Assembly (NCBI GenBank): GCA_029248665.1
Contig: JAQWIW010000020.1
Coordinates: 1-64,000, forward strand
Origin: Opitutia bacterium
GTDB lineage: Bacteria > Verrucomicrobiota > Verrucomicrobiia > Opitutales > Coraliomargaritaceae
Reading direction: 5' to 3'
Length of the DNA: 64,000 bases
The notes under the pieces are model-generated. The model made no database searches, had not been told where the DNA came from, and worked only from the letters and a program-made list of their open reading frames with translations. The translations under genes and the position numbers were made by a program. This document shows positions 1 through 64,000 of the stretch, piece after piece (the stretch's first letter is position 1; the number at the start of each line of letters is the position of its first letter).

Positions 1-14
1 ATTATTTGTTATGT

Positions 15-404
15 TTATTGCTCAAGATTTTCGTTAGTAGGGGATACGGTCAGTGTTGATTTAAATGGTTCTTTAGTCGATAGATAGGCGGGTATGATTA
101 AACCAAGGAGTAGTCCACCAAATGCAGAGAATATTAAATTGATCAAAAAGAGTGGATAGGTTGAGTACTTTCGGAAGAAGTTTTTCTTATTAGAAATCAG
201 TGTAGTGATGATGAAAGAAAAAATGACGGCTAAGGCATTGCCTAAAATCAAACCTGCTTGGGGGGTTCCTATGATATTAAAAAACTCTAAGGTGCTCGAT
301 AATACTATTATGATGAGTAAACCGATAATAAAATGAACAAAGTAGAATGCAATTGCTTCAAGAGTATTTAGCTGCTTGCTATAAGTAAATAGTTTATTGA
401 GCAT
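15..404 (-). CDS. small integral membrane protein, unknown function
   Basis: I do not recognise the family. The 129-residue product is very hydrophobic and shows four likely membrane spans (about residues 17-40, 46-68, 80-105 and a short one near the end of that block), with a basic loop (SNKKNFFRK) between spans 2 and 3 and a polar tail rich in S, T and N. A four-span layout of this size is seen in GtrA-like flippase partners, but I see no diagnostic motif, so that is only a possibility. It starts with ATG and is transcribed away from the DEAD-box gene. Confidence 0.6.
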   Translation of the reverse strand: MLNKLFTYSKQLNTLEAIAFYFVHFIIGLLIIIVLSSTLEFFNIIGTPQAGLILGNALAVIFSFIITTLISNKKNFFRKYSTYPLFLINLIFSAFGGLLLGLIIPAYLSTKEPFKSTLTVSPTNENLEQ

Positions 405-583
405 GAGTTTATCTTATTTATATTAGAAGTGGGCTCAAGTAAAAAGTATTTTTTAGATGGAACGATTTTTTATAATGGTTTGGGTTATTGTATTAGATGC
501 TTTGATATTTAAGGGTTTTAAAGATAGACGATTGAGCTAATTGTCTTGCACTTATTGATTTCGTGGGCGTAGTGGGACGGATT

Positions 584-2137
584 ATGGATTCGAATTTTAA
601 GAAGCTAGGGATAAACGACAGTTTATTAGCAAGTATCAATGATCTGGGCTTTGAATTGCCTTCTCCAATTCAGGAGGAAGCGATTCCTTTGGCTTTGGAG
701 GGTGCGGACATTGTGGGACTATCACAGACGGGTTCTGGGAAAACGGCGGCGTTTTCTTTACCGATGCTTCAGTTGATTGATTTGGAGTTTAAGGGCACAC
801 AGGGTTTAGTCTTGTGCCCGACTCGTGAGTTGGCGGTACAGGTGGCAGAAGAGATTCAACGCTTGGCCTCCCATATGAAAAATTTTTATGCCACTCCGAT
901 TTATGGGGGAGCACCGATTGATCGACAAATTAAGGCTCTGAAGAAGGGTGTGCATATTGTTGTGGGGACACCTGGACGTATCATCGACCATTTGAAGCGT
1001 AGAACCTTGAAGTTGGATGATATCAATATGATGGTCTTAGATGAAGCGGACAGGATGCTGGATATGGGTTTCCGTGACGAGATGGAAGAGATTTTGGATT
1101 CTTTACCGGAAGATCGTCAAACGATGTTTTTCTCGGCTACGATGAATAAGGCGGTAACGCATTTGATCAAATCATACAGTCGAGATGCGAAGACTTTAAA
1201 TATTAAGACTTCAACGGTGACAGTGGAATCAATTGATCAAACTTACTATGAGGTGAGAAATCGTTCGAAGATTGAGGTATTGAGTCGTTTGCTGGACATG
1301 CAGTTTAATTCCAAGGGGATTATTTTTTGTAATACCAAACAGATGGTGGAAGAGGTGGCTGAGACTTTGACGTACCGTGGTTATATGGCGGACAGAATTC
1401 ATGGTGATATCAATCAATCGACTCGTGAAAAAGTGATTAAGCGTTTCCGAGAAGGGAAGATTGAGCTTTTGGTGGCAACGGATGTCGCAGCGAGAGGTTT
1501 GGATATCGATGATATTGAATATGTCTTTAATTATGATCTGCCTTATGATCCTGAGGATTATGTTCACAGAATCGGGCGAACAGCTCGTGCGGGGCGCTCG
1601 GGTAAATCGATTACTTTTGTTTTTGGGCGTGATATTCATCGTTTGGAAGCAATTCAGCGTTATACCAAACAAGCGGTGAAGCGTTTGAAGATTCCTACAC
1701 AAGAAGATGTTGAAGGTGCGAAGGCGGATAGTTTGCTTTTGAAGGTGCGTGATGTGCTTGAGAGTGGTGAGTATGCGAATTTTGAAACAATTTTTGACCG
1801 CTTATTGGATGCTGGGAATACACCGAGCGATATCATGAGTGCTTTGTTTCATCTGTTGAAGGGTGATAAAGCACGTGAACTGGAATCTATCACGGAAGAC
1901 AGTGAAGAATTTGGTAAGCAACCAAGATCCTATCAGGAGGGCGGTAATTCTAGAAAGAAAAAGCGTTACGGTGGTGGCGGCAAACGATTCAACAGACGTG
2001 GAGATCGTGGCGGAGATCGCGGTGGAGATCGCGGCGGAGATCGTGGTGGAGATCGTGGCGGTAAACGAGGCGGTGACCGTAGTAAAAGCGATAATCAATT
2101 TTCTCGCTTTTCGAAAAGCCGAAAGAAGAAGCAGTAG
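584..2137 (+). CDS. DEAD-box ATP-dependent RNA helicase with RG-rich tail
   Basis: ATP-dependent RNA helicase of the DeaD/RhlE/CshA superfamily 2 type, expected in RNA unwinding, ribosome assembly or cold adaptation. Visible motifs in order: Q motif around residues 10-35, Walker A GSGKT at 50-54, PTRELA, TPGR, DEAD at about 153, SAT at about 184, [10 protein letters not shown] and [10 protein letters not shown] at about 327. The last ~45 residues are a low-complexity GGDR-repeat RNA-binding tail followed by a basic end. An in-frame GTG lies at 563, but the ATG at 584 puts the conserved Q-motif region at the usual distance, so I prefer it. The nearby RRM protein also has an RG-type tail, suggesting a shared RNA-related role. 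Exact subfamily is not assigned. Confidence 0.95.
2000..2071 (+). repeat. 12-bp tandem repeat encoding the GGDR tail
   Basis: Five near-identical 12-bp units of GGAGATCGYGGY run from 2000 to 2059, then a degenerate unit follows to 2071. Units differ only at third codon positions (T/C). Because the unit is four codons long, gain or loss of units keeps the helicase reading frame and only changes tail length. Confidence 0.85.
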
Positions 2138-2321
2138 GCTTTTATTTTCACTTTTACCTTCGTAGACCCAAATCGACTGAATTAGTTGAAGTAGGAATTT
2201 ATCGGCCTTTATATGCCTTTATGGGGCGGAGCTGGACAAAGTCTTAGAATTGAGAAGGGCTGGATGAAAAATCGTCCTCTTGCTTTTGAAAAAATCTGTT
2301 TTATGGATTAGGTATCTTTTT

Positions 2322-2483
2322 ATGCATCGAAAAAATACGGCCGAAAAAGTATGTCCAGTCTGTGAGCGTCCATTTGCTTGGCGTAAGAAGTGGGCTACGA
2401 TCTGGAACGAAGTGAAGTATTGTTCGAAATCGTGCAATGCAAATCGGCACAGCAAAGCCTATAAATTAAGGTTTGAGCGATGA
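2322..2483 (+). CDS. DUF2256 family Cys-rich small protein
   Basis: A 53-residue protein with the DUF2256 pattern: [14 protein letters not shown] near the start and W-x5-YCSKSC further on, i.e. two CxxC-type pairs likely to bind zinc. Function is unknown. An upstream TTG at 2280 could add 14 residues, but the family begins just before the K-x-C-P-x-C motif, so ATG 2322 is chosen. Its stop overlaps the start of the next gene by 4 bp (ATGA), so the two are translationally coupled. From family knowledge, DUF2256 and TIGR03643 genes often sit together beside cryptochrome/photolyase genes. None is present here. Confidence 0.85.
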
Positions 2484-2722
2484 GTAAGCTGACTCAAGAA
2501 TTTCCGCCAGACGATTTGATTCGTATGGCTTTAAGCGATAAGGTTTCTTTTGAAGAGATTCATAAGAAACATGGCTTAAGCGAAAAGCAGGTAAAAGTGA
2601 TTATGAAAAAGCACTTAAAACTCTCCAGTTATATAAACTGGAGAGAAAGAGTTAAGCAAAGACAGTACAAGCATCGAAAAAAACATGCTTCGTTAAAAGC
2701 GAGTCGACGAGACTTGGACTGA
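2480..2722 (+). CDS. TIGR03643 family protein
   Basis: An 80-residue basic protein matching the TIGR03643 pattern: an N-terminal helix-turn-helix-like block (residues 8-45, with [21 protein letters not shown]), then the conserved L[19 protein letters not shown] stretch and a Lys/Arg-rich tail. Function is unknown; nucleic-acid binding is plausible from the HTH-like pattern and charge. It overlaps the DUF2256 gene by 4 bp. A perfect inverted repeat lies inside its coding sequence (2621-2645). Confidence 0.85.
2617..2645 (-). terminator. candidate terminator for the RRM gene, inside an opposite CDS
   Basis: A perfect 10-bp stem (CTCTCCAGTT / AACTGGAGAG, 2621-2630 and 2636-2645) with a 5-nt loop. 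Read on the minus strand it is followed by TTTT (2620-2617), which is the layout of an intrinsic terminator for the RRM gene whose stop is at 2768. It lies within the TIGR03643 coding region, which runs the other way. The T-tract is short, so the call is moderate. Confidence 0.5.
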
Positions 2723-2767
2723 ATTGTTGAAAAAAAGATTTATCAGAAATCAAATAGATTCCTAATA

Positions 2768-3097
2768 TTAGTATCCTCTTGAACGTCTGTCGTTAGAACC
2801 ACGGTCGTTAGAAAAATTTCTACCACCGCCATCTCTTCTTGGGCGTTCTTCTTTAGGTTTCGCTTCGTTGACAACGAGAGGTCTTCCTAAAAGTTCAGTG
2901 TCGTTGAGTTGCTCAGTAGCGCTTTGTGCCGCTTCAACTGAATCCATTGTGATAAAGGCAAAACCTTTAGATTTGCTAGTAAATTTATCTTTGACGATAA
3001 AGATATCTGTGATCTCTCCGTGTGCGGAAAAGAGTGCGCTTAAATCATCTTCTGAAGCTTTAAAGCTAAGGTTGCCTACATATAATTTTGTGTTCAT
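2768..3097 (-). CDS. RRM-domain RNA-binding protein
   Basis: A single RNA recognition motif of the bacterial Rbp type: RNP2 LYVGNL at residues 5-10 and RNP1 KGFAFITM at 44-51, with an RRM spanning about residues 3-79. The remaining 30 residues form an Arg/Gly/Asp/Ser-rich tail. Such proteins are usually cold-inducible RNA chaperones in bacteria (family knowledge). It is convergent with the TIGR03643 gene, and its upstream side is a long AT-rich gap that must hold its promoter and leader. Confidence 0.95.
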   Translation of the reverse strand: MNTKLYVGNLSFKASEDDLSALFSAHGEITDIFIVKDKFTSKSKGFAFITMDSVEAAQSATEQLNDTELLGRPLVVNEAKPKEERPRRDGGGRNFSNDRGSNDRRSRGY

Positions 3098-3479
3098 TTT
3101 GTGTATCGTATTGTTTAATTAATAGATTAGATTTAAAGCAATTCGATATATAAAATCATATAAGAAACTAAATTAAGATTAATCTAAAGAATCACTAAAG
3201 ATTAATAATTGAGTAATAACAACTAAATAAATTTAGTGCGTAATTTTTTTGATTTCTCAAAAGAGGGCAATTTTTTAGAAAATTTACCTGTTTTAGGCCC
3301 TACTTTATTAGGCATTGAACCTCAATTCGATTATTTATGCAGAGTTCCTATGCTAAAATAGCTTAAATATTTTTAAAAAAGGACTATAAGTAGCTTATTA
3401 TCAATAAGGTTAAGTGTATTATAAATATTTGATTTATTTATAATAATGTTCTATTTTCTAAAATCATCCATCGCCTAAA
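3098..3479. other. AT-rich intergenic region between divergent genes
   Basis: About 380 bp separates the RRM gene (minus strand) from the DUF1800 gene (plus strand). It must hold both promoters. A good -10-like TATAAT is at 3439-3444 for the plus strand, about 36 bp before the DUF1800 start, but I see no convincing -35 at the right distance. I see no RNA gene or protein-coding sequence in it. Confidence 0.5.
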
Positions 3480-6035
3480 ATGTATTTTATTCTGATACAG
3501 TTTTTATTTATTGTCTATTTAGGGCTTAGTCAGTCGTTATGGTCTCAGTCTGACTTGGTGTTTGATGGTATTGAGTTCTTAAACGAAAAAGTAGAGGTAA
3601 ATTTAAATAACCCGATCCATCCAATTGAAATTTTAGAATATTCTGATGGCTTATCCGAATTGGCCGAATGGATACCTGTTTCAAGAAATTATGGAAAAGG
3701 GTGGGAGTCAGTTTTCCCTTTTGCCTATTCTTTAGACTTAGATACGCTTTCTATTCCAATAAGTAATCAAGGTTTTTTTCGAAAATCGTTTCAGGCTTCG
3801 GTAGAAAATTACACAAACCATGAGTTAGTAAGTCGATTTTTGAGGCAAGCGACTTTCGGACCTAGATTAGAAGAGATTAATAATTTTCCAAATGTGGAAG
3901 GGACGCAGTTTTCGGATGCCGAGTATACGAATTTTGAATTATGGATCGATAATCAAGTGGCCGTAATACCTATGTATCATCGAGCTTATTGGCGGCAAAG
4001 GTCAAATCCTTCTTTCGTGGATACGAGCTTGAGCGTTCAGGGGAATAATATTCTAACTTTAATCACCGAAGTGGGGCATGATCCTACCTTGGGTCATTTG
4101 CTGCCTTTTTACGAAAATAATATTTTGCATCGTTGTAATTGGGAATGTCGAGTTGAAGGGCATGGTGGCTTGAATTCTGATGGAACACCGATTACCGATT
4201 TCTCTGATTATACGGAAGATAAAAATGGTAATGGGGTGCTTGATGTAGGCGAAGATGTGGGTTATTTGTATGGGCCGAGTGAGGCAGTGGGTAATGGTAG
4301 CTTAGATGCGAAAACAATCACTTATTCAAATGATGGCATTCCTTATATTGGTTCTCATATTGCAGATGCGGAGGCAAAAGGAATGACCAAATGGGATTTA
4401 AATAATTCTGCTGGAGATACCAAGCGAATCGTTTGGTATGAAGCAGCAATAAACGGAGAGGATCAATTAAGGCAGAGGCTGGCTTGGGCACTGAGTCAAT
4501 ATTTTGTCATTGGAGAAGCTGGAAGTAATCAATTGGGATTCCCAGAACGGTTTCTCAATTATTATGATATCTTCGTGCGTCATGCTTTTGGTAATTTTAG
4601 AGATATTTTGAGTGAAGTGACTTGGAGTCCGATCATGGGGCATTATCTTTCGTATATTAAAAATAAGAAGGCGGATGAATCGATAGGGACTTTCCCGGAT
4701 GAAAATTATGCTAGAGAGGTGATGCAGTTGTTTACGATTGGCTTATGGGAGTTGAACCAGGACGGGACTTTTGAAACAGATGGTAATGGAGATCTAATTC
4801 CGACTTATACGAATAGGGATATTGAAGAATTTGCAAAAATTTTTACCGGCCTAATTAAGCAAAACAAACGAAGTAACATAGAGAATTCTTTTTCGAATGA
4901 TATCGATCCTTTACGGGTGCGTAGTGATTGGCACGATATGTCAGGTAAGCGTTTATTAGACGGAAGTACCTTAGGCCCATTTGTTGATTATAATAATGAA
5001 TATGATGACTGGGAAAGCTTTACTGATACAAATGGTAATGGCGTATATGATGCAGGAGAATCTTTTACCGATACGGGTTATAATGATCCTGAACTGTTCC
5101 TTGATGTGAATGGCAATAGTATTTACGACATGGGTGAACCGTTCTCTGATTATAATGGGAACGGTAGTTATGATTTAGCACCGTTCGCTCAAGTCCCAGA
5201 TGCCGTAACGGCAGTGGTTTTGGATATTGAAGGATTTCTCGATCATTTATTCTTTCACAAAAATGTGCCGCCATTTATGGCTCGATTTTTGATCCAGCGT
5301 TTCACTGTTTCAAACCCATCGCCTAATTATATTAAGAGTGTGGCAGATGCCTTTAGGGATGGCTTATACAAGGGTTCTGGCTCAGGTGAGCGAGGTGATA
5401 TGTTGGCAACGATTAAAGCAGTATTGCTACACCCAGAAGCGAGAGAGACTTCGCTCTCAAGTGATTCTAGCTACGGCAAACTGAGGGAGCCGATTATTCG
5501 CCTAATGCATTTGTCTCGTGCTTTTAATTTGAATTCTTTGAGAACCTACGACTGGATTCTTTTTAACAATATGGAAGATTTAATTAGCCAAGAGCCTTAT
5601 AAGAGTCCTTCGGTTTTTAATTTTTATCAGCCTGATTTCAGTCCAACGGGTGAAATCTCTAACATGGGTTATTATGCACCTGAATTTCAAATCACAAATG
5701 ATACAACTTTGATTAGGCTATATAACGCTTACCATACTTTGATCTATTACGGAATCAATGGGAGTGATTATTTGTATGAAGGCAAAGGAGGCAAAATCGG
5801 TAGCAAATGGTATACTGAAGCCGTTCTTAACTCGGATCATGCTATGAATCTTTCCAGCAACTTGCCTGAGCTGATTAATTATTTAGATTTAGTTTTATCA
5901 GACGGTCAGCTACCAGAAAATGTTCGAAGTATTATTCTAAATGCACTTACTCAATCTCAACTTTCAGGGGAAGACTTAGTCAAATTAGCAATTTATTTAT
6001 TCGTTACGACCAATGAGTTTAACATAGTATATTAA
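3480..6035 (+). CDS. DUF1800 family secreted protein with calcium-loop inserts
   Basis: An 851-residue DUF1800 protein. DUF1800 proteins are large, usually exported and of unknown function, nearly always paired with a DUF1501 protein as here. There is an N-terminal signal peptide (residues 1-23, hydrophobic core then WSQS). Family landmarks are LVSRFLRQATFGP near residue 120, RQRLAWALSQYFVIGE near 330, FPDENYAREVMQLFTIGLW near 405 and the C-terminal EPYKSPSVFNFYQPDFSP. Two insertions carry D-x-N-G-N-G-x-x-D loops (near residue 247, and three more between about 513 and 565), which resemble dockerin/EF-hand calcium sites. The stop codon abuts the next start. Confidence 0.92.
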   Translation: MYFILIQFLFIVYLGLSQSLWSQSDLVFDGIEFLNEKVEVNLNNPIHPIEILEYSDGLSELAEWIPVSRNYGKGWESVFPFAYSLDLDTLSIPISNQGFFRKSFQASVENYTNHELVSRFLRQATFGPRLEEINNFPNVEGTQFSDAEYTNFELWIDNQVAVIPMYHRAYWRQRSNPSFVDTSLSVQGNNILTLITEVGHDPTLGHLLPFYENNILHRCNWECRVEGHGGLNSDGTPITDFSDYTEDKNGNGVLDVGEDVGYLYGPSEAVGNGSLDAKTITYSNDGIPYIGSHIADAEAKGMTKWDLNNSAGDTKRIVWYEAAINGEDQLRQRLAWALSQYFVIGEAGSNQLGFPERFLNYYDIFVRHAFGNFRDILSEVTWSPIMGHYLSYIKNKKADESIGTFPDENYAREVMQLFTIGLWELNQDGTFETDGNGDLIPTYTNRDIEEFAKIFTGLIKQNKRSNIENSFSNDIDPLRVRSDWHDMSGKRLLDGSTLGPFVDYNNEYDDWESFTDTNGNGVYDAGESFTDTGYNDPELFLDVNGNSIYDMGEPFSDYNGNGSYDLAPFAQVPDAVTAVVLDIEGFLDHLFFHKNVPPFMARFLIQRFTVSNPSPNYIKSVADAFRDGLYKGSGSGERGDMLATIKAVLLHPEARETSLSSDSSYGKLREPIIRLMHLSRAFNLNSLRTYDWILFNNMEDLISQEPYKSPSVFNFYQPDFSPTGEISNMGYYAPEFQITNDTTLIRLYNAYHTLIYYGINGSDYLYEGKGGKIGSKWYTEAVLNSDHAMNLSSNLPELINYLDLVLSDGQLPENVRSIILNALTQSQLSGEDLVKLAIYLFVTTNEFNIVY

Positions 6036-7484
6036 ATGGATTTAAGAAAAAAAATATCCCGTAGGAAATTTATTGAGCAGGCAAATTGCGCAGCGATTGG
6101 TTCAGTTTCTTTATTCTCATCGTTGTTGTCGCTTAGGCTTACTGCGGGTGCTATGTCAGCGAGTTCTTTCAATGACTATAAGGCAATTGTTTGTTTATTC
6201 TTAAATGGTGGAAATGATTCATTTAATATGTTGATGCCGAGGAATCAGACTGCACACGATCAGTATAGGATTGCTCGAGGTGATATCTATAATGCTCAAA
6301 ATAACCCAACTGGATTAGCTTATGATCTGCAAACTCTTGAGAGCATGGGGATCACAACGGAAGGGCAGAATTATCCTGAATTTGGGGTGCACCCACAGTT
6401 GCCGTATTTGAGGAATTTATATAATCAAGGCGATTTGGCTTTTGTCAGTAATGTGGGCTCTCTAATTCGTCCAACGACTTTGAGTGATTATGAAAATTCT
6501 TTATCAATCCCACAGGGGCTGTTTTCTCATTCGGATCATCAGATACATTGGCAGACATTAGTCCCACAGGTTAAGGGGACATCACCTAGAGGTTGGGGTG
6601 GAAGAGTGGCTGAAATGATGGAATCTTTAGATTCAAATTTAATTAATAATATTTCAATGAATATTTCATTGGCTGGATCGAATGTGATGCAGACGGGAAA
6701 TTCTTCAGTACCTTATATTACTTCTGATGCAGGGGCGGTTGAATTATATAATTATGGTGTAGGAAATGATCCGATTATTACTTCTGCAGTGAATGATATC
6801 ATGAGCCATCATTATCAAAATATTTATAAATCAACTCTATCGAATAAGAAGCAAAATTCAATAGAAGCGGCAAAGATATTTAAAGAGGCTATGGCTCCTT
6901 ATATGATAGAGAGTTTACAAAGTGAATTGGGGGACAGTTATACAAAGACAAGTGCTCAGCTTTCCATGATTCCGAAGATCATTCAAGCGAGTAAATCGGA
7001 TAGCTCATCTTCTTTGGATATGAATAGACAAATCTTCTTTGTTGAGAGAGGAGGTTGGGATCACCACCAAGAAGGAATTAACGCACAGTCGAGTTTATTT
7101 TCTGAAATTAACAGCGCAATTGAATTGTTTTGGGAAGAGATTAAATCTTATGGTTTAGAAAATGATGTGTTACTTTATACCGCTTCAGATTTTGGCAGAA
7201 CTCTATCCTCTAACGGAAATGGGACAGATCATGCATGGGGCGGCAACCATTTTATTATCAGTGGTAGTGCAAACGGAGGTAAGATTTATGGGCAATACCC
7301 ATCACTTGAAATCGGTAGTGGGAATGACATAGGGCGTGGTCGTTTATTACCTACGACCTCTATCGATCAATATATGGCTGAAATCGTCAATTGGTTTGGG
7401 GTGCCTGCTTCAGAGCTTTCCACAGTTATCCCGAATATTGATAACTTTAATACATCACCTCCTCTTGGAATATTTAATTCGTGA
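6036..7484 (+). CDS. DUF1501 family Tat-exported protein
   Basis: A 482-residue DUF1501 protein, distantly related to the alkaline phosphatase/sulfatase fold. The N-terminus has a twin-arginine signal (SRRKF at residues 8-12, followed by a hydrophobic stretch). Conserved patterns are FLNGGNDSFNMLMP near 55, HSDHQIHWQT near 165, GGWDHHQEG near 340 and DFGRTLSSNGNGTDHAWGGN near 390; the Asp/His residues in the last two probably bind metal. The start directly follows the DUF1800 stop. Function is unknown. Confidence 0.93.
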   Translation: MDLRKKISRRKFIEQANCAAIGSVSLFSSLLSLRLTAGAMSASSFNDYKAIVCLFLNGGNDSFNMLMPRNQTAHDQYRIARGDIYNAQNNPTGLAYDLQTLESMGITTEGQNYPEFGVHPQLPYLRNLYNQGDLAFVSNVGSLIRPTTLSDYENSLSIPQGLFSHSDHQIHWQTLVPQVKGTSPRGWGGRVAEMMESLDSNLINNISMNISLAGSNVMQTGNSSVPYITSDAGAVELYNYGVGNDPIITSAVNDIMSHHYQNIYKSTLSNKKQNSIEAAKIFKEAMAPYMIESLQSELGDSYTKTSAQLSMIPKIIQASKSDSSSSLDMNRQIFFVERGGWDHHQEGINAQSSLFSEINSAIELFWEEIKSYGLENDVLLYTASDFGRTLSSNGNGTDHAWGGNHFIISGSANGGKIYGQYPSLEIGSGNDIGRGRLLPTTSIDQYMAEIVNWFGVPASELSTVIPNIDNFNTSPPLGIFNS

Positions 7485-8176
7485 ATAAATTCATCTTTTT
7501 AAGCCTATTCAATAGTTTTTTAATTGTCCAATTAGCGGCTATTAATCCTTTGGTAACGAGTAATTTCACTGGTGGTTTCGATGGCTGGATGCCTAGCCAT
7601 ATTTGGGCAATTGGCAGTGAGGCAAATAATGGAAATGAGTACTTGCAAATGAATGTAGGGATGAATCCGGGTAATCAAGGAAGTCGTTTAGTTGCTTATA
7701 CTCAAGCAAGTGAGTGGACGGGTAATTATATTACGAGAAAAGTTGATTCGGTTAAGTTTGATTTTTTCAATAGTAGCTCGTTTGAAACTGCGACGATACG
7801 GATCGCATTATCGAGCGCAGCAAGCCCACAAGTTGCGGATAGTAATTGGTGGGTGAGCAATCAGTCTTATGCTATTTTGCCGAACAGTAATTGGATGAAC
7901 TTATCTTTCCAAATAGGAGCGGATTTATTTTCTAAAGTCGGAATTATTAACGGCCAGCCAGGTATGGAGTCCTTTAATGAGACCTTGGCTAATATATACA
8001 CCTTAAGGATTATTTCTTCGACACTTGGAGACATAGCAATAGGCGATGAGTTTTATGGGACAGTTGGAATGGATAACATTCAGTTAATCGCTATTCCAGA
8101 GCCTAATATGACCTTTTTATTTATGGCACTATTAATTCTAGTTTTCTCTTTCAAGCGAAAGAATGGAAATGATTAA
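7481..8176 (+). CDS. PEP-CTERM sorting domain protein
   Basis: A 231-residue secreted protein starting at GTG, overlapping the DUF1501 stop by 4 bp. It has a signal peptide (residues 1-20), a central Asn/Ser/Trp-rich beta-type region resembling a carbohydrate-binding or lectin-like module, and a C-terminal PEP-CTERM signal: PEPNMT, a hydrophobic helix, then FKRKNG. Such proteins are processed by an exosortase and anchored or released at the cell surface; the exosortase is not in this window. The operon position suggests it works with the DUF1800/DUF1501 pair, but the substrate is unknown. Confidence 0.88.
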   Translation: MNKFIFLSLFNSFLIVQLAAINPLVTSNFTGGFDGWMPSHIWAIGSEANNGNEYLQMNVGMNPGNQGSRLVAYTQASEWTGNYITRKVDSVKFDFFNSSSFETATIRIALSSAASPQVADSNWWVSNQSYAILPNSNWMNLSFQIGADLFSKVGIINGQPGMESFNETLANIYTLRIISSTLGDIAIGDEFYGTVGMDNIQLIAIPEPNMTFLFMALLILVFSFKRKNGND

Positions 8177-8236
8177 GACCAATAGCATTACATTTTTCTG
8201 AATATCATTACTTTAAGAAAACGAAATGTGCATGCC

Positions 8237-8265
8237 TTGCCTGAGAACTTAAGAACTTTTAATTC
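8237..8265 (+). promoter_or_regulatory. possible promoter of the Cys-rich mini-protein
   Basis: TTGCCT at 8237 and TAATTC at 8260 are separated by 17 bp, and the predicted start lies about 40 bp before the ATG at 8312. Both boxes deviate from consensus, so this is tentative. Confidence 0.3.
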
Positions 8266-8311
8266 TTTTGAGGTCTCATGTGACAAGGGTAATTATTTTT
8301 AAATAAAAATT

Positions 8312-8506
8312 ATGTCTACTTATAAATGTGATAAATGTGGCATGTCTGTAAACGCAAGCTGTGGTTCTTGTGACGCACCTTTAGTGGATGCTTCACTAAC
8401 CTTGGATGACGGTACTAAAGTGCAAATATCTGAATGTCCAAATGGCCACGGAAAAATAAAATCACCGATGTGCAGTGGTTTGGATATGTCTTGTGCAGTT
8501 AGCTGA
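8312..8506 (+). CDS. small Cys-rich, probably zinc-binding protein
   Basis: A 64-residue protein with CDKC at residues 6-9 and CGSC at 17-20, then single Cys residues near 42, 54 and 61. The paired knuckles suggest a zinc ribbon. There is no signal peptide or membrane span. I do not recognise a characterised family. It stands alone with its own upstream gap, and its stop codon begins an unusual 4-bp repeat. Confidence 0.75.
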   Translation: MSTYKCDKCGMSVNASCGSCDAPLVDASLTLDDGTKVQISECPNGHGKIKSPMCSGLDMSCAVS

Positions 8507-8534
8507 CTGACTGACTAACTAAATAACTGACTAA
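8503..8534. repeat. eight-unit CTRA tetranucleotide repeat
   Basis: Eight consecutive 4-bp units (CTGA three times, CTAA twice, ATAA, CTGA, CTAA) begin at the stop of the 64-aa gene. Every unit contains a TGA or TAA, so stops occur at 8504, 8508, 8512, 8516, 8520, 8524, 8528 and 8532, covering all three frames repeatedly. Confidence 0.9.
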
Positions 8535-8547
8535 CATTTTCCAGCGC

Positions 8548-9900
8548 TTATTTTGTCTGTTCTAGCTGGTTCTCGAAAGCAGTAGTTTTGATGGAGCCTC
8601 TTTTTCTGTTAAAAAACTTATAAAGAAGCAGTACGCTAAGCGTGGAAAAAGCAAAATAACTAGGAAAGGCAACCAGACTTCTATCGAACACTAGATTGAG
8701 AGAGTCTTGAATCATGTTATTTGAAATAGCGGCAACTAAGAAAGAGTAAAGTATGCTTACAATGCCGTATTTAGAAAATGATAGCATGCTTTGAACGCTT
8801 AGGACAGTTGCGCGGTAGGATTCTTCGCAAGCATCATGTATATAGCATCCATTAAAATAAATGATGGATTGGTAAGTGCAATAAAGGAGTATGACTGGAA
8901 GTATGCCAATATAAGGGATGCTAAGTGCGATCAAAATATAGGCAATTATGAGGTTGAGGTAGCAGATGGAAAAGTTTGTTTTAAATTGAAACCGCTTAAA
9001 ACAATATTTTCCAAGTGTCGGAACCAATGAAGCAAAGAAAGCTAAGCCAGAGCCGATGATTCCATAAAAAAGAATGGGGATGTTAATGACCTTCCAGTAC
9101 TGTTGCATTAAAGTCAAAAACTGGAGAATTAGGCTTTCGGAAAACATGACAATCAGCAAAAGAAGGATAACGATTTTGGACTTTTTGATCCATTGAATCG
9201 AAGTGAAAACTTTTTTGAATGAATCACGAAAGGCTTCGGTGATCTTAGCGGGTTGATTCCAAGTTTCTTTAAAACGCAGAGCATTGATTAAAACAAAAAC
9301 AGCGGCAATTTGATTTAGAATGATTGGAAGTTTTATGCAGTTTTCTTGTGAGATGCTTCCTTGGTAACCAAAGAATTGGGTGATTTTTCCAATGACATTT
9401 GGGTCATAAATCATCGCTCCAACAAAAAGTACGAACATGAAATAGAGTGAGGTGTAGCGTTGAGTTTTTTCTAAAGTTTCGGCCCACTCATTCTGTAAAT
9501 TTGCCTTTTCTAAAGAATCATAAACCAAAGCTTCATCGGCGCCACTAGAAGCTGCCTCACAGAGCCCACTTATAATACGATTAACTAAAAAGAAAATAAA
9601 TAGGGTATTCCCGCCATTGATTGGTGCGAAAAGCCAGACGAGTAGTTCGATATTTAAAAGTATGGCAGAAAGGATAACAATTTTTCGCCGGCCAATTGTA
9701 TCAGCCAAGCCACCTAAAGGAATTTCAAAGAGAACGATGGTCAGTGCCCAAACTGAATTAAGGATGGCAAATTGAGAGAGACTGAGACCAAAGTCTAGAA
9801 ATAAAAGAGTGAATACCGGATAATAGAAGCGGGCACGAAAAAGAATCCGATAAAGGATGAAGGTTCGAGCGTTGTGTTTCGCAATCGTCTGTGGATCCAT
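8548..9900 (-). CDS. major facilitator superfamily transporter
   Basis: A 450-residue polytopic membrane protein with about 12 predicted spans. The MFS loop 2-3 signature appears as GGLADTIGRRKIVILSA near residue 63, matching the G-x-x-x-D-x-x-G-R-R/K pattern. The substrate cannot be read from sequence. It is the last gene of a minus-strand operon behind the Gfo/Idh oxidoreductase and sulfatase (24 bp gap), so uptake of a sugar or sulfated sugar product is a reasonable guess, though efflux is also possible. Confidence 0.88.
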   Translation of the reverse strand: MDPQTIAKHNARTFILYRILFRARFYYPVFTLLFLDFGLSLSQFAILNSVWALTIVLFEIPLGGLADTIGRRKIVILSAILLNIELLVWLFAPINGGNTLFIFFLVNRIISGLCEAASSGADEALVYDSLEKANLQNEWAETLEKTQRYTSLYFMFVLFVGAMIYDPNVIGKITQFFGYQGSISQENCIKLPIILNQIAAVFVLINALRFKETWNQPAKITEAFRDSFKKVFTSIQWIKKSKIVILLLLIVMFSESLILQFLTLMQQYWKVINIPILFYGIIGSGLAFFASLVPTLGKYCFKRFQFKTNFSICYLNLIIAYILIALSIPYIGILPVILLYCTYQSIIYFNGCYIHDACEESYRATVLSVQSMLSFSKYGIVSILYSFLVAAISNNMIQDSLNLVFDRSLVAFPSYFAFSTLSVLLLYKFFNRKRGSIKTTAFENQLEQTK

Positions 9901-9924
9901 GAGATGAGAGTGTAAAAGATCGAT

Positions 9925-11376
9925 TTAGTGTGCCCATTCAGGGCGTTCTTGCGAAGTGATTTTTTCAGAATAACGATTCGTAGGAATTTCTAAGGTTTCG
10001 TAAAAGCGTTTTGAATGTTGATGCAAAGAGTGTACGATATTGGGGAATTGCTTGGCTAAATTCTTGGTTTCAGCGGGATCTCTTTTGAGATTATAAAGTA
10101 ATGGGTTTACGTTTTTAATGATAGACTCTGGATTATTAAAGCCTGGAGCGAGGCTTGTATAAAAATGAGCCTTCCAATCACCCTTTCTTACTGCGTAGAT
10201 GAGGCCTCTAGGCGGTACAAAAGAACTGAAATAAAAGAAGTCGGGGCGTGGGCTAATTGATTTTTTAAGTAAGACGGGACTGAGGTCGTAAGAATCTTGA
10301 GCGAGGAGTGAGGGGTCTTTGATTCCGCTGACAGTGATGAAAGTATTAAAAAAATCTAGAGTGCTTCCCAGTCCATTGATGGAACCTTTTTTGATGGTGT
10401 CGGGCCACCAGAAGATGCCTGGTACTTTTTGCCCGCCTTCAGTAGCATAGCATTTTGAACCTTTCAGGGGATAGGCGGAACCACCTTTGGGATCAAAGGT
10501 TTGGTTGGGTCCGTTATCTGAAGTGAATATGACTAAGGTATTTTTATCGAGAGCATTTTCTTTAAGGGACTTTAGTATTTCTCCAACGGAATGATCGATT
10601 TCGCTAACGGCATCAGCGTAGGGGTTATTGCTATGTTTATTTTTAAATGGCTCAGAAACAAAAATAGGGATGTGAGGTAAGTGGTGGGAGAGGAATAAGA
10701 AGAAAGGTTGTTCTCTGTTTTCTTGAATGAGTTCTATGCATTTTTCGGTGTAGCGTTGAGTGAGCGTTGTTTGGTCTACGGGATACTCAATAATTGTATC
10801 ATCCTGCATGAGAGGGACCCAGTGATTGACCTTGTTGCCTTTGGTCCGCATTTCAGCCAAAGTCATGTCTTCTCTAAAGTATACGGAATCAGCAACCTTC
10901 ATTTCTGGGTCGACACGCATATCGTTGGAATAGGGGATGCCATAAAAATCATCAAATCCTTGGTCGGTAGGCAAATATCCTTCTCTATGGCCTAAGTGCC
11001 ATTTGCCAACGAGGTGTGTTTTGTAGCCATTGCTCTGAAGCACTTTGGAGATGGTTTGGCTGTCTTGAGGTAGTCCTTGAGCTGACCATTCAAAGAAAAC
11101 ATGGGAACTTGTTCCGGTACGCACGGGATAGAGTCCGGTTAGGATGGCGGCACGGCTTGGAGAACAAATATGGGAAGCAGTATAAAATTCTGTCCATTTT
11201 TGACCTTCTTTGGCCATACGATCAATGTTGGGCGTGGTGTATTCGGTATTACCATAACAGGATAAGTCGCTATAGCCTAGATCGTCGGTTAAAATGAGAA
11301 TGATATTCGGCGGCCGATCACCAAAAAGGCTTATGGTACTGACACAAAGTAGGGTGATTGAGTGAATTAGGCGCAT
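9925..11376 (-). CDS. secreted sulfatase (family S1)
   Basis: A 483-residue type I sulfatase that hydrolyses sulfate esters. It has a signal peptide (residues 1-19), PPNIILILTDDLGYSDLSCYG with metal-binding Asp 31 and 32, and the CSPSR motif at residues 71-75 whose Cys is converted to formylglycine. Later GKWHLGH and FTSDNGPNQ carry further active-site residues. A GTG at 11412 would add 12 residues and overlap the upstream gene; ATG 11376 gives a normal signal peptide and is chosen. The target is probably a sulfated glycan, judged from the oxidoreductase and transporter neighbours. Confidence 0.93.
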   Translation of the reverse strand: MRLIHSITLLCVSTISLFGDRPPNIILILTDDLGYSDLSCYGNTEYTTPNIDRMAKEGQKWTEFYTASHICSPSRAAILTGLYPVRTGTSSHVFFEWSAQGLPQDSQTISKVLQSNGYKTHLVGKWHLGHREGYLPTDQGFDDFYGIPYSNDMRVDPEMKVADSVYFREDMTLAEMRTKGNKVNHWVPLMQDDTIIEYPVDQTTLTQRYTEKCIELIQENREQPFFLFLSHHLPHIPIFVSEPFKNKHSNNPYADAVSEIDHSVGEILKSLKENALDKNTLVIFTSDNGPNQTFDPKGGSAYPLKGSKCYATEGGQKVPGIFWWPDTIKKGSINGLGSTLDFFNTFITVSGIKDPSLLAQDSYDLSPVLLKKSISPRPDFFYFSSFVPPRGLIYAVRKGDWKAHFYTSLAPGFNNPESIIKNVNPLLYNLKRDPAETKNLAKQFPNIVHSLHQHSKRFYETLEIPTNRYSEKITSQERPEWAH

Positions 11377-11383
11377 GATTAAA

Positions 11384-11417
11384 ACTAGGTGAAAATTATG
11401 TATAAAAATCACCTAGT
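11384..11417 (-). promoter_or_regulatory. inverted repeat at the oxidoreductase/sulfatase junction
   Basis: ACTAGGTGA (11384-11392) and TCACCTAGT (11409-11417) form a perfect 9-bp stem with a 16-nt loop. On the minus strand it covers the last codons of the oxidoreductase and the leader of the sulfatase, and is followed by TTT. It could act as a weak terminator or attenuator, or as an RNA-processing or translation-control hairpin. Confidence 0.5.
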
Positions 11418-12529
11418 GTGATCGCAGATTGTGTTTCGGCCGCTTCCATAATGCAATTGAGTAGATGTACATCTCTTCGTCCCATCTCACCTGAAGTTAT
11501 ATTAGCACTTCGTTTATGAATCGCAAGGCATTGACCGTCAATTTGGAGTTTTTGTTGGAAAATATGAGTGAAATCCATCGGGCCCTTCGGTGTACTGCCT
11601 TTAAGGTTCTCATAGCTATAAGCGGGTTCAATTTCCAAACGGCCACCTTCGGTTTCCAAACGTAAGAAGTTTTCCTGTTTACCATAGCTTGAGCTATGCT
11701 GGCTTGTTATTTGATTGGGCCAAGTAAGCTCCCATTGCCAATGTTCTGGAACATCTTTAAATATTTCAAGGCGATCTGTGGAGTGTTGAGCAGTGACAGA
11801 TAAAGGCAGCATCTGAGAAGAGTAAAATGCAGATTGAGCAACATAGACACCGACATCAAATAGGGCACCGCCAGGGTTCATTTTTGAATTAATTCGCCAA
11901 TCGCCTTCTTTAGTCAAATTACCATGATCATAAGAAAAGCCACCTTGCATGCCCTTGAGTTGGCCAAATTCTTTATTTTTCATAGCATCCATAAGGCGAA
12001 TGTTAAATGGATCCCAATAGAGGCGATAGCCAATCTGCAGGGTTTTATTGGCAATTTTTGCCGCTTGTATCATGCGATCACAATCAGCAACCGTTGGGGC
12101 CATTGGCTTTTCGCAAATGACGTGTTTTTTGGCCTGAAGGCTTCGTATCGTGAAATCGGCATGAGTCCCTGTAGGGGTAGCGACGTAAACGCAATCAATT
12201 TCAGGATTATTGGCGATTTGATCAAAGTTTTGGTAATTATAGATATTTTCATCTTTAATGGAGAATGCTTTCTTCCAAGGTGCGATTTTTTCTGGTGATC
12301 CAGTAATGATCGAACTCACTTGGGCGTAATCGGACTGCTGAATAGCAGGTGCGATCCAATTTTTAGCATAGCTTCCAAGTCCTAGGAGGGCGATTTTTAT
12401 AGGCTTAAGTTTCATATGTTTTTGAACTCCTTTGTCTGACCATAGACGACCGAGCAAATTTTGGCTCATTGCAAGGCTAAGTGATGCACAGGTGCCAACT
12501 TTAATTAAACGTCTCCGTGATAGTTTCAT
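11396..12529 (-). CDS. Gfo/Idh/MocA family oxidoreductase, Tat-exported
   Basis: A 377-residue NAD(P)-dependent sugar dehydrogenase-like protein. The N-terminus has a twin-arginine motif (SRRRLIK at residues 4-10) and a short hydrophobic stretch, so export is likely. The Rossmann start ALLGLGSYAKNWIAPA lies near residue 50, and the family EKP motif (CEKPMAP) near 138. Exported GFOR-like members of this family usually carry bound cofactor. It is first in the operon with the sulfatase and MFS transporter, which fits carbohydrate processing outside the cytoplasm. Confidence 0.9.
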   Translation of the reverse strand: MKLSRRRLIKVGTCASLSLAMSQNLLGRLWSDKGVQKHMKLKPIKIALLGLGSYAKNWIAPAIQQSDYAQVSSIITGSPEKIAPWKKAFSIKDENIYNYQNFDQIANNPEIDCVYVATPTGTHADFTIRSLQAKKHVICEKPMAPTVADCDRMIQAAKIANKTLQIGYRLYWDPFNIRLMDAMKNKEFGQLKGMQGGFSYDHGNLTKEGDWRINSKMNPGGALFDVGVYVAQSAFYSSQMLPLSVTAQHSTDRLEIFKDVPEHWQWELTWPNQITSQHSSSYGKQENFLRLETEGGRLEIEPAYSYENLKGSTPKGPMDFTHIFQQKLQIDGQCLAIHKRSANITSGEMGRRDVHLLNCIMEAAETQSAITLGDFYT

Positions 12530-12609
12530 ATTAGGCAGATTGAAGTAATTAGTGTCTGCTTTACTATTGGATAAATTGTGCTATTTTCAATTATAATATT
12601 CACTTAGTC

Positions 12610-13455
12610 ATGCCTACTTTCTTACCTTATTTCATTCTCTTTAATTTGCTTTTTTTAGTGCATACGATTTGTGCAAATCCTGTCCATGATTCAAATACAA
12701 CAGTACGCATCAATATGAATGTGGCACGTGCTGATGGAACCTCTAGCTTCGAAATCGAGTTATTCGATCAGAGTGGGAGTGATGCCGTGCGTACTACGCC
12801 AAAAACAGTAGCCAATTTTTTATCCTATGTAGAAGAGGGGCTTTATAACGGTACGATTTTTCACCGCTTAGTTCCTGGATTTGTCCTTCAAGGAGGTGGA
12901 TACACACAGCCCAGTGTGAGCCAATTTCAGGCGGGTGGGGTGCCTTTACCTGTTGAAAAGTATGCACCAGTTATTAATGAGCCTGGGAATCTAAATGTAG
13001 CAGGAACTCTTGCTATGGCTAAACTGAGTGGAGATCCTGATAGTGCGACTTCTGGATGGTTTATAAATTTAGTAGATAACCCAGATTTAGATACTCAGAA
13101 TAGTGGATTTACTGTCTTTGGTAGAGTTATTTCAGGCATGGAATTAATTAATCAGATTGCCGCCTCAAACCTATATTCTTTGTCGGGTGTATTCTATTAT
13201 AATCCTCCATTTACTGACCTACCTTTACAAGGAACGTTAGAGTCCATAGTTTTGAATGATCAACAGTATACTTTACTGCAGCCTTTTAATTATATTGCAA
13301 TTGAATCGGTCGAAATCTTAAACCGAAAGTCTGGGCAATTGAAAGTCTTACAAAGTGAAGATTTTTCAAGTTGGTCTGAAGTGAAAACAATCAATTTACA
13401 AAACTTAAATCCCGATACAGTTTTCTTGAAATCTGAGCTTACGCTCGAAGATTAG
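12610..13455 (+). CDS. secreted cyclophilin-type peptidyl-prolyl isomerase
   Basis: A 281-residue protein with a signal peptide (residues 1-22) and a cyclophilin domain from about residue 30 to 215. Catalytic landmarks are FHRLVPGFVLQGGGY near 95 and a GTLAMAKLSGDPDSATSGWFIN stretch corresponding to the core PPIase region. It should speed proline isomerisation in the periplasm. About 65 residues follow the domain, with the LKVLQSEDFSSWSEV pattern often seen in secreted verrucomicrobial proteins. It is divergent from the oxidoreductase operon and convergent with the aldo/keto reductase. Confidence 0.93.
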   Translation: MPTFLPYFILFNLLFLVHTICANPVHDSNTTVRINMNVARADGTSSFEIELFDQSGSDAVRTTPKTVANFLSYVEEGLYNGTIFHRLVPGFVLQGGGYTQPSVSQFQAGGVPLPVEKYAPVINEPGNLNVAGTLAMAKLSGDPDSATSGWFINLVDNPDLDTQNSGFTVFGRVISGMELINQIAASNLYSLSGVFYYNPPFTDLPLQGTLESIVLNDQQYTLLQPFNYIAIESVEILNRKSGQLKVLQSEDFSSWSEVKTINLQNLNPDTVFLKSELTLED

Positions 13456-13471
13456 AATAGAGGAGAAGTTT

Positions 13472-14482
13472 TTAAACTTCCAGGGTGAGGGTATTAATTA
13501 CCTTAATGTCTGCTTCAGAAAAATTTAAATTACCTAAACTTTTTAAGTTTTCTTTAATTTGATCATTACTGCTTGCTCCTATTAAAACACTCGTTACTTC
13601 AGGGCGTCGCAAACACCAAGCAAGTGCCATTTGAGCTAATGTTTGATTTCGAGCTTTAGCAATTTCGTTGAGTTTTTTGATTTTTTTAATGTTAGCATTC
13701 ACACTTTCATGATCTAGAAATGGAGATGCTTTATTTCCGGCCCTTGAATCATCAGGAATATTTTTTAAATAACGATCGCTGAGTAAGCCTTGTGCTAAAG
13801 GCGAAAAGGCAATCGACCCGACACCTTGATTGTGGAAATCTACCAATGTGGAATGCTCGGCTTCTCGATCCAATAAATTATAGCGAAGCTGATGGATAAG
13901 GCAGGGAGTCCCTAGATCTTTGAGTATTTTAAGTGCTTTTAGTCCGTCTTCTGAATTGTAATTTGAAAGTCCAATGTACAGAGCTTTTCCACTTCTTACA
14001 ATGGAGTCCAGGGCAGCCATTGACTCATCTAGCGGAGTTTCAGGGTCTGGTCTATGGTGATAGAAAATATCCACATAATCGAGATGCATTCTTTTAAGGC
14101 TTTGATCCAGGCTTGAAATAAGATATTTCTTAGATCCCCCGTCGCCGTAAGGGCCATCCCACATTTGGTAGCCTGCTTTAGTTGTGATAATTAATTCATC
14201 ACGGTATCTTGATAAATCATTTTTAAGAATCTGCCCAAAATTTTCTTCAGCTTTCCCAGGAGGTGGGCCGTAATTATTGGCTAAATCAAAATGTGTGATT
14301 CCGCAATCAAATGCATATTTTATGAGTGAGCTTTGTTTCTCTAAAGAATGGCTGGCTCCAAAATTATGCCACAACCCTAGGGTTATTAAAGGAAGCTTCA
14401 GGCCACTAAGTCCGCAGCGTTCGTATTGCATTTTGCTCGAATAACGAAGCTTATTCGGCGAGTAACATGGGTCGTAACTCAT
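13472..14482 (-). CDS. aldo/keto reductase, YghZ/glyceraldehyde-3-phosphate reductase type
   Basis: A 336-residue NADPH-dependent aldo/keto reductase. It starts with YERCGLSGLKLPLITLG and continues with a catalytic Asp/Tyr/Lys/His set: HFDLANNYGPPPGKAEENFG, IITTKAGYQMWDGPYGDGG and DIFYHHRPDPETPL. GKALYIGLSNY and the C-terminal LIGASSNDQIKENL cofactor-binding region complete the fold. The PYGDGGS loop is typical of the YghZ/Kv-beta-like group (AKR14), which reduces L-glyceraldehyde 3-phosphate and methylglyoxal. It converges on the cyclophilin gene with a 16-bp gap. Confidence 0.92.
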   Translation of the reverse strand: MSYDPCYSPNKLRYSSKMQYERCGLSGLKLPLITLGLWHNFGASHSLEKQSSLIKYAFDCGITHFDLANNYGPPPGKAEENFGQILKNDLSRYRDELIITTKAGYQMWDGPYGDGGSKKYLISSLDQSLKRMHLDYVDIFYHHRPDPETPLDESMAALDSIVRSGKALYIGLSNYNSEDGLKALKILKDLGTPCLIHQLRYNLLDREAEHSTLVDFHNQGVGSIAFSPLAQGLLSDRYLKNIPDDSRAGNKASPFLDHESVNANIKKIKKLNEIAKARNQTLAQMALAWCLRRPEVTSVLIGASSNDQIKENLKSLGNLNFSEADIKVINTLTLEV

Positions 14483-14517
14483 TTAAAATTATTTAGAATA
14501 CGAAGAAGAAATTAAAG

Positions 14518-14547
14518 AAAAAAAGGGAGCTATTTAAATAGCTCCCT
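14518..14547 (-). terminator. strong intrinsic terminator after the small membrane protein pair
   Basis: AGGGAGCTA (14524-14532) pairs with TAGCTCCCT (14539-14547), a 9-bp stem with a 6-nt loop. On the minus strand it is followed by seven T residues (14524-14518). It sits 26 bp after the stop of the 73-aa gene. Confidence 0.9.
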
Positions 14548-14573
14548 AGCAGTTAGGTTACAAATAACAGGGA

Positions 14574-14795
14574 TTAGTCTGATAATAAACCTAGCACAAT
14601 AATGCCAGCAATAACACTCACCAATGATGCTCCGCTACCAATGAAGCCGTCAAGTAATGCAGTAATGTTTCCGATTACATCGAAACCAGTGCCACCGATT
14701 ACAATTTGAGCAATGATTAATAGGCCAGCTGCAGAAATCAGAAGACCTTTAAGTCCACCGATGATTGAATTTACGAGATTTGTAATGTTGTCCAT
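14574..14795 (-). CDS. small double-span membrane protein (paralogue 2)
   Basis: A 73-residue, almost entirely hydrophobic protein with two predicted spans (about residues 14-36 and 53-71) joined by a Gly/Asp/Asn loop. It starts MDNITNLVNSIIGGL and ends IIVLGLLSD. It has no Cys or His and nearly no charge in the body. It appears to be a diverged copy of the gene just upstream (both begin M-x-x-I-T, have a GG-rich turn, and end in a GLL-x-x hydrophobic helix). The topology recalls VirB2/TrbC-like pilin subunits or phage coat-like proteins, but I see no decisive motif. The strong terminator behind it suggests an abundant transcript. Confidence 0.8.
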   Translation of the reverse strand: MDNITNLVNSIIGGLKGLLISAAGLLIIAQIVIGGTGFDVIGNITALLDGFIGSGASLVSVIAGIIVLGLLSD

Positions 14796-14835
14796 ATTTT
14801 TATAGTTAAGGTTAATGTTTGTTTATATGTGTCGG

Positions 14836-15063
14836 TTATTTTCTTAATAATCCAACGATTAGTAGAAGGGCGATAAGCCCGACGAAACCATTTTCTCCGC
14901 CAATCGAACTAACGATTGATGAAACATTAGAAACCACACTGGTTCCTAACATAGAACCTTGGCCGAATATAATTTCGACTACGATTCCTAGTGCAATAAA
15001 ACCAATACCTAGTTTAGTTACTGTTTCAATTACACCAGTTATTTGTGCTGTTATTCTTTCCAT
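14836..15063 (-). CDS. small double-span membrane protein (paralogue 1)
   Basis: A 75-residue hydrophobic protein with two spans (about residues 15-35 and 57-73) and a Ser/Val-rich middle segment (VVSNVSSIVSSIGG). It starts MERITAQITGVIETV and ends LIVGLLRK. It shares length, layout and end motifs with the 73-aa gene 40 bp downstream. Neither gene has a Shine-Dalgarno sequence; both leaders are A/T-rich. A well-formed promoter lies about 75-105 bp upstream. Function unknown. Confidence 0.8.
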   Translation of the reverse strand: MERITAQITGVIETVTKLGIGFIALGIVVEIIFGQGSMLGTSVVSNVSSIVSSIGGENGFVGLIALLLIVGLLRK

Positions 15064-15098
15064 ATTTACTTTTTAGGGTTAAACAAAGGCATTTGTCT

Positions 15099-15113
15099 CG
15101 GTAAGAAGTACCG
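15099..15113 (-). promoter_or_regulatory. 5' leader hairpin of the small membrane protein unit
   Basis: CGGTA (15099-15103) and TACCG (15109-15113) form a short 5-bp stem with a 5-nt loop in the predicted 5' untranslated region, about 36 nt before the first start codon. It is too short to be called a known element. Confidence 0.35.
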
Positions 15114-15138
15114 CTACGGATTAGCCAATGAAAAAAGC

Positions 15139-15168
15139 AGTAAAGTTTTGAAATAATATCGCTGTCAA
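15139..15168 (-). promoter_or_regulatory. sigma70-type promoter for the small membrane protein unit
   Basis: On the minus strand a perfect TTGACA (15168-15163) is followed after 18 bp by TTTACT (15144-15139), giving a start near 15131 and a leader of about 70 nt before the 75-aa gene. Confidence 0.55.
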
Positions 15169-15569
15169 GTGAGCGATGCTCCTGATTCATTTTATAAGAG
15201 GAGATAGTGATGCTTATGGAATGTGCTTTGGTAAAATTACTTGGGGTAAGCATTAGCATCTAATAAGGTTTCATTATTTATACATTATGTTTTGGATTTT
15301 AAAAGAAAAAAATTAGCTAATTTAAATTACTTATTTTTTTCAAAAAATATACATAAATTGTTGATTTATAGATATTTAAGAAATTTATGCTTACAAAATT
15401 GAATTTTTAATAGATAATTAATGCTTTATTGTTTTTTTAATAAATGCACTTTTGAGGAATATTTCATTATCTGGTGTCTCAAGTAGTTATACTAAATAAG
15501 TAGATACATATTACTTTTTTATTTTTTCTAATACCCTTCTTTTTTGCCAACCTGTTATAATAATTTATA
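15169..15569. other. very AT-rich intergenic region
   Basis: Beyond the promoter of the small membrane unit there are about 400 bp with almost no G/C. I see no gene. It contains a 12-bp palindrome AATTAGCTAATT at 15311-15322 and A/T runs that could bend or bind nucleoid proteins. It should hold the promoter of the plus-strand 121-aa gene. Confidence 0.5.
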
Positions 15570-15935
15570 ATGTTTTTTAATTTTCTTTTAGAGAAGCATT
15601 GTTCGGCTTGCGATAAGTTAGATCGAAGTCATGCAACAGGAGATAATGTTTTAAACTCCAATCGTTCATTTTGTTCCTGTAGTGAATTAAAAAGCTTTTA
15701 TTTTAAATCGACAATACTCCTTAGAATTATGCAGACTACTGCCTTAGTTGTATTATTTACAGCTACTGTTTCTACTTTATTTTTGGTGCGAAATTCATCA
15801 ATTTTTAATACAGATATTAATACAGTTATTACTGGATATGCGAATACTCAAAAAGGGCTTGATGAATTAAATTCAAAGCGAGAACAGGAGCAATTTGCAC
15901 AGCAAACTATTTTTTTAGAAAATGATTCAAAATAA
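15570..15935 (+). CDS. hypothetical protein with one membrane span and Cys-rich head
   Basis: A 121-residue protein of unknown function. The first 40 residues hold a CSAC pair and a CSCS cluster, followed by one membrane span (about residues 52-72, IMQTTALVVLFTATVSTLFLV) and a polar C-terminal part of about 45 residues with coiled-coil-like LDELNSKREQEQFAQQ. A shorter start at the Met near residue 54 would leave a signal-anchor protein. Codon use is AT-rich like its surroundings. It may be a real orphan gene, but coding is not certain. Confidence 0.5.
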   Translation: MFFNFLLEKHCSACDKLDRSHATGDNVLNSNRSFCSCSELKSFYFKSTILLRIMQTTALVVLFTATVSTLFLVRNSSIFNTDINTVITGYANTQKGLDELNSKREQEQFAQQTIFLENDSK

Positions 15936-15958
15936 TAATTTATTGCATGCTCAAATCT

Positions 15959-16000
15959 TTAGCTTAACTACATTATTTTTAAGCTAAGTTTTAAGCTAAG
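15959..16000 (+). terminator. inverted and direct repeat, possible terminator
   Basis: TTAGCTTAA (15959-15967) can pair with TTAAGCTAA (15979-15987) to form a 9-bp stem. The right arm is repeated as TTAAGCTAAG at 15979-15988 and again at 15991-16000, so two alternative hairpins are possible. It lies 24 bp after the 121-aa gene and could end its transcript. The T-run is short. Confidence 0.4.
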
Positions 16001-16140
16001 CTCCTAATTAATTTGATGAAGATGGTTCTGCGCTTATTATGTTGAACATGTATTCTAGTTTTTTGAAGTAGTACTTTAATAAAAAATTAATAAAAAAACT
16101 GGATCCCGATTTCTCAATCAAATTAATGATGAGCCTATGG

Positions 16141-17124
16141 TTACAAAAGAGCTTTTACATTTTCTTTTTCAACTCTGAGTTCCTCAACAGATGCGCGGAT
16201 TTTTTCCTGGCTAAAAGAATTTAATTCAATTCCTTGCACAATAGAAATTTCTTTACCGTCGCTAATGCATGGAAAAGATGCAATTAAGCCCTTATCGATT
16301 CCGTAGCTTCCATCAGAATGAAGACACATGCTAAACCAATGGCCTTTAGGTGTTGGGGTGCTAATGTTTTTAATTGAGTCAATAATTGCATTAGCAGCTG
16401 AAGCAGCAGATGAGGCTCCACGCGCTGCAATAATTTCAGCACCACGTTTTTGAACCTTAGGTATGAATGTATTTTCTAGCCATTCATTATCATTGATTAC
16501 AGAAGTCGCATTTTTGCCGTTAATTTTAGCAGAGTAAAAGTCAGGATACTGAGTTGCAGAATGGTTTCCCCAGATGGTCATATTAGAAATAGAGGCAATG
16601 GGTTGATTCGCTTTTTCGGCTAATTGTGCTTTGGCTCTATTTTCGTCAAGCATAGTCATTGCGAACCAACGATCTTTAGGGATAGATGGAGCATTCTCCA
16701 TAGCAATTAAACAGTTTGTGTTGCAGGGATTGCCGATTACTAAAATGCGGACATCAGAAGCAGCATTCGCTTCAATGGCTTTGCCTTGTGAAGTGAAAAT
16801 GCCTCCATTAATATTCAAAAGGTCATTTCGTTCCATTCCCTTTGATCTTGGTACAGAGCCTACTAGCAAGGCCCAATTAACATCGGTAAAGCCTTCTTCT
16901 AGGTCAGTTGTGGCCACGATTTCTTCAAGTAGAGGAAAGGCACAGTCATCGAGTTCCATGATAACACCTTTAAGTCGATCTAAGGCGTTGGGAATTTCAA
17001 TAAGATTTAGTTTAACAGGTTGGTCAGGGCCAAAAACAGCGCCTGAAGCGATACGAAAGAGAAGAGCGTATCCGATTTGGCCGGCTGCTCCAGTAATTGC
17101 GATGCGAATTGGTTTTTTATTCAT
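16141..17124 (-). CDS. mdh: malate dehydrogenase
   Basis: NAD-dependent malate dehydrogenase, interconverting malate and oxaloacetate in the TCA cycle. The 327-residue length and sequence match the cytosolic/actinobacterial-type MDH. Landmarks: [19 protein letters not shown] nucleotide-binding loop near residue 10, [17 protein letters not shown] with substrate-binding Arg near 90-100, IGNPCNTNC near 130 and the catalytic His in [11 protein letters not shown] near 188. The gap of 13 bp to the DAHP synthase gene upstream suggests cotranscription. Confidence 0.96.
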
Positions 17125-17137
17125 TTACTTAAATAGA

Positions 17138-18187
17138 TTAAAATAAGGGTTCTAATTTTGTATACGCGTCTCTTAATAATTTTTCGGTGGTTTCCCAATC
17201 GATACAGGCATCAGTAATGGAAACACCGTATTGTAAATTTTCTTTATCTTGGGGGAATGCTTGTTTCCCTGAATGGATATTACTTTCTAGCATTGCTCCA
17301 ATTATCTGTTTGTTGGCGATGCTTTGGTCCACTACTTCATCGAAAACAGATGCTTGTAATTCATGATTTTTGTTACTGTTCGCATGGCTGCAATCAATCA
17401 TTATAGCAGGCTCTAAATTCTCTTTAGCAATTTTATCCATAGCGTCTGCTACATGAGACGTTGAGTAATTTGGGCCATCAGAACCACCTCTTAATACAAT
17501 ATGGCAATTTGGGTTACCTTTAGTTGTTATGGCATTAGCTTGACCGGCATTGTCTATTCCTAGAAAAGTTTGAGGCTGGCTAGCTGCTTGTATTGCATTA
17601 ATAGCTACTTTTAGATCACCATTAGTCGCATTTTTAAATCCTAGTGGCATTGAAAGGCCGGATGCCATTTGGCGGTGAGTCTGACTCTCTGTGGTTCTTG
17701 CACCTATCGCAGACCAACATATTAAATCGGCTATATATTGAGGGGTGATTGGGTCCAGTAACTCGGTAGCAGTTGGCAGTCCAAGTTCGAGTACTTCTGT
17801 TAAAAAAGAGCGGGCAATTTCAAGTCCTTGAGGGATGTCTGAAGTGCCATCTAGTTTAGGATCCATTATGAGCCCTTTCCATCCGACTGTTGTTCTTGGT
17901 TTCTCAAAGTAAACACGCATCACAACAAGAAGGCGATCGGACAAGTCTTTGGATAGCTTAGCGAGTCGTTCAGCGTACTCTTTTCCGCCTTTTAGATCAT
18001 GGATTGAGCATGGGCCAACGACTACGAGTAATCTTGGGTCATCACCAAATATGATTTTGTTGATTGCATTTCTTGTCTCAACAACAAATTGTTCAACTTC
18101 GTCACTTCTTTTGATTTTATTACAAAGCTCAACAGGAGTCGGTAGTTGGGTTTTTGAGGTGATATTAATATCGGTTATCTTTTTCAC
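17138..18187 (-). CDS. 3-deoxy-7-phosphoheptulonate synthase, class I (DAHP synthase)
   Basis: First enzyme of the shikimate pathway, condensing phosphoenolpyruvate with erythrose 4-phosphate. The 349-residue protein is the AroF/AroG/AroH type: VVVGPCSIHD near residue 55, FEKPRTTVGWKG near 95, WSAIGARTTESQTHRQMASG near 155-175 and metal-binding residues in IMIDCSHANSNKNH near 268. E. coli isozyme identity (feedback by Phe, Tyr or Trp) cannot be assigned. It lies upstream of mdh on the same strand. Confidence 0.96.
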   Translation of the reverse strand: MKKITDINITSKTQLPTPVELCNKIKRSDEVEQFVVETRNAINKIIFGDDPRLLVVVGPCSIHDLKGGKEYAERLAKLSKDLSDRLLVVMRVYFEKPRTTVGWKGLIMDPKLDGTSDIPQGLEIARSFLTEVLELGLPTATELLDPITPQYIADLICWSAIGARTTESQTHRQMASGLSMPLGFKNATNGDLKVAINAIQAASQPQTFLGIDNAGQANAITTKGNPNCHIVLRGGSDGPNYSTSHVADAMDKIAKENLEPAIMIDCSHANSNKNHELQASVFDEVVDQSIANKQIIGAMLESNIHSGKQAFPQDKENLQYGVSITDACIDWETTEKLLRDAYTKLEPLF

Positions 18188-18273
18188 GCTTTTTGGATAG
18201 ATTAAGCTTTTATAAGTAACAAGTTATTAATTAATATATTTTCAATTATTAAGAATAAATTAGGAATTATTAA

Positions 18274-19257
18274 ATGAAAGGAGAAAATCAGTTATTGAAA
18301 GCTTATTCACATAAGATGCGGAGTTGTCTTCATGTTTCAGGTGAAGATGCCTATTCATTCTTGCAAAGCCAGTTTTCAAATGATTTGCCGAAAGGTGAAA
18401 TTCCGTTCGAGCGATATGGTTTATGGCTCAATGTGAAAGGACGAGTTTTAGCAGATAGTGTTATCGTTCATTCTAAGGATGAGGATTATTATATTTTTAG
18501 TGAAAACACAGATGCATCTTTGATTAAGGAAATTTTAGAAAATCATATTATTGCAGATGATGTGGAAATTGAATCGATTGAACTAAGTGGTTCAATACTT
18601 GTGAATACTCTAGGGGCTAATGTGCTGTGCCATAAATTAGGCATCCCAGCAAGGGAGGCGAAGTCGGAGACATCGAATGCTGTTTATCAGGATTTGAGTG
18701 TGGGCTTAGTCTTTCCATCAAAGCGTTTGGGTGAAAATGGGTTTGTCTTTTGTTTTCTAGATAATGCAAGCCACGACTTAGCTAAAGAAGCTTTAGAAGA
18801 GGCATCTGTTCACTGGATCGGAGCAAATGAAATGCATTTAAAGCGTTTGGCTTTGGGGACACCCTTGGTACCCAATGAAATTGGGCCAAATGATTTGGCA
18901 GGTGAGGGGAATTTAGTGCCTTCAGCTGCATCATTATCGAAGGGTTGTTATTTAGGGCAAGAAGTGGTGGCTCGTTTATATCATGTGGGCAAACCGCAAA
19001 GGCAGTTATTTGTCATGACTTTTAGTGCATTAAGTGAGAGTGATTCAATCGAACTCCCTATGAGTATAAGTATTGAGGGTCGTTCTTTAGGTGAACTAAG
19101 AACTTTATATCAGGATGCGAATGATTCAAACAAATGGTATGGAGTTGCTTTGCTAAAAGTACGTTATTTGGACTTGGTACAATCAGAGTTTAGATTGGCT
19201 TCTCATCCTTTAGACAGTTTATCAACACTCTCTGAATTTTCTCAAAATTTTGAATAA
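18274..19257 (+). CDS. ygfZ: YgfZ/GcvT-like folate-binding protein
   Basis: A 327-residue protein of the YgfZ/IBA57 family, which uses tetrahydrofolate to help assemble or repair iron-sulfur clusters in proteins such as MiaB. The hallmark K-G-C-Y-x-G-Q-E motif is present (KGCYLGQEVVAR, about residues 222-233), within a GcvT-like fold that begins with the SGEDAYSFLQSQFSND pattern. A 60-residue gene follows 2 bp later. It is divergent from the DAHP synthase gene. Confidence 0.9.
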   Translation: MKGENQLLKAYSHKMRSCLHVSGEDAYSFLQSQFSNDLPKGEIPFERYGLWLNVKGRVLADSVIVHSKDEDYYIFSENTDASLIKEILENHIIADDVEIESIELSGSILVNTLGANVLCHKLGIPAREAKSETSNAVYQDLSVGLVFPSKRLGENGFVFCFLDNASHDLAKEALEEASVHWIGANEMHLKRLALGTPLVPNEIGPNDLAGEGNLVPSAASLSKGCYLGQEVVARLYHVGKPQRQLFVMTFSALSESDSIELPMSISIEGRSLGELRTLYQDANDSNKWYGVALLKVRYLDLVQSEFRLASHPLDSLSTLSEFSQNFE

Positions 19258-19259
19258 TT

Positions 19260-19442
19260 ATGAATAAGACGGAAAAAATGCTCCAAGATTTATTTAAGCA
19301 AATCGGTGCGGATGAATTACAATCTCAACGAATGGCTTCTCAATTATTAAAACGAGCAAATCAACTCGCGGAAGAGGAATCGATTAGCGAGGCTGAAGCA
19401 CTTGAAAATCTGCTAAAAAAGATCATTGAAGGACAGAAATAA
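19260..19442 (+). CDS. small helical protein, unknown function
   Basis: A 60-residue charged protein predicted to be helical throughout, with Leu heptads (MLQDLFKQIGADELQSQRM, then ALENLLKKII). It follows ygfZ by 2 bp and is probably cotranscribed. I recognise no family. Confidence 0.6.
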   Translation: MNKTEKMLQDLFKQIGADELQSQRMASQLLKRANQLAEEESISEAEALENLLKKIIEGQK

Positions 19443-19563
19443 GGTTTTTTATGCTTTTTTTTATCAATTATGATAATTTAAGGTAAATTATATTGACGAA
19501 GGGCCACGAGTTCCCGATATATAGTGGCTTTAACAATAATATTAACTATATATCTACTCACTT

Positions 19564-19839
19564 ATGAATAAAGCAGAATTAGTTGCAGAAATACAAAAAT
19601 CACTCGGCAAAGACACATCAAAAGCAGCAGCAGAGCGTTCGCTCGAAGCAGTTTTAGAAGGTGTTAAAAAAGGTATCAAAAAAGACAAGAATGTTCAATT
19701 AATTGGATTCGGTACTTTTTCAGTTACTAAACGTGCTGCTCGTGATGGCGTAAACCCTCAAACTGGAGAAAAGATTAAAATTAAGGCATCAAAATCAGTT
19801 AAATTTAAAGCTGGTGCAGGTCTTAAAGCTACTTTGTAG
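19564..19839 (+). CDS. HU-family DNA-binding protein
   Basis: A 91-residue histone-like protein of the HU/IHF family that bends and compacts DNA. It starts [17 protein letters not shown] and has the [26 protein letters not shown] beta-arm region with the conserved R-N/D-x-x-P-x-T-G. It stands alone with its own upstream gap and a strong terminator. Confidence 0.95.
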
Positions 19840-19858
19840 AACAAATTTTTTTCTTACT

Positions 19859-19888
19859 GCCCATCGCAATGCGATGGGCTTTTTTTTT
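19859..19888 (+). terminator. intrinsic terminator of the HU gene
   Basis: A GC-rich stem (GCCCATCGC / GCGATGGGC, 19859-19867 and 19871-19879) with a 3-nt loop is followed by about nine T residues. It lies 20 bp after the HU stop. Confidence 0.93.
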
Positions 19889-19955
19889 AACTAAATTGCT
19901 TACTCGTAGGAAAATTATTGATTTTTCTGTATAGTTTAATTTTTATTTTATCTTT

Positions 19956-21365
19956 ATGGGTAAAACTTTATTCGAAAAAGTATGGGATGCACACTCGGTA
20001 AAAACATTATCGAATGGTCAGACTCAATTATTAATTGGAACTCACCTTATTCATGAGGTCACGAGTCCTCAAGCCTTTGGCATGTTACGTGAGCGAGGGT
20101 TATCTGTTCGCTTTCCTAAACGTACCTTTGCTACAGTGGATCACATTGTTCCCACTAATGAGGCAGTTGAGCCGTATAGCGATTCCTTGGCTCAAGGAAT
20201 GATTGAAGAGTTGAGAAATAATTGTGTAGAAAATGATATAACATTTTTTGATACAAACACGGGTCATCAGGGGATTGTACATATTGTAGGACCTGAACAG
20301 GGAATCACACAGCCTGGAACAACAATTGCTTGCGGGGACTCGCACACTTCGACTCATGGAGCCTTTGGTGCAATTGCCTTTGGTATCGGAACCAGTCAGG
20401 TTAGAGATGTATTGGCAACTCAGACGATTGCTTTAAATGAACTAAAGGTTCGCCGAATTAATGTGAATGGCAAATTGGCTCCAGGAGTTTATGCTAAGGA
20501 TGTTATTTTGCATATTATTCGCACCTTGGGAACTAATGGTGGTACTGGCTTTGCTTATGAGTATGGCGGAGAAGTATTTGATGGTTTCTCAATGGAAGAA
20601 AGAATGACAGTTTGTAATATGTCGATTGAAGGTGGAGCTCGTGTGGGTTATGTGAATCCTGATGATATTACTTTTGAGTACCTCAAAGGCAGAAAGTATT
20701 GTCCTAAAGACGCTGATTTTGATCAAGCGGTTGAATGCTGGAGAAATTTTGCCTCAGATGCAGATTGTCAGTACGATGATGTTGTGACAATCAATGCTAG
20801 TGAGATTCAACCTACGGTGACTTGGGGAATTACACCAGGACAGGGAATCGGTATCAATGAATGTATTCCTACAATTGAGTCAGGTGAGACTCAATCGGCT
20901 AGAGCATCCATTGCTGAAGCATTGGATCATATGTCTTTTGAGGGTGGCTCTGAGCTTAAAGGTAAGAAAATTGATGTAGCCTTTCTCGGTTCATGTACGA
21001 ACGGACGATTGTCGGACCTTAAAGAAGTCGCTCATTATCTCAAAGGTAAAAAAGTGGCTGAAGGGGTTAAGGCGATTGTTGTTCCTGGGTCTCAAGTGGT
21101 TGCTAAGATCGCCAAATCATTAGGGCTCGATGAGATTTTCACTGAAGCTGGCTTTGAATGGAGAGGTGCAGGTTGCTCTATGTGTTTAGCGATGAATCCT
21201 GATAAGCTGATTGGCAATCAACTTTGTGCTAGCTCTTCTAATCGAAATTTTAAGGGACGCCAAGGAAGCCCAACGGGCAGAACGTTGCTTATGAGTCCTA
21301 TTATGGTTGCTGCAGCAGCAATAACCGGTGAAGTCTCTGACGCTAGAGAGATTTTTGAATTTTAA
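19956..21365 (+). CDS. leuC: 3-isopropylmalate dehydratase large subunit
   Basis: Large subunit of isopropylmalate isomerase (leucine synthesis), an aconitase-family [4Fe-4S] enzyme. The 469-residue length is standard. The cluster Cys residues are in FLGSCTNGR (about 346) and [10 protein letters not shown] (about 407 and 410), and [22 protein letters not shown] is the aconitase signature. It is first in an apparent operon leuC-leuD-exbB-exbD-methyltransferase. Its ATG follows a U-rich leader without Shine-Dalgarno sequence. Confidence 0.97.
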
Positions 21366-21404
21366 TACCTATTAATAAAGTATTACTTTTAGCTAATTTA
21401 TATT

Positions 21405-22007
21405 ATGAACGAAAATTCTATTACAAAAATTGAAGGAAGAGCGGTCTTTGTGCCGGGTGACGATGTGGATACGGATAGAATCATTCCTGCTCGATTCATG
21501 AAATGCATTACATTTGATGGTCTAGGTGAATTTTTATTTTATGATGTGCGATACAAGGAGGATGGCTCAAAGAAAGAGCATAATCTGAATGATGAACGCT
21601 TTTCAGAGGCCACAATTATAGTCGGCGGAAATAATTTTGGTTGCGGTAGTTCTCGTGAGCATGCACCTCAGTCTATTCAAAAAGCTGGATTCAATGCGGT
21701 AATCGCAGGTAGTTTTGCCGAAATCTTTTTTGGAAATTCAACTAATTTAGGGGTCGTATGCGTGGTTGTTGGAGATGATGATCGTAAGCAAATAGCTGAC
21801 CTTATCGATAAGCAACCAGAGCTTGTTGTATCGATCGATTTAGAAGCCCTCAAAGTAAACATTGGTGAATATTCTTTTGATTGTTTGATTAAACAAGATG
21901 CGAGAAAGAGCTTACTTGAGGGTAGCTTTGATGCGTTGAGTGAGTTACTTGAAGGCAATTCCGAGGTAGACACGGTTGTATCTGGGCTTCATTATATTAA
22001 TGATTAA
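21405..22007 (+). CDS. leuD: 3-isopropylmalate dehydratase small subunit
   Basis: Small subunit of isopropylmalate isomerase, 200 residues, with GDDVDTDRIIPARFMK near the start and GGNNFGCGSSREHAPQ near 70, which is the swivel-domain active-site loop. It partners with LeuC encoded 39 bp upstream. Its TAA is immediately followed by the start codon of the ExbB-like gene. Confidence 0.96.
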   Translation: MNENSITKIEGRAVFVPGDDVDTDRIIPARFMKCITFDGLGEFLFYDVRYKEDGSKKEHNLNDERFSEATIIVGGNNFGCGSSREHAPQSIQKAGFNAVIAGSFAEIFFGNSTNLGVVCVVVGDDDRKQIADLIDKQPELVVSIDLEALKVNIGEYSFDCLIKQDARKSLLEGSFDALSELLEGNSEVDTVVSGLHYIND

Positions 22008-22580
22008 ATGGAATTTATAAACCAAACTGGATTATTCTTTTTCCCGTTGTTATTATGCTCAATATTAGCGACCTATATTTCAATTGAACGTTATATTGCA
22101 TTAAGAAATAACGCCATATTTCCGGATGGATTTCTTGATGAAATGTTATCAGGAAACTTACATGCAGTTAATTATTCAAAGGATTCATTAGCAGGTCGCT
22201 TGCTACAGTTTTTTCATGGTAAACAACATGCTAAGGACGAAAAGATGCTTAAGGCATTTGTTCAACTTGAGATTGGACGACTCGAGAGTGGTTTGTTTAT
22301 TTTAGAAGTAGTTACAGGTATTGCACCTTTAATTGGTTTATTAGGGACAGTTTTTGGATTGACCAGTGTTTTTGGAACATTTTCTCCAGAATTGGAGTTT
22401 TCAGACCCTAGTTCATTTGTAAGCGGTATTGCTTTAGCCCTTAATACGACTATTTTAGGACTGTTAATAGCCATACCATCACTTGCTATGTATTCATTTT
22501 TCCAGAGGCGTATTGATGTGATCAGTCATCAGTTAGACTTATCAATTGAAAGTCTGCTTTATCAAGATCGAGTTGAATAA
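22008..22580 (+). CDS. MotA/TolQ/ExbB proton channel family protein
   Basis: A 190-residue inner membrane protein with three spans (about residues 7-24, 97-120 and 142-162) and the ExbB/TolQ signature GIAPLIGLLGTVFGLTSVF. With the ExbD-like protein it forms a proton-driven motor that energises outer membrane transport (TonB) or envelope constriction (TolA). No TonB or TolA partner is seen here. It abuts leuD with no gap and overlaps the next gene by 1 bp. Confidence 0.92.
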   Translation: MEFINQTGLFFFPLLLCSILATYISIERYIALRNNAIFPDGFLDEMLSGNLHAVNYSKDSLAGRLLQFFHGKQHAKDEKMLKAFVQLEIGRLESGLFILEVVTGIAPLIGLLGTVFGLTSVFGTFSPELEFSDPSSFVSGIALALNTTILGLLIAIPSLAMYSFFQRRIDVISHQLDLSIESLLYQDRVE

Positions 22581-22975
22581 TGTCTTATACTAAGCGCTCT
22601 CAAAGGAAACCTTACATTAACATTATTCCCTTAGTGGATGTGCTAACGGTTTTATTGTTTTTCTTTATTGTGACGATGCAATTTAAACAATTTAAGGTTT
22701 TAAATATTACGTTACCTGAAATAAAAACTGCAGGGATTAACCAAATCGATGATCAAATTGTTTTGATGGTCGATGAATTAGGAAAAATATTCTATAATGG
22801 TGTTTCTGTTTCTATTGAGCAACTTAAGGAATCCTTAATAGCTACGAGTGAAATGAACTCTGATTTATCAGTTTTAATTATGGCAGACGAAGGAACTGAA
22901 CTTAAGATAATTACAAAATTAATGGATTTATGCAGAATCTATCAGTTTAATCAGATTCGTTTACAATCTCGATAA
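22580..22975 (+). CDS. ExbD/TolR family biopolymer transport protein
   Basis: A 131-residue protein with a short cytoplasmic N-terminus, a single span (about residues 16-34) carrying the family's essential Asp in NIIPLVDVLTVLLFFFIV, and a periplasmic domain ending in DLCRIYQFNQIRLQS. Partner of the ExbB-like protein. The start overlaps the previous stop (TAATG). Confidence 0.92.
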   Translation: MSYTKRSQRKPYINIIPLVDVLTVLLFFFIVTMQFKQFKVLNITLPEIKTAGINQIDDQIVLMVDELGKIFYNGVSVSIEQLKESLIATSEMNSDLSVLIMADEGTELKIITKLMDLCRIYQFNQIRLQSR

Positions 22976-22976
22976 A

Positions 22977-23564
22977 ATGACAAAAGATTGGGATAAAGCA
23001 TATCAAGAAGGTGTCACACCTTGGGATAAAGGCTGTGCGTCTCCACCTTTAGCTCAATGGTTGCAAAAACATCGCTTAAGTGGAGAGGGCTTGGTCTTAG
23101 GTTGTGGTCTCGGACATGATGTGCGACTACTTGCTAGCTGCTGTGATCAAGTCACAGGAATGGATATTTCTCAAACTGCTATCAATAAAGCGAGGAAGAT
23201 GAATAGGCTGAATAATGTATCTTATAAGGTGGCTGATTTCTTTAATTTAGAGGATTTCTTTACTCAAAGCTTTGATTGGATAGTGGAACATACGTTTTTT
23301 TGTGCAATTAACCCGAGCATGAGGCAAAGCTATGTAGAAAATTTAATTAAGGTATTAAAGCCTAATGGCTATTTTCTGTCCGTATTTTTCTTGAAAGACG
23401 GGTGCAATTCTAACTCAGAAGGACCTCCTTATAAAATAAATAAAGAAGCCGTTGAGGGTTACTTTGGAAGCCATTTTGAGGTTATTGAATCCTACATTCC
23501 TCAAGTACATTATGACTCAAGACCGCATGGTTCAGAATATTTGTGTTTGATGCGTTTGAAGTAA
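22977..23564 (+). CDS. TPMT-type SAM-dependent methyltransferase
   Basis: A 195-residue thiopurine S-methyltransferase-like enzyme. It starts with W-D-K-A-Y-Q-E-G-x-T-P-W-D, has the SAM loop LVLGCGLGHDVRLLA near residue 40, the acidic MDIS near 62, and WIVEHTFFCAINP near 102. Bacterial relatives methylate small thiols, chalcogens or halides. It begins 1 bp after the ExbD-like gene, so it probably ends the leuCD-exbBD operon. Confidence 0.85.
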   Translation: MTKDWDKAYQEGVTPWDKGCASPPLAQWLQKHRLSGEGLVLGCGLGHDVRLLASCCDQVTGMDISQTAINKARKMNRLNNVSYKVADFFNLEDFFTQSFDWIVEHTFFCAINPSMRQSYVENLIKVLKPNGYFLSVFFLKDGCNSNSEGPPYKINKEAVEGYFGSHFEVIESYIPQVHYDSRPHGSEYLCLMRLK

Positions 23565-23590
23565 AACTAAGAGCAAGAAGACCGAACAGA

Positions 23591-24310
23591 TTATTCTTCT
23601 GGAGGGGAGGTCATTTCTTCGAAATTATCTGCCTCTTCTTCCTCTTCTTCTTCCCATTTCATGGTTTCATCCGCTTCGATATCGTCCTCTACATCTTCAT
23701 CAATATCGCTTAATTCTTTAAGCAATGGCTCGGTTTCGCTTGGTTCCACATCTTCATTTTCATCACTGTCGAGTTCAAAGCCAGCTGGAAGATACTCTAG
23801 GATAGCAGTAATCTCTGCGAAAAAGTGAGTTGAGCGTCCTTCCATGTAATCTTTGTTTTGGGCTTCTCTAATGTCTTCTTCGAGCTCATCAATGGTTAAT
23901 TTTTGGGCAACATCTAAGGATGCATTAAGCATTTTAATTCTTAATTTACTAATATGATCTAAGAAGTCTGCATAAGGACCTTTTTCTTCGTCTATAACAT
24001 CGGGAAGGGCAAAAAATTGATCTTCACACTCAAGAATACTTTCTTGGGTACGTTTTAGATGGATGGTTTTATCCTTATCTATTTTTTCAATAATAAATGT
24101 ATAAAATGCTTTATCTAAAAATTCATTTAAAAAGCCGTAATCGTACAGCGGTTCTACGAGATCAACTATATGTTGAAACTGTTTAGGGTCAATAATGGCT
24201 AAGCCTTCTGTGTCCCAATGAATGGAGTCACTTATTTCAGAAACCCACCAATTCATGTCGTTGCCAATCTTTGCTTTACACCAGGATAAATTTGGAGAAC
24301 TTTTTGCCAT
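23591..24310 (-). CDS. hypothetical protein with acidic tail
   Basis: A 239-residue soluble protein of unknown family. The first ~180 residues look globular and mostly helical; the last ~55 are dominated by Asp/Glu (runs such as WEEEEEEEADNFEE). There is no signal peptide or membrane span. It is convergent with the methyltransferase and divergent from pyrD. Acidic tails of this kind often mask basic partners or bind metal, but nothing here fixes the role. Confidence 0.75.
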   Translation of the reverse strand: MAKSSPNLSWCKAKIGNDMNWWVSEISDSIHWDTEGLAIIDPKQFQHIVDLVEPLYDYGFLNEFLDKAFYTFIIEKIDKDKTIHLKRTQESILECEDQFFALPDVIDEEKGPYADFLDHISKLRIKMLNASLDVAQKLTIDELEEDIREAQNKDYMEGRSTHFFAEITAILEYLPAGFELDSDENEDVEPSETEPLLKELSDIDEDVEDDIEADETMKWEEEEEEEADNFEEMTSPPEE

Positions 24311-24438
24311 AAATTATTTTTTTAATTATATTTTTATATAAATATCTTTGTATATATATTGGGAAATACACAGAACGGGTTTTGTAAAGAGCATTTATAG
24401 TATTTTTTTAATTTTATTTTAGTTTTTTCTTTTGATTA

Positions 24439-24454
24439 AGATACTTAAGTATCT
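24439..24454. promoter_or_regulatory. 16-bp perfect palindrome upstream of pyrD
   Basis: AGATACTTAAGTATCT is a perfect palindrome ending 16 bp before the pyrD ATG. It fits a dimeric regulator's operator between the divergent acidic-protein gene and pyrD, or a short leader hairpin. Confidence 0.5.
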
Positions 24455-24470
24455 AATTTATTTCATTTAA

Positions 24471-25535
24471 ATGTCAGATATTTACAAAAACTTATTAAGA
24501 CCTCTATTTTTTCGAATGGAACCAGAGGAGGCACACGACTCAGCTTGCTATTTTTTAAAGCTTATGGCTTCTTTGCCATTTGTTTGTGATGTGTTTAGGA
24601 AATACAATCTAATCGAAGGTGATAAACCAATCGAATTATTTGGATTGGAGTTTCCGAACCGTGTAGGTTTAGCTGCAGGCATGGATAAGGATGGGCAGTT
24701 TCCCAGTGCGATAGAAGCATTTGGCTTTGGCCATGTAGAAGTAGGTACGGTCACTCCAGAGGCACAACCAGGAAACCCTCGACCGAGACTGTTTAGAGAA
24801 ACTAAGCATAATGGGCTGATTAACCGTATGGGCTTCAACAACAAGGGTGCAGAGGCCATGTTGCGATCTTTAGAGCAAGGATTTCCGAGAAATAAGCGAA
24901 AGATTCCTCTTGGAGTTAATATTGGTAAGGCAAAAGTAACTCCTCTTGAAAAAGCAGTGGAAGATTATTCAAAATCATTTTCTATATTAGCGGATCAAGC
25001 GGATTATTTTACGATTAATGTCAGTAGTCCTAATACACAAAATTTACGACAATTACAATCTCGTGAATATCTATCGATCATTCTGGATACTCTACAAAAG
25101 CAAAATTTGGCTCTGTCTAAAAAAATGGGACGTTCACCACATCCTATTTTATTGAAAATTGCACCCGATTTAAGTTTTGAGGAAATTGATGTTATTTTAG
25201 AATTATTATTAGAATATAACTACAGCGGCATTATTGCGAGCAATACAACGATTCAAAGGCCCGAAAATATTATTCATGATGAAATGGGTGGGTATAGTGG
25301 AGGAGCTTTTATTCATAAACTTTCAAATGAAGTCATTCGCTATATTTCAAAGGCGACTGATGGACGTTTGCCCATTGTAGGGGTTGGAGGTATCGACAGT
25401 CCTGAATCAGCTGGAGAAAAAATAGACGCAGGAGCATCACTAGTACAAATCTACACGAGCTGGATTTACAATGGGCCTCTATTCGGAAGAGAATTAGCCA
25501 GGGCTTTACAGGAAAAAGATAAGACCTGGGTATAA
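24471..25535 (+). CDS. pyrD: dihydroorotate dehydrogenase, quinone-dependent (class 2)
   Basis: Oxidises dihydroorotate to orotate in pyrimidine synthesis, passing electrons to quinone. The 354-residue protein has the class 2 N-terminal membrane-associated helices (YKNLLRPLFFRMEPEEAHD), GLAAGMDKDGQFPSAI near 67, NRMGFNNKGAE near 120, NVSSPNTQNLRQLQ near 182 with the class 2 catalytic Ser, and the GVGGIDSPESAGEKIDAGASLVQIYT FMN-phosphate site. Convergent with lipA, 19 bp gap. Confidence 0.96.
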   Translation: MSDIYKNLLRPLFFRMEPEEAHDSACYFLKLMASLPFVCDVFRKYNLIEGDKPIELFGLEFPNRVGLAAGMDKDGQFPSAIEAFGFGHVEVGTVTPEAQPGNPRPRLFRETKHNGLINRMGFNNKGAEAMLRSLEQGFPRNKRKIPLGVNIGKAKVTPLEKAVEDYSKSFSILADQADYFTINVSSPNTQNLRQLQSREYLSIILDTLQKQNLALSKKMGRSPHPILLKIAPDLSFEEIDVILELLLEYNYSGIIASNTTIQRPENIIHDEMGGYSGGAFIHKLSNEVIRYISKATDGRLPIVGVGGIDSPESAGEKIDAGASLVQIYTSWIYNGPLFGRELARALQEKDKTWV

Positions 25536-25554
25536 GCGATTGGGGGAATTTGTT

Positions 25555-26442
25555 CTAAAGTGCGGATAAGAGTGCTTTTCTTCGATTGAGCACATCAAAT
25601 TTTTCTGATTGCTCTTCAGCATGATAAGAAGAACGAATCAATGGACCTGACTCACAAACACCATATCCTATTTCTAAAGCATAGTCTTTCCATTTAAGGA
25701 ATTCTTCTGGAGTTACCCAGCGATCTACTGGTTCATGTTTTGGCGAAGGTTGTAAATATTGTCCAATTGTCAAAATATCTATACCGACATTACGCATATC
25801 ATTAAGTACAGTTTTGATTTCCTCTTCGGTTTCGCCAATTCCAAGCATGATTCCTGATTTAGTGATAAAGCCACGAGATTTGGCGTGTTCCAAAACCCAT
25901 AAAGAGCGATCATATCGAGCAGTTTTACGAATGGGTCTTTGTAGGCGTTTAACAGTTTCTAAATTGTGGTTAAAGATGTCGGGGCAGGCATCTAATACAA
26001 TATCAAGGTATTCTTGTTGCCCTCGAAAATCAGCAGTTAATACCTCTACGGCACATTCAGGCATACGATTATGAATTGCACGGATAGTGTTGGCCCAGAT
26101 GGATGCGCCTCCGTCTTTGAGGTCATCTCTGGCAACAGAGGTTATTACCGCATGTTTTAAATTCATTTTGGCAATTGAGTCAGCAACTCGTGCTGGCTCC
26201 CCGACATCTAATTCTGTGGGACGTCCTGTTTGGATTGCGCAGAAAGAACAAGATCGTGTACAAATATTCCCTAAAATCATAACCGTAGCCGTACCACGAG
26301 ACCAACATTCTCCCATGTTAGGGCATTGAGCACTTTTGCATACGGTATTGAGTTTATGCTCGTTAACGGTTTGCAAAGTTTTTTTGTATTCTGCACTCGT
26401 TGGGAGCTTAGCTCTAAGCCAATTAGGTTTGTTTTTTAGCAT
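25555..26442 (-). CDS. lipA: lipoyl synthase
   Basis: Radical SAM enzyme that inserts two sulfurs into the octanoyl group of lipoyl domains. The 295-residue protein shows the auxiliary cluster CX4CX5C (Cys 35, 40, 46) and the radical SAM CX3CX2C (Cys 61, 65, 68). The RSSYHAEE segment near the C-terminus supplies the Ser ligand typical of LipA. It lies 5 bp downstream of lipB, with parC upstream of that. Confidence 0.97.
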   Translation of the reverse strand: MLKNKPNWLRAKLPTSAEYKKTLQTVNEHKLNTVCKSAQCPNMGECWSRGTATVMILGNICTRSCSFCAIQTGRPTELDVGEPARVADSIAKMNLKHAVITSVARDDLKDGGASIWANTIRAIHNRMPECAVEVLTADFRGQQEYLDIVLDACPDIFNHNLETVKRLQRPIRKTARYDRSLWVLEHAKSRGFITKSGIMLGIGETEEEIKTVLNDMRNVGIDILTIGQYLQPSPKHEPVDRWVTPEEFLKWKDYALEIGYGVCESGPLIRSSYHAEEQSEKFDVLNRRKALLSAL

Positions 26443-26447
26443 ATTTC

Positions 26448-27092
26448 CTAACTAAGTTCGTAAAAAACAGATTCAAATTCAACTACGAATCGTTCTTTTA
26501 TTAATTTTTTTTGTGGCAAAGAAGCCATTTCCTGTTCCATAGAGGTGACTGAGCCATCGGTAATACCACAAGGAATAATGCCTTTGAAATGCTCTAGATC
26601 AGGGCTTATGTTAAGGGCAAGCCCGTGATAAGTAATCCATGATTTAACGGCTACACCGATCGCACATATCTTACGATCGCCAATCCATATGCCTGTTTTG
26701 CCTTCTCGGGTACTCGCTTCTAGGTTGAAATTTTGTAATACCCTTATGATAACCATTTCGAGTTTTCTTAAATAGGCATGAAGGTCTCGGTCTTTTAATT
26801 GGATAATTGGGTAGATAATAAGTTGCCCGGGCCCGTGATAAGTAATGTCGCCTCCACGATTGGTTTTATGTACCTGAATGCCTTTATCTTTTAAAGTTCC
26901 TTCATCCCATAATAGATTCGATGCAGCACCCACTTTTGAGCCAATCGTGAAGACTGGATCATGTTCAGTAAATATAAGAAAATCGGGAGAAGATGGGTCG
27001 TTTTTTTTTGTTTCAACCAAACCTATTTGATCATCGATAGCTTTGGAGTAGGTTTTAATCCCCCAATCAATAACTTTCAGTGTTTGTTCCAA
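26448..27092 (-). CDS. lipB: lipoyl(octanoyl) transferase
   Basis: Transfers octanoate from acyl carrier protein to lipoyl domains, the step before LipA. The 214-residue protein has RGGDITYHGPGQLIIYPI near 80, the catalytic Lys in KICAIGVAVKSWITYHGLALN near 135, and the catalytic Cys in GIIPCGITDGSVTS near 170. The start codon is TTG; I see no ATG upstream within the 8-bp gap to the parC stop. Confidence 0.95.
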   Translation of the reverse strand: MEQTLKVIDWGIKTYSKAIDDQIGLVETKKNDPSSPDFLIFTEHDPVFTIGSKVGAASNLLWDEGTLKDKGIQVHKTNRGGDITYHGPGQLIIYPIIQLKDRDLHAYLRKLEMVIIRVLQNFNLEASTREGKTGIWIGDRKICAIGVAVKSWITYHGLALNISPDLEHFKGIIPCGITDGSVTSMEQEMASLPQKKLIKERFVVEFESVFYELS

Positions 27093-27100
27093 TAGATGTT

Positions 27101-29149
27101 TTAGGTTTTGGGATTTCTGACTACATTTCGTATGCTGTTTTTGGTAATGATATTCCCTCCACTATTGCGCCCTCTGAGAGTCTGTTCTGAAAAATCGACA
27201 ATGATTTCTAGTTTTCTTAATCGAGAACTCGGTTTTAAGTTAACTTTAACCGAGGGTGGGGTACCGTCTTTGCTATCGTATTCTGCAATGTAGAAAATTT
27301 TTGAACCACTTGCACCTTTAGTCAGGTCATATTCTTTGTCACGAGTAACACCTCCTATATTGAAGTGCTTTGCAAGGACTGGTCCCGTTTTCCCGCTACG
27401 ATAAATAATGCAGTAATTTTTATCGTTAGGGTTTTTCCGATTGAAGGTGTCTATCTGTAGGATTTTTTTACCAAAATAGGCTTTTTCTGAAATTTTCTTA
27501 ATCATAAGAATGCCTTCTTGATTAATAGATAAGACATCACTGAGTTTTGAGCACTTGCAGACAGATTCATCTTTTTTCATAGAATAGCCTGCAAATCCTT
27601 CATCTCTATTGACATAAAGTGTTTCGTTGGAAATCAAAACTTCTTGAGCGATCACTTTTTGAAAACTATCTAACTGAGTTTTGCGTTCAAAATGTTTACC
27701 GTATTGGTTTTTTAATTCCTTGTACCAACGTATGGTGCAGCGAGTGAGTTGCTTTAAATTATTTTCGGTGAGGGCAATGTTTTCTTCTAAGCTTTTAATT
27801 AATTCATCCGCCTTAAGGGAATCGAATTTAGAGATACGTTTAATTTTGATTTCTAAAAGTTTAAGGATGTCTTCTCTAGTAATAGGGCGGTTGAATTTTT
27901 TAGCAAATGGCTTGAGGTTTTTATCGACCGTTTCAATAACACCTTCCCATGTGGTAACAGTTTCAATCTTTCGATATATTTTTTCTTCAATAAAAATTTT
28001 CTCTAAAGAGCTTAAGTGCCATTTTTCTTGAAGTTCTAAGAGTTGAATTTCGAATTCCTCTTTGAGTAATTCTTTAGTTCTATTGGCACTTATTTTTAGA
28101 AGCTCGGTAGCAGTTAAGAATTCAGGTTTATCATTTAAGATGACACAGATATTGGAAGATATGGATAATTCACAGTCAGTGAATGCATAAAGTGCTTGGG
28201 TGATCTGCGCGGCATCAGAGCCTGAGCTTAAATAAATGAGGATCTCTACATGGTCTGAGGTGTTATCTTCAACCCTTGAAATTTTAATTTTCCCTTTGTC
28301 ATTTGCAGAGAGAATTGAATCAATTAGTGATGTAGTGGTCTTACCAAATGGTAATTCTGTAATGGCTAGTAGGTTGTTTTTTTGCTTCTCAATTTTAGCA
28401 CGAACTTTTACTTTACCACCACGTTTGCCATCATTGTATTCTGATATATCAGCGGCGCCTCCAGTTAAAAAATCAGGATAGAGTTCAAAAGTTTGATTTC
28501 TTAAGGCAGCGATACTTGCATCAATTAATTCGTTGAAATTATGAGGTAAGATTTTACAAGAAAGACCTACAGCAATGCCTTCTGCTCCTTGAGCGAGTAG
28601 GAGTGGAAACTTAATCGGTAAAATTTCAGGTTCTTTGCTTCGTCCATCATATGAAGCTAGCCAATTCGTTGTTTTTGGGTTGAATGCGACTTCTAAAGCA
28701 AATTTAGATAGTCGAACTTCGATATATCTGGGTGCAGCAGCGGAATCTCCAGTATAGGTATTGCCCCAATTCCCTTGAGTATCGAGGAGAACCTCTTTTT
28801 GTCCTATTTGAACCATGGCATCTCCGATTGAGGCATCGCCATGGGGGTGGTACTTCATTGTATTTCCGATTACATTAGCGACTTTATTATAGCGACCATC
28901 GTCAAGTTCTTTAAGGGAATGTAAAATACGTCGTTGAACTGGCTTTAATCCGTCGAGTGCATGCGGCACAGCTCGTTCAAGTATAACATAACTGGCATAC
29001 TCCAAGAACCATTGACTATAATAAGTATCTAAGTGATTAGCTTTTATGTTATCGATTAAATTTTCATTAACATCGATAGAAATATCTTTTGCCTCGTTCG
29101 ATAAATTGAGTTCGAGATTATTATTGTCGGGAGGAGTGTTTTTTGACAT
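27101..29149 (-). CDS. parC: DNA topoisomerase IV subunit A (ParC/GyrA family)
   Basis: DNA-cleaving subunit of a type IIA topoisomerase. It starts the breakage domain with YSQWFLEYASYVILERAVPHALDGLKPVQRRIL, has HPHGDASIGDAMV near 103 and the catalytic Tyr in AAPRYIE at about residue 141. At 682 residues it is shorter than E. coli ParC (752), with a reduced C-terminal part, as seen in Bacteroidetes-like and PVC homologues. Its partner ParE is encoded about 500 bp away on the same strand, beyond an opposite-strand sodN. It heads an apparent parC-lipB-lipA transcript. Confidence 0.9.
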   Translation of the reverse strand: MSKNTPPDNNNLELNLSNEAKDISIDVNENLIDNIKANHLDTYYSQWFLEYASYVILERAVPHALDGLKPVQRRILHSLKELDDGRYNKVANVIGNTMKYHPHGDASIGDAMVQIGQKEVLLDTQGNWGNTYTGDSAAAPRYIEVRLSKFALEVAFNPKTTNWLASYDGRSKEPEILPIKFPLLLAQGAEGIAVGLSCKILPHNFNELIDASIAALRNQTFELYPDFLTGGAADISEYNDGKRGGKVKVRAKIEKQKNNLLAITELPFGKTTTSLIDSILSANDKGKIKISRVEDNTSDHVEILIYLSSGSDAAQITQALYAFTDCELSISSNICVILNDKPEFLTATELLKISANRTKELLKEEFEIQLLELQEKWHLSSLEKIFIEEKIYRKIETVTTWEGVIETVDKNLKPFAKKFNRPITREDILKLLEIKIKRISKFDSLKADELIKSLEENIALTENNLKQLTRCTIRWYKELKNQYGKHFERKTQLDSFQKVIAQEVLISNETLYVNRDEGFAGYSMKKDESVCKCSKLSDVLSINQEGILMIKKISEKAYFGKKILQIDTFNRKNPNDKNYCIIYRSGKTGPVLAKHFNIGGVTRDKEYDLTKGASGSKIFYIAEYDSKDGTPPSVKVNLKPSSRLRKLEIIVDFSEQTLRGRNSGGNIITKNSIRNVVRNPKT

Positions 29150-29200
29150 GAATAAATTACTTAGATTTCAATTTATTATTATTCCATTGTAGCTTTGTCT

Positions 29201-29635
29201 ATGAAAATTATTCAATTCAGTATTTATTTTTTAACATTAGGCTTTATCGGGTCGTTATTATTTGGACATTGTCAGGTTCCTTGTGGGATTTATGATGATG
29301 CGAGCCGAGTACAACAGATGTTAGAAGATGTATCGACCATTACTAAGGCAATCGACCAGATTCATGAATTAAATGGCAAAGCTGATGTACAATCTAAGCA
29401 GCAGTTGATTCGTTGGGTGAACAACAAGGAAATCCATGCGAACAAGATTATTGATGCAATTTCCAATTATTTTCTCACTCAGAGAGTAAAGCCTGGTGCC
29501 GAGGATTATTTAACTCGGCTTAGCAATCATCACAAGGTGATCATATTGTCAATGAAGGCAAAGCAGAAGGTGGATGCAAAGACGGCAAAAGATTTAAAGC
29601 AGGCTGTGGAAGTCTTATCGCAGTATTATCCTTAA
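29201..29635 (+). CDS. sodN: nickel superoxide dismutase with secretion-like leader
   Basis: Converts superoxide to oxygen and hydrogen peroxide using nickel. The Ni-hook follows the family pattern: His23, Cys24, Pro27, Cys28, Gly29, Tyr31, so HCQVPCGIYDD, which deviates from the usual Pro at the eleventh hook position (Asp here). The hook must start at a free N-terminal His. The 22 residues before it are a hydrophobic, signal-peptide-like segment instead of the polar propeptide removed by SodX. The mature part is about 122 residues, near the family's usual 117. ATG 29201 is preferred over TTG 29195. It sits alone between parC and parE; no SodX-like peptidase gene is seen. Confidence 0.9.
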   Translation: MKIIQFSIYFLTLGFIGSLLFGHCQVPCGIYDDASRVQQMLEDVSTITKAIDQIHELNGKADVQSKQQLIRWVNNKEIHANKIIDAISNYFLTQRVKPGAEDYLTRLSNHHKVIILSMKAKQKVDAKTAKDLKQAVEVLSQYYP

Positions 29636-29666
29636 TTCTTAATCCTTAATTGGATTTTAAATATTC

Positions 29667-31523
29667 TTATGCTTCTTTAAGTGCAGTAAGGTCTTTTTCC
29701 ACGTAAAGATTATCGATGATGAAGTTTTGTCTTTCTTGGGTATTTTTACCCATATAAAATAAGAGCAACTCTTTAGTGGCCATGCCTTGGGGAATGATTA
29801 CAGGATCGAGCTTTATATCCTTTCCGATAAAATGACTAAATTCACTAGGGGAAATTTCACCGAGTCCTTTAAAACGAGTGATTTCTGGATTAGCACCGAT
29901 TTTGTTGATAGCGGATATCTTTTCAGTTTCGTTGTAGCAATAAATAGTTTCTTTCTTATTTCTCACACGAAAGAGGGGAGTTTGTAATATGTACAAGTGT
30001 CCTTTTTTGATCACTTCAGGAAAGAACTGTAAAAAGAAGGTGATGAGGAGTAAACGGATATGCATACCATCAACATCGGCATCTGTAGCAATAATGATAT
30101 TGTTATAGCGAATATCTTCGACACCAGATTCTATATTGAGTGCATCTTGGAGTAGGTTGAATTCCTCGTTTTCGTAAACGATCTTTTTAGACAAGCCAAA
30201 TGAGTTAAGTGGTTTTCCTTTAAGGGAAAATACAGCCTGAGTCATAATATCTCTGGCTTTGGTTATAGATCCACTGGCTGAATCACCCTCGGTAATAAAT
30301 ATTGAGGATTCTAGGCGATTACTTTTTTTATCATTAAGGTGAACACGGCAATCTCTTAGCTTCTTACTATGGAGTTTTGCCTTTTTTGCTCTTTCTTTGG
30401 CAATTTTTTGAATGCCTTTGAGTTCTTTTCGATTTTTTTCTGAATCGAGAATCTTCTCTAAAAGTTTTTTTGCAGTATCTGGTTCTCGATGAAGATAATT
30501 ATCTAAAGCACTTTTTAGAAAATTATTGACGAAGGTTCTGATCGTAGGGCCTGCAGGGCCGATTTCTTGAGAACCTAACTTAGTTTTGGTCTGTGATTCA
30601 AAAACAGGATCTTCAACCTTTATACTGATCGCAGCGACAATGGATGTCCGCATGTCGACAGCATCAAAATCTTTTTTAAAGAAATCTTTGATCGTTTTAC
30701 CGAGTGCTTCCTTGAAGGCATTAAGGTGAGTCCCACCCATTGTGGTATGTTGTCCATTTACAAATGAATAATAATCTTCTCCATAATTCTCATCATGAGT
30801 GAAAGCGATTTCGATATCTTTATCCTTGAGATGAATTATTGGGTAAAGTGGGTCGCTGTTCAGCTTATTTTGAAGCAGATCCAGTAATCCATTTTCTGAT
30901 TTATATTTAGTTTGATTATAATAGAGGGTGAGTCCGCTGTTAAGATATGCATAATTCCAAAGCATATCTTGAACGTATTCATTTCTAAAACTAAATTGAT
31001 TAAATATAGATGTATCTGGAGTGAATTCGATTAAAGTGCCGTTGGGATTATTACTTTCAACTACCTTATCTTTGGTATCTTCTTCGATAGTTTCCCCTTT
31101 AGAAAAAGTAATTGAGCGAGTCTTACCATCTCGGAAGGCTTGGATCTTAAAATGACCTGATAGTGCATTGACTGCTTTAATTCCTACTCCATTGAGCCCG
31201 ACTGATTTTTTGAAAGCTTCTGAATCGTATTTAGCTCCGGTATTAATTTTTGAAGCACAATCCTTAAGCTTTCCTAAAGGAATACCTCTACCGTAGTCTC
31301 TGATATAAACTGTTTGGTTATCGATTTGGATATCGATTTTCTTCCCAAACCCCATGACGTATTCGTCTATGGAATTATCAATAACTTCTTTGATTAAGAT
31401 GTAGATTCCATCATCAGCAGAGCTACCGTTGCCAAGTTTGCCTATATACATGCCTGGTCGCAGGCGTATATGTTCCTTCCAATCGAGAGACTTTATGTTG
31501 TCCTCAGTGTATTCAGCAGACAT
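29667..31523 (-). CDS. parE: DNA topoisomerase IV subunit B (ParE/GyrB family)
   Basis: ATPase subunit partnering ParC in decatenating chromosomes. The 618-residue protein shows the GHKL ATPase ([45 protein letters not shown]), a transducer domain, and Toprim motifs [11 protein letters not shown] near 411 and [10 protein letters not shown] near 483. The absence of a long insertion favours ParE-like over a Gram-negative GyrB. It follows the SPFH gene by 14 bp and converges on sodN. Confidence 0.92.
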
Positions 31524-31537
31524 TTAGGGTAGGCTAA

Positions 31538-32431
31538 TTATTTGGTTAGTGGGTCGCCCATATTCATGAGTGGTAAAGGAGCAGGGCTCTCGCCATTGAG
31601 AAAATAAATTTTACTAGATTTGTCCTTGGAAATTTCTTTGAGGGCATCAAGTGCTTGGAGTTGAATGTATGCGGGATTCTTTGAAATGGCATCATTTAGT
31701 TTGGTGATTTCATAGGCTTGAGCATCAGCAAGGACACGTCGTTGTTGAGCTTCTAGTTCAGCCGCATCTCTTTCAGCTTGTGCTTCAGCAATCTTTTGCT
31801 GTTGCTCAGTTCTGAAACGTTCGAGCTCTGCTTTTTGTTTTTCAACTTCCTGTTCACGTTCTTTCTTTGATTCAATAGCACGAGTGATGAAAGAAGGGAG
31901 GTTAATGTCTCTGATCAAAATATCTAAACAAGTAATGCCTCTTGCTGTAAGGTAACTACTCATGCTATCAAAAATTGCAGTTTGTAAATTCTCCTGAGTT
32001 TCTTGAAGAAAGAAATCTTCGGCACGAACAACACTTTTTCCTTGTTCACGAACAACGGAACGAAGTTTTGGTTGAATTTGTACACGAACGGCATCTTCAA
32101 AAGTACCAGTCTCTTGTAGAATTCTCGCAGCATCTGAACCATTGATGCGAAATTTAATACTCACATCAATTGTTGTGGTTAGCTGATCCTGACTGGGTAC
32201 ACCTGCAGATTCTTTTAATTCTTTTTCGCGAATATCGTAAAAAGTAAAGTTGAAGAGTGGATTAACTGGAATGGTAAGACCTTCTTGATAAGGTTTATCT
32301 TGGACTTCTCCAAAAAGTGTAGCTACTGCAACATGACCTGCCGGTACACTGACAAAAAAGCGAGAGCCAAAAAGTACGGCTGCTACGAGGACTGCAAGTA
32401 AGATAGTTAAGGAAGCGGATTGTTTGTTCAT
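31538..32431 (-). CDS. SPFH/band 7 (prohibitin, HflC-like) membrane protein
   Basis: A 297-residue protein with an N-terminal span (residues 8-26), an SPFH domain (about 30-200, VPAGHVAVATLFGEV then VVREQGKSVVRAEDF), and a Glu/Ala/Arg/Gln-rich coiled coil near 185-245 (KKEREQEVEKQKAELERF). These proteins form ring-shaped membrane assemblies that scaffold proteases such as FtsH. No FtsH or HflK is adjacent. It is upstream of parE on the same strand and divergent from queG. Confidence 0.88.
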   Translation of the reverse strand: MNKQSASLTILLAVLVAAVLFGSRFFVSVPAGHVAVATLFGEVQDKPYQEGLTIPVNPLFNFTFYDIREKELKESAGVPSQDQLTTTIDVSIKFRINGSDAARILQETGTFEDAVRVQIQPKLRSVVREQGKSVVRAEDFFLQETQENLQTAIFDSMSSYLTARGITCLDILIRDINLPSFITRAIESKKEREQEVEKQKAELERFRTEQQQKIAEAQAERDAAELEAQQRRVLADAQAYEITKLNDAISKNPAYIQLQALDALKEISKDKSSKIYFLNGESPAPLPLMNMGDPLTK

Positions 32432-32467
32432 AGAAAATTAAATTAGGATTAACTGTTGTTCTGGCGA

Positions 32468-32489
32468 GAGAAATTATAAATAATTTCTC
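32468..32489. promoter_or_regulatory. 22-bp palindrome between SPFH gene and queG
   Basis: GAGAAATTAT and ATAATTTCTC form a perfect 10-bp inverted repeat separated by AA, ending 6 bp before the queG ATG and 37 bp from the SPFH start. It may be an operator shared by the divergent genes, or an RNA hairpin at the queG start site. Confidence 0.5.
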
Positions 32490-32495
32490 AAATTA

Positions 32496-33518
32496 ATGAG
32501 TACAAGTATTCTAGAGTCTATAAAAAACGAGTCAGAGGCGTTAGGCTTTCACAATTTTGGAGTGGCGAAGGTTCCAATGAATCTGAGGGTTGATTACTAC
32601 AAGGAATGGATCAATGAAGGTCAGCATGGGACAATGACATGGATGGAGAATAACAATGAGCGCAGATTGAATCCAGAAAATTTAATGCCAGAGGCTAAAA
32701 GCATACTTGTTTTTGCCATGAACTATTATCAAGAAGACCCAGATCGAAATTACAGAGTAGCCAAATATGCCTTAGGCAAAGATTACCATTCCGTTATTTA
32801 TAAACGATTGAAGAAAATTTGTCGTTTTTTAAAGGAGAACTATAATTCTGACCAAAAGCCTTATGTGGATACCGGGCCAATTTTAGAAAAGCCTATTGCG
32901 GAAGCGGCAGGATTAGGTTGGCAGGGAAAAAGTACGATTTTAGTAGAAAAGAAACGAGGCACGTGGTCATTTTTAGGAAGTATTGTTACAAGCTTAGATC
33001 TTCCAGCTTCAGAAGCGGGTAAGGATTATTGTGGAAAATGTACCCAATGCATCGATTGTTGCCCGACTAATGCAATTACAGCTCCTTATAAGTTAGATGC
33101 ATCGAAATGTATTTCGTATTTAACCATCGAGCATAAAGGGAGTATCCCTCTTGAATTCAGAGAAGCGATTGGTGATAGGGTGTATGGTTGTGATGCCTGC
33201 TTAGATGTATGCCCATGGAACAAGTGGGCTAAAGTTACCAAAGAATCACAATTTGCAGTACGTTCACTGCCCGATTTGAAAACAATATTAGCGTGGGATG
33301 AAGTTGATTTTAAAGAAAATCTAGTAGCGTCTCCAATCAAGCGGGCAAAATTAAATGGCTTGAAACGGAATGCAGCTTTAGTGTTGGGGAATGTCGGAAA
33401 TAAAACGGATTTGCCAGCGCTTGAGATATTAGCTGGAGAGGATGATCCTGTTTTGAAAGAGCAGGCCGAGTGGTCAATTAAGGCAATTAAATCTAGAGAA
33501 TGTACTTCTTTTAGTTGA
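32496..33518 (+). CDS. queG: epoxyqueuosine reductase
   Basis: Cobalamin and iron-sulfur dependent enzyme that performs the last step of queuosine synthesis in tRNA. The 340-residue protein carries two [4Fe-4S] motifs, CGKCTQCIDCCPTNAI starting near residue 179 and CDACLDVCPWNKW near 231, plus the PYVDTGPILEKPIAEAAGLGWQGK signature near 125-148 and a C-terminal HEAT-like segment. It is divergent from the SPFH gene. Confidence 0.96.
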   Translation: MSTSILESIKNESEALGFHNFGVAKVPMNLRVDYYKEWINEGQHGTMTWMENNNERRLNPENLMPEAKSILVFAMNYYQEDPDRNYRVAKYALGKDYHSVIYKRLKKICRFLKENYNSDQKPYVDTGPILEKPIAEAAGLGWQGKSTILVEKKRGTWSFLGSIVTSLDLPASEAGKDYCGKCTQCIDCCPTNAITAPYKLDASKCISYLTIEHKGSIPLEFREAIGDRVYGCDACLDVCPWNKWAKVTKESQFAVRSLPDLKTILAWDEVDFKENLVASPIKRAKLNGLKRNAALVLGNVGNKTDLPALEILAGEDDPVLKEQAEWSIKAIKSRECTSFS

Positions 33519-33564
33519 GTTTTTCTAAATACATGAATAAATCAAAGGACACTATTTTTACATT

Positions 33565-33888
33565 ATGAAAGAGCAAATTTTCAGTTCTCTTGGCACTATT
33601 GGCCGCATTAATTACTTCATCCGTATTCTATTGTTTGTTGCGATTCCTTTTATTGTAACTATTTTTTCGGTGAATTTCTTTTCTCATTGGCATCATGGTA
33701 CTCACCTACCTTTAGGAATCTTTATCGGATTAATTTTTATTTTGATCAGTATTTTTTCAATTTTAATGCAAACGATTAAACGACTGAATGATATTGGGAA
33801 GTCTCCTATTTATAGCGTCTTACTGCTTATACCATTTATCAATGTATTGTTTATTTTGGTTCTCTTGTGCCTTCCTAAAAAACAATAA
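33565..33888 (+). CDS. DUF805 family small membrane protein
   Basis: A 107-residue membrane protein with three predicted spans. The DUF805 signs are G-R-I-N-Y-x-x-R-I near residue 13 and KRLNDIGKSPIYSVLLLIPFIN near 72. Function unknown. It lies between queG and pdxA, 12 bp before pdxA, probably in the same transcript. Confidence 0.8.
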   Translation: MKEQIFSSLGTIGRINYFIRILLFVAIPFIVTIFSVNFFSHWHHGTHLPLGIFIGLIFILISIFSILMQTIKRLNDIGKSPIYSVLLLIPFINVLFILVLLCLPKKQ

Positions 33889-33900
33889 GTCGATTTTTTA

Positions 33901-34923
33901 ATGAATGAAGTGAAGCCACTTCTTGCAATTACTATGGGTGATCCCGCCGGGGTCGGACCTGAAATTTGTTTGCGAGCATTACATTCGAAGAAAGTAAATG
34001 ATATCTGTCGTCCAATAATTTTTGGTGACGCAGAAACACTTTCACGCGTTGGAGAAGCAACGAATCAAAACACTGATTTTCAGTTTATATCTTTGGAAGC
34101 TTTTGAGGGCATGAAACCAGATGAAGTTGAGAGACCATCGATCATAGATTTTTCAAATGTAGATAAAGCAAACTTTCAGCCTTCTGCGATCAATGCAAAA
34201 ACAGGTAAAGCCTCTTATGAATACATCGTAAAAGCGATCGAATTAGCCCAAAAAGGGCACATTCAAGGAATGGCAACAGCTCCAATTAATAAATATGCAT
34301 TGAGCTTGGCGGGGATTGATTTTCCCGGACACACTGAAATATTAGAAAAGTTCACGGACACAGACGATGTTTGTATGTTGCTAACTTCCGAAAAAATTTC
34401 TTGTGCCTTAGTCACTACGCATATTGGTTTGCATGAAGTAGCGGATGCCTTGACTGAGAAAAAAATCACTAAGGTTATAAAATTAACTGACAAAGCCATG
34501 GGCAATATCCTTGGTCGTCGTCCAAAGATCGCAGTTTTAGGATTAAATCCTCATTGTGGCGAATCTGGTTTGTTCGGTCGTAATGAAGAAAGTATGATTA
34601 TTAAACCAGCGATTGAAAAAGCAAAGCAAGATGGGTTAAACATTGCCGGCCCATTGGCACCAGATACAGCCTTTGTTAAAAGTAATTTAGATGCTTACGA
34701 CACTTTTGTCTGTATGTATCATGATCAAGGTTTAATTCCTTTGAAATTACTTGCTTTTGATTCAGCAGTGAATGTGACTCTTGGGTTACCTATCGTACGT
34801 ACTTCGGTGGATCATGGAACGGCTTTAGACATAGCTTGGAAGGGTGTGGCTAAGAGCTCAAGTCTCATTCAATCAATCTGTCTCGCAGCTTTAATCTGCC
34901 GTTCCAAGTTGAATGCGAAATGA
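33901..34923 (+). CDS. pdxA: 4-hydroxythreonine-4-phosphate dehydrogenase
   Basis: Oxidative decarboxylation step of pyridoxal phosphate synthesis in the DXP-dependent pathway. The 340-residue protein has ITMGDPAGVGPEI near 9, GHTEILEKFTDTDDVCML near 142, and metal-binding His residues in TTHIGLHEVADAL near 178 and MYHDQGLIPLKLLAFD near 276. The C-terminal TSVDHGTALDIAWKG supports it. Confidence 0.96.
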   Translation: MNEVKPLLAITMGDPAGVGPEICLRALHSKKVNDICRPIIFGDAETLSRVGEATNQNTDFQFISLEAFEGMKPDEVERPSIIDFSNVDKANFQPSAINAKTGKASYEYIVKAIELAQKGHIQGMATAPINKYALSLAGIDFPGHTEILEKFTDTDDVCMLLTSEKISCALVTTHIGLHEVADALTEKKITKVIKLTDKAMGNILGRRPKIAVLGLNPHCGESGLFGRNEESMIIKPAIEKAKQDGLNIAGPLAPDTAFVKSNLDAYDTFVCMYHDQGLIPLKLLAFDSAVNVTLGLPIVRTSVDHGTALDIAWKGVAKSSSLIQSICLAALICRSKLNAK

Positions 34924-34991
34924 TTTTTTCAAATAGTAACAACAACTTTAGGAAACTTGACCTAGAGATATCAGAGAGTACTTTGTAATAT

Positions 34992-35597
34992 ATGTCTGGT
35001 TTCGATGAAAATATAGTCAGAGAGTATTTTGAATTAAATGGTTTTTTTGTGCGGCAGTTGCGAAAATATCAAGTGCAGTCTCGAAAAAAGCGATTTGATG
35101 AAGAAATTGATATGCTGATTTATAATCCAAAGGCAGATAAAAAAATGAAGCCTTTAGACTTTCAATTGTTTTCAAAGGATATTGTTAATATTCATCAAGC
35201 GATTATAGTAGTGAAAGCTTGGCATAGCTCTCGATTCACTCCTGCTATTTTGAGAAGCGGGACTAAGGTTTTCGATTTCTTAAAGAAAGATGTTTTAAAT
35301 AAAGTGAATGATTATTTTGATTTTAATGAAATCGACTTAGGTAAAAAAGATGCTGTCTTTAAAAAAATATTAATCATTCCAAGCCTTCCTTCGGGTGAGC
35401 CTCACAGAAGTGAAAGCATAACTTTGCTTAAAGAGCAGGGGATTGATGGCATTATTTCATTTGCGACAATTTTAGAAAGTATTATTAATAATATTGAGAT
35501 AAATCATAGTTATCAGAAGTCGGATTTACTTCAGTTAATTAGGATTCTAAAAATTTATGATATGATTAAAGAACCTCAAATGACCTTTTTTGATTAA
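34992..35597 (+). CDS. conserved-looking hypothetical protein
   Basis: A 201-residue soluble protein I cannot assign. It begins NIVREYFELNGFFVRQLRKYQV and contains EEIDMLIYNP then IIVVKAWHSSRFTP, a D...K spacing that recalls restriction-endonuclease-like folds, but the evidence is weak. The stop codon overlaps the start of the next gene, an IscA/ErpA-type protein, by 1 bp, so the two are translationally coupled. Confidence 0.75.
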   Translation: MSGFDENIVREYFELNGFFVRQLRKYQVQSRKKRFDEEIDMLIYNPKADKKMKPLDFQLFSKDIVNIHQAIIVVKAWHSSRFTPAILRSGTKVFDFLKKDVLNKVNDYFDFNEIDLGKKDAVFKKILIIPSLPSGEPHRSESITLLKEQGIDGIISFATILESIINNIEINHSYQKSDLLQLIRILKIYDMIKEPQMTFFD

Positions 35598-35974
35598 TGA
35601 CTGTTGAAAGTAACAAAGTAGCACCCCCAAATGTACGTATTGGTAATGAAAATTTGATTAGCATAACAGATAGTGCTAATCAAAAATTAGTTGATTTGAT
35701 AGAGCGTGAGCAATCTGGCGGGATGCTAAGAATTAAAATTGTCGGTGGCGGCTGTAATGGTTTGAGCTATAAAATGAAATTTACAGATGACACAAAACAA
35801 GGTGATATTTTTGTACAAGCTATTGATAGCCAATTGTTAATAGATCCCAAAACTGCTTTATATATTAAGGGAACTTTATTAGATTATTCGCACAACCTTG
35901 TAGGGGGTGGTTTTCAATTTAATAACCCTAATGCTAAGGCAAGTTGCAGTTGTGGGGAAAGTTTCAGTCTTTAA
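35597..35974 (+). CDS. A-type iron-sulfur cluster carrier (IscA/ErpA family)
   Basis: A 125-residue scaffold/carrier of iron-sulfur clusters. The three conserved Cys are in VGGGCNGLSYKMKF near 54 and the C-terminal CSCGESF. The N-terminus is extended by about 15 residues compared with E. coli IscA. Likely clients here include the LipA, QueG and LeuC clusters. Start overlaps the upstream stop. Confidence 0.92.
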   Translation: MTVESNKVAPPNVRIGNENLISITDSANQKLVDLIEREQSGGMLRIKIVGGGCNGLSYKMKFTDDTKQGDIFVQAIDSQLLIDPKTALYIKGTLLDYSHNLVGGGFQFNNPNAKASCSCGESFSL

Positions 35975-36071
35975 AAAAAATAAACTTATTGTTTGAATTT
36001 TTCAATTTATTGTATCAATAATGTTTTTTAACTTTTTTACTAAGTGATTACGCATACTTTTAATTCAAACA

Positions 36072-36100
36072 CAAAGCCACTACTGTTAGGGCTTTCTTTG
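36072..36100 (+). terminator. weak hairpin between the IscA-type gene and infC
   Basis: An AAAGCC...GGCTTT inverted repeat of about 6 bp with an 11-nt loop is followed by CTTT. It could end the pdxA-IscA transcript or be part of the infC leader. Exact ends are approximate. Confidence 0.35.
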
Positions 36101-36145
36101 CGTAGTCTTGATGCTTAACTTCTTCTGTTGAAGTTTCCCTTATAT

Positions 36146-36763
36146 ATGGCTCCTTATCCTAATTCTCGTAATAAAAATTTTAATCGCAATCGTGGGCCTA
36201 AAGGTCTTAGACGAAATGAACGAATAAAGGCCGCTCAAGTAAGAGTTATTGGACCTGAAGGAACCAATCTCGGAGTAATGCCTCCTCATAAAGCTTTGAA
36301 GTTAGCTAAAGATGTCGGGCTCGACTTAATTGAAATTTCACCTCAAGCAAGACCTCCGGTATGTCGTATCTTGGATTTAGGGAAATTTTTGTACGAGGAG
36401 AGTAAGAAGCAGAAAGAAAACAAGCCTGTCGGCAATAAGCTAAAAGAAGTAAAGTTTCGTGTGTCTATTGATCAGCATGATTTTGAAACTAAGTTAAGGC
36501 GTGCAGAACAGTTTTTATATCGTGGTAATAAGGTGAAATTGACATTGCAGTTTAGAGGCCGAGAAAATGAGCATAAGCAGTTAGGCTTTGAGCGAGTTAA
36601 ATTAGCGGCATCCGAATTGGAAGGTGTGTCTTCTGCAGATAATCCAGCTAAATTAGTGGGTCGCCAAGTTACGGTTGTTTTATCTCCTTTGCCGTCTCAA
36701 AAGCGTCAACTTAAGTTCAGTCTTCCAGATGATGAATTTGACGATGCTGAAGACGAGGATTAG
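36146..36763 (+). CDS. infC: translation initiation factor IF-3
   Basis: IF-3 keeps ribosomal subunits apart and checks the start codon. The N-terminal domain has [25 protein letters not shown], then [25 protein letters not shown] and the linker, and the C-terminal domain has [19 protein letters not shown]. It ends in an acidic [11 protein letters not shown] tail. ATG 36146 is chosen; an in-frame TTG at 36128 would add six residues. The usual rpmI-rplT genes do not follow. Confidence 0.95.
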
Positions 36764-36836
36764 GCCTGATTAAGTCTATTGCCGTTTTTAGGCTTTTTTC
36801 TTCGAAGAATATCTTTAGCGTTTTGATTCTCAAAAG

Positions 36837-38465
36837 ATGAATCATTTCAAAAAGAAAGGCTTTTTAGGATTAGCTCTGATAATATTATTTACATCGAGTG
36901 GCTATGGGTCGGATTGGGATGATTCTCCCACTGGTCAAGTGTATGTGTTAGTAAACTTGCTGAGCAAAGATTCTCAAGAAATTGCAAAATATTATACCAC
37001 TCAAAGAGGAATTCCTAAATCAAATATTCTCGGTTTAGAAATGTCTCTTGAGGAAGAAATTCCTATAGAGGAATATGTCCAGACAATCCATAATCCCTTG
37101 TTGGAAATGCTCCTTGAAAAAGAATTAGTTCAAGGTGTTGTTGATTCTAAGGTTGATAAGTGGGGTCGAAAGAAGATGAGCGTAGCTACACATCGAATTG
37201 CTTATCTAGTGACGACAAAAGATGTTCCCTTGAAATTTTCTTCAGTTATAGAAAAAGAAAAAGCCAATGATAATTCTATAGAAAAAATGGAAGCTTCTGT
37301 GGATAGTGAATTATCAGCTATCTTATTTAATTATTATAGTTCGTTCATTGGAGCTATTGAAAATCCACTCTTTCAAAATAGAAGTTTAGATGCTTGGAGG
37401 TATTCTCATATTATTCGAATGTCACGATTAGATGGACCTTCTGTCAAAACGATTAAGAGGCTTATCAAAGATTCAATATATGCAGAAAATTATGGATTAA
37501 GAGGGAGAGCCTATTTTGATTTGGGAGGGCCTTACAAACCGGGGAACGAATGGCTCTTAGAAGCAAGTGTATTAGTAGAAGGTGCTTATTATGAAGTAGA
37601 TTTGGAAAATACTAAGAATTTAATTGATTACACACATCGTTTAGATGCACCGGCTATTTATATGGGATGGTATTCACGCATAGCCTATCAGCAATGGCAA
37701 AACTCTTTACTTAAAGCGCCAGTGGGTGCGATTGCTTATCATTTACATAGCTTTTCTGCCAAAACAATAAGGGCCAAGAAAAAAGCTTGGGTCGCTCCTT
37801 TATTGGAAAAGGGGTATGCCGCTACTTTTGGCTATGTTTATGAACCATTTTTAAACTTAACTGTTCGTCCTGATTTATTTATCGAGTCATTATTGAAGGA
37901 TAGGTCTATAGGTGAGGCATATGCTTATGCAAATCCTGCCTTGAGCTGGCAATCGATTCTTATTGGGGATCCATTGTACCGACCTTTTAAATTGAGTCTC
38001 AATGATCAATTAAAAATGAATGAAGAGGGTGTTTCCGATAATTATATTTATTTAAATGAATATTATAAAAATAAAGAACTTCTTGATGAGGATGAAGCTT
38101 TAGCCATAGCAAGACGACGATTGTTTAAAAGTCCTAATATGGCTCTTATGATTACAGTAGCAAGGGCGTTGGTTGTGAAAGAAGAATTTAGTTCGGCAAT
38201 TCGTACATTAAAACCAGTTACTTTCGTTAATGATTTTCAGCTTGAGGATTTACTTCTTGTGGATGAAATTGCTCAGCTCTTACTTAAGGCAGGGGAGAAA
38301 AAATTGGCCCTGAAGCTTTATAAAAAGATACTGTTTAAGAATAAACTACCAAAAGCTCTTGAAATAAAACTCTTAGATCATGGTTTATCTTTAGCTTATT
38401 CGAATGGTGATTTAAAATTTTCTTCAATGATTAATAAAAGAATTCTTGAATTAAAACCTGAGTAG
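36837..38465 (+). CDS. TIGR03790 family exported protein
   Basis: A 542-residue protein with a signal peptide (residues 1-24). It has the TIGR03790 pattern: VYVLVNLLSKDSQEIAKYYTTQRGIPKSNILGLEMS near 35-65, IAYLVTTKDVPLKF near 120, AIYMGWYSRIAYQQWQ near 278, GAIAYHLHSFSAKTIR near 302 and SWQSILIGDPLYRPF near 375. The last ~140 residues are helical with repeat-like spacing, as in TPR proteins. The family occurs in Verrucomicrobia and Planctomycetes and its function is unknown. Confidence 0.85.
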   Translation: MNHFKKKGFLGLALIILFTSSGYGSDWDDSPTGQVYVLVNLLSKDSQEIAKYYTTQRGIPKSNILGLEMSLEEEIPIEEYVQTIHNPLLEMLLEKELVQGVVDSKVDKWGRKKMSVATHRIAYLVTTKDVPLKFSSVIEKEKANDNSIEKMEASVDSELSAILFNYYSSFIGAIENPLFQNRSLDAWRYSHIIRMSRLDGPSVKTIKRLIKDSIYAENYGLRGRAYFDLGGPYKPGNEWLLEASVLVEGAYYEVDLENTKNLIDYTHRLDAPAIYMGWYSRIAYQQWQNSLLKAPVGAIAYHLHSFSAKTIRAKKKAWVAPLLEKGYAATFGYVYEPFLNLTVRPDLFIESLLKDRSIGEAYAYANPALSWQSILIGDPLYRPFKLSLNDQLKMNEEGVSDNYIYLNEYYKNKELLDEDEALAIARRRLFKSPNMALMITVARALVVKEEFSSAIRTLKPVTFVNDFQLEDLLLVDEIAQLLLKAGEKKLALKLYKKILFKNKLPKALEIKLLDHGLSLAYSNGDLKFSSMINKRILELKPE

Positions 38466-38513
38466 TATTTCTGAATTCTTGACTATTTTATAGATAATCT
38501 ATCGACTTTCACT

Positions 38514-39125
38514 GTGAATAAAACAAACAATATTTTTTCTGAATTTGACCGCATGTTGGGAAGAGATGCTAAAGAATCACAACTTGAGCAGAAAGGACAT
38601 GTTTTCTGGCTATTTGGATTATCGGGTTCTGGGAAAAGTACCATAGCAGATGCAGTCGAGCGTTCATTAGTCGCAAAGGGGCATTATGTTAAGCTTCTTG
38701 ACGGTGATAATATTCGAACTGGCTTGAATAAAGATCTGAGCTTCACTGATGAAGATAGAGCGGAAAATATAAGGCGAATTTCTGAAGTGGCTCGATTATT
38801 TTTAGATGCAGGCTTTATTGTGATTACTTCTTTTATTTCACCGCTTAGGAAATATCGTGAGCTTGCGGAAACGATTATTGGTAAGAGTGATTTTACGAAA
38901 GTTTACATAAATGCTTCATTTTCCAAATGTACAGAAAGAGATGTAAAAGGTCTGTATGCTAAAGCCAAGGAAGGTGATGTCCCTAATTTTACGGGAAAAG
39001 ATTCATTATTTGAAGCCCCGAATGATTCGGACGAGGATTGGATTTTGGATACAGAACAATTCACAGCCAATGAAAGTACTCAGGATTTATTGAATAAAAT
39101 ATTGCCAATAATCAAAAAGACTTAA
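38514..39125 (+). CDS. cysC: adenylylsulfate kinase
   Basis: Phosphorylates adenosine 5'-phosphosulfate (APS) to PAPS. The 203-residue protein starts at GTG and has a P-loop GLSGSGKS at residues 35-42, DGDNIRTGLNKDLSFT near 63-78, RRISEVARLFLDAGFIVI and a FTGKDSLFEAP substrate region near 155. It is a separate gene here rather than a fusion to CysN. It heads the cysC-cysD-cysN operon. Confidence 0.95.
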   Translation: MNKTNNIFSEFDRMLGRDAKESQLEQKGHVFWLFGLSGSGKSTIADAVERSLVAKGHYVKLLDGDNIRTGLNKDLSFTDEDRAENIRRISEVARLFLDAGFIVITSFISPLRKYRELAETIIGKSDFTKVYINASFSKCTERDVKGLYAKAKEGDVPNFTGKDSLFEAPNDSDEDWILDTEQFTANESTQDLLNKILPIIKKT

Positions 39126-39136
39126 ACAAAGGTAAC

Positions 39137-40039
39137 ATGGACTATAGGATAACGCATCTCAAGCAGCTTGAATCAGAGGCAATTTATGTACTCAGAGAAA
39201 CAGCAGCACAATTTGAAAAGCCAGTACTTCTATTTTCAGGAGGCAAAGACTCAATTGTAATGGCTTATCTTGCGAAAAAGGCCTTTTGGCCAGCGAAGCT
39301 TCCATTTCCATTAATGCATGTAGATACAGGTCATAATTTTCCTGAAACGATGGAATACAGGGATCAATTCGTTAAAGATATAGGGGCAGAATTAATAGTG
39401 GCATCGGTTCAAGAGTCTATTGATCAAGGAAAAGTAGTCGAGGAGACTGGTGTTAATGCGAGTCGTAATAGCCTACAGACAGTTGCTTTATTAGAGGGTT
39501 TAGAAAATGGGCAATATGATGCTGCACTAGGCGGAGGCCGTCGCGATGAAGAAAAAGCACGTGCTAAAGAACGATTTTTCTCACATAGAGATGCCTTTGG
39601 TCAGTGGGATCCCAAAAACCAACGACCTGAATTGTGGAATGTTTTTAATGGAAAGAAGCATCATGGTGAACACTTTAGAGTATTTCCTTTGAGTAACTGG
39701 ACAGAAATGGATATCTGGCAGTATATAAAATTAGAAAATATTGCATTACCAGAATTGTATTTTTCCCATGAACGTGACTGCTTTATACGCAATGGTGTGA
39801 TTATGGCTGTTACTGAGTTTACTCAGCCACAACCCGAAGAAACCGTTGAGAAAATGCAAGTACGCTTTCGCACCATTGGTGACACTACTTGTACCGGTGC
39901 TAATATTTCCTCTGCGAGTGATTTAAATGAAATAATCGATGAGGTCGCAGCAGCGAGAAATACTGAAAGAGGAACCAGGGCGGATGATAAACGATCTGAA
40001 ACCGCAATGGAAGACAGGAAAAAACAAGGATATTTTTAA
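39137..40039 (+). CDS. cysD: sulfate adenylyltransferase subunit 2
   Basis: Catalytic subunit of ATP sulfurylase, which makes APS from ATP and sulfate. The 300-residue protein belongs to the PAPS-reductase-like N-type ATP pyrophosphatases: PVLLFSGGKDSIVMAYLAKKAF near 28-50, HVDTGHNFPETMEYRD near 66, ALGGGRRDEEKARAKERFFS near 133 and the FRTIGDTTCTGA stretch near 245. Works with CysN, encoded 19 bp downstream. Confidence 0.97.
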   Translation: MDYRITHLKQLESEAIYVLRETAAQFEKPVLLFSGGKDSIVMAYLAKKAFWPAKLPFPLMHVDTGHNFPETMEYRDQFVKDIGAELIVASVQESIDQGKVVEETGVNASRNSLQTVALLEGLENGQYDAALGGGRRDEEKARAKERFFSHRDAFGQWDPKNQRPELWNVFNGKKHHGEHFRVFPLSNWTEMDIWQYIKLENIALPELYFSHERDCFIRNGVIMAVTEFTQPQPEETVEKMQVRFRTIGDTTCTGANISSASDLNEIIDEVAAARNTERGTRADDKRSETAMEDRKKQGYF

Positions 40040-40058
40040 AAAGTATTTTAAACTAATT

Positions 40059-41342
40059 ATGAGCGAAAAAGAAAATAATTCAGGTTATCTGGATATGGAT
40101 TTACTGCGTTTTACTACTGCAGGTTCCGTTGATGATGGAAAAAGCACACTGATTGGGCGTCTTCTTTATGATAGTAAGGCAATTTTTGAAGATCAATTAG
40201 AGGCTGTTGAAAAAAGTTCAAAATCTCGTGGCGATGAAAATATTAACTTAGCATTATTGACGGACGGCTTGCGCTCAGAAAGAGAACAAGGGATCACTAT
40301 TGATGTGGCTTATCGTTACTTTGCCACTCCTAAGAGAAAATTTATTATAGCGGATACACCTGGACATATTCAATATACAAGAAATATGGTCACGGGTGCT
40401 TCTACCGCTAATTTGGCAATCATCCTAGTAGATGCAAGAAAGGGAGTCATTGAGCAAACAAGTCGTCACGCATTTATCGCAAATCTTTTGAAAATTCAAA
40501 ATATTGTGGTCTGCGTGAATAAGATGGACTTAGTGGATTGGGATCAATCGGTTTTCGACAAGATTGTTAATGAATTTAAATCCTTTGCTTCACGATTGGA
40601 TAATTTGATCAATATTACTTTCATTCCAGCAAGTGCTTTATTGGGGGATAACATCGTCGATAAGTCCGAAAATATGGAATGGTATAATGGACCGACCTTA
40701 CTATATCATTTAGAAACAGTTTACAATGGGTCTGACTTCAATCACGTGGATGCTCGTTTGCCTGTACAATGGGTAATTCGTCCACATTCAGATAAGTATC
40801 ATGATTTCAGAGGATTTGCAGGACGTATTGCAGGTGGTGTTTTCAAGCCTGGTGATTCGATCAAAGTTTTGCCATCTGGTTTTAAGTCAAAAATTAAGTC
40901 AATTCATTTGATGGATGAAGAGCTAAAAGAAGCTTATGCACCAATGTCGGTTGTAATGACGCTAGAAGACGAAATAGATATTTCCAGAGGGAACATGTTA
41001 GTCAAAGAAAACAATTCTCCTAAAATGCTTCAAGATATTGAAGCGATGGTTTGTTGGTTCTCTTCGGAAAAATCTTTATCAGGTAGAGGCAAGTTTATTG
41101 TTCGTCATACCACTAACGATGTTCAAGCAATTGTCAGTGAAGTGAAATATAAAGTGAATATCAATACACTGCACAAGATTGAAGATGATTTGGAGCTCAA
41201 ATTAAACGATATTGGTCGAATAGCCATCAGAACATCAGCACCTTTGTTTGTTGATTCTTATTCTAAAAATAGAATCACGGGTAGTATTATTTTAATTGAC
41301 CCATTGACGAATGAAACGGTTGCGGCTGGTATGATAATCTGA
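40059..41342 (+). CDS. cysN: sulfate adenylyltransferase subunit 1 (GTPase)
   Basis: GTPase that drives the CysD reaction. The 427-residue protein is an EF-Tu-like GTPase with P-loop GSVDDGKS at 22-29, DTPGHIQYTRNMVTGAS near 101, VNKMDL near 155 and a C-terminal beta-barrel part. It ends without a fused APS kinase domain. An in-frame upstream extension to 39939 overlaps cysD by 100 bp and lacks family similarity, so ATG 40059 is chosen. Confidence 0.96.
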   Translation: MSEKENNSGYLDMDLLRFTTAGSVDDGKSTLIGRLLYDSKAIFEDQLEAVEKSSKSRGDENINLALLTDGLRSEREQGITIDVAYRYFATPKRKFIIADTPGHIQYTRNMVTGASTANLAIILVDARKGVIEQTSRHAFIANLLKIQNIVVCVNKMDLVDWDQSVFDKIVNEFKSFASRLDNLINITFIPASALLGDNIVDKSENMEWYNGPTLLYHLETVYNGSDFNHVDARLPVQWVIRPHSDKYHDFRGFAGRIAGGVFKPGDSIKVLPSGFKSKIKSIHLMDEELKEAYAPMSVVMTLEDEIDISRGNMLVKENNSPKMLQDIEAMVCWFSSEKSLSGRGKFIVRHTTNDVQAIVSEVKYKVNINTLHKIEDDLELKLNDIGRIAIRTSAPLFVDSYSKNRITGSIILIDPLTNETVAAGMII

Positions 41343-41356
41343 TTGGCTTCCTTGTC

Positions 41357-42547
41357 ATGAATAAGGGTTCATTGAATGTTAAATTATTATCTCCAACAGA
41401 TAGTAAGATTGATTTACTGATCATTGCTGGCGAGCATTCGGGTGATGAATTAGCCGCATATTTTGTAAAGAATCTTCTAAAGAAAAATCCTAATCTTAAG
41501 ATTGCTGCTTTAGGCGGAGAAAAGCTTAAAGAATCTGGTGTAGAGTTAGTTTTTAATATGGTTGATCATTCTGTCATGGGCTTAGTTGATGTGATTAAAA
41601 ACTATCCTTTTCTTAAGCGATTATTTAATGATACCTTAAATTGGATCGAAAAATATCAACCTAAGCACATTTGTTTTGTTGATTACCCAGGCTTTAATCT
41701 ACGATTAGCAGAGGCATTAAGAAAGAAGCAACTCAGTCTAAAAGGTGGCGGTAAGGTTGGTTTACATTTTTATGTCAGTCCTCAGATATGGGCATGGAAA
41801 AGTAAACGTAGGTTTAAAATGGCTAAAGTTTTAGACTCATTAGGAGTGCTTTTACCTTTCGAAAAAGAATGCTATTCGGATACCGATTTACCGGTTACTT
41901 ATCTTGGGCATCCGTTTGCGGAAATTGATTATCCATTGCCTGTGGAGTATGACTCAAAGGGTGTGATCCTGCTTTTGCCAGGTAGCCGGATAAAGGCGAT
42001 CGAATTGATGGCACCAATTATCTTCGACTCTTTTCAACGTATTTCTGCGAACGATGATTCTCTTATGGGTGTTATTTTATATCCCAGCCAGAAAGTAAAA
42101 ACGCATTTAGAGACACTTTTAAAATCATACCCTTCTTTAATTGATAAGGTACGCTTAATGAAGAATGACTCTGGGAAACTAAAAGTAAAAGGGGCAATTA
42201 TGAGTTCAGGTACGATTTCTTTAAGCATGGCCTTAGCTTCGATTCCAGGTGTAATTATGTATAAATTTTCTAGGCTGAATTATTGGTTACTGAGAAGATT
42301 GATCAAAGTGCGTTTTATCGGATTGGCCAACTTGATTTTAGATCAAAACATTTACCCAGAACTATTGGATGACAAAGCGAACTCAGATAATGTGGTGGAG
42401 TCGTTTATCCCTTATTTGCAAAAAGAAGAATCTATTGATAGCTTCATTGATGCCTCTAACCGTCTGAAGTCCAAATTATTGGAAGAACGAGAAATGAGTG
42501 CTTCTGAATGGATTGGAAATCAGATTTCTAAAAGTAAAAACGATTAA
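41357..42547 (+). CDS. lpxB: lipid-A-disaccharide synthase
   Basis: Glycosyltransferase making the lipid A disaccharide at the inner membrane. The 396-residue protein has IIAGEHSGDELAAYFVKNLL near 22, GEKLKESG, HSVMGLVDVIKNYPFLKR near 72, CFVDYPGFNLRLAEALRKK near 108, YVSPQIWAWKSKR near 140 and VILLLPGSRIKAIE near 205. It follows cysN by 14 bp and overlaps the convergent hemY end by 4 bp. Confidence 0.95.
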   Translation: MNKGSLNVKLLSPTDSKIDLLIIAGEHSGDELAAYFVKNLLKKNPNLKIAALGGEKLKESGVELVFNMVDHSVMGLVDVIKNYPFLKRLFNDTLNWIEKYQPKHICFVDYPGFNLRLAEALRKKQLSLKGGGKVGLHFYVSPQIWAWKSKRRFKMAKVLDSLGVLLPFEKECYSDTDLPVTYLGHPFAEIDYPLPVEYDSKGVILLLPGSRIKAIELMAPIIFDSFQRISANDDSLMGVILYPSQKVKTHLETLLKSYPSLIDKVRLMKNDSGKLKVKGAIMSSGTISLSMALASIPGVIMYKFSRLNYWLLRRLIKVRFIGLANLILDQNIYPELLDDKANSDNVVESFIPYLQKEESIDSFIDASNRLKSKLLEEREMSASEWIGNQISKSKND

Positions 42548-43875
42548 ATGGGTGAATTGAAATCACTAAAACAATCGCCTAAAGCAATGCCGTTTCTGTA
42601 ATTACCTGAAAGGTAGAAATTAGGATAACTGTTTTCAAAGTGATCGATTTGATCAATTACATTATCGTAAGCAACATGGTACTGAGGAATAGAATGTTCC
42701 CAATAGCGAGAATAACTGAAGGCGGGATCACCTTTGATCTGTAGGCAATTTTGTATTTTGGGATATACTGTTGAGATCAATTCAGGTTCACTGAGAGATG
42801 CCATATTAGGATTTCGAGAACCTCCAATAAATACAGTGATAAGGCTATGGTTTTTGGGAGCTCTATTTTTAAATATAGCCGAAGTGAATAAAACACCTAG
42901 GTAATCTTGTTTTTCTTTTGTCGGGATTAAATATCCGAATCCCGATAAAGGTTTTTTAAATTGATCGGTATGAAATCCAAGTGAAAGAACAGTAACGGGA
43001 GGGTGCTCAACAGAATTAAAATCAGGCAAAGTATTTTTAACTGAATCAGCTAAAGGTAGGGTGTGTGTTTTGTGAGCGGGAATTGTTGAATAAACTGTGT
43101 CGAAAATCCTTTGTTCAGGTGAATGCTTCCCCGTTTGGAATTCTACTTTCCATCTTTGATCTTCTTGAGTTATTTGGAGCAACTCAGTCTCTGTTATTGG
43201 TTTTTGTTTTAGGCTTTGAGAGAGTGCGATTGGTAATTGAACAAGTCCTTCTTTAAACGAAACGATTTTATTCTTAAAACGATTTTTATTTGAAAGGATA
43301 GAGCGAATAATACTGCCATTCGATTGACTGGCTTTAACTAGCTTTGGAAAAGTATGCCTTGCCGAAAGCTTTTTAGGGTCTCCAGCATAGGTTCCAGCAA
43401 TAAAAGGATCGAGTAAATAATCAGTGCATTCAGTTCCAAAATGCTTAGCAAAAAAATCATATAAAGAAATATTGGTATCTATTGTTTGCTTCTTCCTAAA
43501 GGATTCAGAAAAGAGTTTGAATTTTGCTTTTAATGAGAGCAGAGGTGTTTTGAGAAGAGCTATGGGGTTGGGCTGTAATGGGTTTAGTTGATTGTTTCTA
43601 AGAATGTACCGATTGAGCTTTTGTGAATCTGGTTCGATTATATCTTGCTTAAGTCCATCCAACTCCTGAATCAGACTTTCAATTTTTTCCGAATTTATGA
43701 GTAGTGTATGAGCCCCATCTTCTGTGAGAAATCCAGATGAATTTCGAGTAGATACAAGAGCACCACCAATACGCTTAGAGGATTCGAAAACGGTGCAAAT
43801 ATGCCCTTGCTTTTCGAGTTCATAGGCAATGTATAAGCCTCGGAGTCCTGCGCCTAATATTGCTATCTCAGCCAT
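42544..43875 (-). CDS. hemY: protoporphyrinogen oxidase, HemY type
   Basis: FAD-dependent oxidase converting protoporphyrinogen IX to protoporphyrin IX. The 443-residue protein starts with a dinucleotide-binding loop AEIAILGAGLRGLYIAYELEKQG, followed by FESSKRIGGALVSTRNSSGFLTEDGAHTLL and a C-terminal FAD-binding segment NFYLSGNYRNGIALGDC. It overlaps hemE by 8 bp and is last in the hemF-hemE-hemY operon, and it overlaps the convergent lpxB by 4 bp. Confidence 0.92.
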   Translation of the reverse strand: MAEIAILGAGLRGLYIAYELEKQGHICTVFESSKRIGGALVSTRNSSGFLTEDGAHTLLINSEKIESLIQELDGLKQDIIEPDSQKLNRYILRNNQLNPLQPNPIALLKTPLLSLKAKFKLFSESFRKKQTIDTNISLYDFFAKHFGTECTDYLLDPFIAGTYAGDPKKLSARHTFPKLVKASQSNGSIIRSILSNKNRFKNKIVSFKEGLVQLPIALSQSLKQKPITETELLQITQEDQRWKVEFQTGKHSPEQRIFDTVYSTIPAHKTHTLPLADSVKNTLPDFNSVEHPPVTVLSLGFHTDQFKKPLSGFGYLIPTKEKQDYLGVLFTSAIFKNRAPKNHSLITVFIGGSRNPNMASLSEPELISTVYPKIQNCLQIKGDPAFSYSRYWEHSIPQYHVAYDNVIDQIDHFENSYPNFYLSGNYRNGIALGDCFSDFNSPI

Positions 43876-44899
43876 ATCGATAATTTGTCACAGTATCAAT
43901 TAGTGCTTCGACACATTCTACTTTTGCGGTAGGAAGCATACCATGTCCGAGATTGAAAATATAGCCATTCAGTGATTCAGACATTTTTAAAATAGCATTT
44001 GTTTTCTCCTTAACTGTTTGGGGATCGCTCGTCAAAAATGAAGGGTCTAGGTTTCCTTGTAAGGCACATTGATTATTCGTCTCAGCACAAGCGTCAGTCA
44101 GGGAAATCGTCCAATCTAAACTTAAGATCTTAGCCTGTGTCTTTAATTGATCTTTGAGGCAATGATTCATCCCCTTAGCGTAAAGAATAACGGGTATTGG
44201 TTTTTTTAAGCCAGTGATAATAGCTTTAATCCATTGGAGTGATTGGCTGTGATAATTTTCTGGAGTGCATACGGAAGCCCAAGAATCAAAGATTTGCACG
44301 CAATCTACCCCAGCATCTACTTGCAGATTTAAATACTGAATAATCGATTGGCTTAATTTTTCCATGAGTAGGAAAAATTCTTTGGGGTTTCGCTCGGCAA
44401 ATTGAGAGGTGCGTGAAAAATCGGGTGAGCTGCCGCCATCGATCATGTAGCAAGCAAGTGTCCAAGGGGAGCCACAGAAGCCAAGCAAGGCTTTATCATT
44501 ACCAATTGACTGCTTGGTTAATTTCAATGCCTCGGATACATAATTTAATTTTTCAACTATGGCGGAATCATCGAGTGCATCAATTTGAGCTTTTGAGGTG
44601 ATGCAGTATTCCATTTGAATACCGCCTCCATCTCTAAAGCTGTAGGGTTGGCCTAAGGCTTCGGGTATGACTAAGATATCGGAAAAAATAATAGCGGCAT
44701 CTAGAGAAAACCGTTGAAGAGGTTGCAAGGTGATCTCTGTTGCGAGTTCTGGTGTTTTGACTAGGGTGATGAAGTCATATTTACTTTTCAGTGCTCTATA
44801 TTCTGGCAGGTAACGACCCGCTTGCCTCATAAGCCAAATGGGAGGGCGATCTGTCTTTTCCAAATGAGCTGCTTTTAAAAACCGATCTCTAGAATTCAT
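43868..44899 (-). CDS. hemE: uroporphyrinogen decarboxylase
   Basis: Decarboxylates four acetate groups of uroporphyrinogen III. The 343-residue protein has RPPIWLMRQAGRYLPEYRALK near 18-38, FSDILVIPEALGQPY near 68, GFCGSPWTLACYMIDGGSS near 138, CVQIFDSWASVC near 203 and NLGHGMLPTAKVE near 318. It lies between hemF (18 bp gap) and hemY (8-bp overlap). Confidence 0.97.
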   Translation of the reverse strand: MNSRDRFLKAAHLEKTDRPPIWLMRQAGRYLPEYRALKSKYDFITLVKTPELATEITLQPLQRFSLDAAIIFSDILVIPEALGQPYSFRDGGGIQMEYCITSKAQIDALDDSAIVEKLNYVSEALKLTKQSIGNDKALLGFCGSPWTLACYMIDGGSSPDFSRTSQFAERNPKEFFLLMEKLSQSIIQYLNLQVDAGVDCVQIFDSWASVCTPENYHSQSLQWIKAIITGLKKPIPVILYAKGMNHCLKDQLKTQAKILSLDWTISLTDACAETNNQCALQGNLDPSFLTSDPQTVKEKTNAILKMSESLNGYIFNLGHGMLPTAKVECVEALIDTVTNYRYG

Positions 44900-44917
44900 A
44901 TTATTTGTGATGTGAGT

Positions 44918-45823
44918 TTATTTTAACCAGTCTTTTTCTATAAGGAAATTTTGGTAAAGCAATGATTCTTCGGACTTAGGATCAGGTTTATAATCATAAG
45001 TCCAATTCACTTGAGGGGGTAATGACATGAGAATGGATTCGGTGCGTCCATTGGATTGGAGCCCAAAGAGGGTGCCTCTATCATAGATTAAATTAAATTC
45101 GACATAACGTCCTCTTCGGTAGTGCTGGAATTGCTTATGGTTATCAGTAAAAGGTGTGTTTTTGCGTTTTTCTAAAATTGGCATATAGGCTGGGATGAAG
45201 CTATTTCCAATAGATTGGGTGAGGGCAAAGGAATGGGTGAAATCTTGCTCATTATAATCATCAAAAAAGACACCTCCAATACCTCTAGGTTCTTTTCTAT
45301 GGGGTAGGTAGAAATAGCGATCGCAAGATTTTTTGAATTTAGGATAAATGCTTTGCCCGAATGGATCACAGGCGTCTTTTGCCGTACGGTGCCAATGTAT
45401 GGCATCTTCTTCAAATCCATAATAAGGGGTGAGGTCATAGCCTCCACCAAACCACCATGCGATTTCTTCTGCCTCTTTTAATACAGAGAAGTATCGCAGA
45501 TTCATATGACAGGTTGGGGCAAAGGGATTTTTTGGGTGAAAAACAAGCGAGATGCCCATTGCCCTAAAGGATGCCCCTTTTAAATTGGGACGTTTGTCAG
45601 TCGCTGAGGCAGGTAGATGTTTGCCTTCGACATCCGAAAAGTTAATGCCAGCCTTTTCAAAACATTCACCATTTTCCAAAATGCGTGATTGTCCGCCACC
45701 ACCTTCTTCTCGATTCCATCTATCTTCAATGAATGAAACTAGTTCTTGTTCTTGAAGTTTCTCCGTAATCTTGTTTTGTAATTCGAGAAAGTAGTTTCGA
45801 ACACTTTGTGAATTTTTTAACAT
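44918..45823 (-). CDS. hemF: coproporphyrinogen III oxidase, oxygen-dependent
   Basis: Oxygen-dependent decarboxylation of coproporphyrinogen III to protoporphyrinogen IX. The 301-residue protein has [15 protein letters not shown]-like sequence near 33, [10 protein letters not shown] near 105, [31 protein letters not shown] near 122-150, the [28 protein letters not shown] region near 242, and a C-terminal YKPDPKSEE. Together with the O2-dependent HemY it points to an aerobic heme pathway. It heads the hemF-hemE-hemY operon. Confidence 0.96.
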
Positions 45824-45878
45824 GGAATATAAAATGGAGTTTATCCTGAATTAGACAAGTCTCAGATTTATTTTAAAA

Positions 45879-46781
45879 ATGTCTAAGGTTTTTATATTTG
45901 GTTGTGGGTATTTAGGTATGCGTTTAGCGGATGCTTTAATCGAATCGGGTCATGAGGTAGGTGCATTGACGAAGAATGAAGTATTTGCGGATCATTTGCG
46001 AGCTAAAGGAATTAGAGAAGTGATCGTTGCTCGCTTAGAGTCGGATAGCTGGCATGATCAAGTCAGTGGAGATTATAGGAAAATTGTTAATTGCGTAAGT
46101 TCAGCCGGGAATGGTTTAAGTGGCTATGAGTCCTCTTATTACGAAGGGCAGGCATCGATTATACAATGGGTTAAATCTAAATCCATGTTCGTCGAATCCT
46201 ATATCTATACGAGTAGTACTTCGGTTTATGGAGAAAATAGTGGTGCTTGGGTGGAGGAATCTTCACTTGAAGGAGAGGTGGCTCATTCTGAAACGGCTAA
46301 GATTTTGAGGAGATCTGAAGATTTAATTGAGGCAAACCAATCATATTTTGAGAATTACTTTATTCTCCGACTATCAGGCATCTATGGACCTGGAAGACAT
46401 TATTTATTAAACCAAATGCAATCTTCCAATGTCATTGCAGGTTCAGGAGATAATTTTATGAATATGATTCATGTGGATGATATTGTTATAGGCATCATGC
46501 GAATGATGGAGACAAAGAAAGCATCAGCATCTGGTATTTATAATTTAAGTGATGATCATCCTACAAAAAAAGAAGAAGTCGTGGAATGGCTTTCGGGTGA
46601 ATTAGGTATAGAGGCGCCACGCTTTGATCAGGGATTATTTTCACAGAGGCATGCATCAAGAAAAACGCGGACAAAAAACCGACGTATTGCGAATATCAAA
46701 ATTAAAGAGGTGCTTGGGTTGAGTCTTAAATACTCGAGTTATAAGGAGGGGTATAGTCAAATTATCGGCAAATTATCCTGA
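45879..46781 (+). CDS. NAD-dependent epimerase/dehydratase (SDR family)
   Basis: A 300-residue extended SDR of the YeeZ-like group. The N-terminal loop is KVFIFGCGYLGMRLADALIESGHEV (NAD(P)-binding), SSTSVYGENSGAW holds the Ser/Tyr region (about 108-120), and LRLSGIYGPGRHYLLNQM follows. The Lys of the usual YxxxK motif is not obvious (the Tyr in SVYGEN is followed by a non-standard spacing), so catalysis may be altered. Substrate unknown. It is divergent from hemF. Confidence 0.85.
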   Translation: MSKVFIFGCGYLGMRLADALIESGHEVGALTKNEVFADHLRAKGIREVIVARLESDSWHDQVSGDYRKIVNCVSSAGNGLSGYESSYYEGQASIIQWVKSKSMFVESYIYTSSTSVYGENSGAWVEESSLEGEVAHSETAKILRRSEDLIEANQSYFENYFILRLSGIYGPGRHYLLNQMQSSNVIAGSGDNFMNMIHVDDIVIGIMRMMETKKASASGIYNLSDDHPTKKEEVVEWLSGELGIEAPRFDQGLFSQRHASRKTRTKNRRIANIKIKEVLGLSLKYSSYKEGYSQIIGKLS

Positions 46782-46835
46782 TTTACTTTGTGATTTCTCC
46801 TTGACGAAAATAAACCCTCTGCAAATGTTTTTCAT

Positions 46836-47147
46836 ATGGCGGGAGTCGGAAAATTATTAAAACAAGCTCAAAAGATGCAGAAACAAATGCAAGCGGCACA
46901 AGAGTCACTTGCAGACACTCTATTGAAGGTATCAAGTGGCGGTGGTGCCATTGAAATTGAGATTACGGGACAGGGTGAATTTAAATCAATTAAAATTGAT
47001 CCTGAATTTCTCAAGGAGGATGCCGATTTTGTGCAAGAAACATTGTTAGCAGCAGTTCAAGAAGCGACCCAAAAATCTAAAGAGAAGAATGAATCACTGA
47101 TGAGTTCTCTTTCGGGTGGAATGGGTGGTATGCCAGGCTTATTTTAA
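46836..47147 (+). CDS. ybaB: YbaB/EbfC nucleoid-associated protein
   Basis: A 103-residue DNA-binding protein of the YbaB/EbfC family. It starts with LLKQAQKMQKQMQAAQESLADT, has the central G-x-G-x-x-K-S-I-K-I-D-P-E-F strand and ends with a Gly/Met-rich tail. It lies 12 bp before recR, the usual ybaB-recR arrangement. Confidence 0.95.
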   Translation: MAGVGKLLKQAQKMQKQMQAAQESLADTLLKVSSGGGAIEIEITGQGEFKSIKIDPEFLKEDADFVQETLLAAVQEATQKSKEKNESLMSSLSGGMGGMPGLF

Positions 47148-47159
47148 TTATAGGAATCA

Positions 47160-47756
47160 ATGAATAATTCCTATGATACGCTTTTATCTCATTTGAGGAA
47201 ATTGCCTGGTTTAGGCTATCGTTCTGCTGAACGAATTGCGATTCACTTGCTTACAGATAAAGCGCAATCAGGAAATGATTTAATACGGGCTTTAGAAGAT
47301 GCACAGGCACAACTGTCATCCTGTGAAGATTGTGGTAATCTCTGTGAAGAAAATTTATGTGAAATTTGCGTAAATCCTTCTCGGATTAAGAATTCTATTT
47401 GCATTGTAGAAAATGTACTAGATCTCATGGCGATAGAGCGATCAGGTACTTGGAATGGTATGTTCCATGTTTTATCAGGTAAGCTTTCTCCAATTCATGG
47501 AGTGCTACCAGAGCATTTGAATTTTAAAAGTTTAATCAGTCGTATTGAACGTAATTCCATAGATGAAGTTATCTTTGCATTGAGTAATGACATCGAAGGC
47601 AATGCCACTTGTCATTATATACAAGATTTACTCTCAACTTTTTCCAAAATTAAGTTTACGCAAGTAGGCTTTGGCCTCCCAAGTGGAGGAGGGGTAACAT
47701 TTGCCGATTCAAGCACACTGAAAAGTGCCTTTGATGGGCGCAAGGACTACGACTAA
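47160..47756 (+). CDS. recR: recombination mediator RecR
   Basis: Works with RecO/RecF to load RecA at gaps. The 198-residue protein has the helix-hairpin-helix LRKLPGLGYRSAERIAIHLL (about 12-31), a C4 zinc finger CEDCGNLCEENLCEIC near 56-71, and a Toprim domain with CIVENVLDLMAIERSG near 78 and a C-terminal GLPSGGGVTFADSSTLKSAF. Confidence 0.96.
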   Translation: MNNSYDTLLSHLRKLPGLGYRSAERIAIHLLTDKAQSGNDLIRALEDAQAQLSSCEDCGNLCEENLCEICVNPSRIKNSICIVENVLDLMAIERSGTWNGMFHVLSGKLSPIHGVLPEHLNFKSLISRIERNSIDEVIFALSNDIEGNATCHYIQDLLSTFSKIKFTQVGFGLPSGGGVTFADSSTLKSAFDGRKDYD

Positions 47757-47762
47757 GTAAAT

Positions 47763-47781
47763 GCTTCTGAAAGACAGAAGC
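47763..47781. terminator. hairpin between convergent recR and aldolase genes
   Basis: GCTTCTG (47763-47769) and CAGAAGC (47775-47781) form a perfect 7-bp stem with a 5-nt loop in the 69-bp gap between the two stops. There is no T-tract on either side, so it may be only part of a bidirectional or processing element. Confidence 0.35.
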
Positions 47782-47825
47782 TGAATAGGCGCTTGTTTGA
47801 CTGGTGAGCGAGTCTATTCGCTAGC

Positions 47826-48857
47826 TTAAACAGTACCGAAAATGGTATTTCCGTCTGAGCATAAATCTTCACAGGCTTTAGCCATACGAAGAGACATGTT
47901 CAATTCACCTTTTTTCAAATAGCTACGTGGATCGTAAGTCTTCTTATTGCCCACTTCACCTTCAATCTTGAGTACACCTTCGATGTTTTCACAAACATGT
48001 GTGACGATCGGACGAGTGAAAGCGTATTGAGTATCGGTATCGATATTCATTTTAACCACTCCATAGCCTAAAGTTTCGCGAATATCACTTAAGTCTGAAC
48101 CTGATCCACCGTGGAATACTAAGTCAAATCGAGATTCGGCACCATATTTTGCTTCAACTGCTGCTTGACCATCTTTAAGAATAGTCGGCTTTAGTTGAAC
48201 GGCACCTGGTTTGTAGGCTCCGTGAACGTTTCCGAAAGTGGCTGCGAATAAGAAGCGACCAATTCCGTTCAATGATTCGTGAACTTCCACCATGTCTTCG
48301 GGTGTTGTGTAAAGTTTTTCAGCAGGTATGCCAGAGGTATCATGTCCATCTTCTTCTCCGCCAACTACGCCAGCTTCGATTTCAAGAATGATATCAAGTT
48401 CTGCACATTCTGCGAGAAGCTCTTTAGAGATTTTCATGTTTTCTTCTAAAGGAAGAATTGAGCCATCAAACATATGTGATTGGAAAAGAGGTCCTTTACC
48501 TTCAGCAATTCGCTTTCTTGATGCTTCTAATAATGGTTTTAAAAATCCATCAACTTTTTCTGGGTGACAGTGGTCAGTATGGAGAGCGACTAAAATATCA
48601 TATTTTTCAGCGAGCTTATGGCAGGCTTCAGCAAGCACGATAGCTCCAAAAGCAGCATCTTTAACATTGAGACCAGAAGCAAATTCGCCACCACCTGTAG
48701 AAACTTGTATAATTCCATCGGACTTCGCATCTGCGAATGCTTTAAGCGATGCATTGATGGTTGCAAGTGAAGTGATGTTCACTGCTGGATACGCATAGTT
48801 TCCTTTTTGAGCGGCATCAATCATTGCTGCATATTGTTTTGGTGTTGCTACTGGCAT
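47826..48857 (-). CDS. fbaA: fructose-bisphosphate aldolase, class II
   Basis: Zinc-dependent aldolase of glycolysis/gluconeogenesis. The 343-residue protein matches the class IIA FbaA group: AYPAVNITSLATINASLKAF near 22, LHTDHCHPEKVDGF near 93 with metal-binding His, EIEAGVVGGEEDGHD near 160, FAATFGNVHGAYKPGAVQL near 210 and FHGGSGSDLSDIRETLGYGVVKMNIDTDTQYAFT near 248-280. A sigma70-like promoter lies just upstream. Confidence 0.96.
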   Translation of the reverse strand: MPVATPKQYAAMIDAAQKGNYAYPAVNITSLATINASLKAFADAKSDGIIQVSTGGGEFASGLNVKDAAFGAIVLAEACHKLAEKYDILVALHTDHCHPEKVDGFLKPLLEASRKRIAEGKGPLFQSHMFDGSILPLEENMKISKELLAECAELDIILEIEAGVVGGEEDGHDTSGIPAEKLYTTPEDMVEVHESLNGIGRFLFAATFGNVHGAYKPGAVQLKPTILKDGQAAVEAKYGAESRFDLVFHGGSGSDLSDIRETLGYGVVKMNIDTDTQYAFTRPIVTHVCENIEGVLKIEGEVGNKKTYDPRSYLKKGELNMSLRMAKACEDLCSDGNTIFGTV

Positions 48858-48901
48858 AATATTTTAATGTTAAATTGTGTATTTAATTTGAATAAAGTCC
48901 T

Positions 48902-48931
48902 ATATAAGAGGCTTTCCTAAATTAAGGTCAA
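48902..48931 (-). promoter_or_regulatory. sigma70-type promoter for the aldolase gene
   Basis: On the minus strand TTGACC (48931-48926) and TTATAT (48907-48902) are separated by 18 bp, giving a start near 48895 and a leader of about 38 nt before the aldolase ATG at 48857. Confidence 0.6.
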
Positions 48932-49000
48932 GTTTTAGAATACTTAAATTGATGAATTTTTTTACTTTTCCTTGATCTGATTTTTATAAATGCTCTATCC

Positions 49001-50260
49001 GTGCCTTGGTATATATATTACGCTTTAAAGCAATTATTCCCTTCAAAGAGGATCATCTCATACTTTTCAATGATTTCAATCATTGGAGTGGCCTTGGGTG
49101 TGAGTGTCTTAATCATTGTACAAAGCGTTATGAATGGCTTCGGAGAGAACATTCGTAGTCATTTAGCGAAAACGCATGGTGATATTGTTATTTATTCGAG
49201 TGAGGGAATGCTTCAAGATTGGGGCACTTTGTTTGAGGAGCTTTCCAATGATAAACGAATCAAGACGGTCAGTCCTTATGTAGAAAGTGTCCTGATGATA
49301 CAAAGTGAGAGCGATACAGCATTTCCTTACATTCGTGGTATCAATATTGAAGAGGTTGGTTCTAAGAATTTGGCCTTACCGATACATGAATTCCTTGTAG
49401 CGGGTGATTATGATTCATTGAATGATGAAAACGTTTTTCTTGGAGAGCCTCTTGCGCGAAAATTAAATGTAGGTATCGGTGATCCCGTAGCTTTGTATTC
49501 ACACAAGCTTCTAGAGTATTTAGCAGAAGAAGAATGGTTATTCCCAAAAGAGTTTACAGTAGTGGGCTTAATTCAAAGTGGCAGTCCAAAGTTGGATGAG
49601 AACTTGGTCATCGGTTCTTTGGAAGGTACACAGGATTTACTGGAAGCAGAAAATGCAATTACAGGCTTTACTATTAATTTGTGGAATGGAGATGAGAGGG
49701 CACTTGAATTGACTAAGAATCAGCTACAAGATCGAGTTAGTGCTTACGATGACTCATTATTTGTCAAAAACTGGATGGATATGAATGCCGATTTTTTATT
49801 TATTTTAGAGCAAGAGAAGATGGTGATTTCGTTTATTATTATCTTCATTATTTTAGTAGCATCGTTCTCTATAGCGGTAGCGTTAACACTTTCGGTCATT
49901 CGTAAAACTCGTGAGATTGGTTTGTTGAATGCCCTAGGTGCTAAGTCTTGGGAGATTGCTTTGTGTTTCTGCCTACAAGGCTTTTTTATAGGCTTAGTAG
50001 GAAGTCTCTCGGGAATTGCTTTTGCTTTTTTAGTTTTGGAATATAGGGATATTTTATTTGGTGTTTATTTGTGGTTGATGAATAGTAGCGATGTTCAATT
50101 CCTTGGAGTCTATGATTTATATTCAATCCCGGTAAGGTATTTATTGAAGGACTTTGTTCAGGTTTTTATCTTATCTATCATCATTTCATTTGCTGCAGCA
50201 TTGATTCCCGCATTAAGAGCATCAAAGCTTAAACCATCGGAGGCCTTAAGGTATGAATAG
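49001..50260 (+). CDS. lipoprotein-releasing ABC transporter permease (LolC/LolE)
   Basis: Inner membrane subunit of the Lol system, which passes lipoproteins to LolA for the outer membrane. The 419-residue protein starts at GTG and has a first span near residues 24-48, a periplasmic domain of about 220 residues, then three C-terminal spans in an FtsX domain (IIIFIILVASFSIAVALT, LGAKSWEIALCFCLQG near 310, and a last span near 390). It overlaps lolD by 8 bp. A single permease gene is present, as in organisms with a combined LolF-type subunit. Confidence 0.9.
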   Translation: MPWYIYYALKQLFPSKRIISYFSMISIIGVALGVSVLIIVQSVMNGFGENIRSHLAKTHGDIVIYSSEGMLQDWGTLFEELSNDKRIKTVSPYVESVLMIQSESDTAFPYIRGINIEEVGSKNLALPIHEFLVAGDYDSLNDENVFLGEPLARKLNVGIGDPVALYSHKLLEYLAEEEWLFPKEFTVVGLIQSGSPKLDENLVIGSLEGTQDLLEAENAITGFTINLWNGDERALELTKNQLQDRVSAYDDSLFVKNWMDMNADFLFILEQEKMVISFIIIFIILVASFSIAVALTLSVIRKTREIGLLNALGAKSWEIALCFCLQGFFIGLVGSLSGIAFAFLVLEYRDILFGVYLWLMNSSDVQFLGVYDLYSIPVRYLLKDFVQVFILSIIISFAAALIPALRASKLKPSEALRYE

Positions 50261-50945
50261 TAAGGATGACTGTTTGATATCAGCAAAAGGTTTATGGAAA
50301 TCTTTTAAAAGTGGTGAGGATGAAATCTCTATCATCCAAGGCTTAGATTTTTCTCTGAAGCAAAAAGAAAGTATTTCAATCATGGGTGATTCAGGCTCTG
50401 GTAAATCCACATTATTAAATTTATTATCGGGTCTAGATCGGGTGGAGAAAGGCACACTCAAATGGAGAGGGCAGTCGATTGAAAATTTTTCAACTAGTGC
50501 TTTATCGAATATGAGACGCTCCTTTATTGGTTTTGTTTTCCAATCTTTTTATTTAGTTCCCGATTTAACTGTTTATGAGAATTTATACTTGTCCGCTAAA
50601 ATTGGATGCAAAAATATAGGGAGTGATGAAATTCAATCAAGAATCGATGAATACTTAGAGAAGGTACATTTGACAGATAGAAAAAAACATTCGGTGATGA
50701 CTTTATCTGGAGGTGAAAAGCAAAGGGTGGCTATCGCCCGTGCCTTGATTAGTGATCCTTTAATTGTTTTTGCAGATGAGCCTACAGGAAATTTAGATGA
50801 TCGATCTTCAAAGGAAATTTTGGAGCTTTTATTATCTTTAGTGGAAATTGAGGCAAAAAGTCTGGTTTTGGTGACCCACAATGTGGATTTTGCAAAATAT
50901 ACCGATAAAACGCTTTATCTTAAAAATGGAATATTTCATGGCTAA
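50253..50945 (+). CDS. lolD: lipoprotein-releasing ABC transporter ATP-binding protein (LolD)
   Basis: ATPase partner of the permease. The 230-residue protein has Walker A GDSGSGKSTLLNLLSGLDR near residue 45, Q-loop FVFQSFYLVPDLTVYENLYL near 92, ABC signature LSGGEKQRVAIARALI near 150 and Walker B VFADEPTGNLD near 172, then THNVDFAKYTD with the switch His near 208. The LDR spacing is typical of the LolD/MacB group. It overlaps both neighbours. Confidence 0.93.
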   Translation: MNSKDDCLISAKGLWKSFKSGEDEISIIQGLDFSLKQKESISIMGDSGSGKSTLLNLLSGLDRVEKGTLKWRGQSIENFSTSALSNMRRSFIGFVFQSFYLVPDLTVYENLYLSAKIGCKNIGSDEIQSRIDEYLEKVHLTDRKKHSVMTLSGGEKQRVAIARALISDPLIVFADEPTGNLDDRSSKEILELLLSLVEIEAKSLVLVTHNVDFAKYTDKTLYLKNGIFHG

Positions 50946-51321
50946 AGCAGATTCATCAAATCCATTTTCTAAGAAGCACGAAGCCATAATTTCTGAGTTT
51001 TTAGGGATTCCTAGTCGAGATTGTAATTTTTCTCAAAAAGATCCGATGAGGATTGAAGATTTAGTGACGCATTTTGTTGAGCGTTACGATCTGGAACGGC
51101 CGAAGCCAGAGCAAATTTTAGTTGAATCTTGGGAAGCCGTCTTTGGAAGTTTTTCTGAGCGTTGTTATCCCGTAAAGTTAACCGATTCGGATGTTTTGAT
51201 TATTTCGGTGACTAATTCCACGCTTAGATCTGAGATTATTTTCAAAAAAAAGGAACTTTTAGTGAAAATCCAAAAATTAAATTACTGTGAAAAGATTAAG
51301 GATTTAGTCGTAAGAGCATAA
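50938..51321 (+). CDS. DUF721 (DciA-like) protein
   Basis: A 127-residue protein with a C-terminal DUF721 domain: ILVESWEAVFGSFSERCYPVKLTDSDVLIISVTNSTLRSEIIFKKKELLVKI. DciA members load or assist the replicative helicase DnaB in bacteria without DnaC (family knowledge); assignment here rests on that domain only. A longer frame from 50881 overlaps lolD more heavily; ATG 50938 fits the domain start and overlaps lolD by 8 bp. Confidence 0.8.
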   Translation: MAKADSSNPFSKKHEAIISEFLGIPSRDCNFSQKDPMRIEDLVTHFVERYDLERPKPEQILVESWEAVFGSFSERCYPVKLTDSDVLIISVTNSTLRSEIIFKKKELLVKIQKLNYCEKIKDLVVRA

Positions 51322-51348
51322 AATTGTTTCATTTTTATTAAAAAAGAC

Positions 51349-51377
51349 TTGCAAAATCAAAAATGTCACTGTTATAT
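51349..51377 (+). promoter_or_regulatory. promoter-like pair before the candidate small RNA
   Basis: TTGCAA (51349-51354) and TTATAT (51372-51377) are separated by exactly 17 bp. A start near 51384 would give a transcript of about 90 nt ending at the terminator at 51473. Confidence 0.5.
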
Positions 51378-51383
51378 GTAACC

Positions 51384-51473
51384 ATTATCTTTCTCCTGTA
51401 AAAGGAGTTTGGGGTAAAATTAAAGTAGATAATAGTGGCGCATTCTTTAGGGGTAGAGAATGCGCCTTTTTTT
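51384..51473 (+). ncRNA. candidate small RNA or rpsA leader element
   Basis: Between the promoter-like pair and the terminator lies about 90 nt with a 5-bp hairpin CTCCT-GTAAA-AGGAG (51393-51407) and an A-rich linker. The hairpin arms resemble an anti-Shine-Dalgarno and a Shine-Dalgarno sequence. There is no ATG-initiated reading frame of useful length. It may be an independent small RNA, or the terminated form of a long rpsA leader. No known RNA family is recognised. Confidence 0.4.
51437..51473 (+). terminator. strong intrinsic terminator upstream of rpsA
   Basis: GGCGCATTCT (51437-51446) pairs with AGAATGCGCC (51457-51466) in a perfect 10-bp stem with a 10-nt loop, followed by seven T residues. 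It could end the lolC-lolD-DUF721 transcript or the candidate small RNA. Confidence 0.93.
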
Positions 51474-51574
51474 GCATTATTTACTTTGATTACTTACCTA
51501 CCGAGACAGACTTAAAAGAGTTATTAATAATGCTTGCTTATTTGTTTATGCGATCTACTTTTTGAAGCTTCTTT

Positions 51575-51641
51575 AAATGGTTGGAACCATTTTTCAAAAG
51601 AAAACAGTATTAATCTTAACCCGTCTTACATTTAGTAAGAC
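51575..51641 (+). promoter_or_regulatory. two hairpins in the rpsA leader
   Basis: AAATGGTT and AACCATTT form an 8-bp inverted repeat at 51575-51592 followed by TT; GTCTTAC and GTAAGAC form a 7-bp stem with a 5-nt loop at 51623-51641, 12 bp before the rpsA ATG. S1 genes in other bacteria are autoregulated through leader structures; this is a candidate for that. Confidence 0.5.
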
Positions 51642-51653
51642 ACACATTATATT

Positions 51654-53312
51654 ATGAGTCAGTTAATGGAAGAGCTACTAAAAGGTAGCGATATTGATAA
51701 CCTTAAAGAAGGATCGGTTATTAAAGGAATTATCACTGAAATACGTCCAACAGAAGTTGTTGTTGATATCGGTGGAAAATCAGAAGGCGTAGTTCACATC
51801 AATGAATTTGTTGACGCAAGTGAGTTAGAAGTGAATTCAGAGATAGAGGTCTATCTAGAAAAACTTGAAAATAAAGAAGGCTATCCTGTCATTTCATTTG
51901 ATAAGGCAGAGCAGAAGAAGAACTGGGAGAAAATCGCTGAAACCTGTGAAGAAGGATCTATCGTACAAGGACGTGTTCGTTCTATTGTTAAAGGTGGATT
52001 GATTGTTTCAATTGGTGTCGATTCATTCTTGCCGACTTCTCAAATTGACGTTCAAGCACCTAAGAATTTAGAGCAATACGTTGGACAAACTTACGACTTT
52101 AAAGTTGTTAAGATCAACCCTGAGAGAAAGAACATTGTTGTTTCTCGTAGAGAGCTTGTTGAAGAACAAAGAATTGAAAAGCGTCGTGCCTTACTTGATA
52201 ATGTAAAACCAGGTGATCGCCAGCGTGGACAAGTTAAGAACATTACTGATTACGGTGCTTTTGTTGACTTGGATGGATTGGATGGTCTCTTACACATTAC
52301 AGACATGTCTTGGGGTCGTATCCAACACCCTAGTGAAATGCTGAAACAGGGTGAAGAAATTGAAGTAGTTATTATTGAAATTGATCGTGACAGAGAACGT
52401 GTTTCTCTTGGATTGAAACAATTACAAGATAACCCTTGGGAAAAAATTGATGATAAATATCCACTCGGTGCTAAAGTCAGTGGTCGTGTCGTTAACTTAG
52501 TACCTTACGGTGTATTTATTGAACTTGAAGAGGGTGTTGAAGGTCTTGTTCACATAACAGAATTATCATGGACAAAACGAATCACTAAACCAGGTGATAT
52601 CATGAGAATAGGTGAAGAAGTATCAGCAGTAGTCTTGGGAATACAAAAGGATGAGCAGAAGATTTCATTAGGTATTCGACAACTTGAAGAAAATCCATGG
52701 GAAGCAGCTAAAATCAACTATCCTCTCGGAATGTTAATTGAAGGCGAAGTTAGAAACTTAACTACCTATGGTGCTTTCATCGAACTTGAAGATGGCATTG
52801 ATGGTATGATTCACGTTTCAGATATTTCTTGGACACGTAAAATTAATCATCCAAGTGAAGTTTTGAAAAAAGGAGATCCAATCAAAGCGGTCGTCTTAGA
52901 TGTAGATATCGATTCACAAAGAATTTCACTCGGAGTTAAACAGTTAAGTTCTGATCCTTGGGAAGAAATCGGGAACCATTTCAAAATTGGTGATGTCATA
53001 GAAGCAACCGTTTCTAAGATTACTAGTTATGGTGCATTTGTACAGTTGGACAATGACATCGATGGATTGGTACATATTTCGCAAGTCAGCGAAGAGCGCA
53101 TTGAAAATATTAAAGATGTATTGAGTGAAGGTGATACTGTGAGTTCTCGAGTAATCAAAGTTGATAAGAACGAGCGTCGTATCGGATTGTCAATCAAAGC
53201 AGCTAATTACAGTGCAGAAGATCTTGCGAAAGAGCAGGCTGCATTTGATAACATCTCAGCATCGGGCGATATGACCAGCCTTGGTGACATTCTTGATGAA
53301 GCGACGAAATAA
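51654..53312 (+). CDS. rpsA: 30S ribosomal protein S1
   Basis: RNA-binding ribosomal protein that captures mRNA. The 552-residue protein carries six S1 repeats (about residues 20-88, 103-170, 187-256, 272-341, 357-426, 442-511); the last four are the best conserved with GAFVDLDGLDGLLHITDMSW-type cores. Its own ATG has an A/T-rich leader without Shine-Dalgarno sequence, as in most genes here, which suits S1-dependent initiation. A strong terminator follows. Confidence 0.97.
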   Translation: MSQLMEELLKGSDIDNLKEGSVIKGIITEIRPTEVVVDIGGKSEGVVHINEFVDASELEVNSEIEVYLEKLENKEGYPVISFDKAEQKKNWEKIAETCEEGSIVQGRVRSIVKGGLIVSIGVDSFLPTSQIDVQAPKNLEQYVGQTYDFKVVKINPERKNIVVSRRELVEEQRIEKRRALLDNVKPGDRQRGQVKNITDYGAFVDLDGLDGLLHITDMSWGRIQHPSEMLKQGEEIEVVIIEIDRDRERVSLGLKQLQDNPWEKIDDKYPLGAKVSGRVVNLVPYGVFIELEEGVEGLVHITELSWTKRITKPGDIMRIGEEVSAVVLGIQKDEQKISLGIRQLEENPWEAAKINYPLGMLIEGEVRNLTTYGAFIELEDGIDGMIHVSDISWTRKINHPSEVLKKGDPIKAVVLDVDIDSQRISLGVKQLSSDPWEEIGNHFKIGDVIEATVSKITSYGAFVQLDNDIDGLVHISQVSEERIENIKDVLSEGDTVSSRVIKVDKNERRIGLSIKAANYSAEDLAKEQAAFDNISASGDMTSLGDILDEATK

Positions 53313-53340
53313 TACGTAGTAGATTCAATTATAAAAATTT

Positions 53341-53369
53341 AACCCTTATGGAAACATAAGGGTTTTTTT
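53341..53369 (+). terminator. intrinsic terminator of rpsA
   Basis: AACCCTTATG (53341-53350) and CATAAGGGTT (53355-53364) form a perfect 10-bp stem with a GAAA loop, followed by a T-run to 53369. It lies about 30 bp after the rpsA stop. Confidence 0.95.
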
Positions 53370-53415
53370 GTTTCAAATTTCTATTTAATTGATTCTATAG
53401 TATCAAAATAAAGCT

Positions 53416-54348
53416 ATGTCAGAACTTTGGGATACAATTAAATTACTTTCCGATTCAACCCGTACACGCATCTTAATCATTTTAGGCGAGGAGGAATTAT
53501 CTGTGGCTGAATTGCAAGACGTCATGAATATGGGGCAGTCAAGAATTTCATCACACCTGAGTTTACTGCGACAAGGTGATTTAGTGTTAGACCGTAAGGA
53601 AGGAAAAAAGACTTTCTATACGATCAATGCGAATTGCCATCCCAATAAAGCAAAATTAATCGACTCAGTCTTGAGTGTTCTTAAAGAAGAATCTGGCGTG
53701 CTAGAGGATCAAAAAAATCTTAAAAGAGTTTTGAATAAACGTAAGCAAGCAGCTGAAGAATACTTTAATTCATTAGCCGGCCGTTTAGGAAAAAATTATT
53801 GTCCTGGCCGCAGTTGGGAAGGGATCGGTCACTTTTTACTTTATTTAACGCCAAAATTGAAAATTGCCGATCTAGGTGCAGGTGAAGGTTTGATTTCTCA
53901 GTTATTGGCTAGAGGTGCAGAAAAAGTATATTGTATTGATAATGCCCCAAAAATGATCGAGTTCGGACAAAATTTATCGAAAAAAAATGATCTGACGAAT
54001 TTAGAATATCAACTAGGGGATATTGAAGATGTACCTCTCAAAAATGAATCTGTAGATATTGCTTTATTGAGCCAAGCCTTACATCATGCTAACCACCCAG
54101 CAAAGGCTGTTGAAGAGGCTTATCGTATTTTGGAGGATGGAGGGCGGATTATTATTATTGATTTATTGGAGCATGATTTTGAAAAAGCACGAGAATTATA
54201 TGCAGATGTATGGCTTGGATTCTCTCAAAACAAACTTTATCAATTATTAAAAGAGGCTGGCTTTAAACAAATTGAAATTAACATTGTCTCAAAAGAGACT
54301 GAGGAACCATATTTTCAAACTATTTTGGCATCAGCGGTCAAAAGTTAA
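53416..54348 (+). CDS. ArsR-type regulator fused to a SAM methyltransferase
   Basis: A 310-residue two-domain protein. Residues 1-90 form an ArsR-like winged helix (LLSDSTRTRILIILGEEELSVAELQDVMNMGQSRISSHLSLLRQGDLV). Residues about 130-310 form a class I methyltransferase with KIADLGAGEGLISQLLARGAEKVYCID near 155 and ALHHANHPAKAVEEAYRILEDGGRIIIIDL near 222. The ArsR part lacks an obvious CxC metal site, so SAM or SAH may be the effector, as suggested for similar fusions near methionine-cycle genes; none of those genes is adjacent here. A second methyltransferase follows 15 bp later. Confidence 0.9.
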   Translation: MSELWDTIKLLSDSTRTRILIILGEEELSVAELQDVMNMGQSRISSHLSLLRQGDLVLDRKEGKKTFYTINANCHPNKAKLIDSVLSVLKEESGVLEDQKNLKRVLNKRKQAAEEYFNSLAGRLGKNYCPGRSWEGIGHFLLYLTPKLKIADLGAGEGLISQLLARGAEKVYCIDNAPKMIEFGQNLSKKNDLTNLEYQLGDIEDVPLKNESVDIALLSQALHHANHPAKAVEEAYRILEDGGRIIIIDLLEHDFEKARELYADVWLGFSQNKLYQLLKEAGFKQIEINIVSKETEEPYFQTILASAVKS

Positions 54349-54363
54349 TCATTAGGTCTACCT

Positions 54364-55095
54364 ATGGAAAAAGAGACTGTACTGAGCTATTTTAATTCAG
54401 ATTTGGTTGTGGATCATTACGAGGCAGCTTCTGAAAAAATTGGCTTATGGAAATCAGAAGAGAAGATATTTAAACAAATCTTTGATTTTGAGGATTCAAT
54501 CCTAGAGCTTGGTTGCGGAGTGGGTCGCATAAGTTTTGGATTACATGAATTAGGCTATAAGCATTTACTAGCTTCAGATTACGCTAAGAATATGATCCAA
54601 AGGGCGAGAAGTTTGAGCAAACGAATGGGATATCCTGTTCCTTTTCGAGTCTGCGATGCTACTGATTTGGAATTTGAAGATTCAGTGTTTGAGGGGGTAG
54701 TATTTGGGTTCAATGGATTGATGCAGATTCCTAAAGAATCTAATCGCATTAAGGCTCTTAAAGAAATTTATCGAGTTTTAAGAAAAGATGGGCTTTTTGT
54801 ATTCACCACACATCTTAGGTCTAATACGAAGTACCAAGCATATTGGGCTGATCAAGAAAAACTTTGGGCGAAGGGTGAGCAAAAAGAATCTTTGGATGAT
54901 TTCGGAGATCGCTATGAATCAACAGATATGGGTGATCTTTATATACATGTACCGGAGCAAGCGACATTGGAGGCTTCAGTGCAAAATATTGGATTTAAGG
55001 TAGAGATTGTTGTTCCGCGTTCAATCATTGCTAATGAAGATGTGAATGTGCGTGAATTTTCGGACGATTGTGTTTTTTGGATATTGCGAAAGTAA
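54364..55095 (+). CDS. class I SAM-dependent methyltransferase
   Basis: A 243-residue methyltransferase with SILELGCGVGRISFGLHELGYKHLLASD near residue 45 (motif I and the acidic end), FEGVVFGFNGLMQIP near 113 and a YRVLRKDGLFVFTTH post-motif near 138. Substrate unknown. It is likely cotranscribed with the upstream ArsR-methyltransferase fusion. Confidence 0.88.
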   Translation: MEKETVLSYFNSDLVVDHYEAASEKIGLWKSEEKIFKQIFDFEDSILELGCGVGRISFGLHELGYKHLLASDYAKNMIQRARSLSKRMGYPVPFRVCDATDLEFEDSVFEGVVFGFNGLMQIPKESNRIKALKEIYRVLRKDGLFVFTTHLRSNTKYQAYWADQEKLWAKGEQKESLDDFGDRYESTDMGDLYIHVPEQATLEASVQNIGFKVEIVVPRSIIANEDVNVREFSDDCVFWILRK

Positions 55096-55099
55096 TCGT

Positions 55100-55579
55100 T
55101 TAATTTTGGCAGTGGCTTTCAAGGTATTGTGCGATGCCTGAGATTGATTCCTCAATTGAATCTAAGCAGTTTTTGTATTCTTCTATATCGCCTCCAAAAG
55201 GATCTGGAATATCGATCTCGTTATCGTTCAGCCAATGACGAAATGTGAATATTTTACTAGGAAGGTTATTGTATTGAAATTCGAGTTGCTGAATATGAGC
55301 TGTGGTCATACCTAAGATCATATAAGCTTGATCAATGAGTTCTTGACTGAGTTCTTGAGATCGATGCTCTTTCAAAGAAAATGCTTTACTCTCGATTGCC
55401 TTTTGAGAATTGCTCGAAGCAGGTTGGTTATTTCGCGTAAATATTCCTGCGGATTGGAAAGTGAAATTTTTTAAGATAGGATATTGTTCAGATGAAGCAT
55501 TAAGTAAACATTCAGCCATCGGACTGCGACAAGTATTACCTGTGCATAATATTAATATTAAATGTTTTTTGCATTTCAT
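55100..55579 (-). CDS. low molecular weight phosphatase, arginine-phosphatase-like
   Basis: A 159-residue LMW-PTP fold protein. The P-loop is CTGNTCRS at residues 12-19, with Thr at the position that in YwlE favours phosphoarginine over phosphotyrosine (family knowledge). The general-acid loop is DPFGG near 128. No arginine kinase (McsB) gene is seen nearby, so tyrosine phosphatase activity remains possible. Its start abuts the purD stop, so it is probably the end of the purD operon. Confidence 0.88.
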   Translation of the reverse strand: MKCKKHLILILCTGNTCRSPMAECLLNASSEQYPILKNFTFQSAGIFTRNNQPASSNSQKAIESKAFSLKEHRSQELSQELIDQAYMILGMTTAHIQQLEFQYNNLPSKIFTFRHWLNDNEIDIPDPFGGDIEEYKNCLDSIEESISGIAQYLESHCQN

Positions 55580-56866
55580 CTAAACATTCAGTCTTTTAAT
55601 TTCTCTATGGGCGATATCGTTTCTATAATATTTTGCCTTATAATCAATTGCTTCACAAAGAGAGTAGATTTTTTCTCTAGCTTTTAAGATAGTTTCATCT
55701 TGGGAAGTGATACTTAAAACACGCCCACCATTGCTGTAAATTTTGCCTTCTTTAAGTAAGGTTCCAGCATGAATTATATCTGTCTTTTCTGGTAATTCAG
55801 ATGGGAATTTGATGAGGTCGCCTTTAGGATAATTTTCTGGATAACCTTGGCTAGCAATTACCACAGTCATGCATTTATCATTCGAAAGCTTGATGGATTC
55901 GGGTAAAGTTTGGTTGGTTGCAGAAGCATAGAGTAAGGCGATGAAATCGTCTTCAACTAAAGGTAGCATGACTTGTGTCTCTGGGTCTCCAAATCGAACA
56001 TTGTATTCTAGAATTTTAGGACCGTCTTTAGTGAGCATTAATCCCGCATAGAGTGTTCCATTGTAAGGAATTCCGTCTGATTCAAGTCCTTTGATAGTAG
56101 GTATGATGATGGTTGAATTAATAATTTCCTGTAAGTCATCTGTCATCATAGAAGTCGGTGCGTAGGCACCCATGCCTCCTGTATTAAGACCCGTGTCGTT
56201 TTCGCCAATTCGTTTATGGTCTTGACTAGGGCTTAAGCATAGAAAGGTGCCATTTGAAACAATAGCATGAATAGACACTTCTTCGCCTTCTAAAAATTCC
56301 TCAATAACGATTTGAGTGCCACTAGTACCAAAGCTTTTATCAATTAACATGGATTGTACCGCACTTTTAGCTTCCTCAATAGTCTGTGCGATAATCACCC
56401 CTTTGCCTGCAGCAAGACCACTAGCTTTAACTACAATTGGTGCGGAATTTGCATCTAAATAATCTAAAGCAGAAGGCACTTCATCAAATGTGGCATATTT
56501 TGCGGTTGGGATATTGTGCCTATGGAAAAAGTCTTTACAGAATGATTTACTCGATTCGAGTTGTGCTGCTTCTTGAGTTGGGCCGTAGGCTGGAATATTA
56601 ACTGCTTTCAAGGCATCAACTATACCAAGGCAGAGGGGAACTTCTGGCCCAACAATTACAAAATCAATAGATTCATTTTGGGCTAATGCTACCAATTCAT
56701 CAATAGCATCGACAGCGATAGGAAAGCAGTCAGTTGATTCTGCGATACCGCCGTTTCCTGGGGCAGCAATAACATGATCACATAAGGGACTATCGATACA
56801 TTTTTTAACGATGGCGTGTTCTCTGCCTCCCGAACCAATGACTAGTATATTGAGTGCTTTATTCAT
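55580..56866 (-). CDS. purD: phosphoribosylamine-glycine ligase
   Basis: ATP-grasp enzyme making glycinamide ribonucleotide in purine synthesis. The 428-residue protein begins ILVIGSGGREHAIVKKC, has FVIVGPEVPLCLGIVDAL near 72, VVKASGLAAGKGVIIA near 143, an EEFLEGEEVSIHAI stretch near 187, DTGLNTGGMGAYAPT near 223 and EYNVRFGDPETQVMLP near 282. It is divergent from mpl. Confidence 0.97.
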   Translation of the reverse strand: MNKALNILVIGSGGREHAIVKKCIDSPLCDHVIAAPGNGGIAESTDCFPIAVDAIDELVALAQNESIDFVIVGPEVPLCLGIVDALKAVNIPAYGPTQEAAQLESSKSFCKDFFHRHNIPTAKYATFDEVPSALDYLDANSAPIVVKASGLAAGKGVIIAQTIEEAKSAVQSMLIDKSFGTSGTQIVIEEFLEGEEVSIHAIVSNGTFLCLSPSQDHKRIGENDTGLNTGGMGAYAPTSMMTDDLQEIINSTIIIPTIKGLESDGIPYNGTLYAGLMLTKDGPKILEYNVRFGDPETQVMLPLVEDDFIALLYASATNQTLPESIKLSNDKCMTVVIASQGYPENYPKGDLIKFPSELPEKTDIIHAGTLLKEGKIYSNGGRVLSITSQDETILKAREKIYSLCEAIDYKAKYYRNDIAHREIKRLNV

Positions 56867-56952
56867 GTTTTGAGTATTAATGCGTAATCTTGATTTACTA
56901 TCAGTTTAATTATTCCGCTTGTAAATATTTTTTGTTTTTAAAGATTAGGTAC

Positions 56953-58389
56953 ATGCGAATATACTTTCTAGGGATTGCTGGAACGGCAATGGGCAATGCC
57001 GCTATTTTATTAAAAGAGTTGGGTCATGAGGTGTTGGGTTCAGATAAGAATATTTATCCTCCTATGTCAGATATTTTGGATAGTGCTTCGTTAAAGATAT
57101 TTCAAGGTTTTGATGCGGAGCGTTTGAGCCAGCTAAACCCTGATTTGGTAGTTGTCGGAAATGCTATCAGTCGAGGCAATGATGAGTTGGAATGGCTTTT
57201 AGATTCTAGGGCCTGTACAATGATATCGTTGCCTCAGTTGTTAAATGATTTTTTGCTTAAAAATAAGGATACCGTTGTCATTACGGGAACACATGGTAAA
57301 ACAACGACTGCTACGATTGCGGCATATTTGCTTGAGGCTAATGCAAATAAACCTGGTTGGTTTATTGGAGGTGTTCCTAAGAGTTTGTCTAATGGTGCTC
57401 ACATTGGTGAAGGTAAGCATTTTGTAATAGAGGGAGATGAATATGATTCTGCATTTTTCGATAAGCGTTCCAAGTTCATCCATTATAATCCTTACATTGT
57501 AAGTATTAATAATTTGGAAATGGATCATGCGGATATTTTTCGAGATCTTGCGGATATACAAAGAAGCTTTTCTCATTTAATCCGTTTAATTCCTCAAAGA
57601 GGGTATTTGCTTGTAAATGGGGATGATGAAAATGTTTTGGCTCTTTTAGATAATTATTATTGTTCATTACTGACAGTCGGGGTTGGGGAAAATAATGATA
57701 TGGTAATTAAAGACTTTAGAGAAGGCACTTGGGGTTCGTCATTTAAGCTTTATTTTAAAGGTCAATTTTGGACTGAGGTGAAGTGGTCGCTTCAAGGTTT
57801 ATATAATGCACGCAATGCGGCCATTGCTTCTTTATCTGCGGGAATTGCATTGAATAAAGAAGATCCTTTATCGATAGAATTGGCAGATTTAAAAACATTT
57901 GAAGGGGTGAAACGTAGGCAGGAAAAGCTTTATGAAAATAACAACCAAGTGATTTATGAAGATTTTGCCCATCACCCGACTGCAATTTCTGAAATATTGG
58001 GTTCAAAGAGACGAATTTATCCTGAGTACGAAATAATCGCTTGCTTTGAGCCGAGAAGCAATACTTCAAAAAGCCAACTTTTTCAATCTGAGTTTACAAA
58101 AGCTTTATCTAAAGCAGATGTTACTTTTGTCGGTGCAATTGATCAAAAGACAGAAGCCTCCAATTATCGATATTTAGACCGACTTAAGATGGTTGAGGCG
58201 ATCAAAGGTTTAAACAGCTCTAATTTAGCTAAATCTTTTCAAGAAAATGAAAAACTATATGAGTATTTAATTCAGTTTTTGGAAGATAGAAAACGATTGA
58301 ATCAGCCTGTATTTGTTATCTTTTTTACTAATGGGTCGTTTGATGGGATCATGAAAAAGCTCGTTAAGAATTTAACGAGCTTATCCTAA
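56953..58389 (+). CDS. mpl: UDP-N-acetylmuramate:murein tripeptide ligase
   Basis: Mur ligase that attaches recycled murein tripeptide to UDP-N-acetylmuramate. The 478-residue protein has the ligase N-domain RIYFLGIAGTAMGNAAILLKELGHEVLGSD, P-loop TGTHGKTTT at about residues 112-120, the Mpl-specific EGDEYDSAFFDKRSKFIHY near 170 and NNLEMDHADIFRDL near 196. ATG 56953 is chosen over an upstream frame from 56890 which has no family similarity. Its 3' end contains a hairpin that serves trxA on the other strand. Confidence 0.93.
   Translation: MRIYFLGIAGTAMGNAAILLKELGHEVLGSDKNIYPPMSDILDSASLKIFQGFDAERLSQLNPDLVVVGNAISRGNDELEWLLDSRACTMISLPQLLNDFLLKNKDTVVITGTHGKTTTATIAAYLLEANANKPGWFIGGVPKSLSNGAHIGEGKHFVIEGDEYDSAFFDKRSKFIHYNPYIVSINNLEMDHADIFRDLADIQRSFSHLIRLIPQRGYLLVNGDDENVLALLDNYYCSLLTVGVGENNDMVIKDFREGTWGSSFKLYFKGQFWTEVKWSLQGLYNARNAAIASLSAGIALNKEDPLSIELADLKTFEGVKRRQEKLYENNNQVIYEDFAHHPTAISEILGSKRRIYPEYEIIACFEPRSNTSKSQLFQSEFTKALSKADVTFVGAIDQKTEASNYRYLDRLKMVEAIKGLNSSNLAKSFQENEKLYEYLIQFLEDRKRLNQPVFVIFFTNGSFDGIMKKLVKNLTSLS
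58352..58382 (-). terminator. trxA terminator embedded in the end of mpl
   Basis: AAGCTCGTTAA (58357-58367) and TTAACGAGCTT (58372-58382) form a perfect 11-bp stem with a 4-nt loop. On the minus strand it is followed by TTTTT including the stem end (58358-58354). It begins 28 bp after the trxA stop (58410) and lies wholly inside the last codons of mpl. Confidence 0.85.
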
Positions 58390-58409
58390 AGTTTTTTGCT
58401 TTATATTAT

Positions 58410-58727
58410 TTAACTCAAGCGACTGGTTAAGTCTTCTTTTGAAGATAGGCCTACTATGGTATCAGCTACTTGTCCGTCTTTAAATATTTTGATAGTAGGA
58501 ATAGCTCTTACTTCATACTTACTGGCTAATTCGCTATTATTATCGACATTAACTTTACCTATTTTGACTGTGTCGGGCAGCTCGTTTGCTAATTCTTCTA
58601 AGATAGGAGCAATTGCTTTACAAGGGCCACACCAAGGTGCCCAAAAATCTACTAATACGGTTGCGTTTGCTGAAGCAATAAAGGCTTCAAAATTACTTTG
58701 ATCTAGTTCTGTAATATTTTCTGACAT
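58410..58727 (-). CDS. trxA: thioredoxin
   Basis: A 105-residue thioredoxin with the redox motif WCGPC at residues 32-36, VDFWAPW before it, the cis-Pro in VRAIPTIKIFKDG near 76, and the conserved Asp 27. Reduces disulfides in cytoplasmic proteins, including PAPS reductase and ribonucleotide reductase. It begins 55 bp after the 79-aa orphan gene on the same strand. Confidence 0.97.
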   Translation of the reverse strand: MSENITELDQSNFEAFIASANATVLVDFWAPWCGPCKAIAPILEELANELPDTVKIGKVNVDNNSELASKYEVRAIPTIKIFKDGQVADTIVGLSSKEDLTSRLS

Positions 58728-58782
58728 AATTGTTATTTGTGATGAATGATGGTTTTTAAAGATTGAATCATAAATCGAATAT

Positions 58783-59022
58783 TTATTGCAATGAATTATG
58801 AATAATATCGTTTAATTCTTCTTCTTTGACTGTGTCTAAGGTTTTACCTTTTTTGTCTAAAGTTTCAAAGGTTTTTATCGCAACCTCAGTTAAAGTTTGA
58901 TGGGTTTCTTCGTTTCCACCGACAATAGAAAAACGCTCAGCTTGGGTGACTCGTTTATGACCATCTTGATTATCCAGTCCTAATCCTAAAAGTTTTGATG
59001 GTTTCTTATTCTTGTTATTCAT
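58783..59022 (-). CDS. small hypothetical protein
   Basis: A 79-residue charged, soluble protein (KLLGLGLDNQDGHKRVTQAERFSIVGG, then helical LTEVAIKTFETLDKKGKTLDTVKEEELNDII). I recognise no family. It lies 18 bp behind scpA on the same strand, between scpA and trxA, so it probably belongs to the lptD-scpA transcript. Confidence 0.7.
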   Translation of the reverse strand: MNNKNKKPSKLLGLGLDNQDGHKRVTQAERFSIVGGNEETHQTLTEVAIKTFETLDKKGKTLDTVKEEELNDIIHNSLQ

Positions 59023-59040
59023 ATTTCAAATATAATAAAT

Positions 59041-59781
59041 TTAAGCTTGTTTGCAAAGTATATCTGTAAATGCAATGTCTTGTGTTAAAGTGATTTCTCC
59101 TAGGCGTGTCAGTTCTAATATAGCAAGGAATGTAGCTACTATGTTATTTAGAGTTGTTTTTTCTTCAAATAAATTTGAAAAATAAAATGAAGGTGTTTTT
59201 TTAATGTAATTAATAATATAGGTCATTCTTTCAGAAACAGTTACAGTTTCTTCGTGGATTTCACCTTCCTGAATTCGGTCTGTAAGTCTTCTTAAAACAG
59301 CATTAAATACGTTCCATAACTCTACTCTGTCCACGGCTTTTAATTCAGTATCTGAGTCAGTGACCTTTGATTGGAAAAAATCCCTTGGTAAATAATCATT
59401 TGCTTTTTGAATCATAGACTCAATCTGCTGGGCAATGGTCTTGAATTTTTTATATTCGATCAGTTTTTCAACAAGCTCCCACCTAGGATCTGTACCATCA
59501 TCAAGTATTTCAGTGGTATCTCGATCTTTCTTAGGTAATAAATATCGACTCTTGATATACATTAACGTGGAAGCCATTACAAAGAACTCGCCGGCAACTT
59601 CTAGGTTCAGGTTTTCCATTTGATTGATACTTTCGATATATTGATTCGTTACTGATACAATCGGGATGTCGTAAATATCAATCTCATCTTTTTTGATTAG
59701 ATAAAGTAATAGATCAAGTGGGCCTTCAAAGCTACTTAATGTGATTAGATGATCTTGGTCGGGAATGAGCGCGTCTTGCAT
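59041..59781 (-). CDS. scpA: segregation and condensation protein A
   Basis: Kleisin subunit that bridges the two SMC heads in the bacterial condensin. The 246-residue protein starts with the ScpA hallmark FEGPLDLLLYLIKKDEIDIYDIPIVSVTNQYIESI (about 18-53), then EFFVMASTLMYIKSRYLLP near 66, and a C-terminal winged-helix-like segment. ScpB, often adjacent, is not seen. It abuts the lptD stop (5 bp). Confidence 0.95.
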   Translation of the reverse strand: MQDALIPDQDHLITLSSFEGPLDLLLYLIKKDEIDIYDIPIVSVTNQYIESINQMENLNLEVAGEFFVMASTLMYIKSRYLLPKKDRDTTEILDDGTDPRWELVEKLIEYKKFKTIAQQIESMIQKANDYLPRDFFQSKVTDSDTELKAVDRVELWNVFNAVLRRLTDRIQEGEIHEETVTVSERMTYIINYIKKTPSFYFSNLFEEKTTLNNIVATFLAILELTRLGEITLTQDIAFTDILCKQA

Positions 59782-59786
59782 AGTTT

Positions 59787-61928
59787 TTAATAGGCAATAA
59801 GTTCTAAGCCGATGTCAAAGCTAAGATCTTCGTCTCTGCGTTGATCTTTTCTATAATTGATCGAATAAGTCGTTCTCCAATTAGTATTAGAAATTCTATG
59901 AATCCCTAATTTAAATCTAGATATCGTGTCATTCTTCAAATCCGCCCAAAGAATCGAAGTAAAGTGTGTGTTCTCATCGAGTTTATAGAGGTAATCAAGG
60001 CTAATTTGATCAGCATATTCTTTTTTAAAATATGAGCTTAATCCTAGTTCCCAAAATAAGCTACTTTTTAGAACTAGTCTGGAGTAATTTTCAACCAAGC
60101 TTAATGATTGGCTTTTTAATCGTGAGGCCATTTCGAATTTTAACCAGGGTGCAGGGTTGATTTTAAATTCTATCCACAATGCATTTTTTTCAGATACAGT
60201 ATCATTAGGATTTCGATTTTCGTATCTATGATAGAAGTCGCTGATTAAGTGTAACTCCATTATATTTCTTGATCCGTAAGAATCTAGCTTTGTTTGAAAA
60301 TAGTTATTTAGACTTAAGCGAGTAAGCGAAAGAGTATTGATTTGATCTAGGTTTCTATAATCTATTAAAGAGGTAGAGGGCTTAGAAAACAGAAATGTGG
60401 GGCTTAATTCGGTTGGTTTATATGCGTTTAGACTATTGCTGTCTGATGAATTTATACGATTAAAGCTTAATGATGGTTTAAAAAGATGCCTCAGCTCTTT
60501 AATTTTCCATAATCGATTCCTTGTGGGGTATACTGCTTGGTATTGGCTACTTATTTCTAAACCATAAAGGATGAAATTGTAGTTTTGATTATAAGGGTCT
60601 AGAGATGAGTCATTGGACGATAGATTGGTGGAATATTGGAATCCTCGATATTCTAACTTTGGGGATATTTTAAGCCATTTTTTATAATTATAATTATCGT
60701 ATATCCCGTAATTTACATCCAATACATCGTATTTAAGTGAGCTTATTTGATTATATACAGATGGATCAATCGAAGATTCTTCAATCTGAGCATAAGTTAT
60801 ATTTGCATAATGAAATAAGGGAGATTGGAAAATCTGATGAGGGAAATAATTAAAACTAAGCTCAGGTAGGCGTTCTCGTGTTTGAGAAAAATTATCATTT
60901 TCAAAGTGAGCAAATGTACTCAATCCAAAATTATTGGTTATGTAAGATGCTTCAAAGAAGTTAAGCGGAAATTGATTTTCAGTATAAAGCTTTTCCTTGA
61001 AATCACGAGTCACTTCAGAATCGGATAGATGGTTCGTTTGGAGGGTGACAAATAGTTTGTTTTTGTGGATTATTTTTTTCTGTGCTAAAAGAAAATCTCG
61101 CTCCTTATCAATTGCTTGATTAGCAATATCTACATCTGTTGTGCCCTTGTCATTTATATAGCCAGAGCTAATGGCTCCTGAAATTAAAGTATTTTCGCCT
61201 GCTTTATAGTACTGAACTGTTGGGCCCCATAAAGTGCCTCTGTTGGAATAATAGTCTAAATTTAAGCCAACTCTAAGCCAGTCGTAGATTGGAAAAAGTG
61301 ATAGAGTTTGCAGATAGCTACCATATTCGCCGTCATGACCAACACGCGTATCTAGTAAATAGGGGTTACTGCCTAAATTATATTTGATTTTTGGAAAGTA
61401 AAATATCGGAACTTTTCCTATTCTCAGGAAAGTATTTTTAAAGATAATTTCTTTATCATCTGTATCATTTGCTATGGTGACTATTTCAGCTTTTAGATTA
61501 GGGCTAAGAGGGTGAGGATCTCCATAATATAAAATTCCATGATTAAATCTAATTTTATCTTCGGTACCGCCACCACTTTTTGCTGTTACATAATAGGGCC
61601 ATCCTCCGTATTTTATATTACTAATGGAGAATGTTTTACTTTCTACATTAAGAGCAAAATCATCTGAAAGTAATCTATGATTCTCGGAGACAAAGTTAAT
61701 ATTACCACGGGCATTTAATAAGTTATAATTTTTATAATAAGTAATAACATCTGCCTTTAAGCGAATATTTTGAAAATCAAAAGTGGCTTCATTGCTAGCG
61801 ACTAATTTTTGTGTAACTTCGTCAAATTCAATTGGATTAATTGAGCTTAGCTCTGGGAGATTTGCCCAAACCCCTACCGCTGAAGTTATGTAAAGAAACA
61901 GAGCCGCATATAGTTTATTAAATAGCAC
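59787..61928 (-). CDS. LptD-like LPS assembly outer membrane protein
   Basis: A 713-residue protein that probably inserts lipopolysaccharide into the outer leaflet. It has a signal peptide (residues 1-22), an OstA/LptA-like N-domain (FQNIRLKADVITYYKNYNLLNARGNINFVSENHRLLSDDF, about 52-130) and a long C-terminal beta-barrel rich in aromatic and Asn/Ser residues ending DEDLSFDIGLELIAY. It is shorter than E. coli LptD (784). It is divergent from glgB and leads scpA. Confidence 0.85.
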   Translation of the reverse strand: MLFNKLYAALFLYITSAVGVWANLPELSSINPIEFDEVTQKLVASNEATFDFQNIRLKADVITYYKNYNLLNARGNINFVSENHRLLSDDFALNVESKTFSISNIKYGGWPYYVTAKSGGGTEDKIRFNHGILYYGDPHPLSPNLKAEIVTIANDTDDKEIIFKNTFLRIGKVPIFYFPKIKYNLGSNPYLLDTRVGHDGEYGSYLQTLSLFPIYDWLRVGLNLDYYSNRGTLWGPTVQYYKAGENTLISGAISSGYINDKGTTDVDIANQAIDKERDFLLAQKKIIHKNKLFVTLQTNHLSDSEVTRDFKEKLYTENQFPLNFFEASYITNNFGLSTFAHFENDNFSQTRERLPELSFNYFPHQIFQSPLFHYANITYAQIEESSIDPSVYNQISSLKYDVLDVNYGIYDNYNYKKWLKISPKLEYRGFQYSTNLSSNDSSLDPYNQNYNFILYGLEISSQYQAVYPTRNRLWKIKELRHLFKPSLSFNRINSSDSNSLNAYKPTELSPTFLFSKPSTSLIDYRNLDQINTLSLTRLSLNNYFQTKLDSYGSRNIMELHLISDFYHRYENRNPNDTVSEKNALWIEFKINPAPWLKFEMASRLKSQSLSLVENYSRLVLKSSLFWELGLSSYFKKEYADQISLDYLYKLDENTHFTSILWADLKNDTISRFKLGIHRISNTNWRTTYSINYRKDQRRDEDLSFDIGLELIAY

Positions 61929-62039
61929 GCTTTTATTTATGGGTTAGCATCGAGTTTCGACAAGAAATTTATTTAAAAGAAATGAATATAATATGATTTT
62001 AAATAGTGACTTCTTTCAAGAATAGCGTAGTTAAACGAT

Positions 62040-64000
62040 ATGCGAATTAAAGAAGATGATTTTGAGGCATTAATTGGTGCATTTTGTTCTAACTCGCATT
62101 CACTATTAGGGATGCATCGTGTGCCTAAGACCTCGGAGCAGGGGAAAGACGAACTAATTGTTCGGGCGTTTTTACCAAATGCAGAAGAATGTTCAGTAGT
62201 GAAATTAGGCAAATTACCTAAAAAGGGTCAATTATCCTCTCGAAAAGAAGTTTCGCTACACCCTTTAGAGCGCCTGGGTAATAGCGATGTGTTTGAGGCT
62301 GTATTAAGCGGAGAATCTGAATTTTTTCCTTACCAGCTTAAAGTTTTCTATAATAATGGTATGACACACCAATTTTATGACCCGTATAGTTTTCTACCTA
62401 CTATTTCGGAAGAATCCTTATACCTTTTCAATGAAGGAAAAGATCGTTTTATCCACAATAAATTAGGCGCAAATTTTCAAACAGTTGATGGTATCAATGG
62501 GGTATCTTTTTCCGTTTGGGCTCCTTCTGCAAAGAGGGTATCGCTTGTAGGTGATTTTAATTTTTGGGATGGACGTTGCCACATGATGAGAGGGCTTGGC
62601 TCTTCGGGCATTTGGGAAATATTTATTCCTGGGCTATCTGAAGGAGTGAAATATAAGTTTGAAATTTTAGGCGAAGGTGGGGTGCCTTTTTTGAAAACAG
62701 ATCCTTACGGCAAGTATTTTGAGTCTCCGCCACATAACGCTTCTATTACTTATGATACTCATAATTATAACTGGAATGATCAGAAATGGATAAATAAACG
62801 GGAAAGCGTGAATTGGAAAAATGCACCTTGTTCAATTTATGAAATGCATTTGGGTTCTTGGAAACGAAAGATTGAAGACGCAAATCGCCCTTTATCTTAT
62901 CGAGAAATTGCAGATGAATTAATTCCCTATTTGAAAGACATGGAATTCACGCATGTTGAATTTATGCCTTTAGCGGAACATCCTTTTGATGGCTCTTGGG
63001 GTTATCAAGTCACTGGTTTTTTTGCTCCGACTCAACGATTTGGAAGTCCTGAGGATTTTAAATATCTGGTAGATCAACTGCATCAAAATGATATTGGAGT
63101 GATTATGGATTGGGTGCCTGCGCATTTTCCTGAAGATCGCTTTGCTTTAGCCCGATTTGATGAAACTGCACTTTATGAGCATGAGGACCCTCGACAAGGT
63201 AAGCATCAAGATTGGGGTACTTTGATATTTAATTATGAGCGATGTGAAGTTAAATCATTTTTGATTTCAAACGCACTTGCTTGGTTTGAGCATTTTCACA
63301 TTGACGGATTAAGAGTGGATGCAGTGGCTTCAATGTTATACCTTGATTACTCCCGAAAAGAAGGTGAATGGGTTCCGAATAAATATGGAGGTAGAGAAAA
63401 TGTTGATGCCATCTATTTCTTGCGAGAAGTGAATGATGAAGTTCATAAATATTATCCAGGAGCATTGATGATTGCAGAGGAATCAACCTCATTTGACGGA
63501 GTATCTCAAAATACAGAATCAGGGGGCTTAGGCTTTGATTTCAAATGGAATATGGGATGGATGAATGATATGTTGCACTATATGCAAAAAGATCCGATTT
63601 ATCGAAAGTATGAACACCATCATTTGACTTTTGGTATGCTATATCAATTCAGCGAATCATTTGTTCAAGTATTCTCACATGACGAAGTTGTTCATGGAAA
63701 GTGCTCAATGCTTTCAAAAATGCCCGGTGATTCTATTTCGGCTAAAGCAAATCAACTAAGAGCTCTTTATGGCTTTATGTGGCTATGGCCAGGTAAGAAG
63801 ACTTTATTCATGGGCTGTGAATTTGGTCAGTCTAAAGAATGGAACTATTCACAAAGTTTAGATTGGCATTTATTAGAATACCCCGACCACCAAGGAATTC
63901 AGTCTGTCGTCCGTGATTTAAATAAATTATACTTAAATACTCCAGGCTTAGCAAATGGAGATGTCGATTCACGCTGTTTTGAATGGCTTGCATGTGCCGA
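62040..64000 (+). CDS. glgB: 1,4-alpha-glucan branching enzyme (partial, 3' end outside window)
   Basis: Creates alpha-1,6 branches in glycogen. The frame starts at ATG 62040 and stays open to the window end (about 653 codons seen of an expected ~720-750). It has an N-terminal carbohydrate-binding module (FSVWAPSAKRVSLVGDFNFWDGRCHMM near 158), then a GH13 barrel: HVEFMPLAEHPFDGSWGYQVTGFFAPT near 305-330, nucleophile Asp in HIDGLRVDAVASMLYLDY near 426, acid/base Glu in LMIAEEST near 479 and FSHDEVVHGK near 546. It is divergent from the lptD operon. I extended the call beyond the listed ORFs by reading the sequence directly. Confidence 0.93.
   Translation, partial: MRIKEDDFEALIGAFCSNSHSLLGMHRVPKTSEQGKDELIVRAFLPNAEECSVVKLGKLPKKGQLSSRKEVSLHPLERLGNSDVFEAVLSGESEFFPYQLKVFYNNGMTHQFYDPYSFLPTISEESLYLFNEGKDRFIHNKLGANFQTVDGINGVSFSVWAPSAKRVSLVGDFNFWDGRCHMMRGLGSSGIWEIFIPGLSEGVKYKFEILGEGGVPFLKTDPYGKYFESPPHNASITYDTHNYNWNDQKWINKRESVNWKNAPCSIYEMHLGSWKRKIEDANRPLSYREIADELIPYLKDMEFTHVEFMPLAEHPFDGSWGYQVTGFFAPTQRFGSPEDFKYLVDQLHQNDIGVIMDWVPAHFPEDRFALARFDETALYEHEDPRQGKHQDWGTLIFNYERCEVKSFLISNALAWFEHFHIDGLRVDAVASMLYLDYSRKEGEWVPNKYGGRENVDAIYFLREVNDEVHKYYPGALMIAEESTSFDGVSQNTESGGLGFDFKWNMGWMNDMLHYMQKDPIYRKYEHHHLTFGMLYQFSESFVQVFSHDEVVHGKCSMLSKMPGDSISAKANQLRALYGFMWLWPGKKTLFMGCEFGQSKEWNYSQSLDWHLLEYPDHQGIQSVVRDLNKLYLNTPGLANGDVDSRCFEWLACA

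Follow-up and report, generated by a model that had tools for sequence, protein, structure and literature searches.

Sequence comparison places genes A and B of the window (the whole stretch of 64,000 nucleotides of Opitutia bacterium DNA that was analysed) in one undescribed family of two-span membrane proteins of 70-80 amino acids, whose members were found in three bacterial phyla and in marine T4-like viruses. Although the bacterial phyla with members number at least three and the marine viral contigs hundreds, the family is unnamed in the curated libraries searched here, probably because nearly all of its members are in uncultured organisms. The reading that we favour, with a confidence somewhat below even, is that the family, which phages encode as well, forms an oligomeric inner-membrane hairpin that alters the cell envelope.

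Genes A and B and their transcription unit

Gene A (15063-14836, minus strand) encodes a two-span membrane protein of 75 aa (MERIT...GLLRK), of a type also present in phages, Flavobacteriales and Planctomycetota. Gene B (14795-14574, minus strand) encodes its two-span paralogue of 73 aa (MDNIT...GLLSD), of a subtype seen in Opitutales only. The two open reading frames of 75 and 73 codons given in the original prediction were both located there on the minus strand. The 40 nt between them (14796..14835, minus strand) end with TTAACTATAAAAAT, before the start of B. The prediction had also described a diverged tandem pair of double-span proteins, and profile alignment agrees with this: hhalign of A1 against A2 gave a probability of 97.5 and an E-value of 7.5e-12 over 74 columns at 28% identity, and A and B are, as judged by sequence, true homologues and old paralogues. 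Comparison with same-genus relatives gave a dN/dS of 0.15-0.21 for gene A and of 0.05-0.12 for gene B; consequently, both are real genes under purifying selection, and spurious reading frames were ruled out by these ratios together with conservation. The genome of the window holds no further copies beyond A and B. As for the strong expression that had been proposed, codon usage suggests it for B alone: the usage of B is ribosomal-like (p = 0.0016), and that of A is not (p = 0.26).

An intrinsic terminator (AGGGAGCTATTTAAATAGCTCCCT plus a T tract) is located at 14517..14547 on the minus strand; its stem of 10 bp spans 14547-14524, and its folding compared to shuffles gives z = -3.7. Terminator-like sites in the region number 4, compared to 0.5 expected. 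Opitutales relatives have an equivalent intrinsic terminator 40-60 nt 3' of B, and the sequence of these stems varies between genera while the pairing is retained. The predicted terminator is thus upheld, and the A-B pair with a terminator of its own supports the view of a dedicated transcription unit. The predicted promoter with a perfect TTGACA box stands only in part. The box, a possible -35 element, is present at 15168-15163 (15163..15168, minus strand) within an inverted repeat (15177-15158), but the candidate -10 element, TTTACT at 15139..15144 (minus strand, 18-nt spacer), is weak and absent from the output of the consensus scan. The TTGACA box is not conserved within the genus of the window; in the second Opitutales group, TTGAC is found upstream of A at its loci.

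Conservation of the pair in Opitutales

When B was searched against 57 relatives, 27 had matches at E <= 1, and the strong matches were mostly from the same family. A genome-wide scan with A yielded 65 loci, comprising 37 from MAGs of Opitutales and related Verrucomicrobiota, 22 from Flavobacteriales/Bacteroidota and 6 from Planctomycetota. B follows A in the window and in all 37 of the 37 other Opitutales loci examined, so that the proposed check, conservation of the pair in Verrucomicrobiota relatives, came out in its favour. The two outcomes named beforehand as contrary to the original prediction were not found, since no known family is matched and relatives have retained the pair. In the tree, the Opitutales A sequences (OpA) form one clade (98/97) and the B sequences (OpB) another (99/98), which implies that A and B had duplicated before the two Opitutales groups diverged. 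The genes that flank the A-B unit vary from genus to genus, and the unit is therefore regarded as autonomous. The description of the locus as an accessory pocket is misleading, because the flanks vary by genus, yet A and B each form a single Opitutales clade. Among the well-assembled genomes of the family, those bearing the pair are smaller, with a median of 1.75 Mb compared to 3.1 Mb (p = 0.002, ignoring relatedness).

A local prophage remnant was considered and rejected, as the flanks are ordinary chromosomal genes and the Opitutales sequences are not nested in phage clades in a tree of few columns. The adjoining orphan membrane protein of the window (15570-15935, plus strand) has an N-terminal CxxC/CxC zinc-ribbon-like motif, and it also lies next to the unit in the genus relatives L021 and, in diverged form, L022. 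At L018 1501-1647, genome G027 has what is left of gene B, interrupted by an internal TGA and with no intact A nearby; this lineage seems to be losing the unit.

The RNA leader before gene A

The probable 5' leader of gene A (15064..15132, minus strand) contains a CGGUA/UACCG hairpin at 15113-15099 and, directly before the start codon, the conserved TTTAACCCTAAAAAGTAAAT. A leader with a hairpin had been predicted; the hairpin is present but folds weakly by itself (z = -1.9), and it is in same-family relatives of other genera that a covarying leader is found. In these relatives, the 200 nt upstream of A fold into six helices; CAAAG, directly at the ribosome-binding site, is paired by one of them. 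Paired cells amount to 97.8%, compared to 34-46% in slid versions, 13 pairs show compensatory changes on both sides, and the observed covariation score was reached by 0 of 500 shuffles. The covariance model of this leader (R1) matches upstream of A only; it does so in 12 of the 57 relatives, with a single match for each copy of the pair. A second leader type occurs once in each of 6 genomes of the other Opitutales group, and its covariation (A5; 3 of 12 pairs) is weaker than that of the first.

The R1 model gave no match in the genus of the window (G000). The leader of this genus has diverged beyond the covarying R1 type, and it retains the short hairpin and a TTTAACCC-A-rich stretch ahead of the start; an outer helix predicted there is not claimed, because it possibly lies upstream of the transcript start. 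At the gathering threshold, Rfam searches of seven loci returned tRNAs only and no leader family. An element of a wider regulon was ruled out, as the leader is found solely in front of gene A, and a covarying leader specific to this gene represents a new cis-acting RNA element. Two different leader-bearing copies of the pair were seen in one bin (G013, contigs C61 and C141), where contamination is possible (6%).

Family signature, predicted topology and distribution

In the family signature, an amphipathic N-terminus runs into helix 1 (...ALGIVxEIVFG), and there is a near-invariant Gly (Gly34 in A numbering, 91 of 93 alignment rows). The signature further comprises a loop with the near-invariant Asn46 (A numbering, 90 of 93 rows) in VVxNLT, followed by GFVGLVAL and a basic C-terminus. 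In the AF2 model of A (31 rows; monomer, pLDDT 86, moderate pTM of 0.53), helices span residues 2-33, 43-58 and 60-74. The charge is about +2 at the C-terminus and about -1.5 in the loop, and TM2 is essentially uncharged. The family is predicted to be a helical hairpin of the inner membrane with an N-in/C-in topology, to which the charges point.

A Foldseek search of the AF2 model of A against the PDB and BFVD returned nothing. The original prediction recognised no family, and the wider searches agree: the family has no match in Pfam, NCBIfam, PHROGs, the PDB (by sequence or fold) or BFVD (by fold), three family queries found no match in cultured phages (INPHARED), and nothing on the family was found in the literature. 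A search of IMG/VR with A yielded 26 loci, and a profile of phage plus Flavobacteriales members yielded at least 241 contig stretches, 80 of which were kept. An HMM of 47 phage members only recovered A of the window at 2e-17 and B at 2e-6, compared to 0.08 for the best composition shuffle; shuffled and reversed controls ruled out an artefact of hydrophobic composition. No B-type genes were found in viruses.

In Flavobacteriales, the family gene is followed by a gene for a PKD-domain protein in 20 of the 20 loci of that cluster. A palindrome lies between these two genes at Flavobacteriales loci, and apparent selU and selD genes come after the PKD gene (L061, L072, L076 and others). Tandem pairs of family genes are also present in a second, small group of Flavobacteriales (L080, L083). 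No envelope gene is conserved beside the copies of Opitutales and Planctomycetota.

Phage gene neighbourhoods

Several of the IMG/VR contigs that bear the family are plainly T4-like. The family gene directly follows a gene for a small outer-membrane beta-barrel with a signal peptide at 38 of the 71 distinct viral loci; this barrel gene lies 23-163 nt upstream and encodes about 133-149 aa with a C-terminal Phe. This barrel matches PF13505 at E = 0.0012, below the curated cut-off; its AF2 model is all-beta (pLDDT 71), and the best PDB fold matches, OmpA-short and other small barrels, are weak (E 0.003 and above). It has no match in cultured phages (INPHARED). T4-like marine contigs with a small beta-barrel of their own, bearing a Bacteroidota-style signal peptide, are numerous (L096, L126, L150-L202). 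The recurring phage pair, an outer-membrane barrel and then the hairpin, offers a testable claim on envelope alteration by marine T4-like phages.

Other neighbours were also observed. In L102, the family gene is located between the head maturation protease gene (phrog_207, 9.5e-58) and a scaffold-like gene, after which comes the major head protein gene (phrog_138, 3.7e-68), and in L097 it follows the tail tube gene. A gene for a small membrane protein of 51 aa (SSWFRAALAGG...GVRELLLA.K) adjoins the family gene in 7 of the 71 viral loci (L092, L093, L095, L098, L103, L106 and L144), and this protein has no significant match in Pfam or PHROG. The motif TTAAC is enriched before phage start codons (29/62 vs 45/400), which probably reflects the general phage 5' region. 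A TATATTTGC-type sequence resembling a Bacteroidota promoter is found close upstream of the phage family gene in L151-L154 and L159, so a dedicated promoter is possible for the phage copies, too.

Proposed function and alternatives

Under the envelope reading that we favour, an abundant hairpin oligomer would change the state of the envelope, either its permeability or the organisation of the inner and outer membranes. The two paralogues of Opitutales, which are probably transcribed together, would assemble into one hetero-oligomer encoded by the autonomous unit, and the structured leader would tune translation or mRNA stability. In phages, a single-gene version, most often coupled to the phage-encoded outer-membrane beta-barrel, would control the host envelope during infection. 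We infer this role from the gene neighbourhood in phages; it is supported because the phage gene is coupled to the gene for an outer-membrane barrel and at some loci to genes for lysis. A broader formulation, in which streamlined marine bacteria and their phages share a previously unseen envelope-remodelling device, a hairpin oligomer coupled to a barrel in phages and made as a two-subunit version under an RNA leader in Opitutales, is possible but is held lightly.

The main rival is a holin-like role, which we judge unlikely. The phage protein would act as a class II-like holin or as a partner in lysis timing, and the pairs in bacteria would be domesticated holin-like proteins, possibly effector and regulator. 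Class II holins are small, with two spans, an N-in/C-in topology and a basic C-terminus, and the size, predicted spans and charge pattern of the family would fit this layout (PMC9636201). Lysis-type neighbours are also present: in L107-L109, a GH24 endolysin gene (PF00959, 4e-29) comes first, a gene for a small SSKKF membrane protein second and the family gene third, and in L110/L111 the family gene follows an endolysin-linked domain (phrog_33083) and an SSKRF protein. An SSKRF-type protein is also encoded in L090. However, the endolysin neighbourhood holds for L107-L109, partly for L110/L111 and not for most viral loci or Opitutales, and most phage copies adjoin outer-membrane barrel or head genes instead. 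Searches of 31 members against PHROGs and Pfam gave no consistent holin profile match (one member each, E 0.18 and 8.1), and a lethal pore is hard to reconcile with a unit that bacteria retain stably. Holins are usually far less conserved in sequence across phyla than this family, whose cross-phylum conservation is too high for typical holins.

It is somewhat less probable still that the proteins are scaffolds or small regulatory subunits that form no pore, that is, stress- or lipid-organising hairpins that bind a larger membrane protein encoded elsewhere. Small conserved hairpins often regulate larger complexes, the A-B unit is autonomous across varying genomic contexts, and the structured leader suggests a regulated dosage, all of which would suit such a role. 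On the other hand, no conserved partner gene was found in Opitutales, and the usual partner in phages is a barrel of the outer membrane, not a complex of the inner one.

A secreted or membrane-active antagonist pair, resembling two-peptide or leaderless bacteriocins, or a type I toxin is very improbable. Two small hydrophobic genes lie side by side, B has an N-terminal IGG, and the leader before A recalls the structured leaders of some type I toxin mRNAs; however, Gly-Gly is missing near the N-terminus in the A rows, neither a transporter nor an immunity gene was seen beside the unit, and A-type genes occur in structural and lysis neighbourhoods of phages. The least probable reading is the pilin- or coat-like filament subunit of the original prediction. 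Small hydrophobic helical subunits from a dedicated unit might suggest it, as might weak matches to T4SS_pilin (E 0.45, one member of the 31 searched) and to an inovirus coat protein (E 0.074), but those matches are at noise level, the proteins have two spans and not one, they carry no signal peptide or prepilin motif, no profile or fold is matched, and no secretion machinery or virion genes lie beside the bacterial copies.

Comparison with known systems

Small barrels of the OmpX/OmpA type resemble the upstream neighbour of many phage copies (signal peptide, barrel-like, C-terminal Phe) and not the family itself; this neighbour was not seen next to bacterial copies. VirB2/TrbC and T4SS pilins are likewise small proteins with two hydrophobic helices, but the family differs in that it lacks a signal peptide and neighbouring genes for type IV secretion and has a profile match at noise level only. 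Subunit c of the F-type ATP synthase (PF00137) is similar as a hairpin of 75-80 aa with two long helices (2-33 and a kinked 43-74 in the model of A). In contrast to subunit c, the family has no acidic residue in helix 2, no PF00137 match and no ATP synthase genes nearby, and its conserved Glu/Gln is located at the loop end of helix 1, unlike the helix-2 carboxylate of subunit c. Class II holins such as S21 are of similar length, likewise have two spans and a basic C-terminus, and share with some phage copies the adjacency to an endolysin; the family differs from them in lacking a profile match, in its conservation across phyla, in the paralogue pair of its bacterial members and in the barrel that is its usual neighbour.
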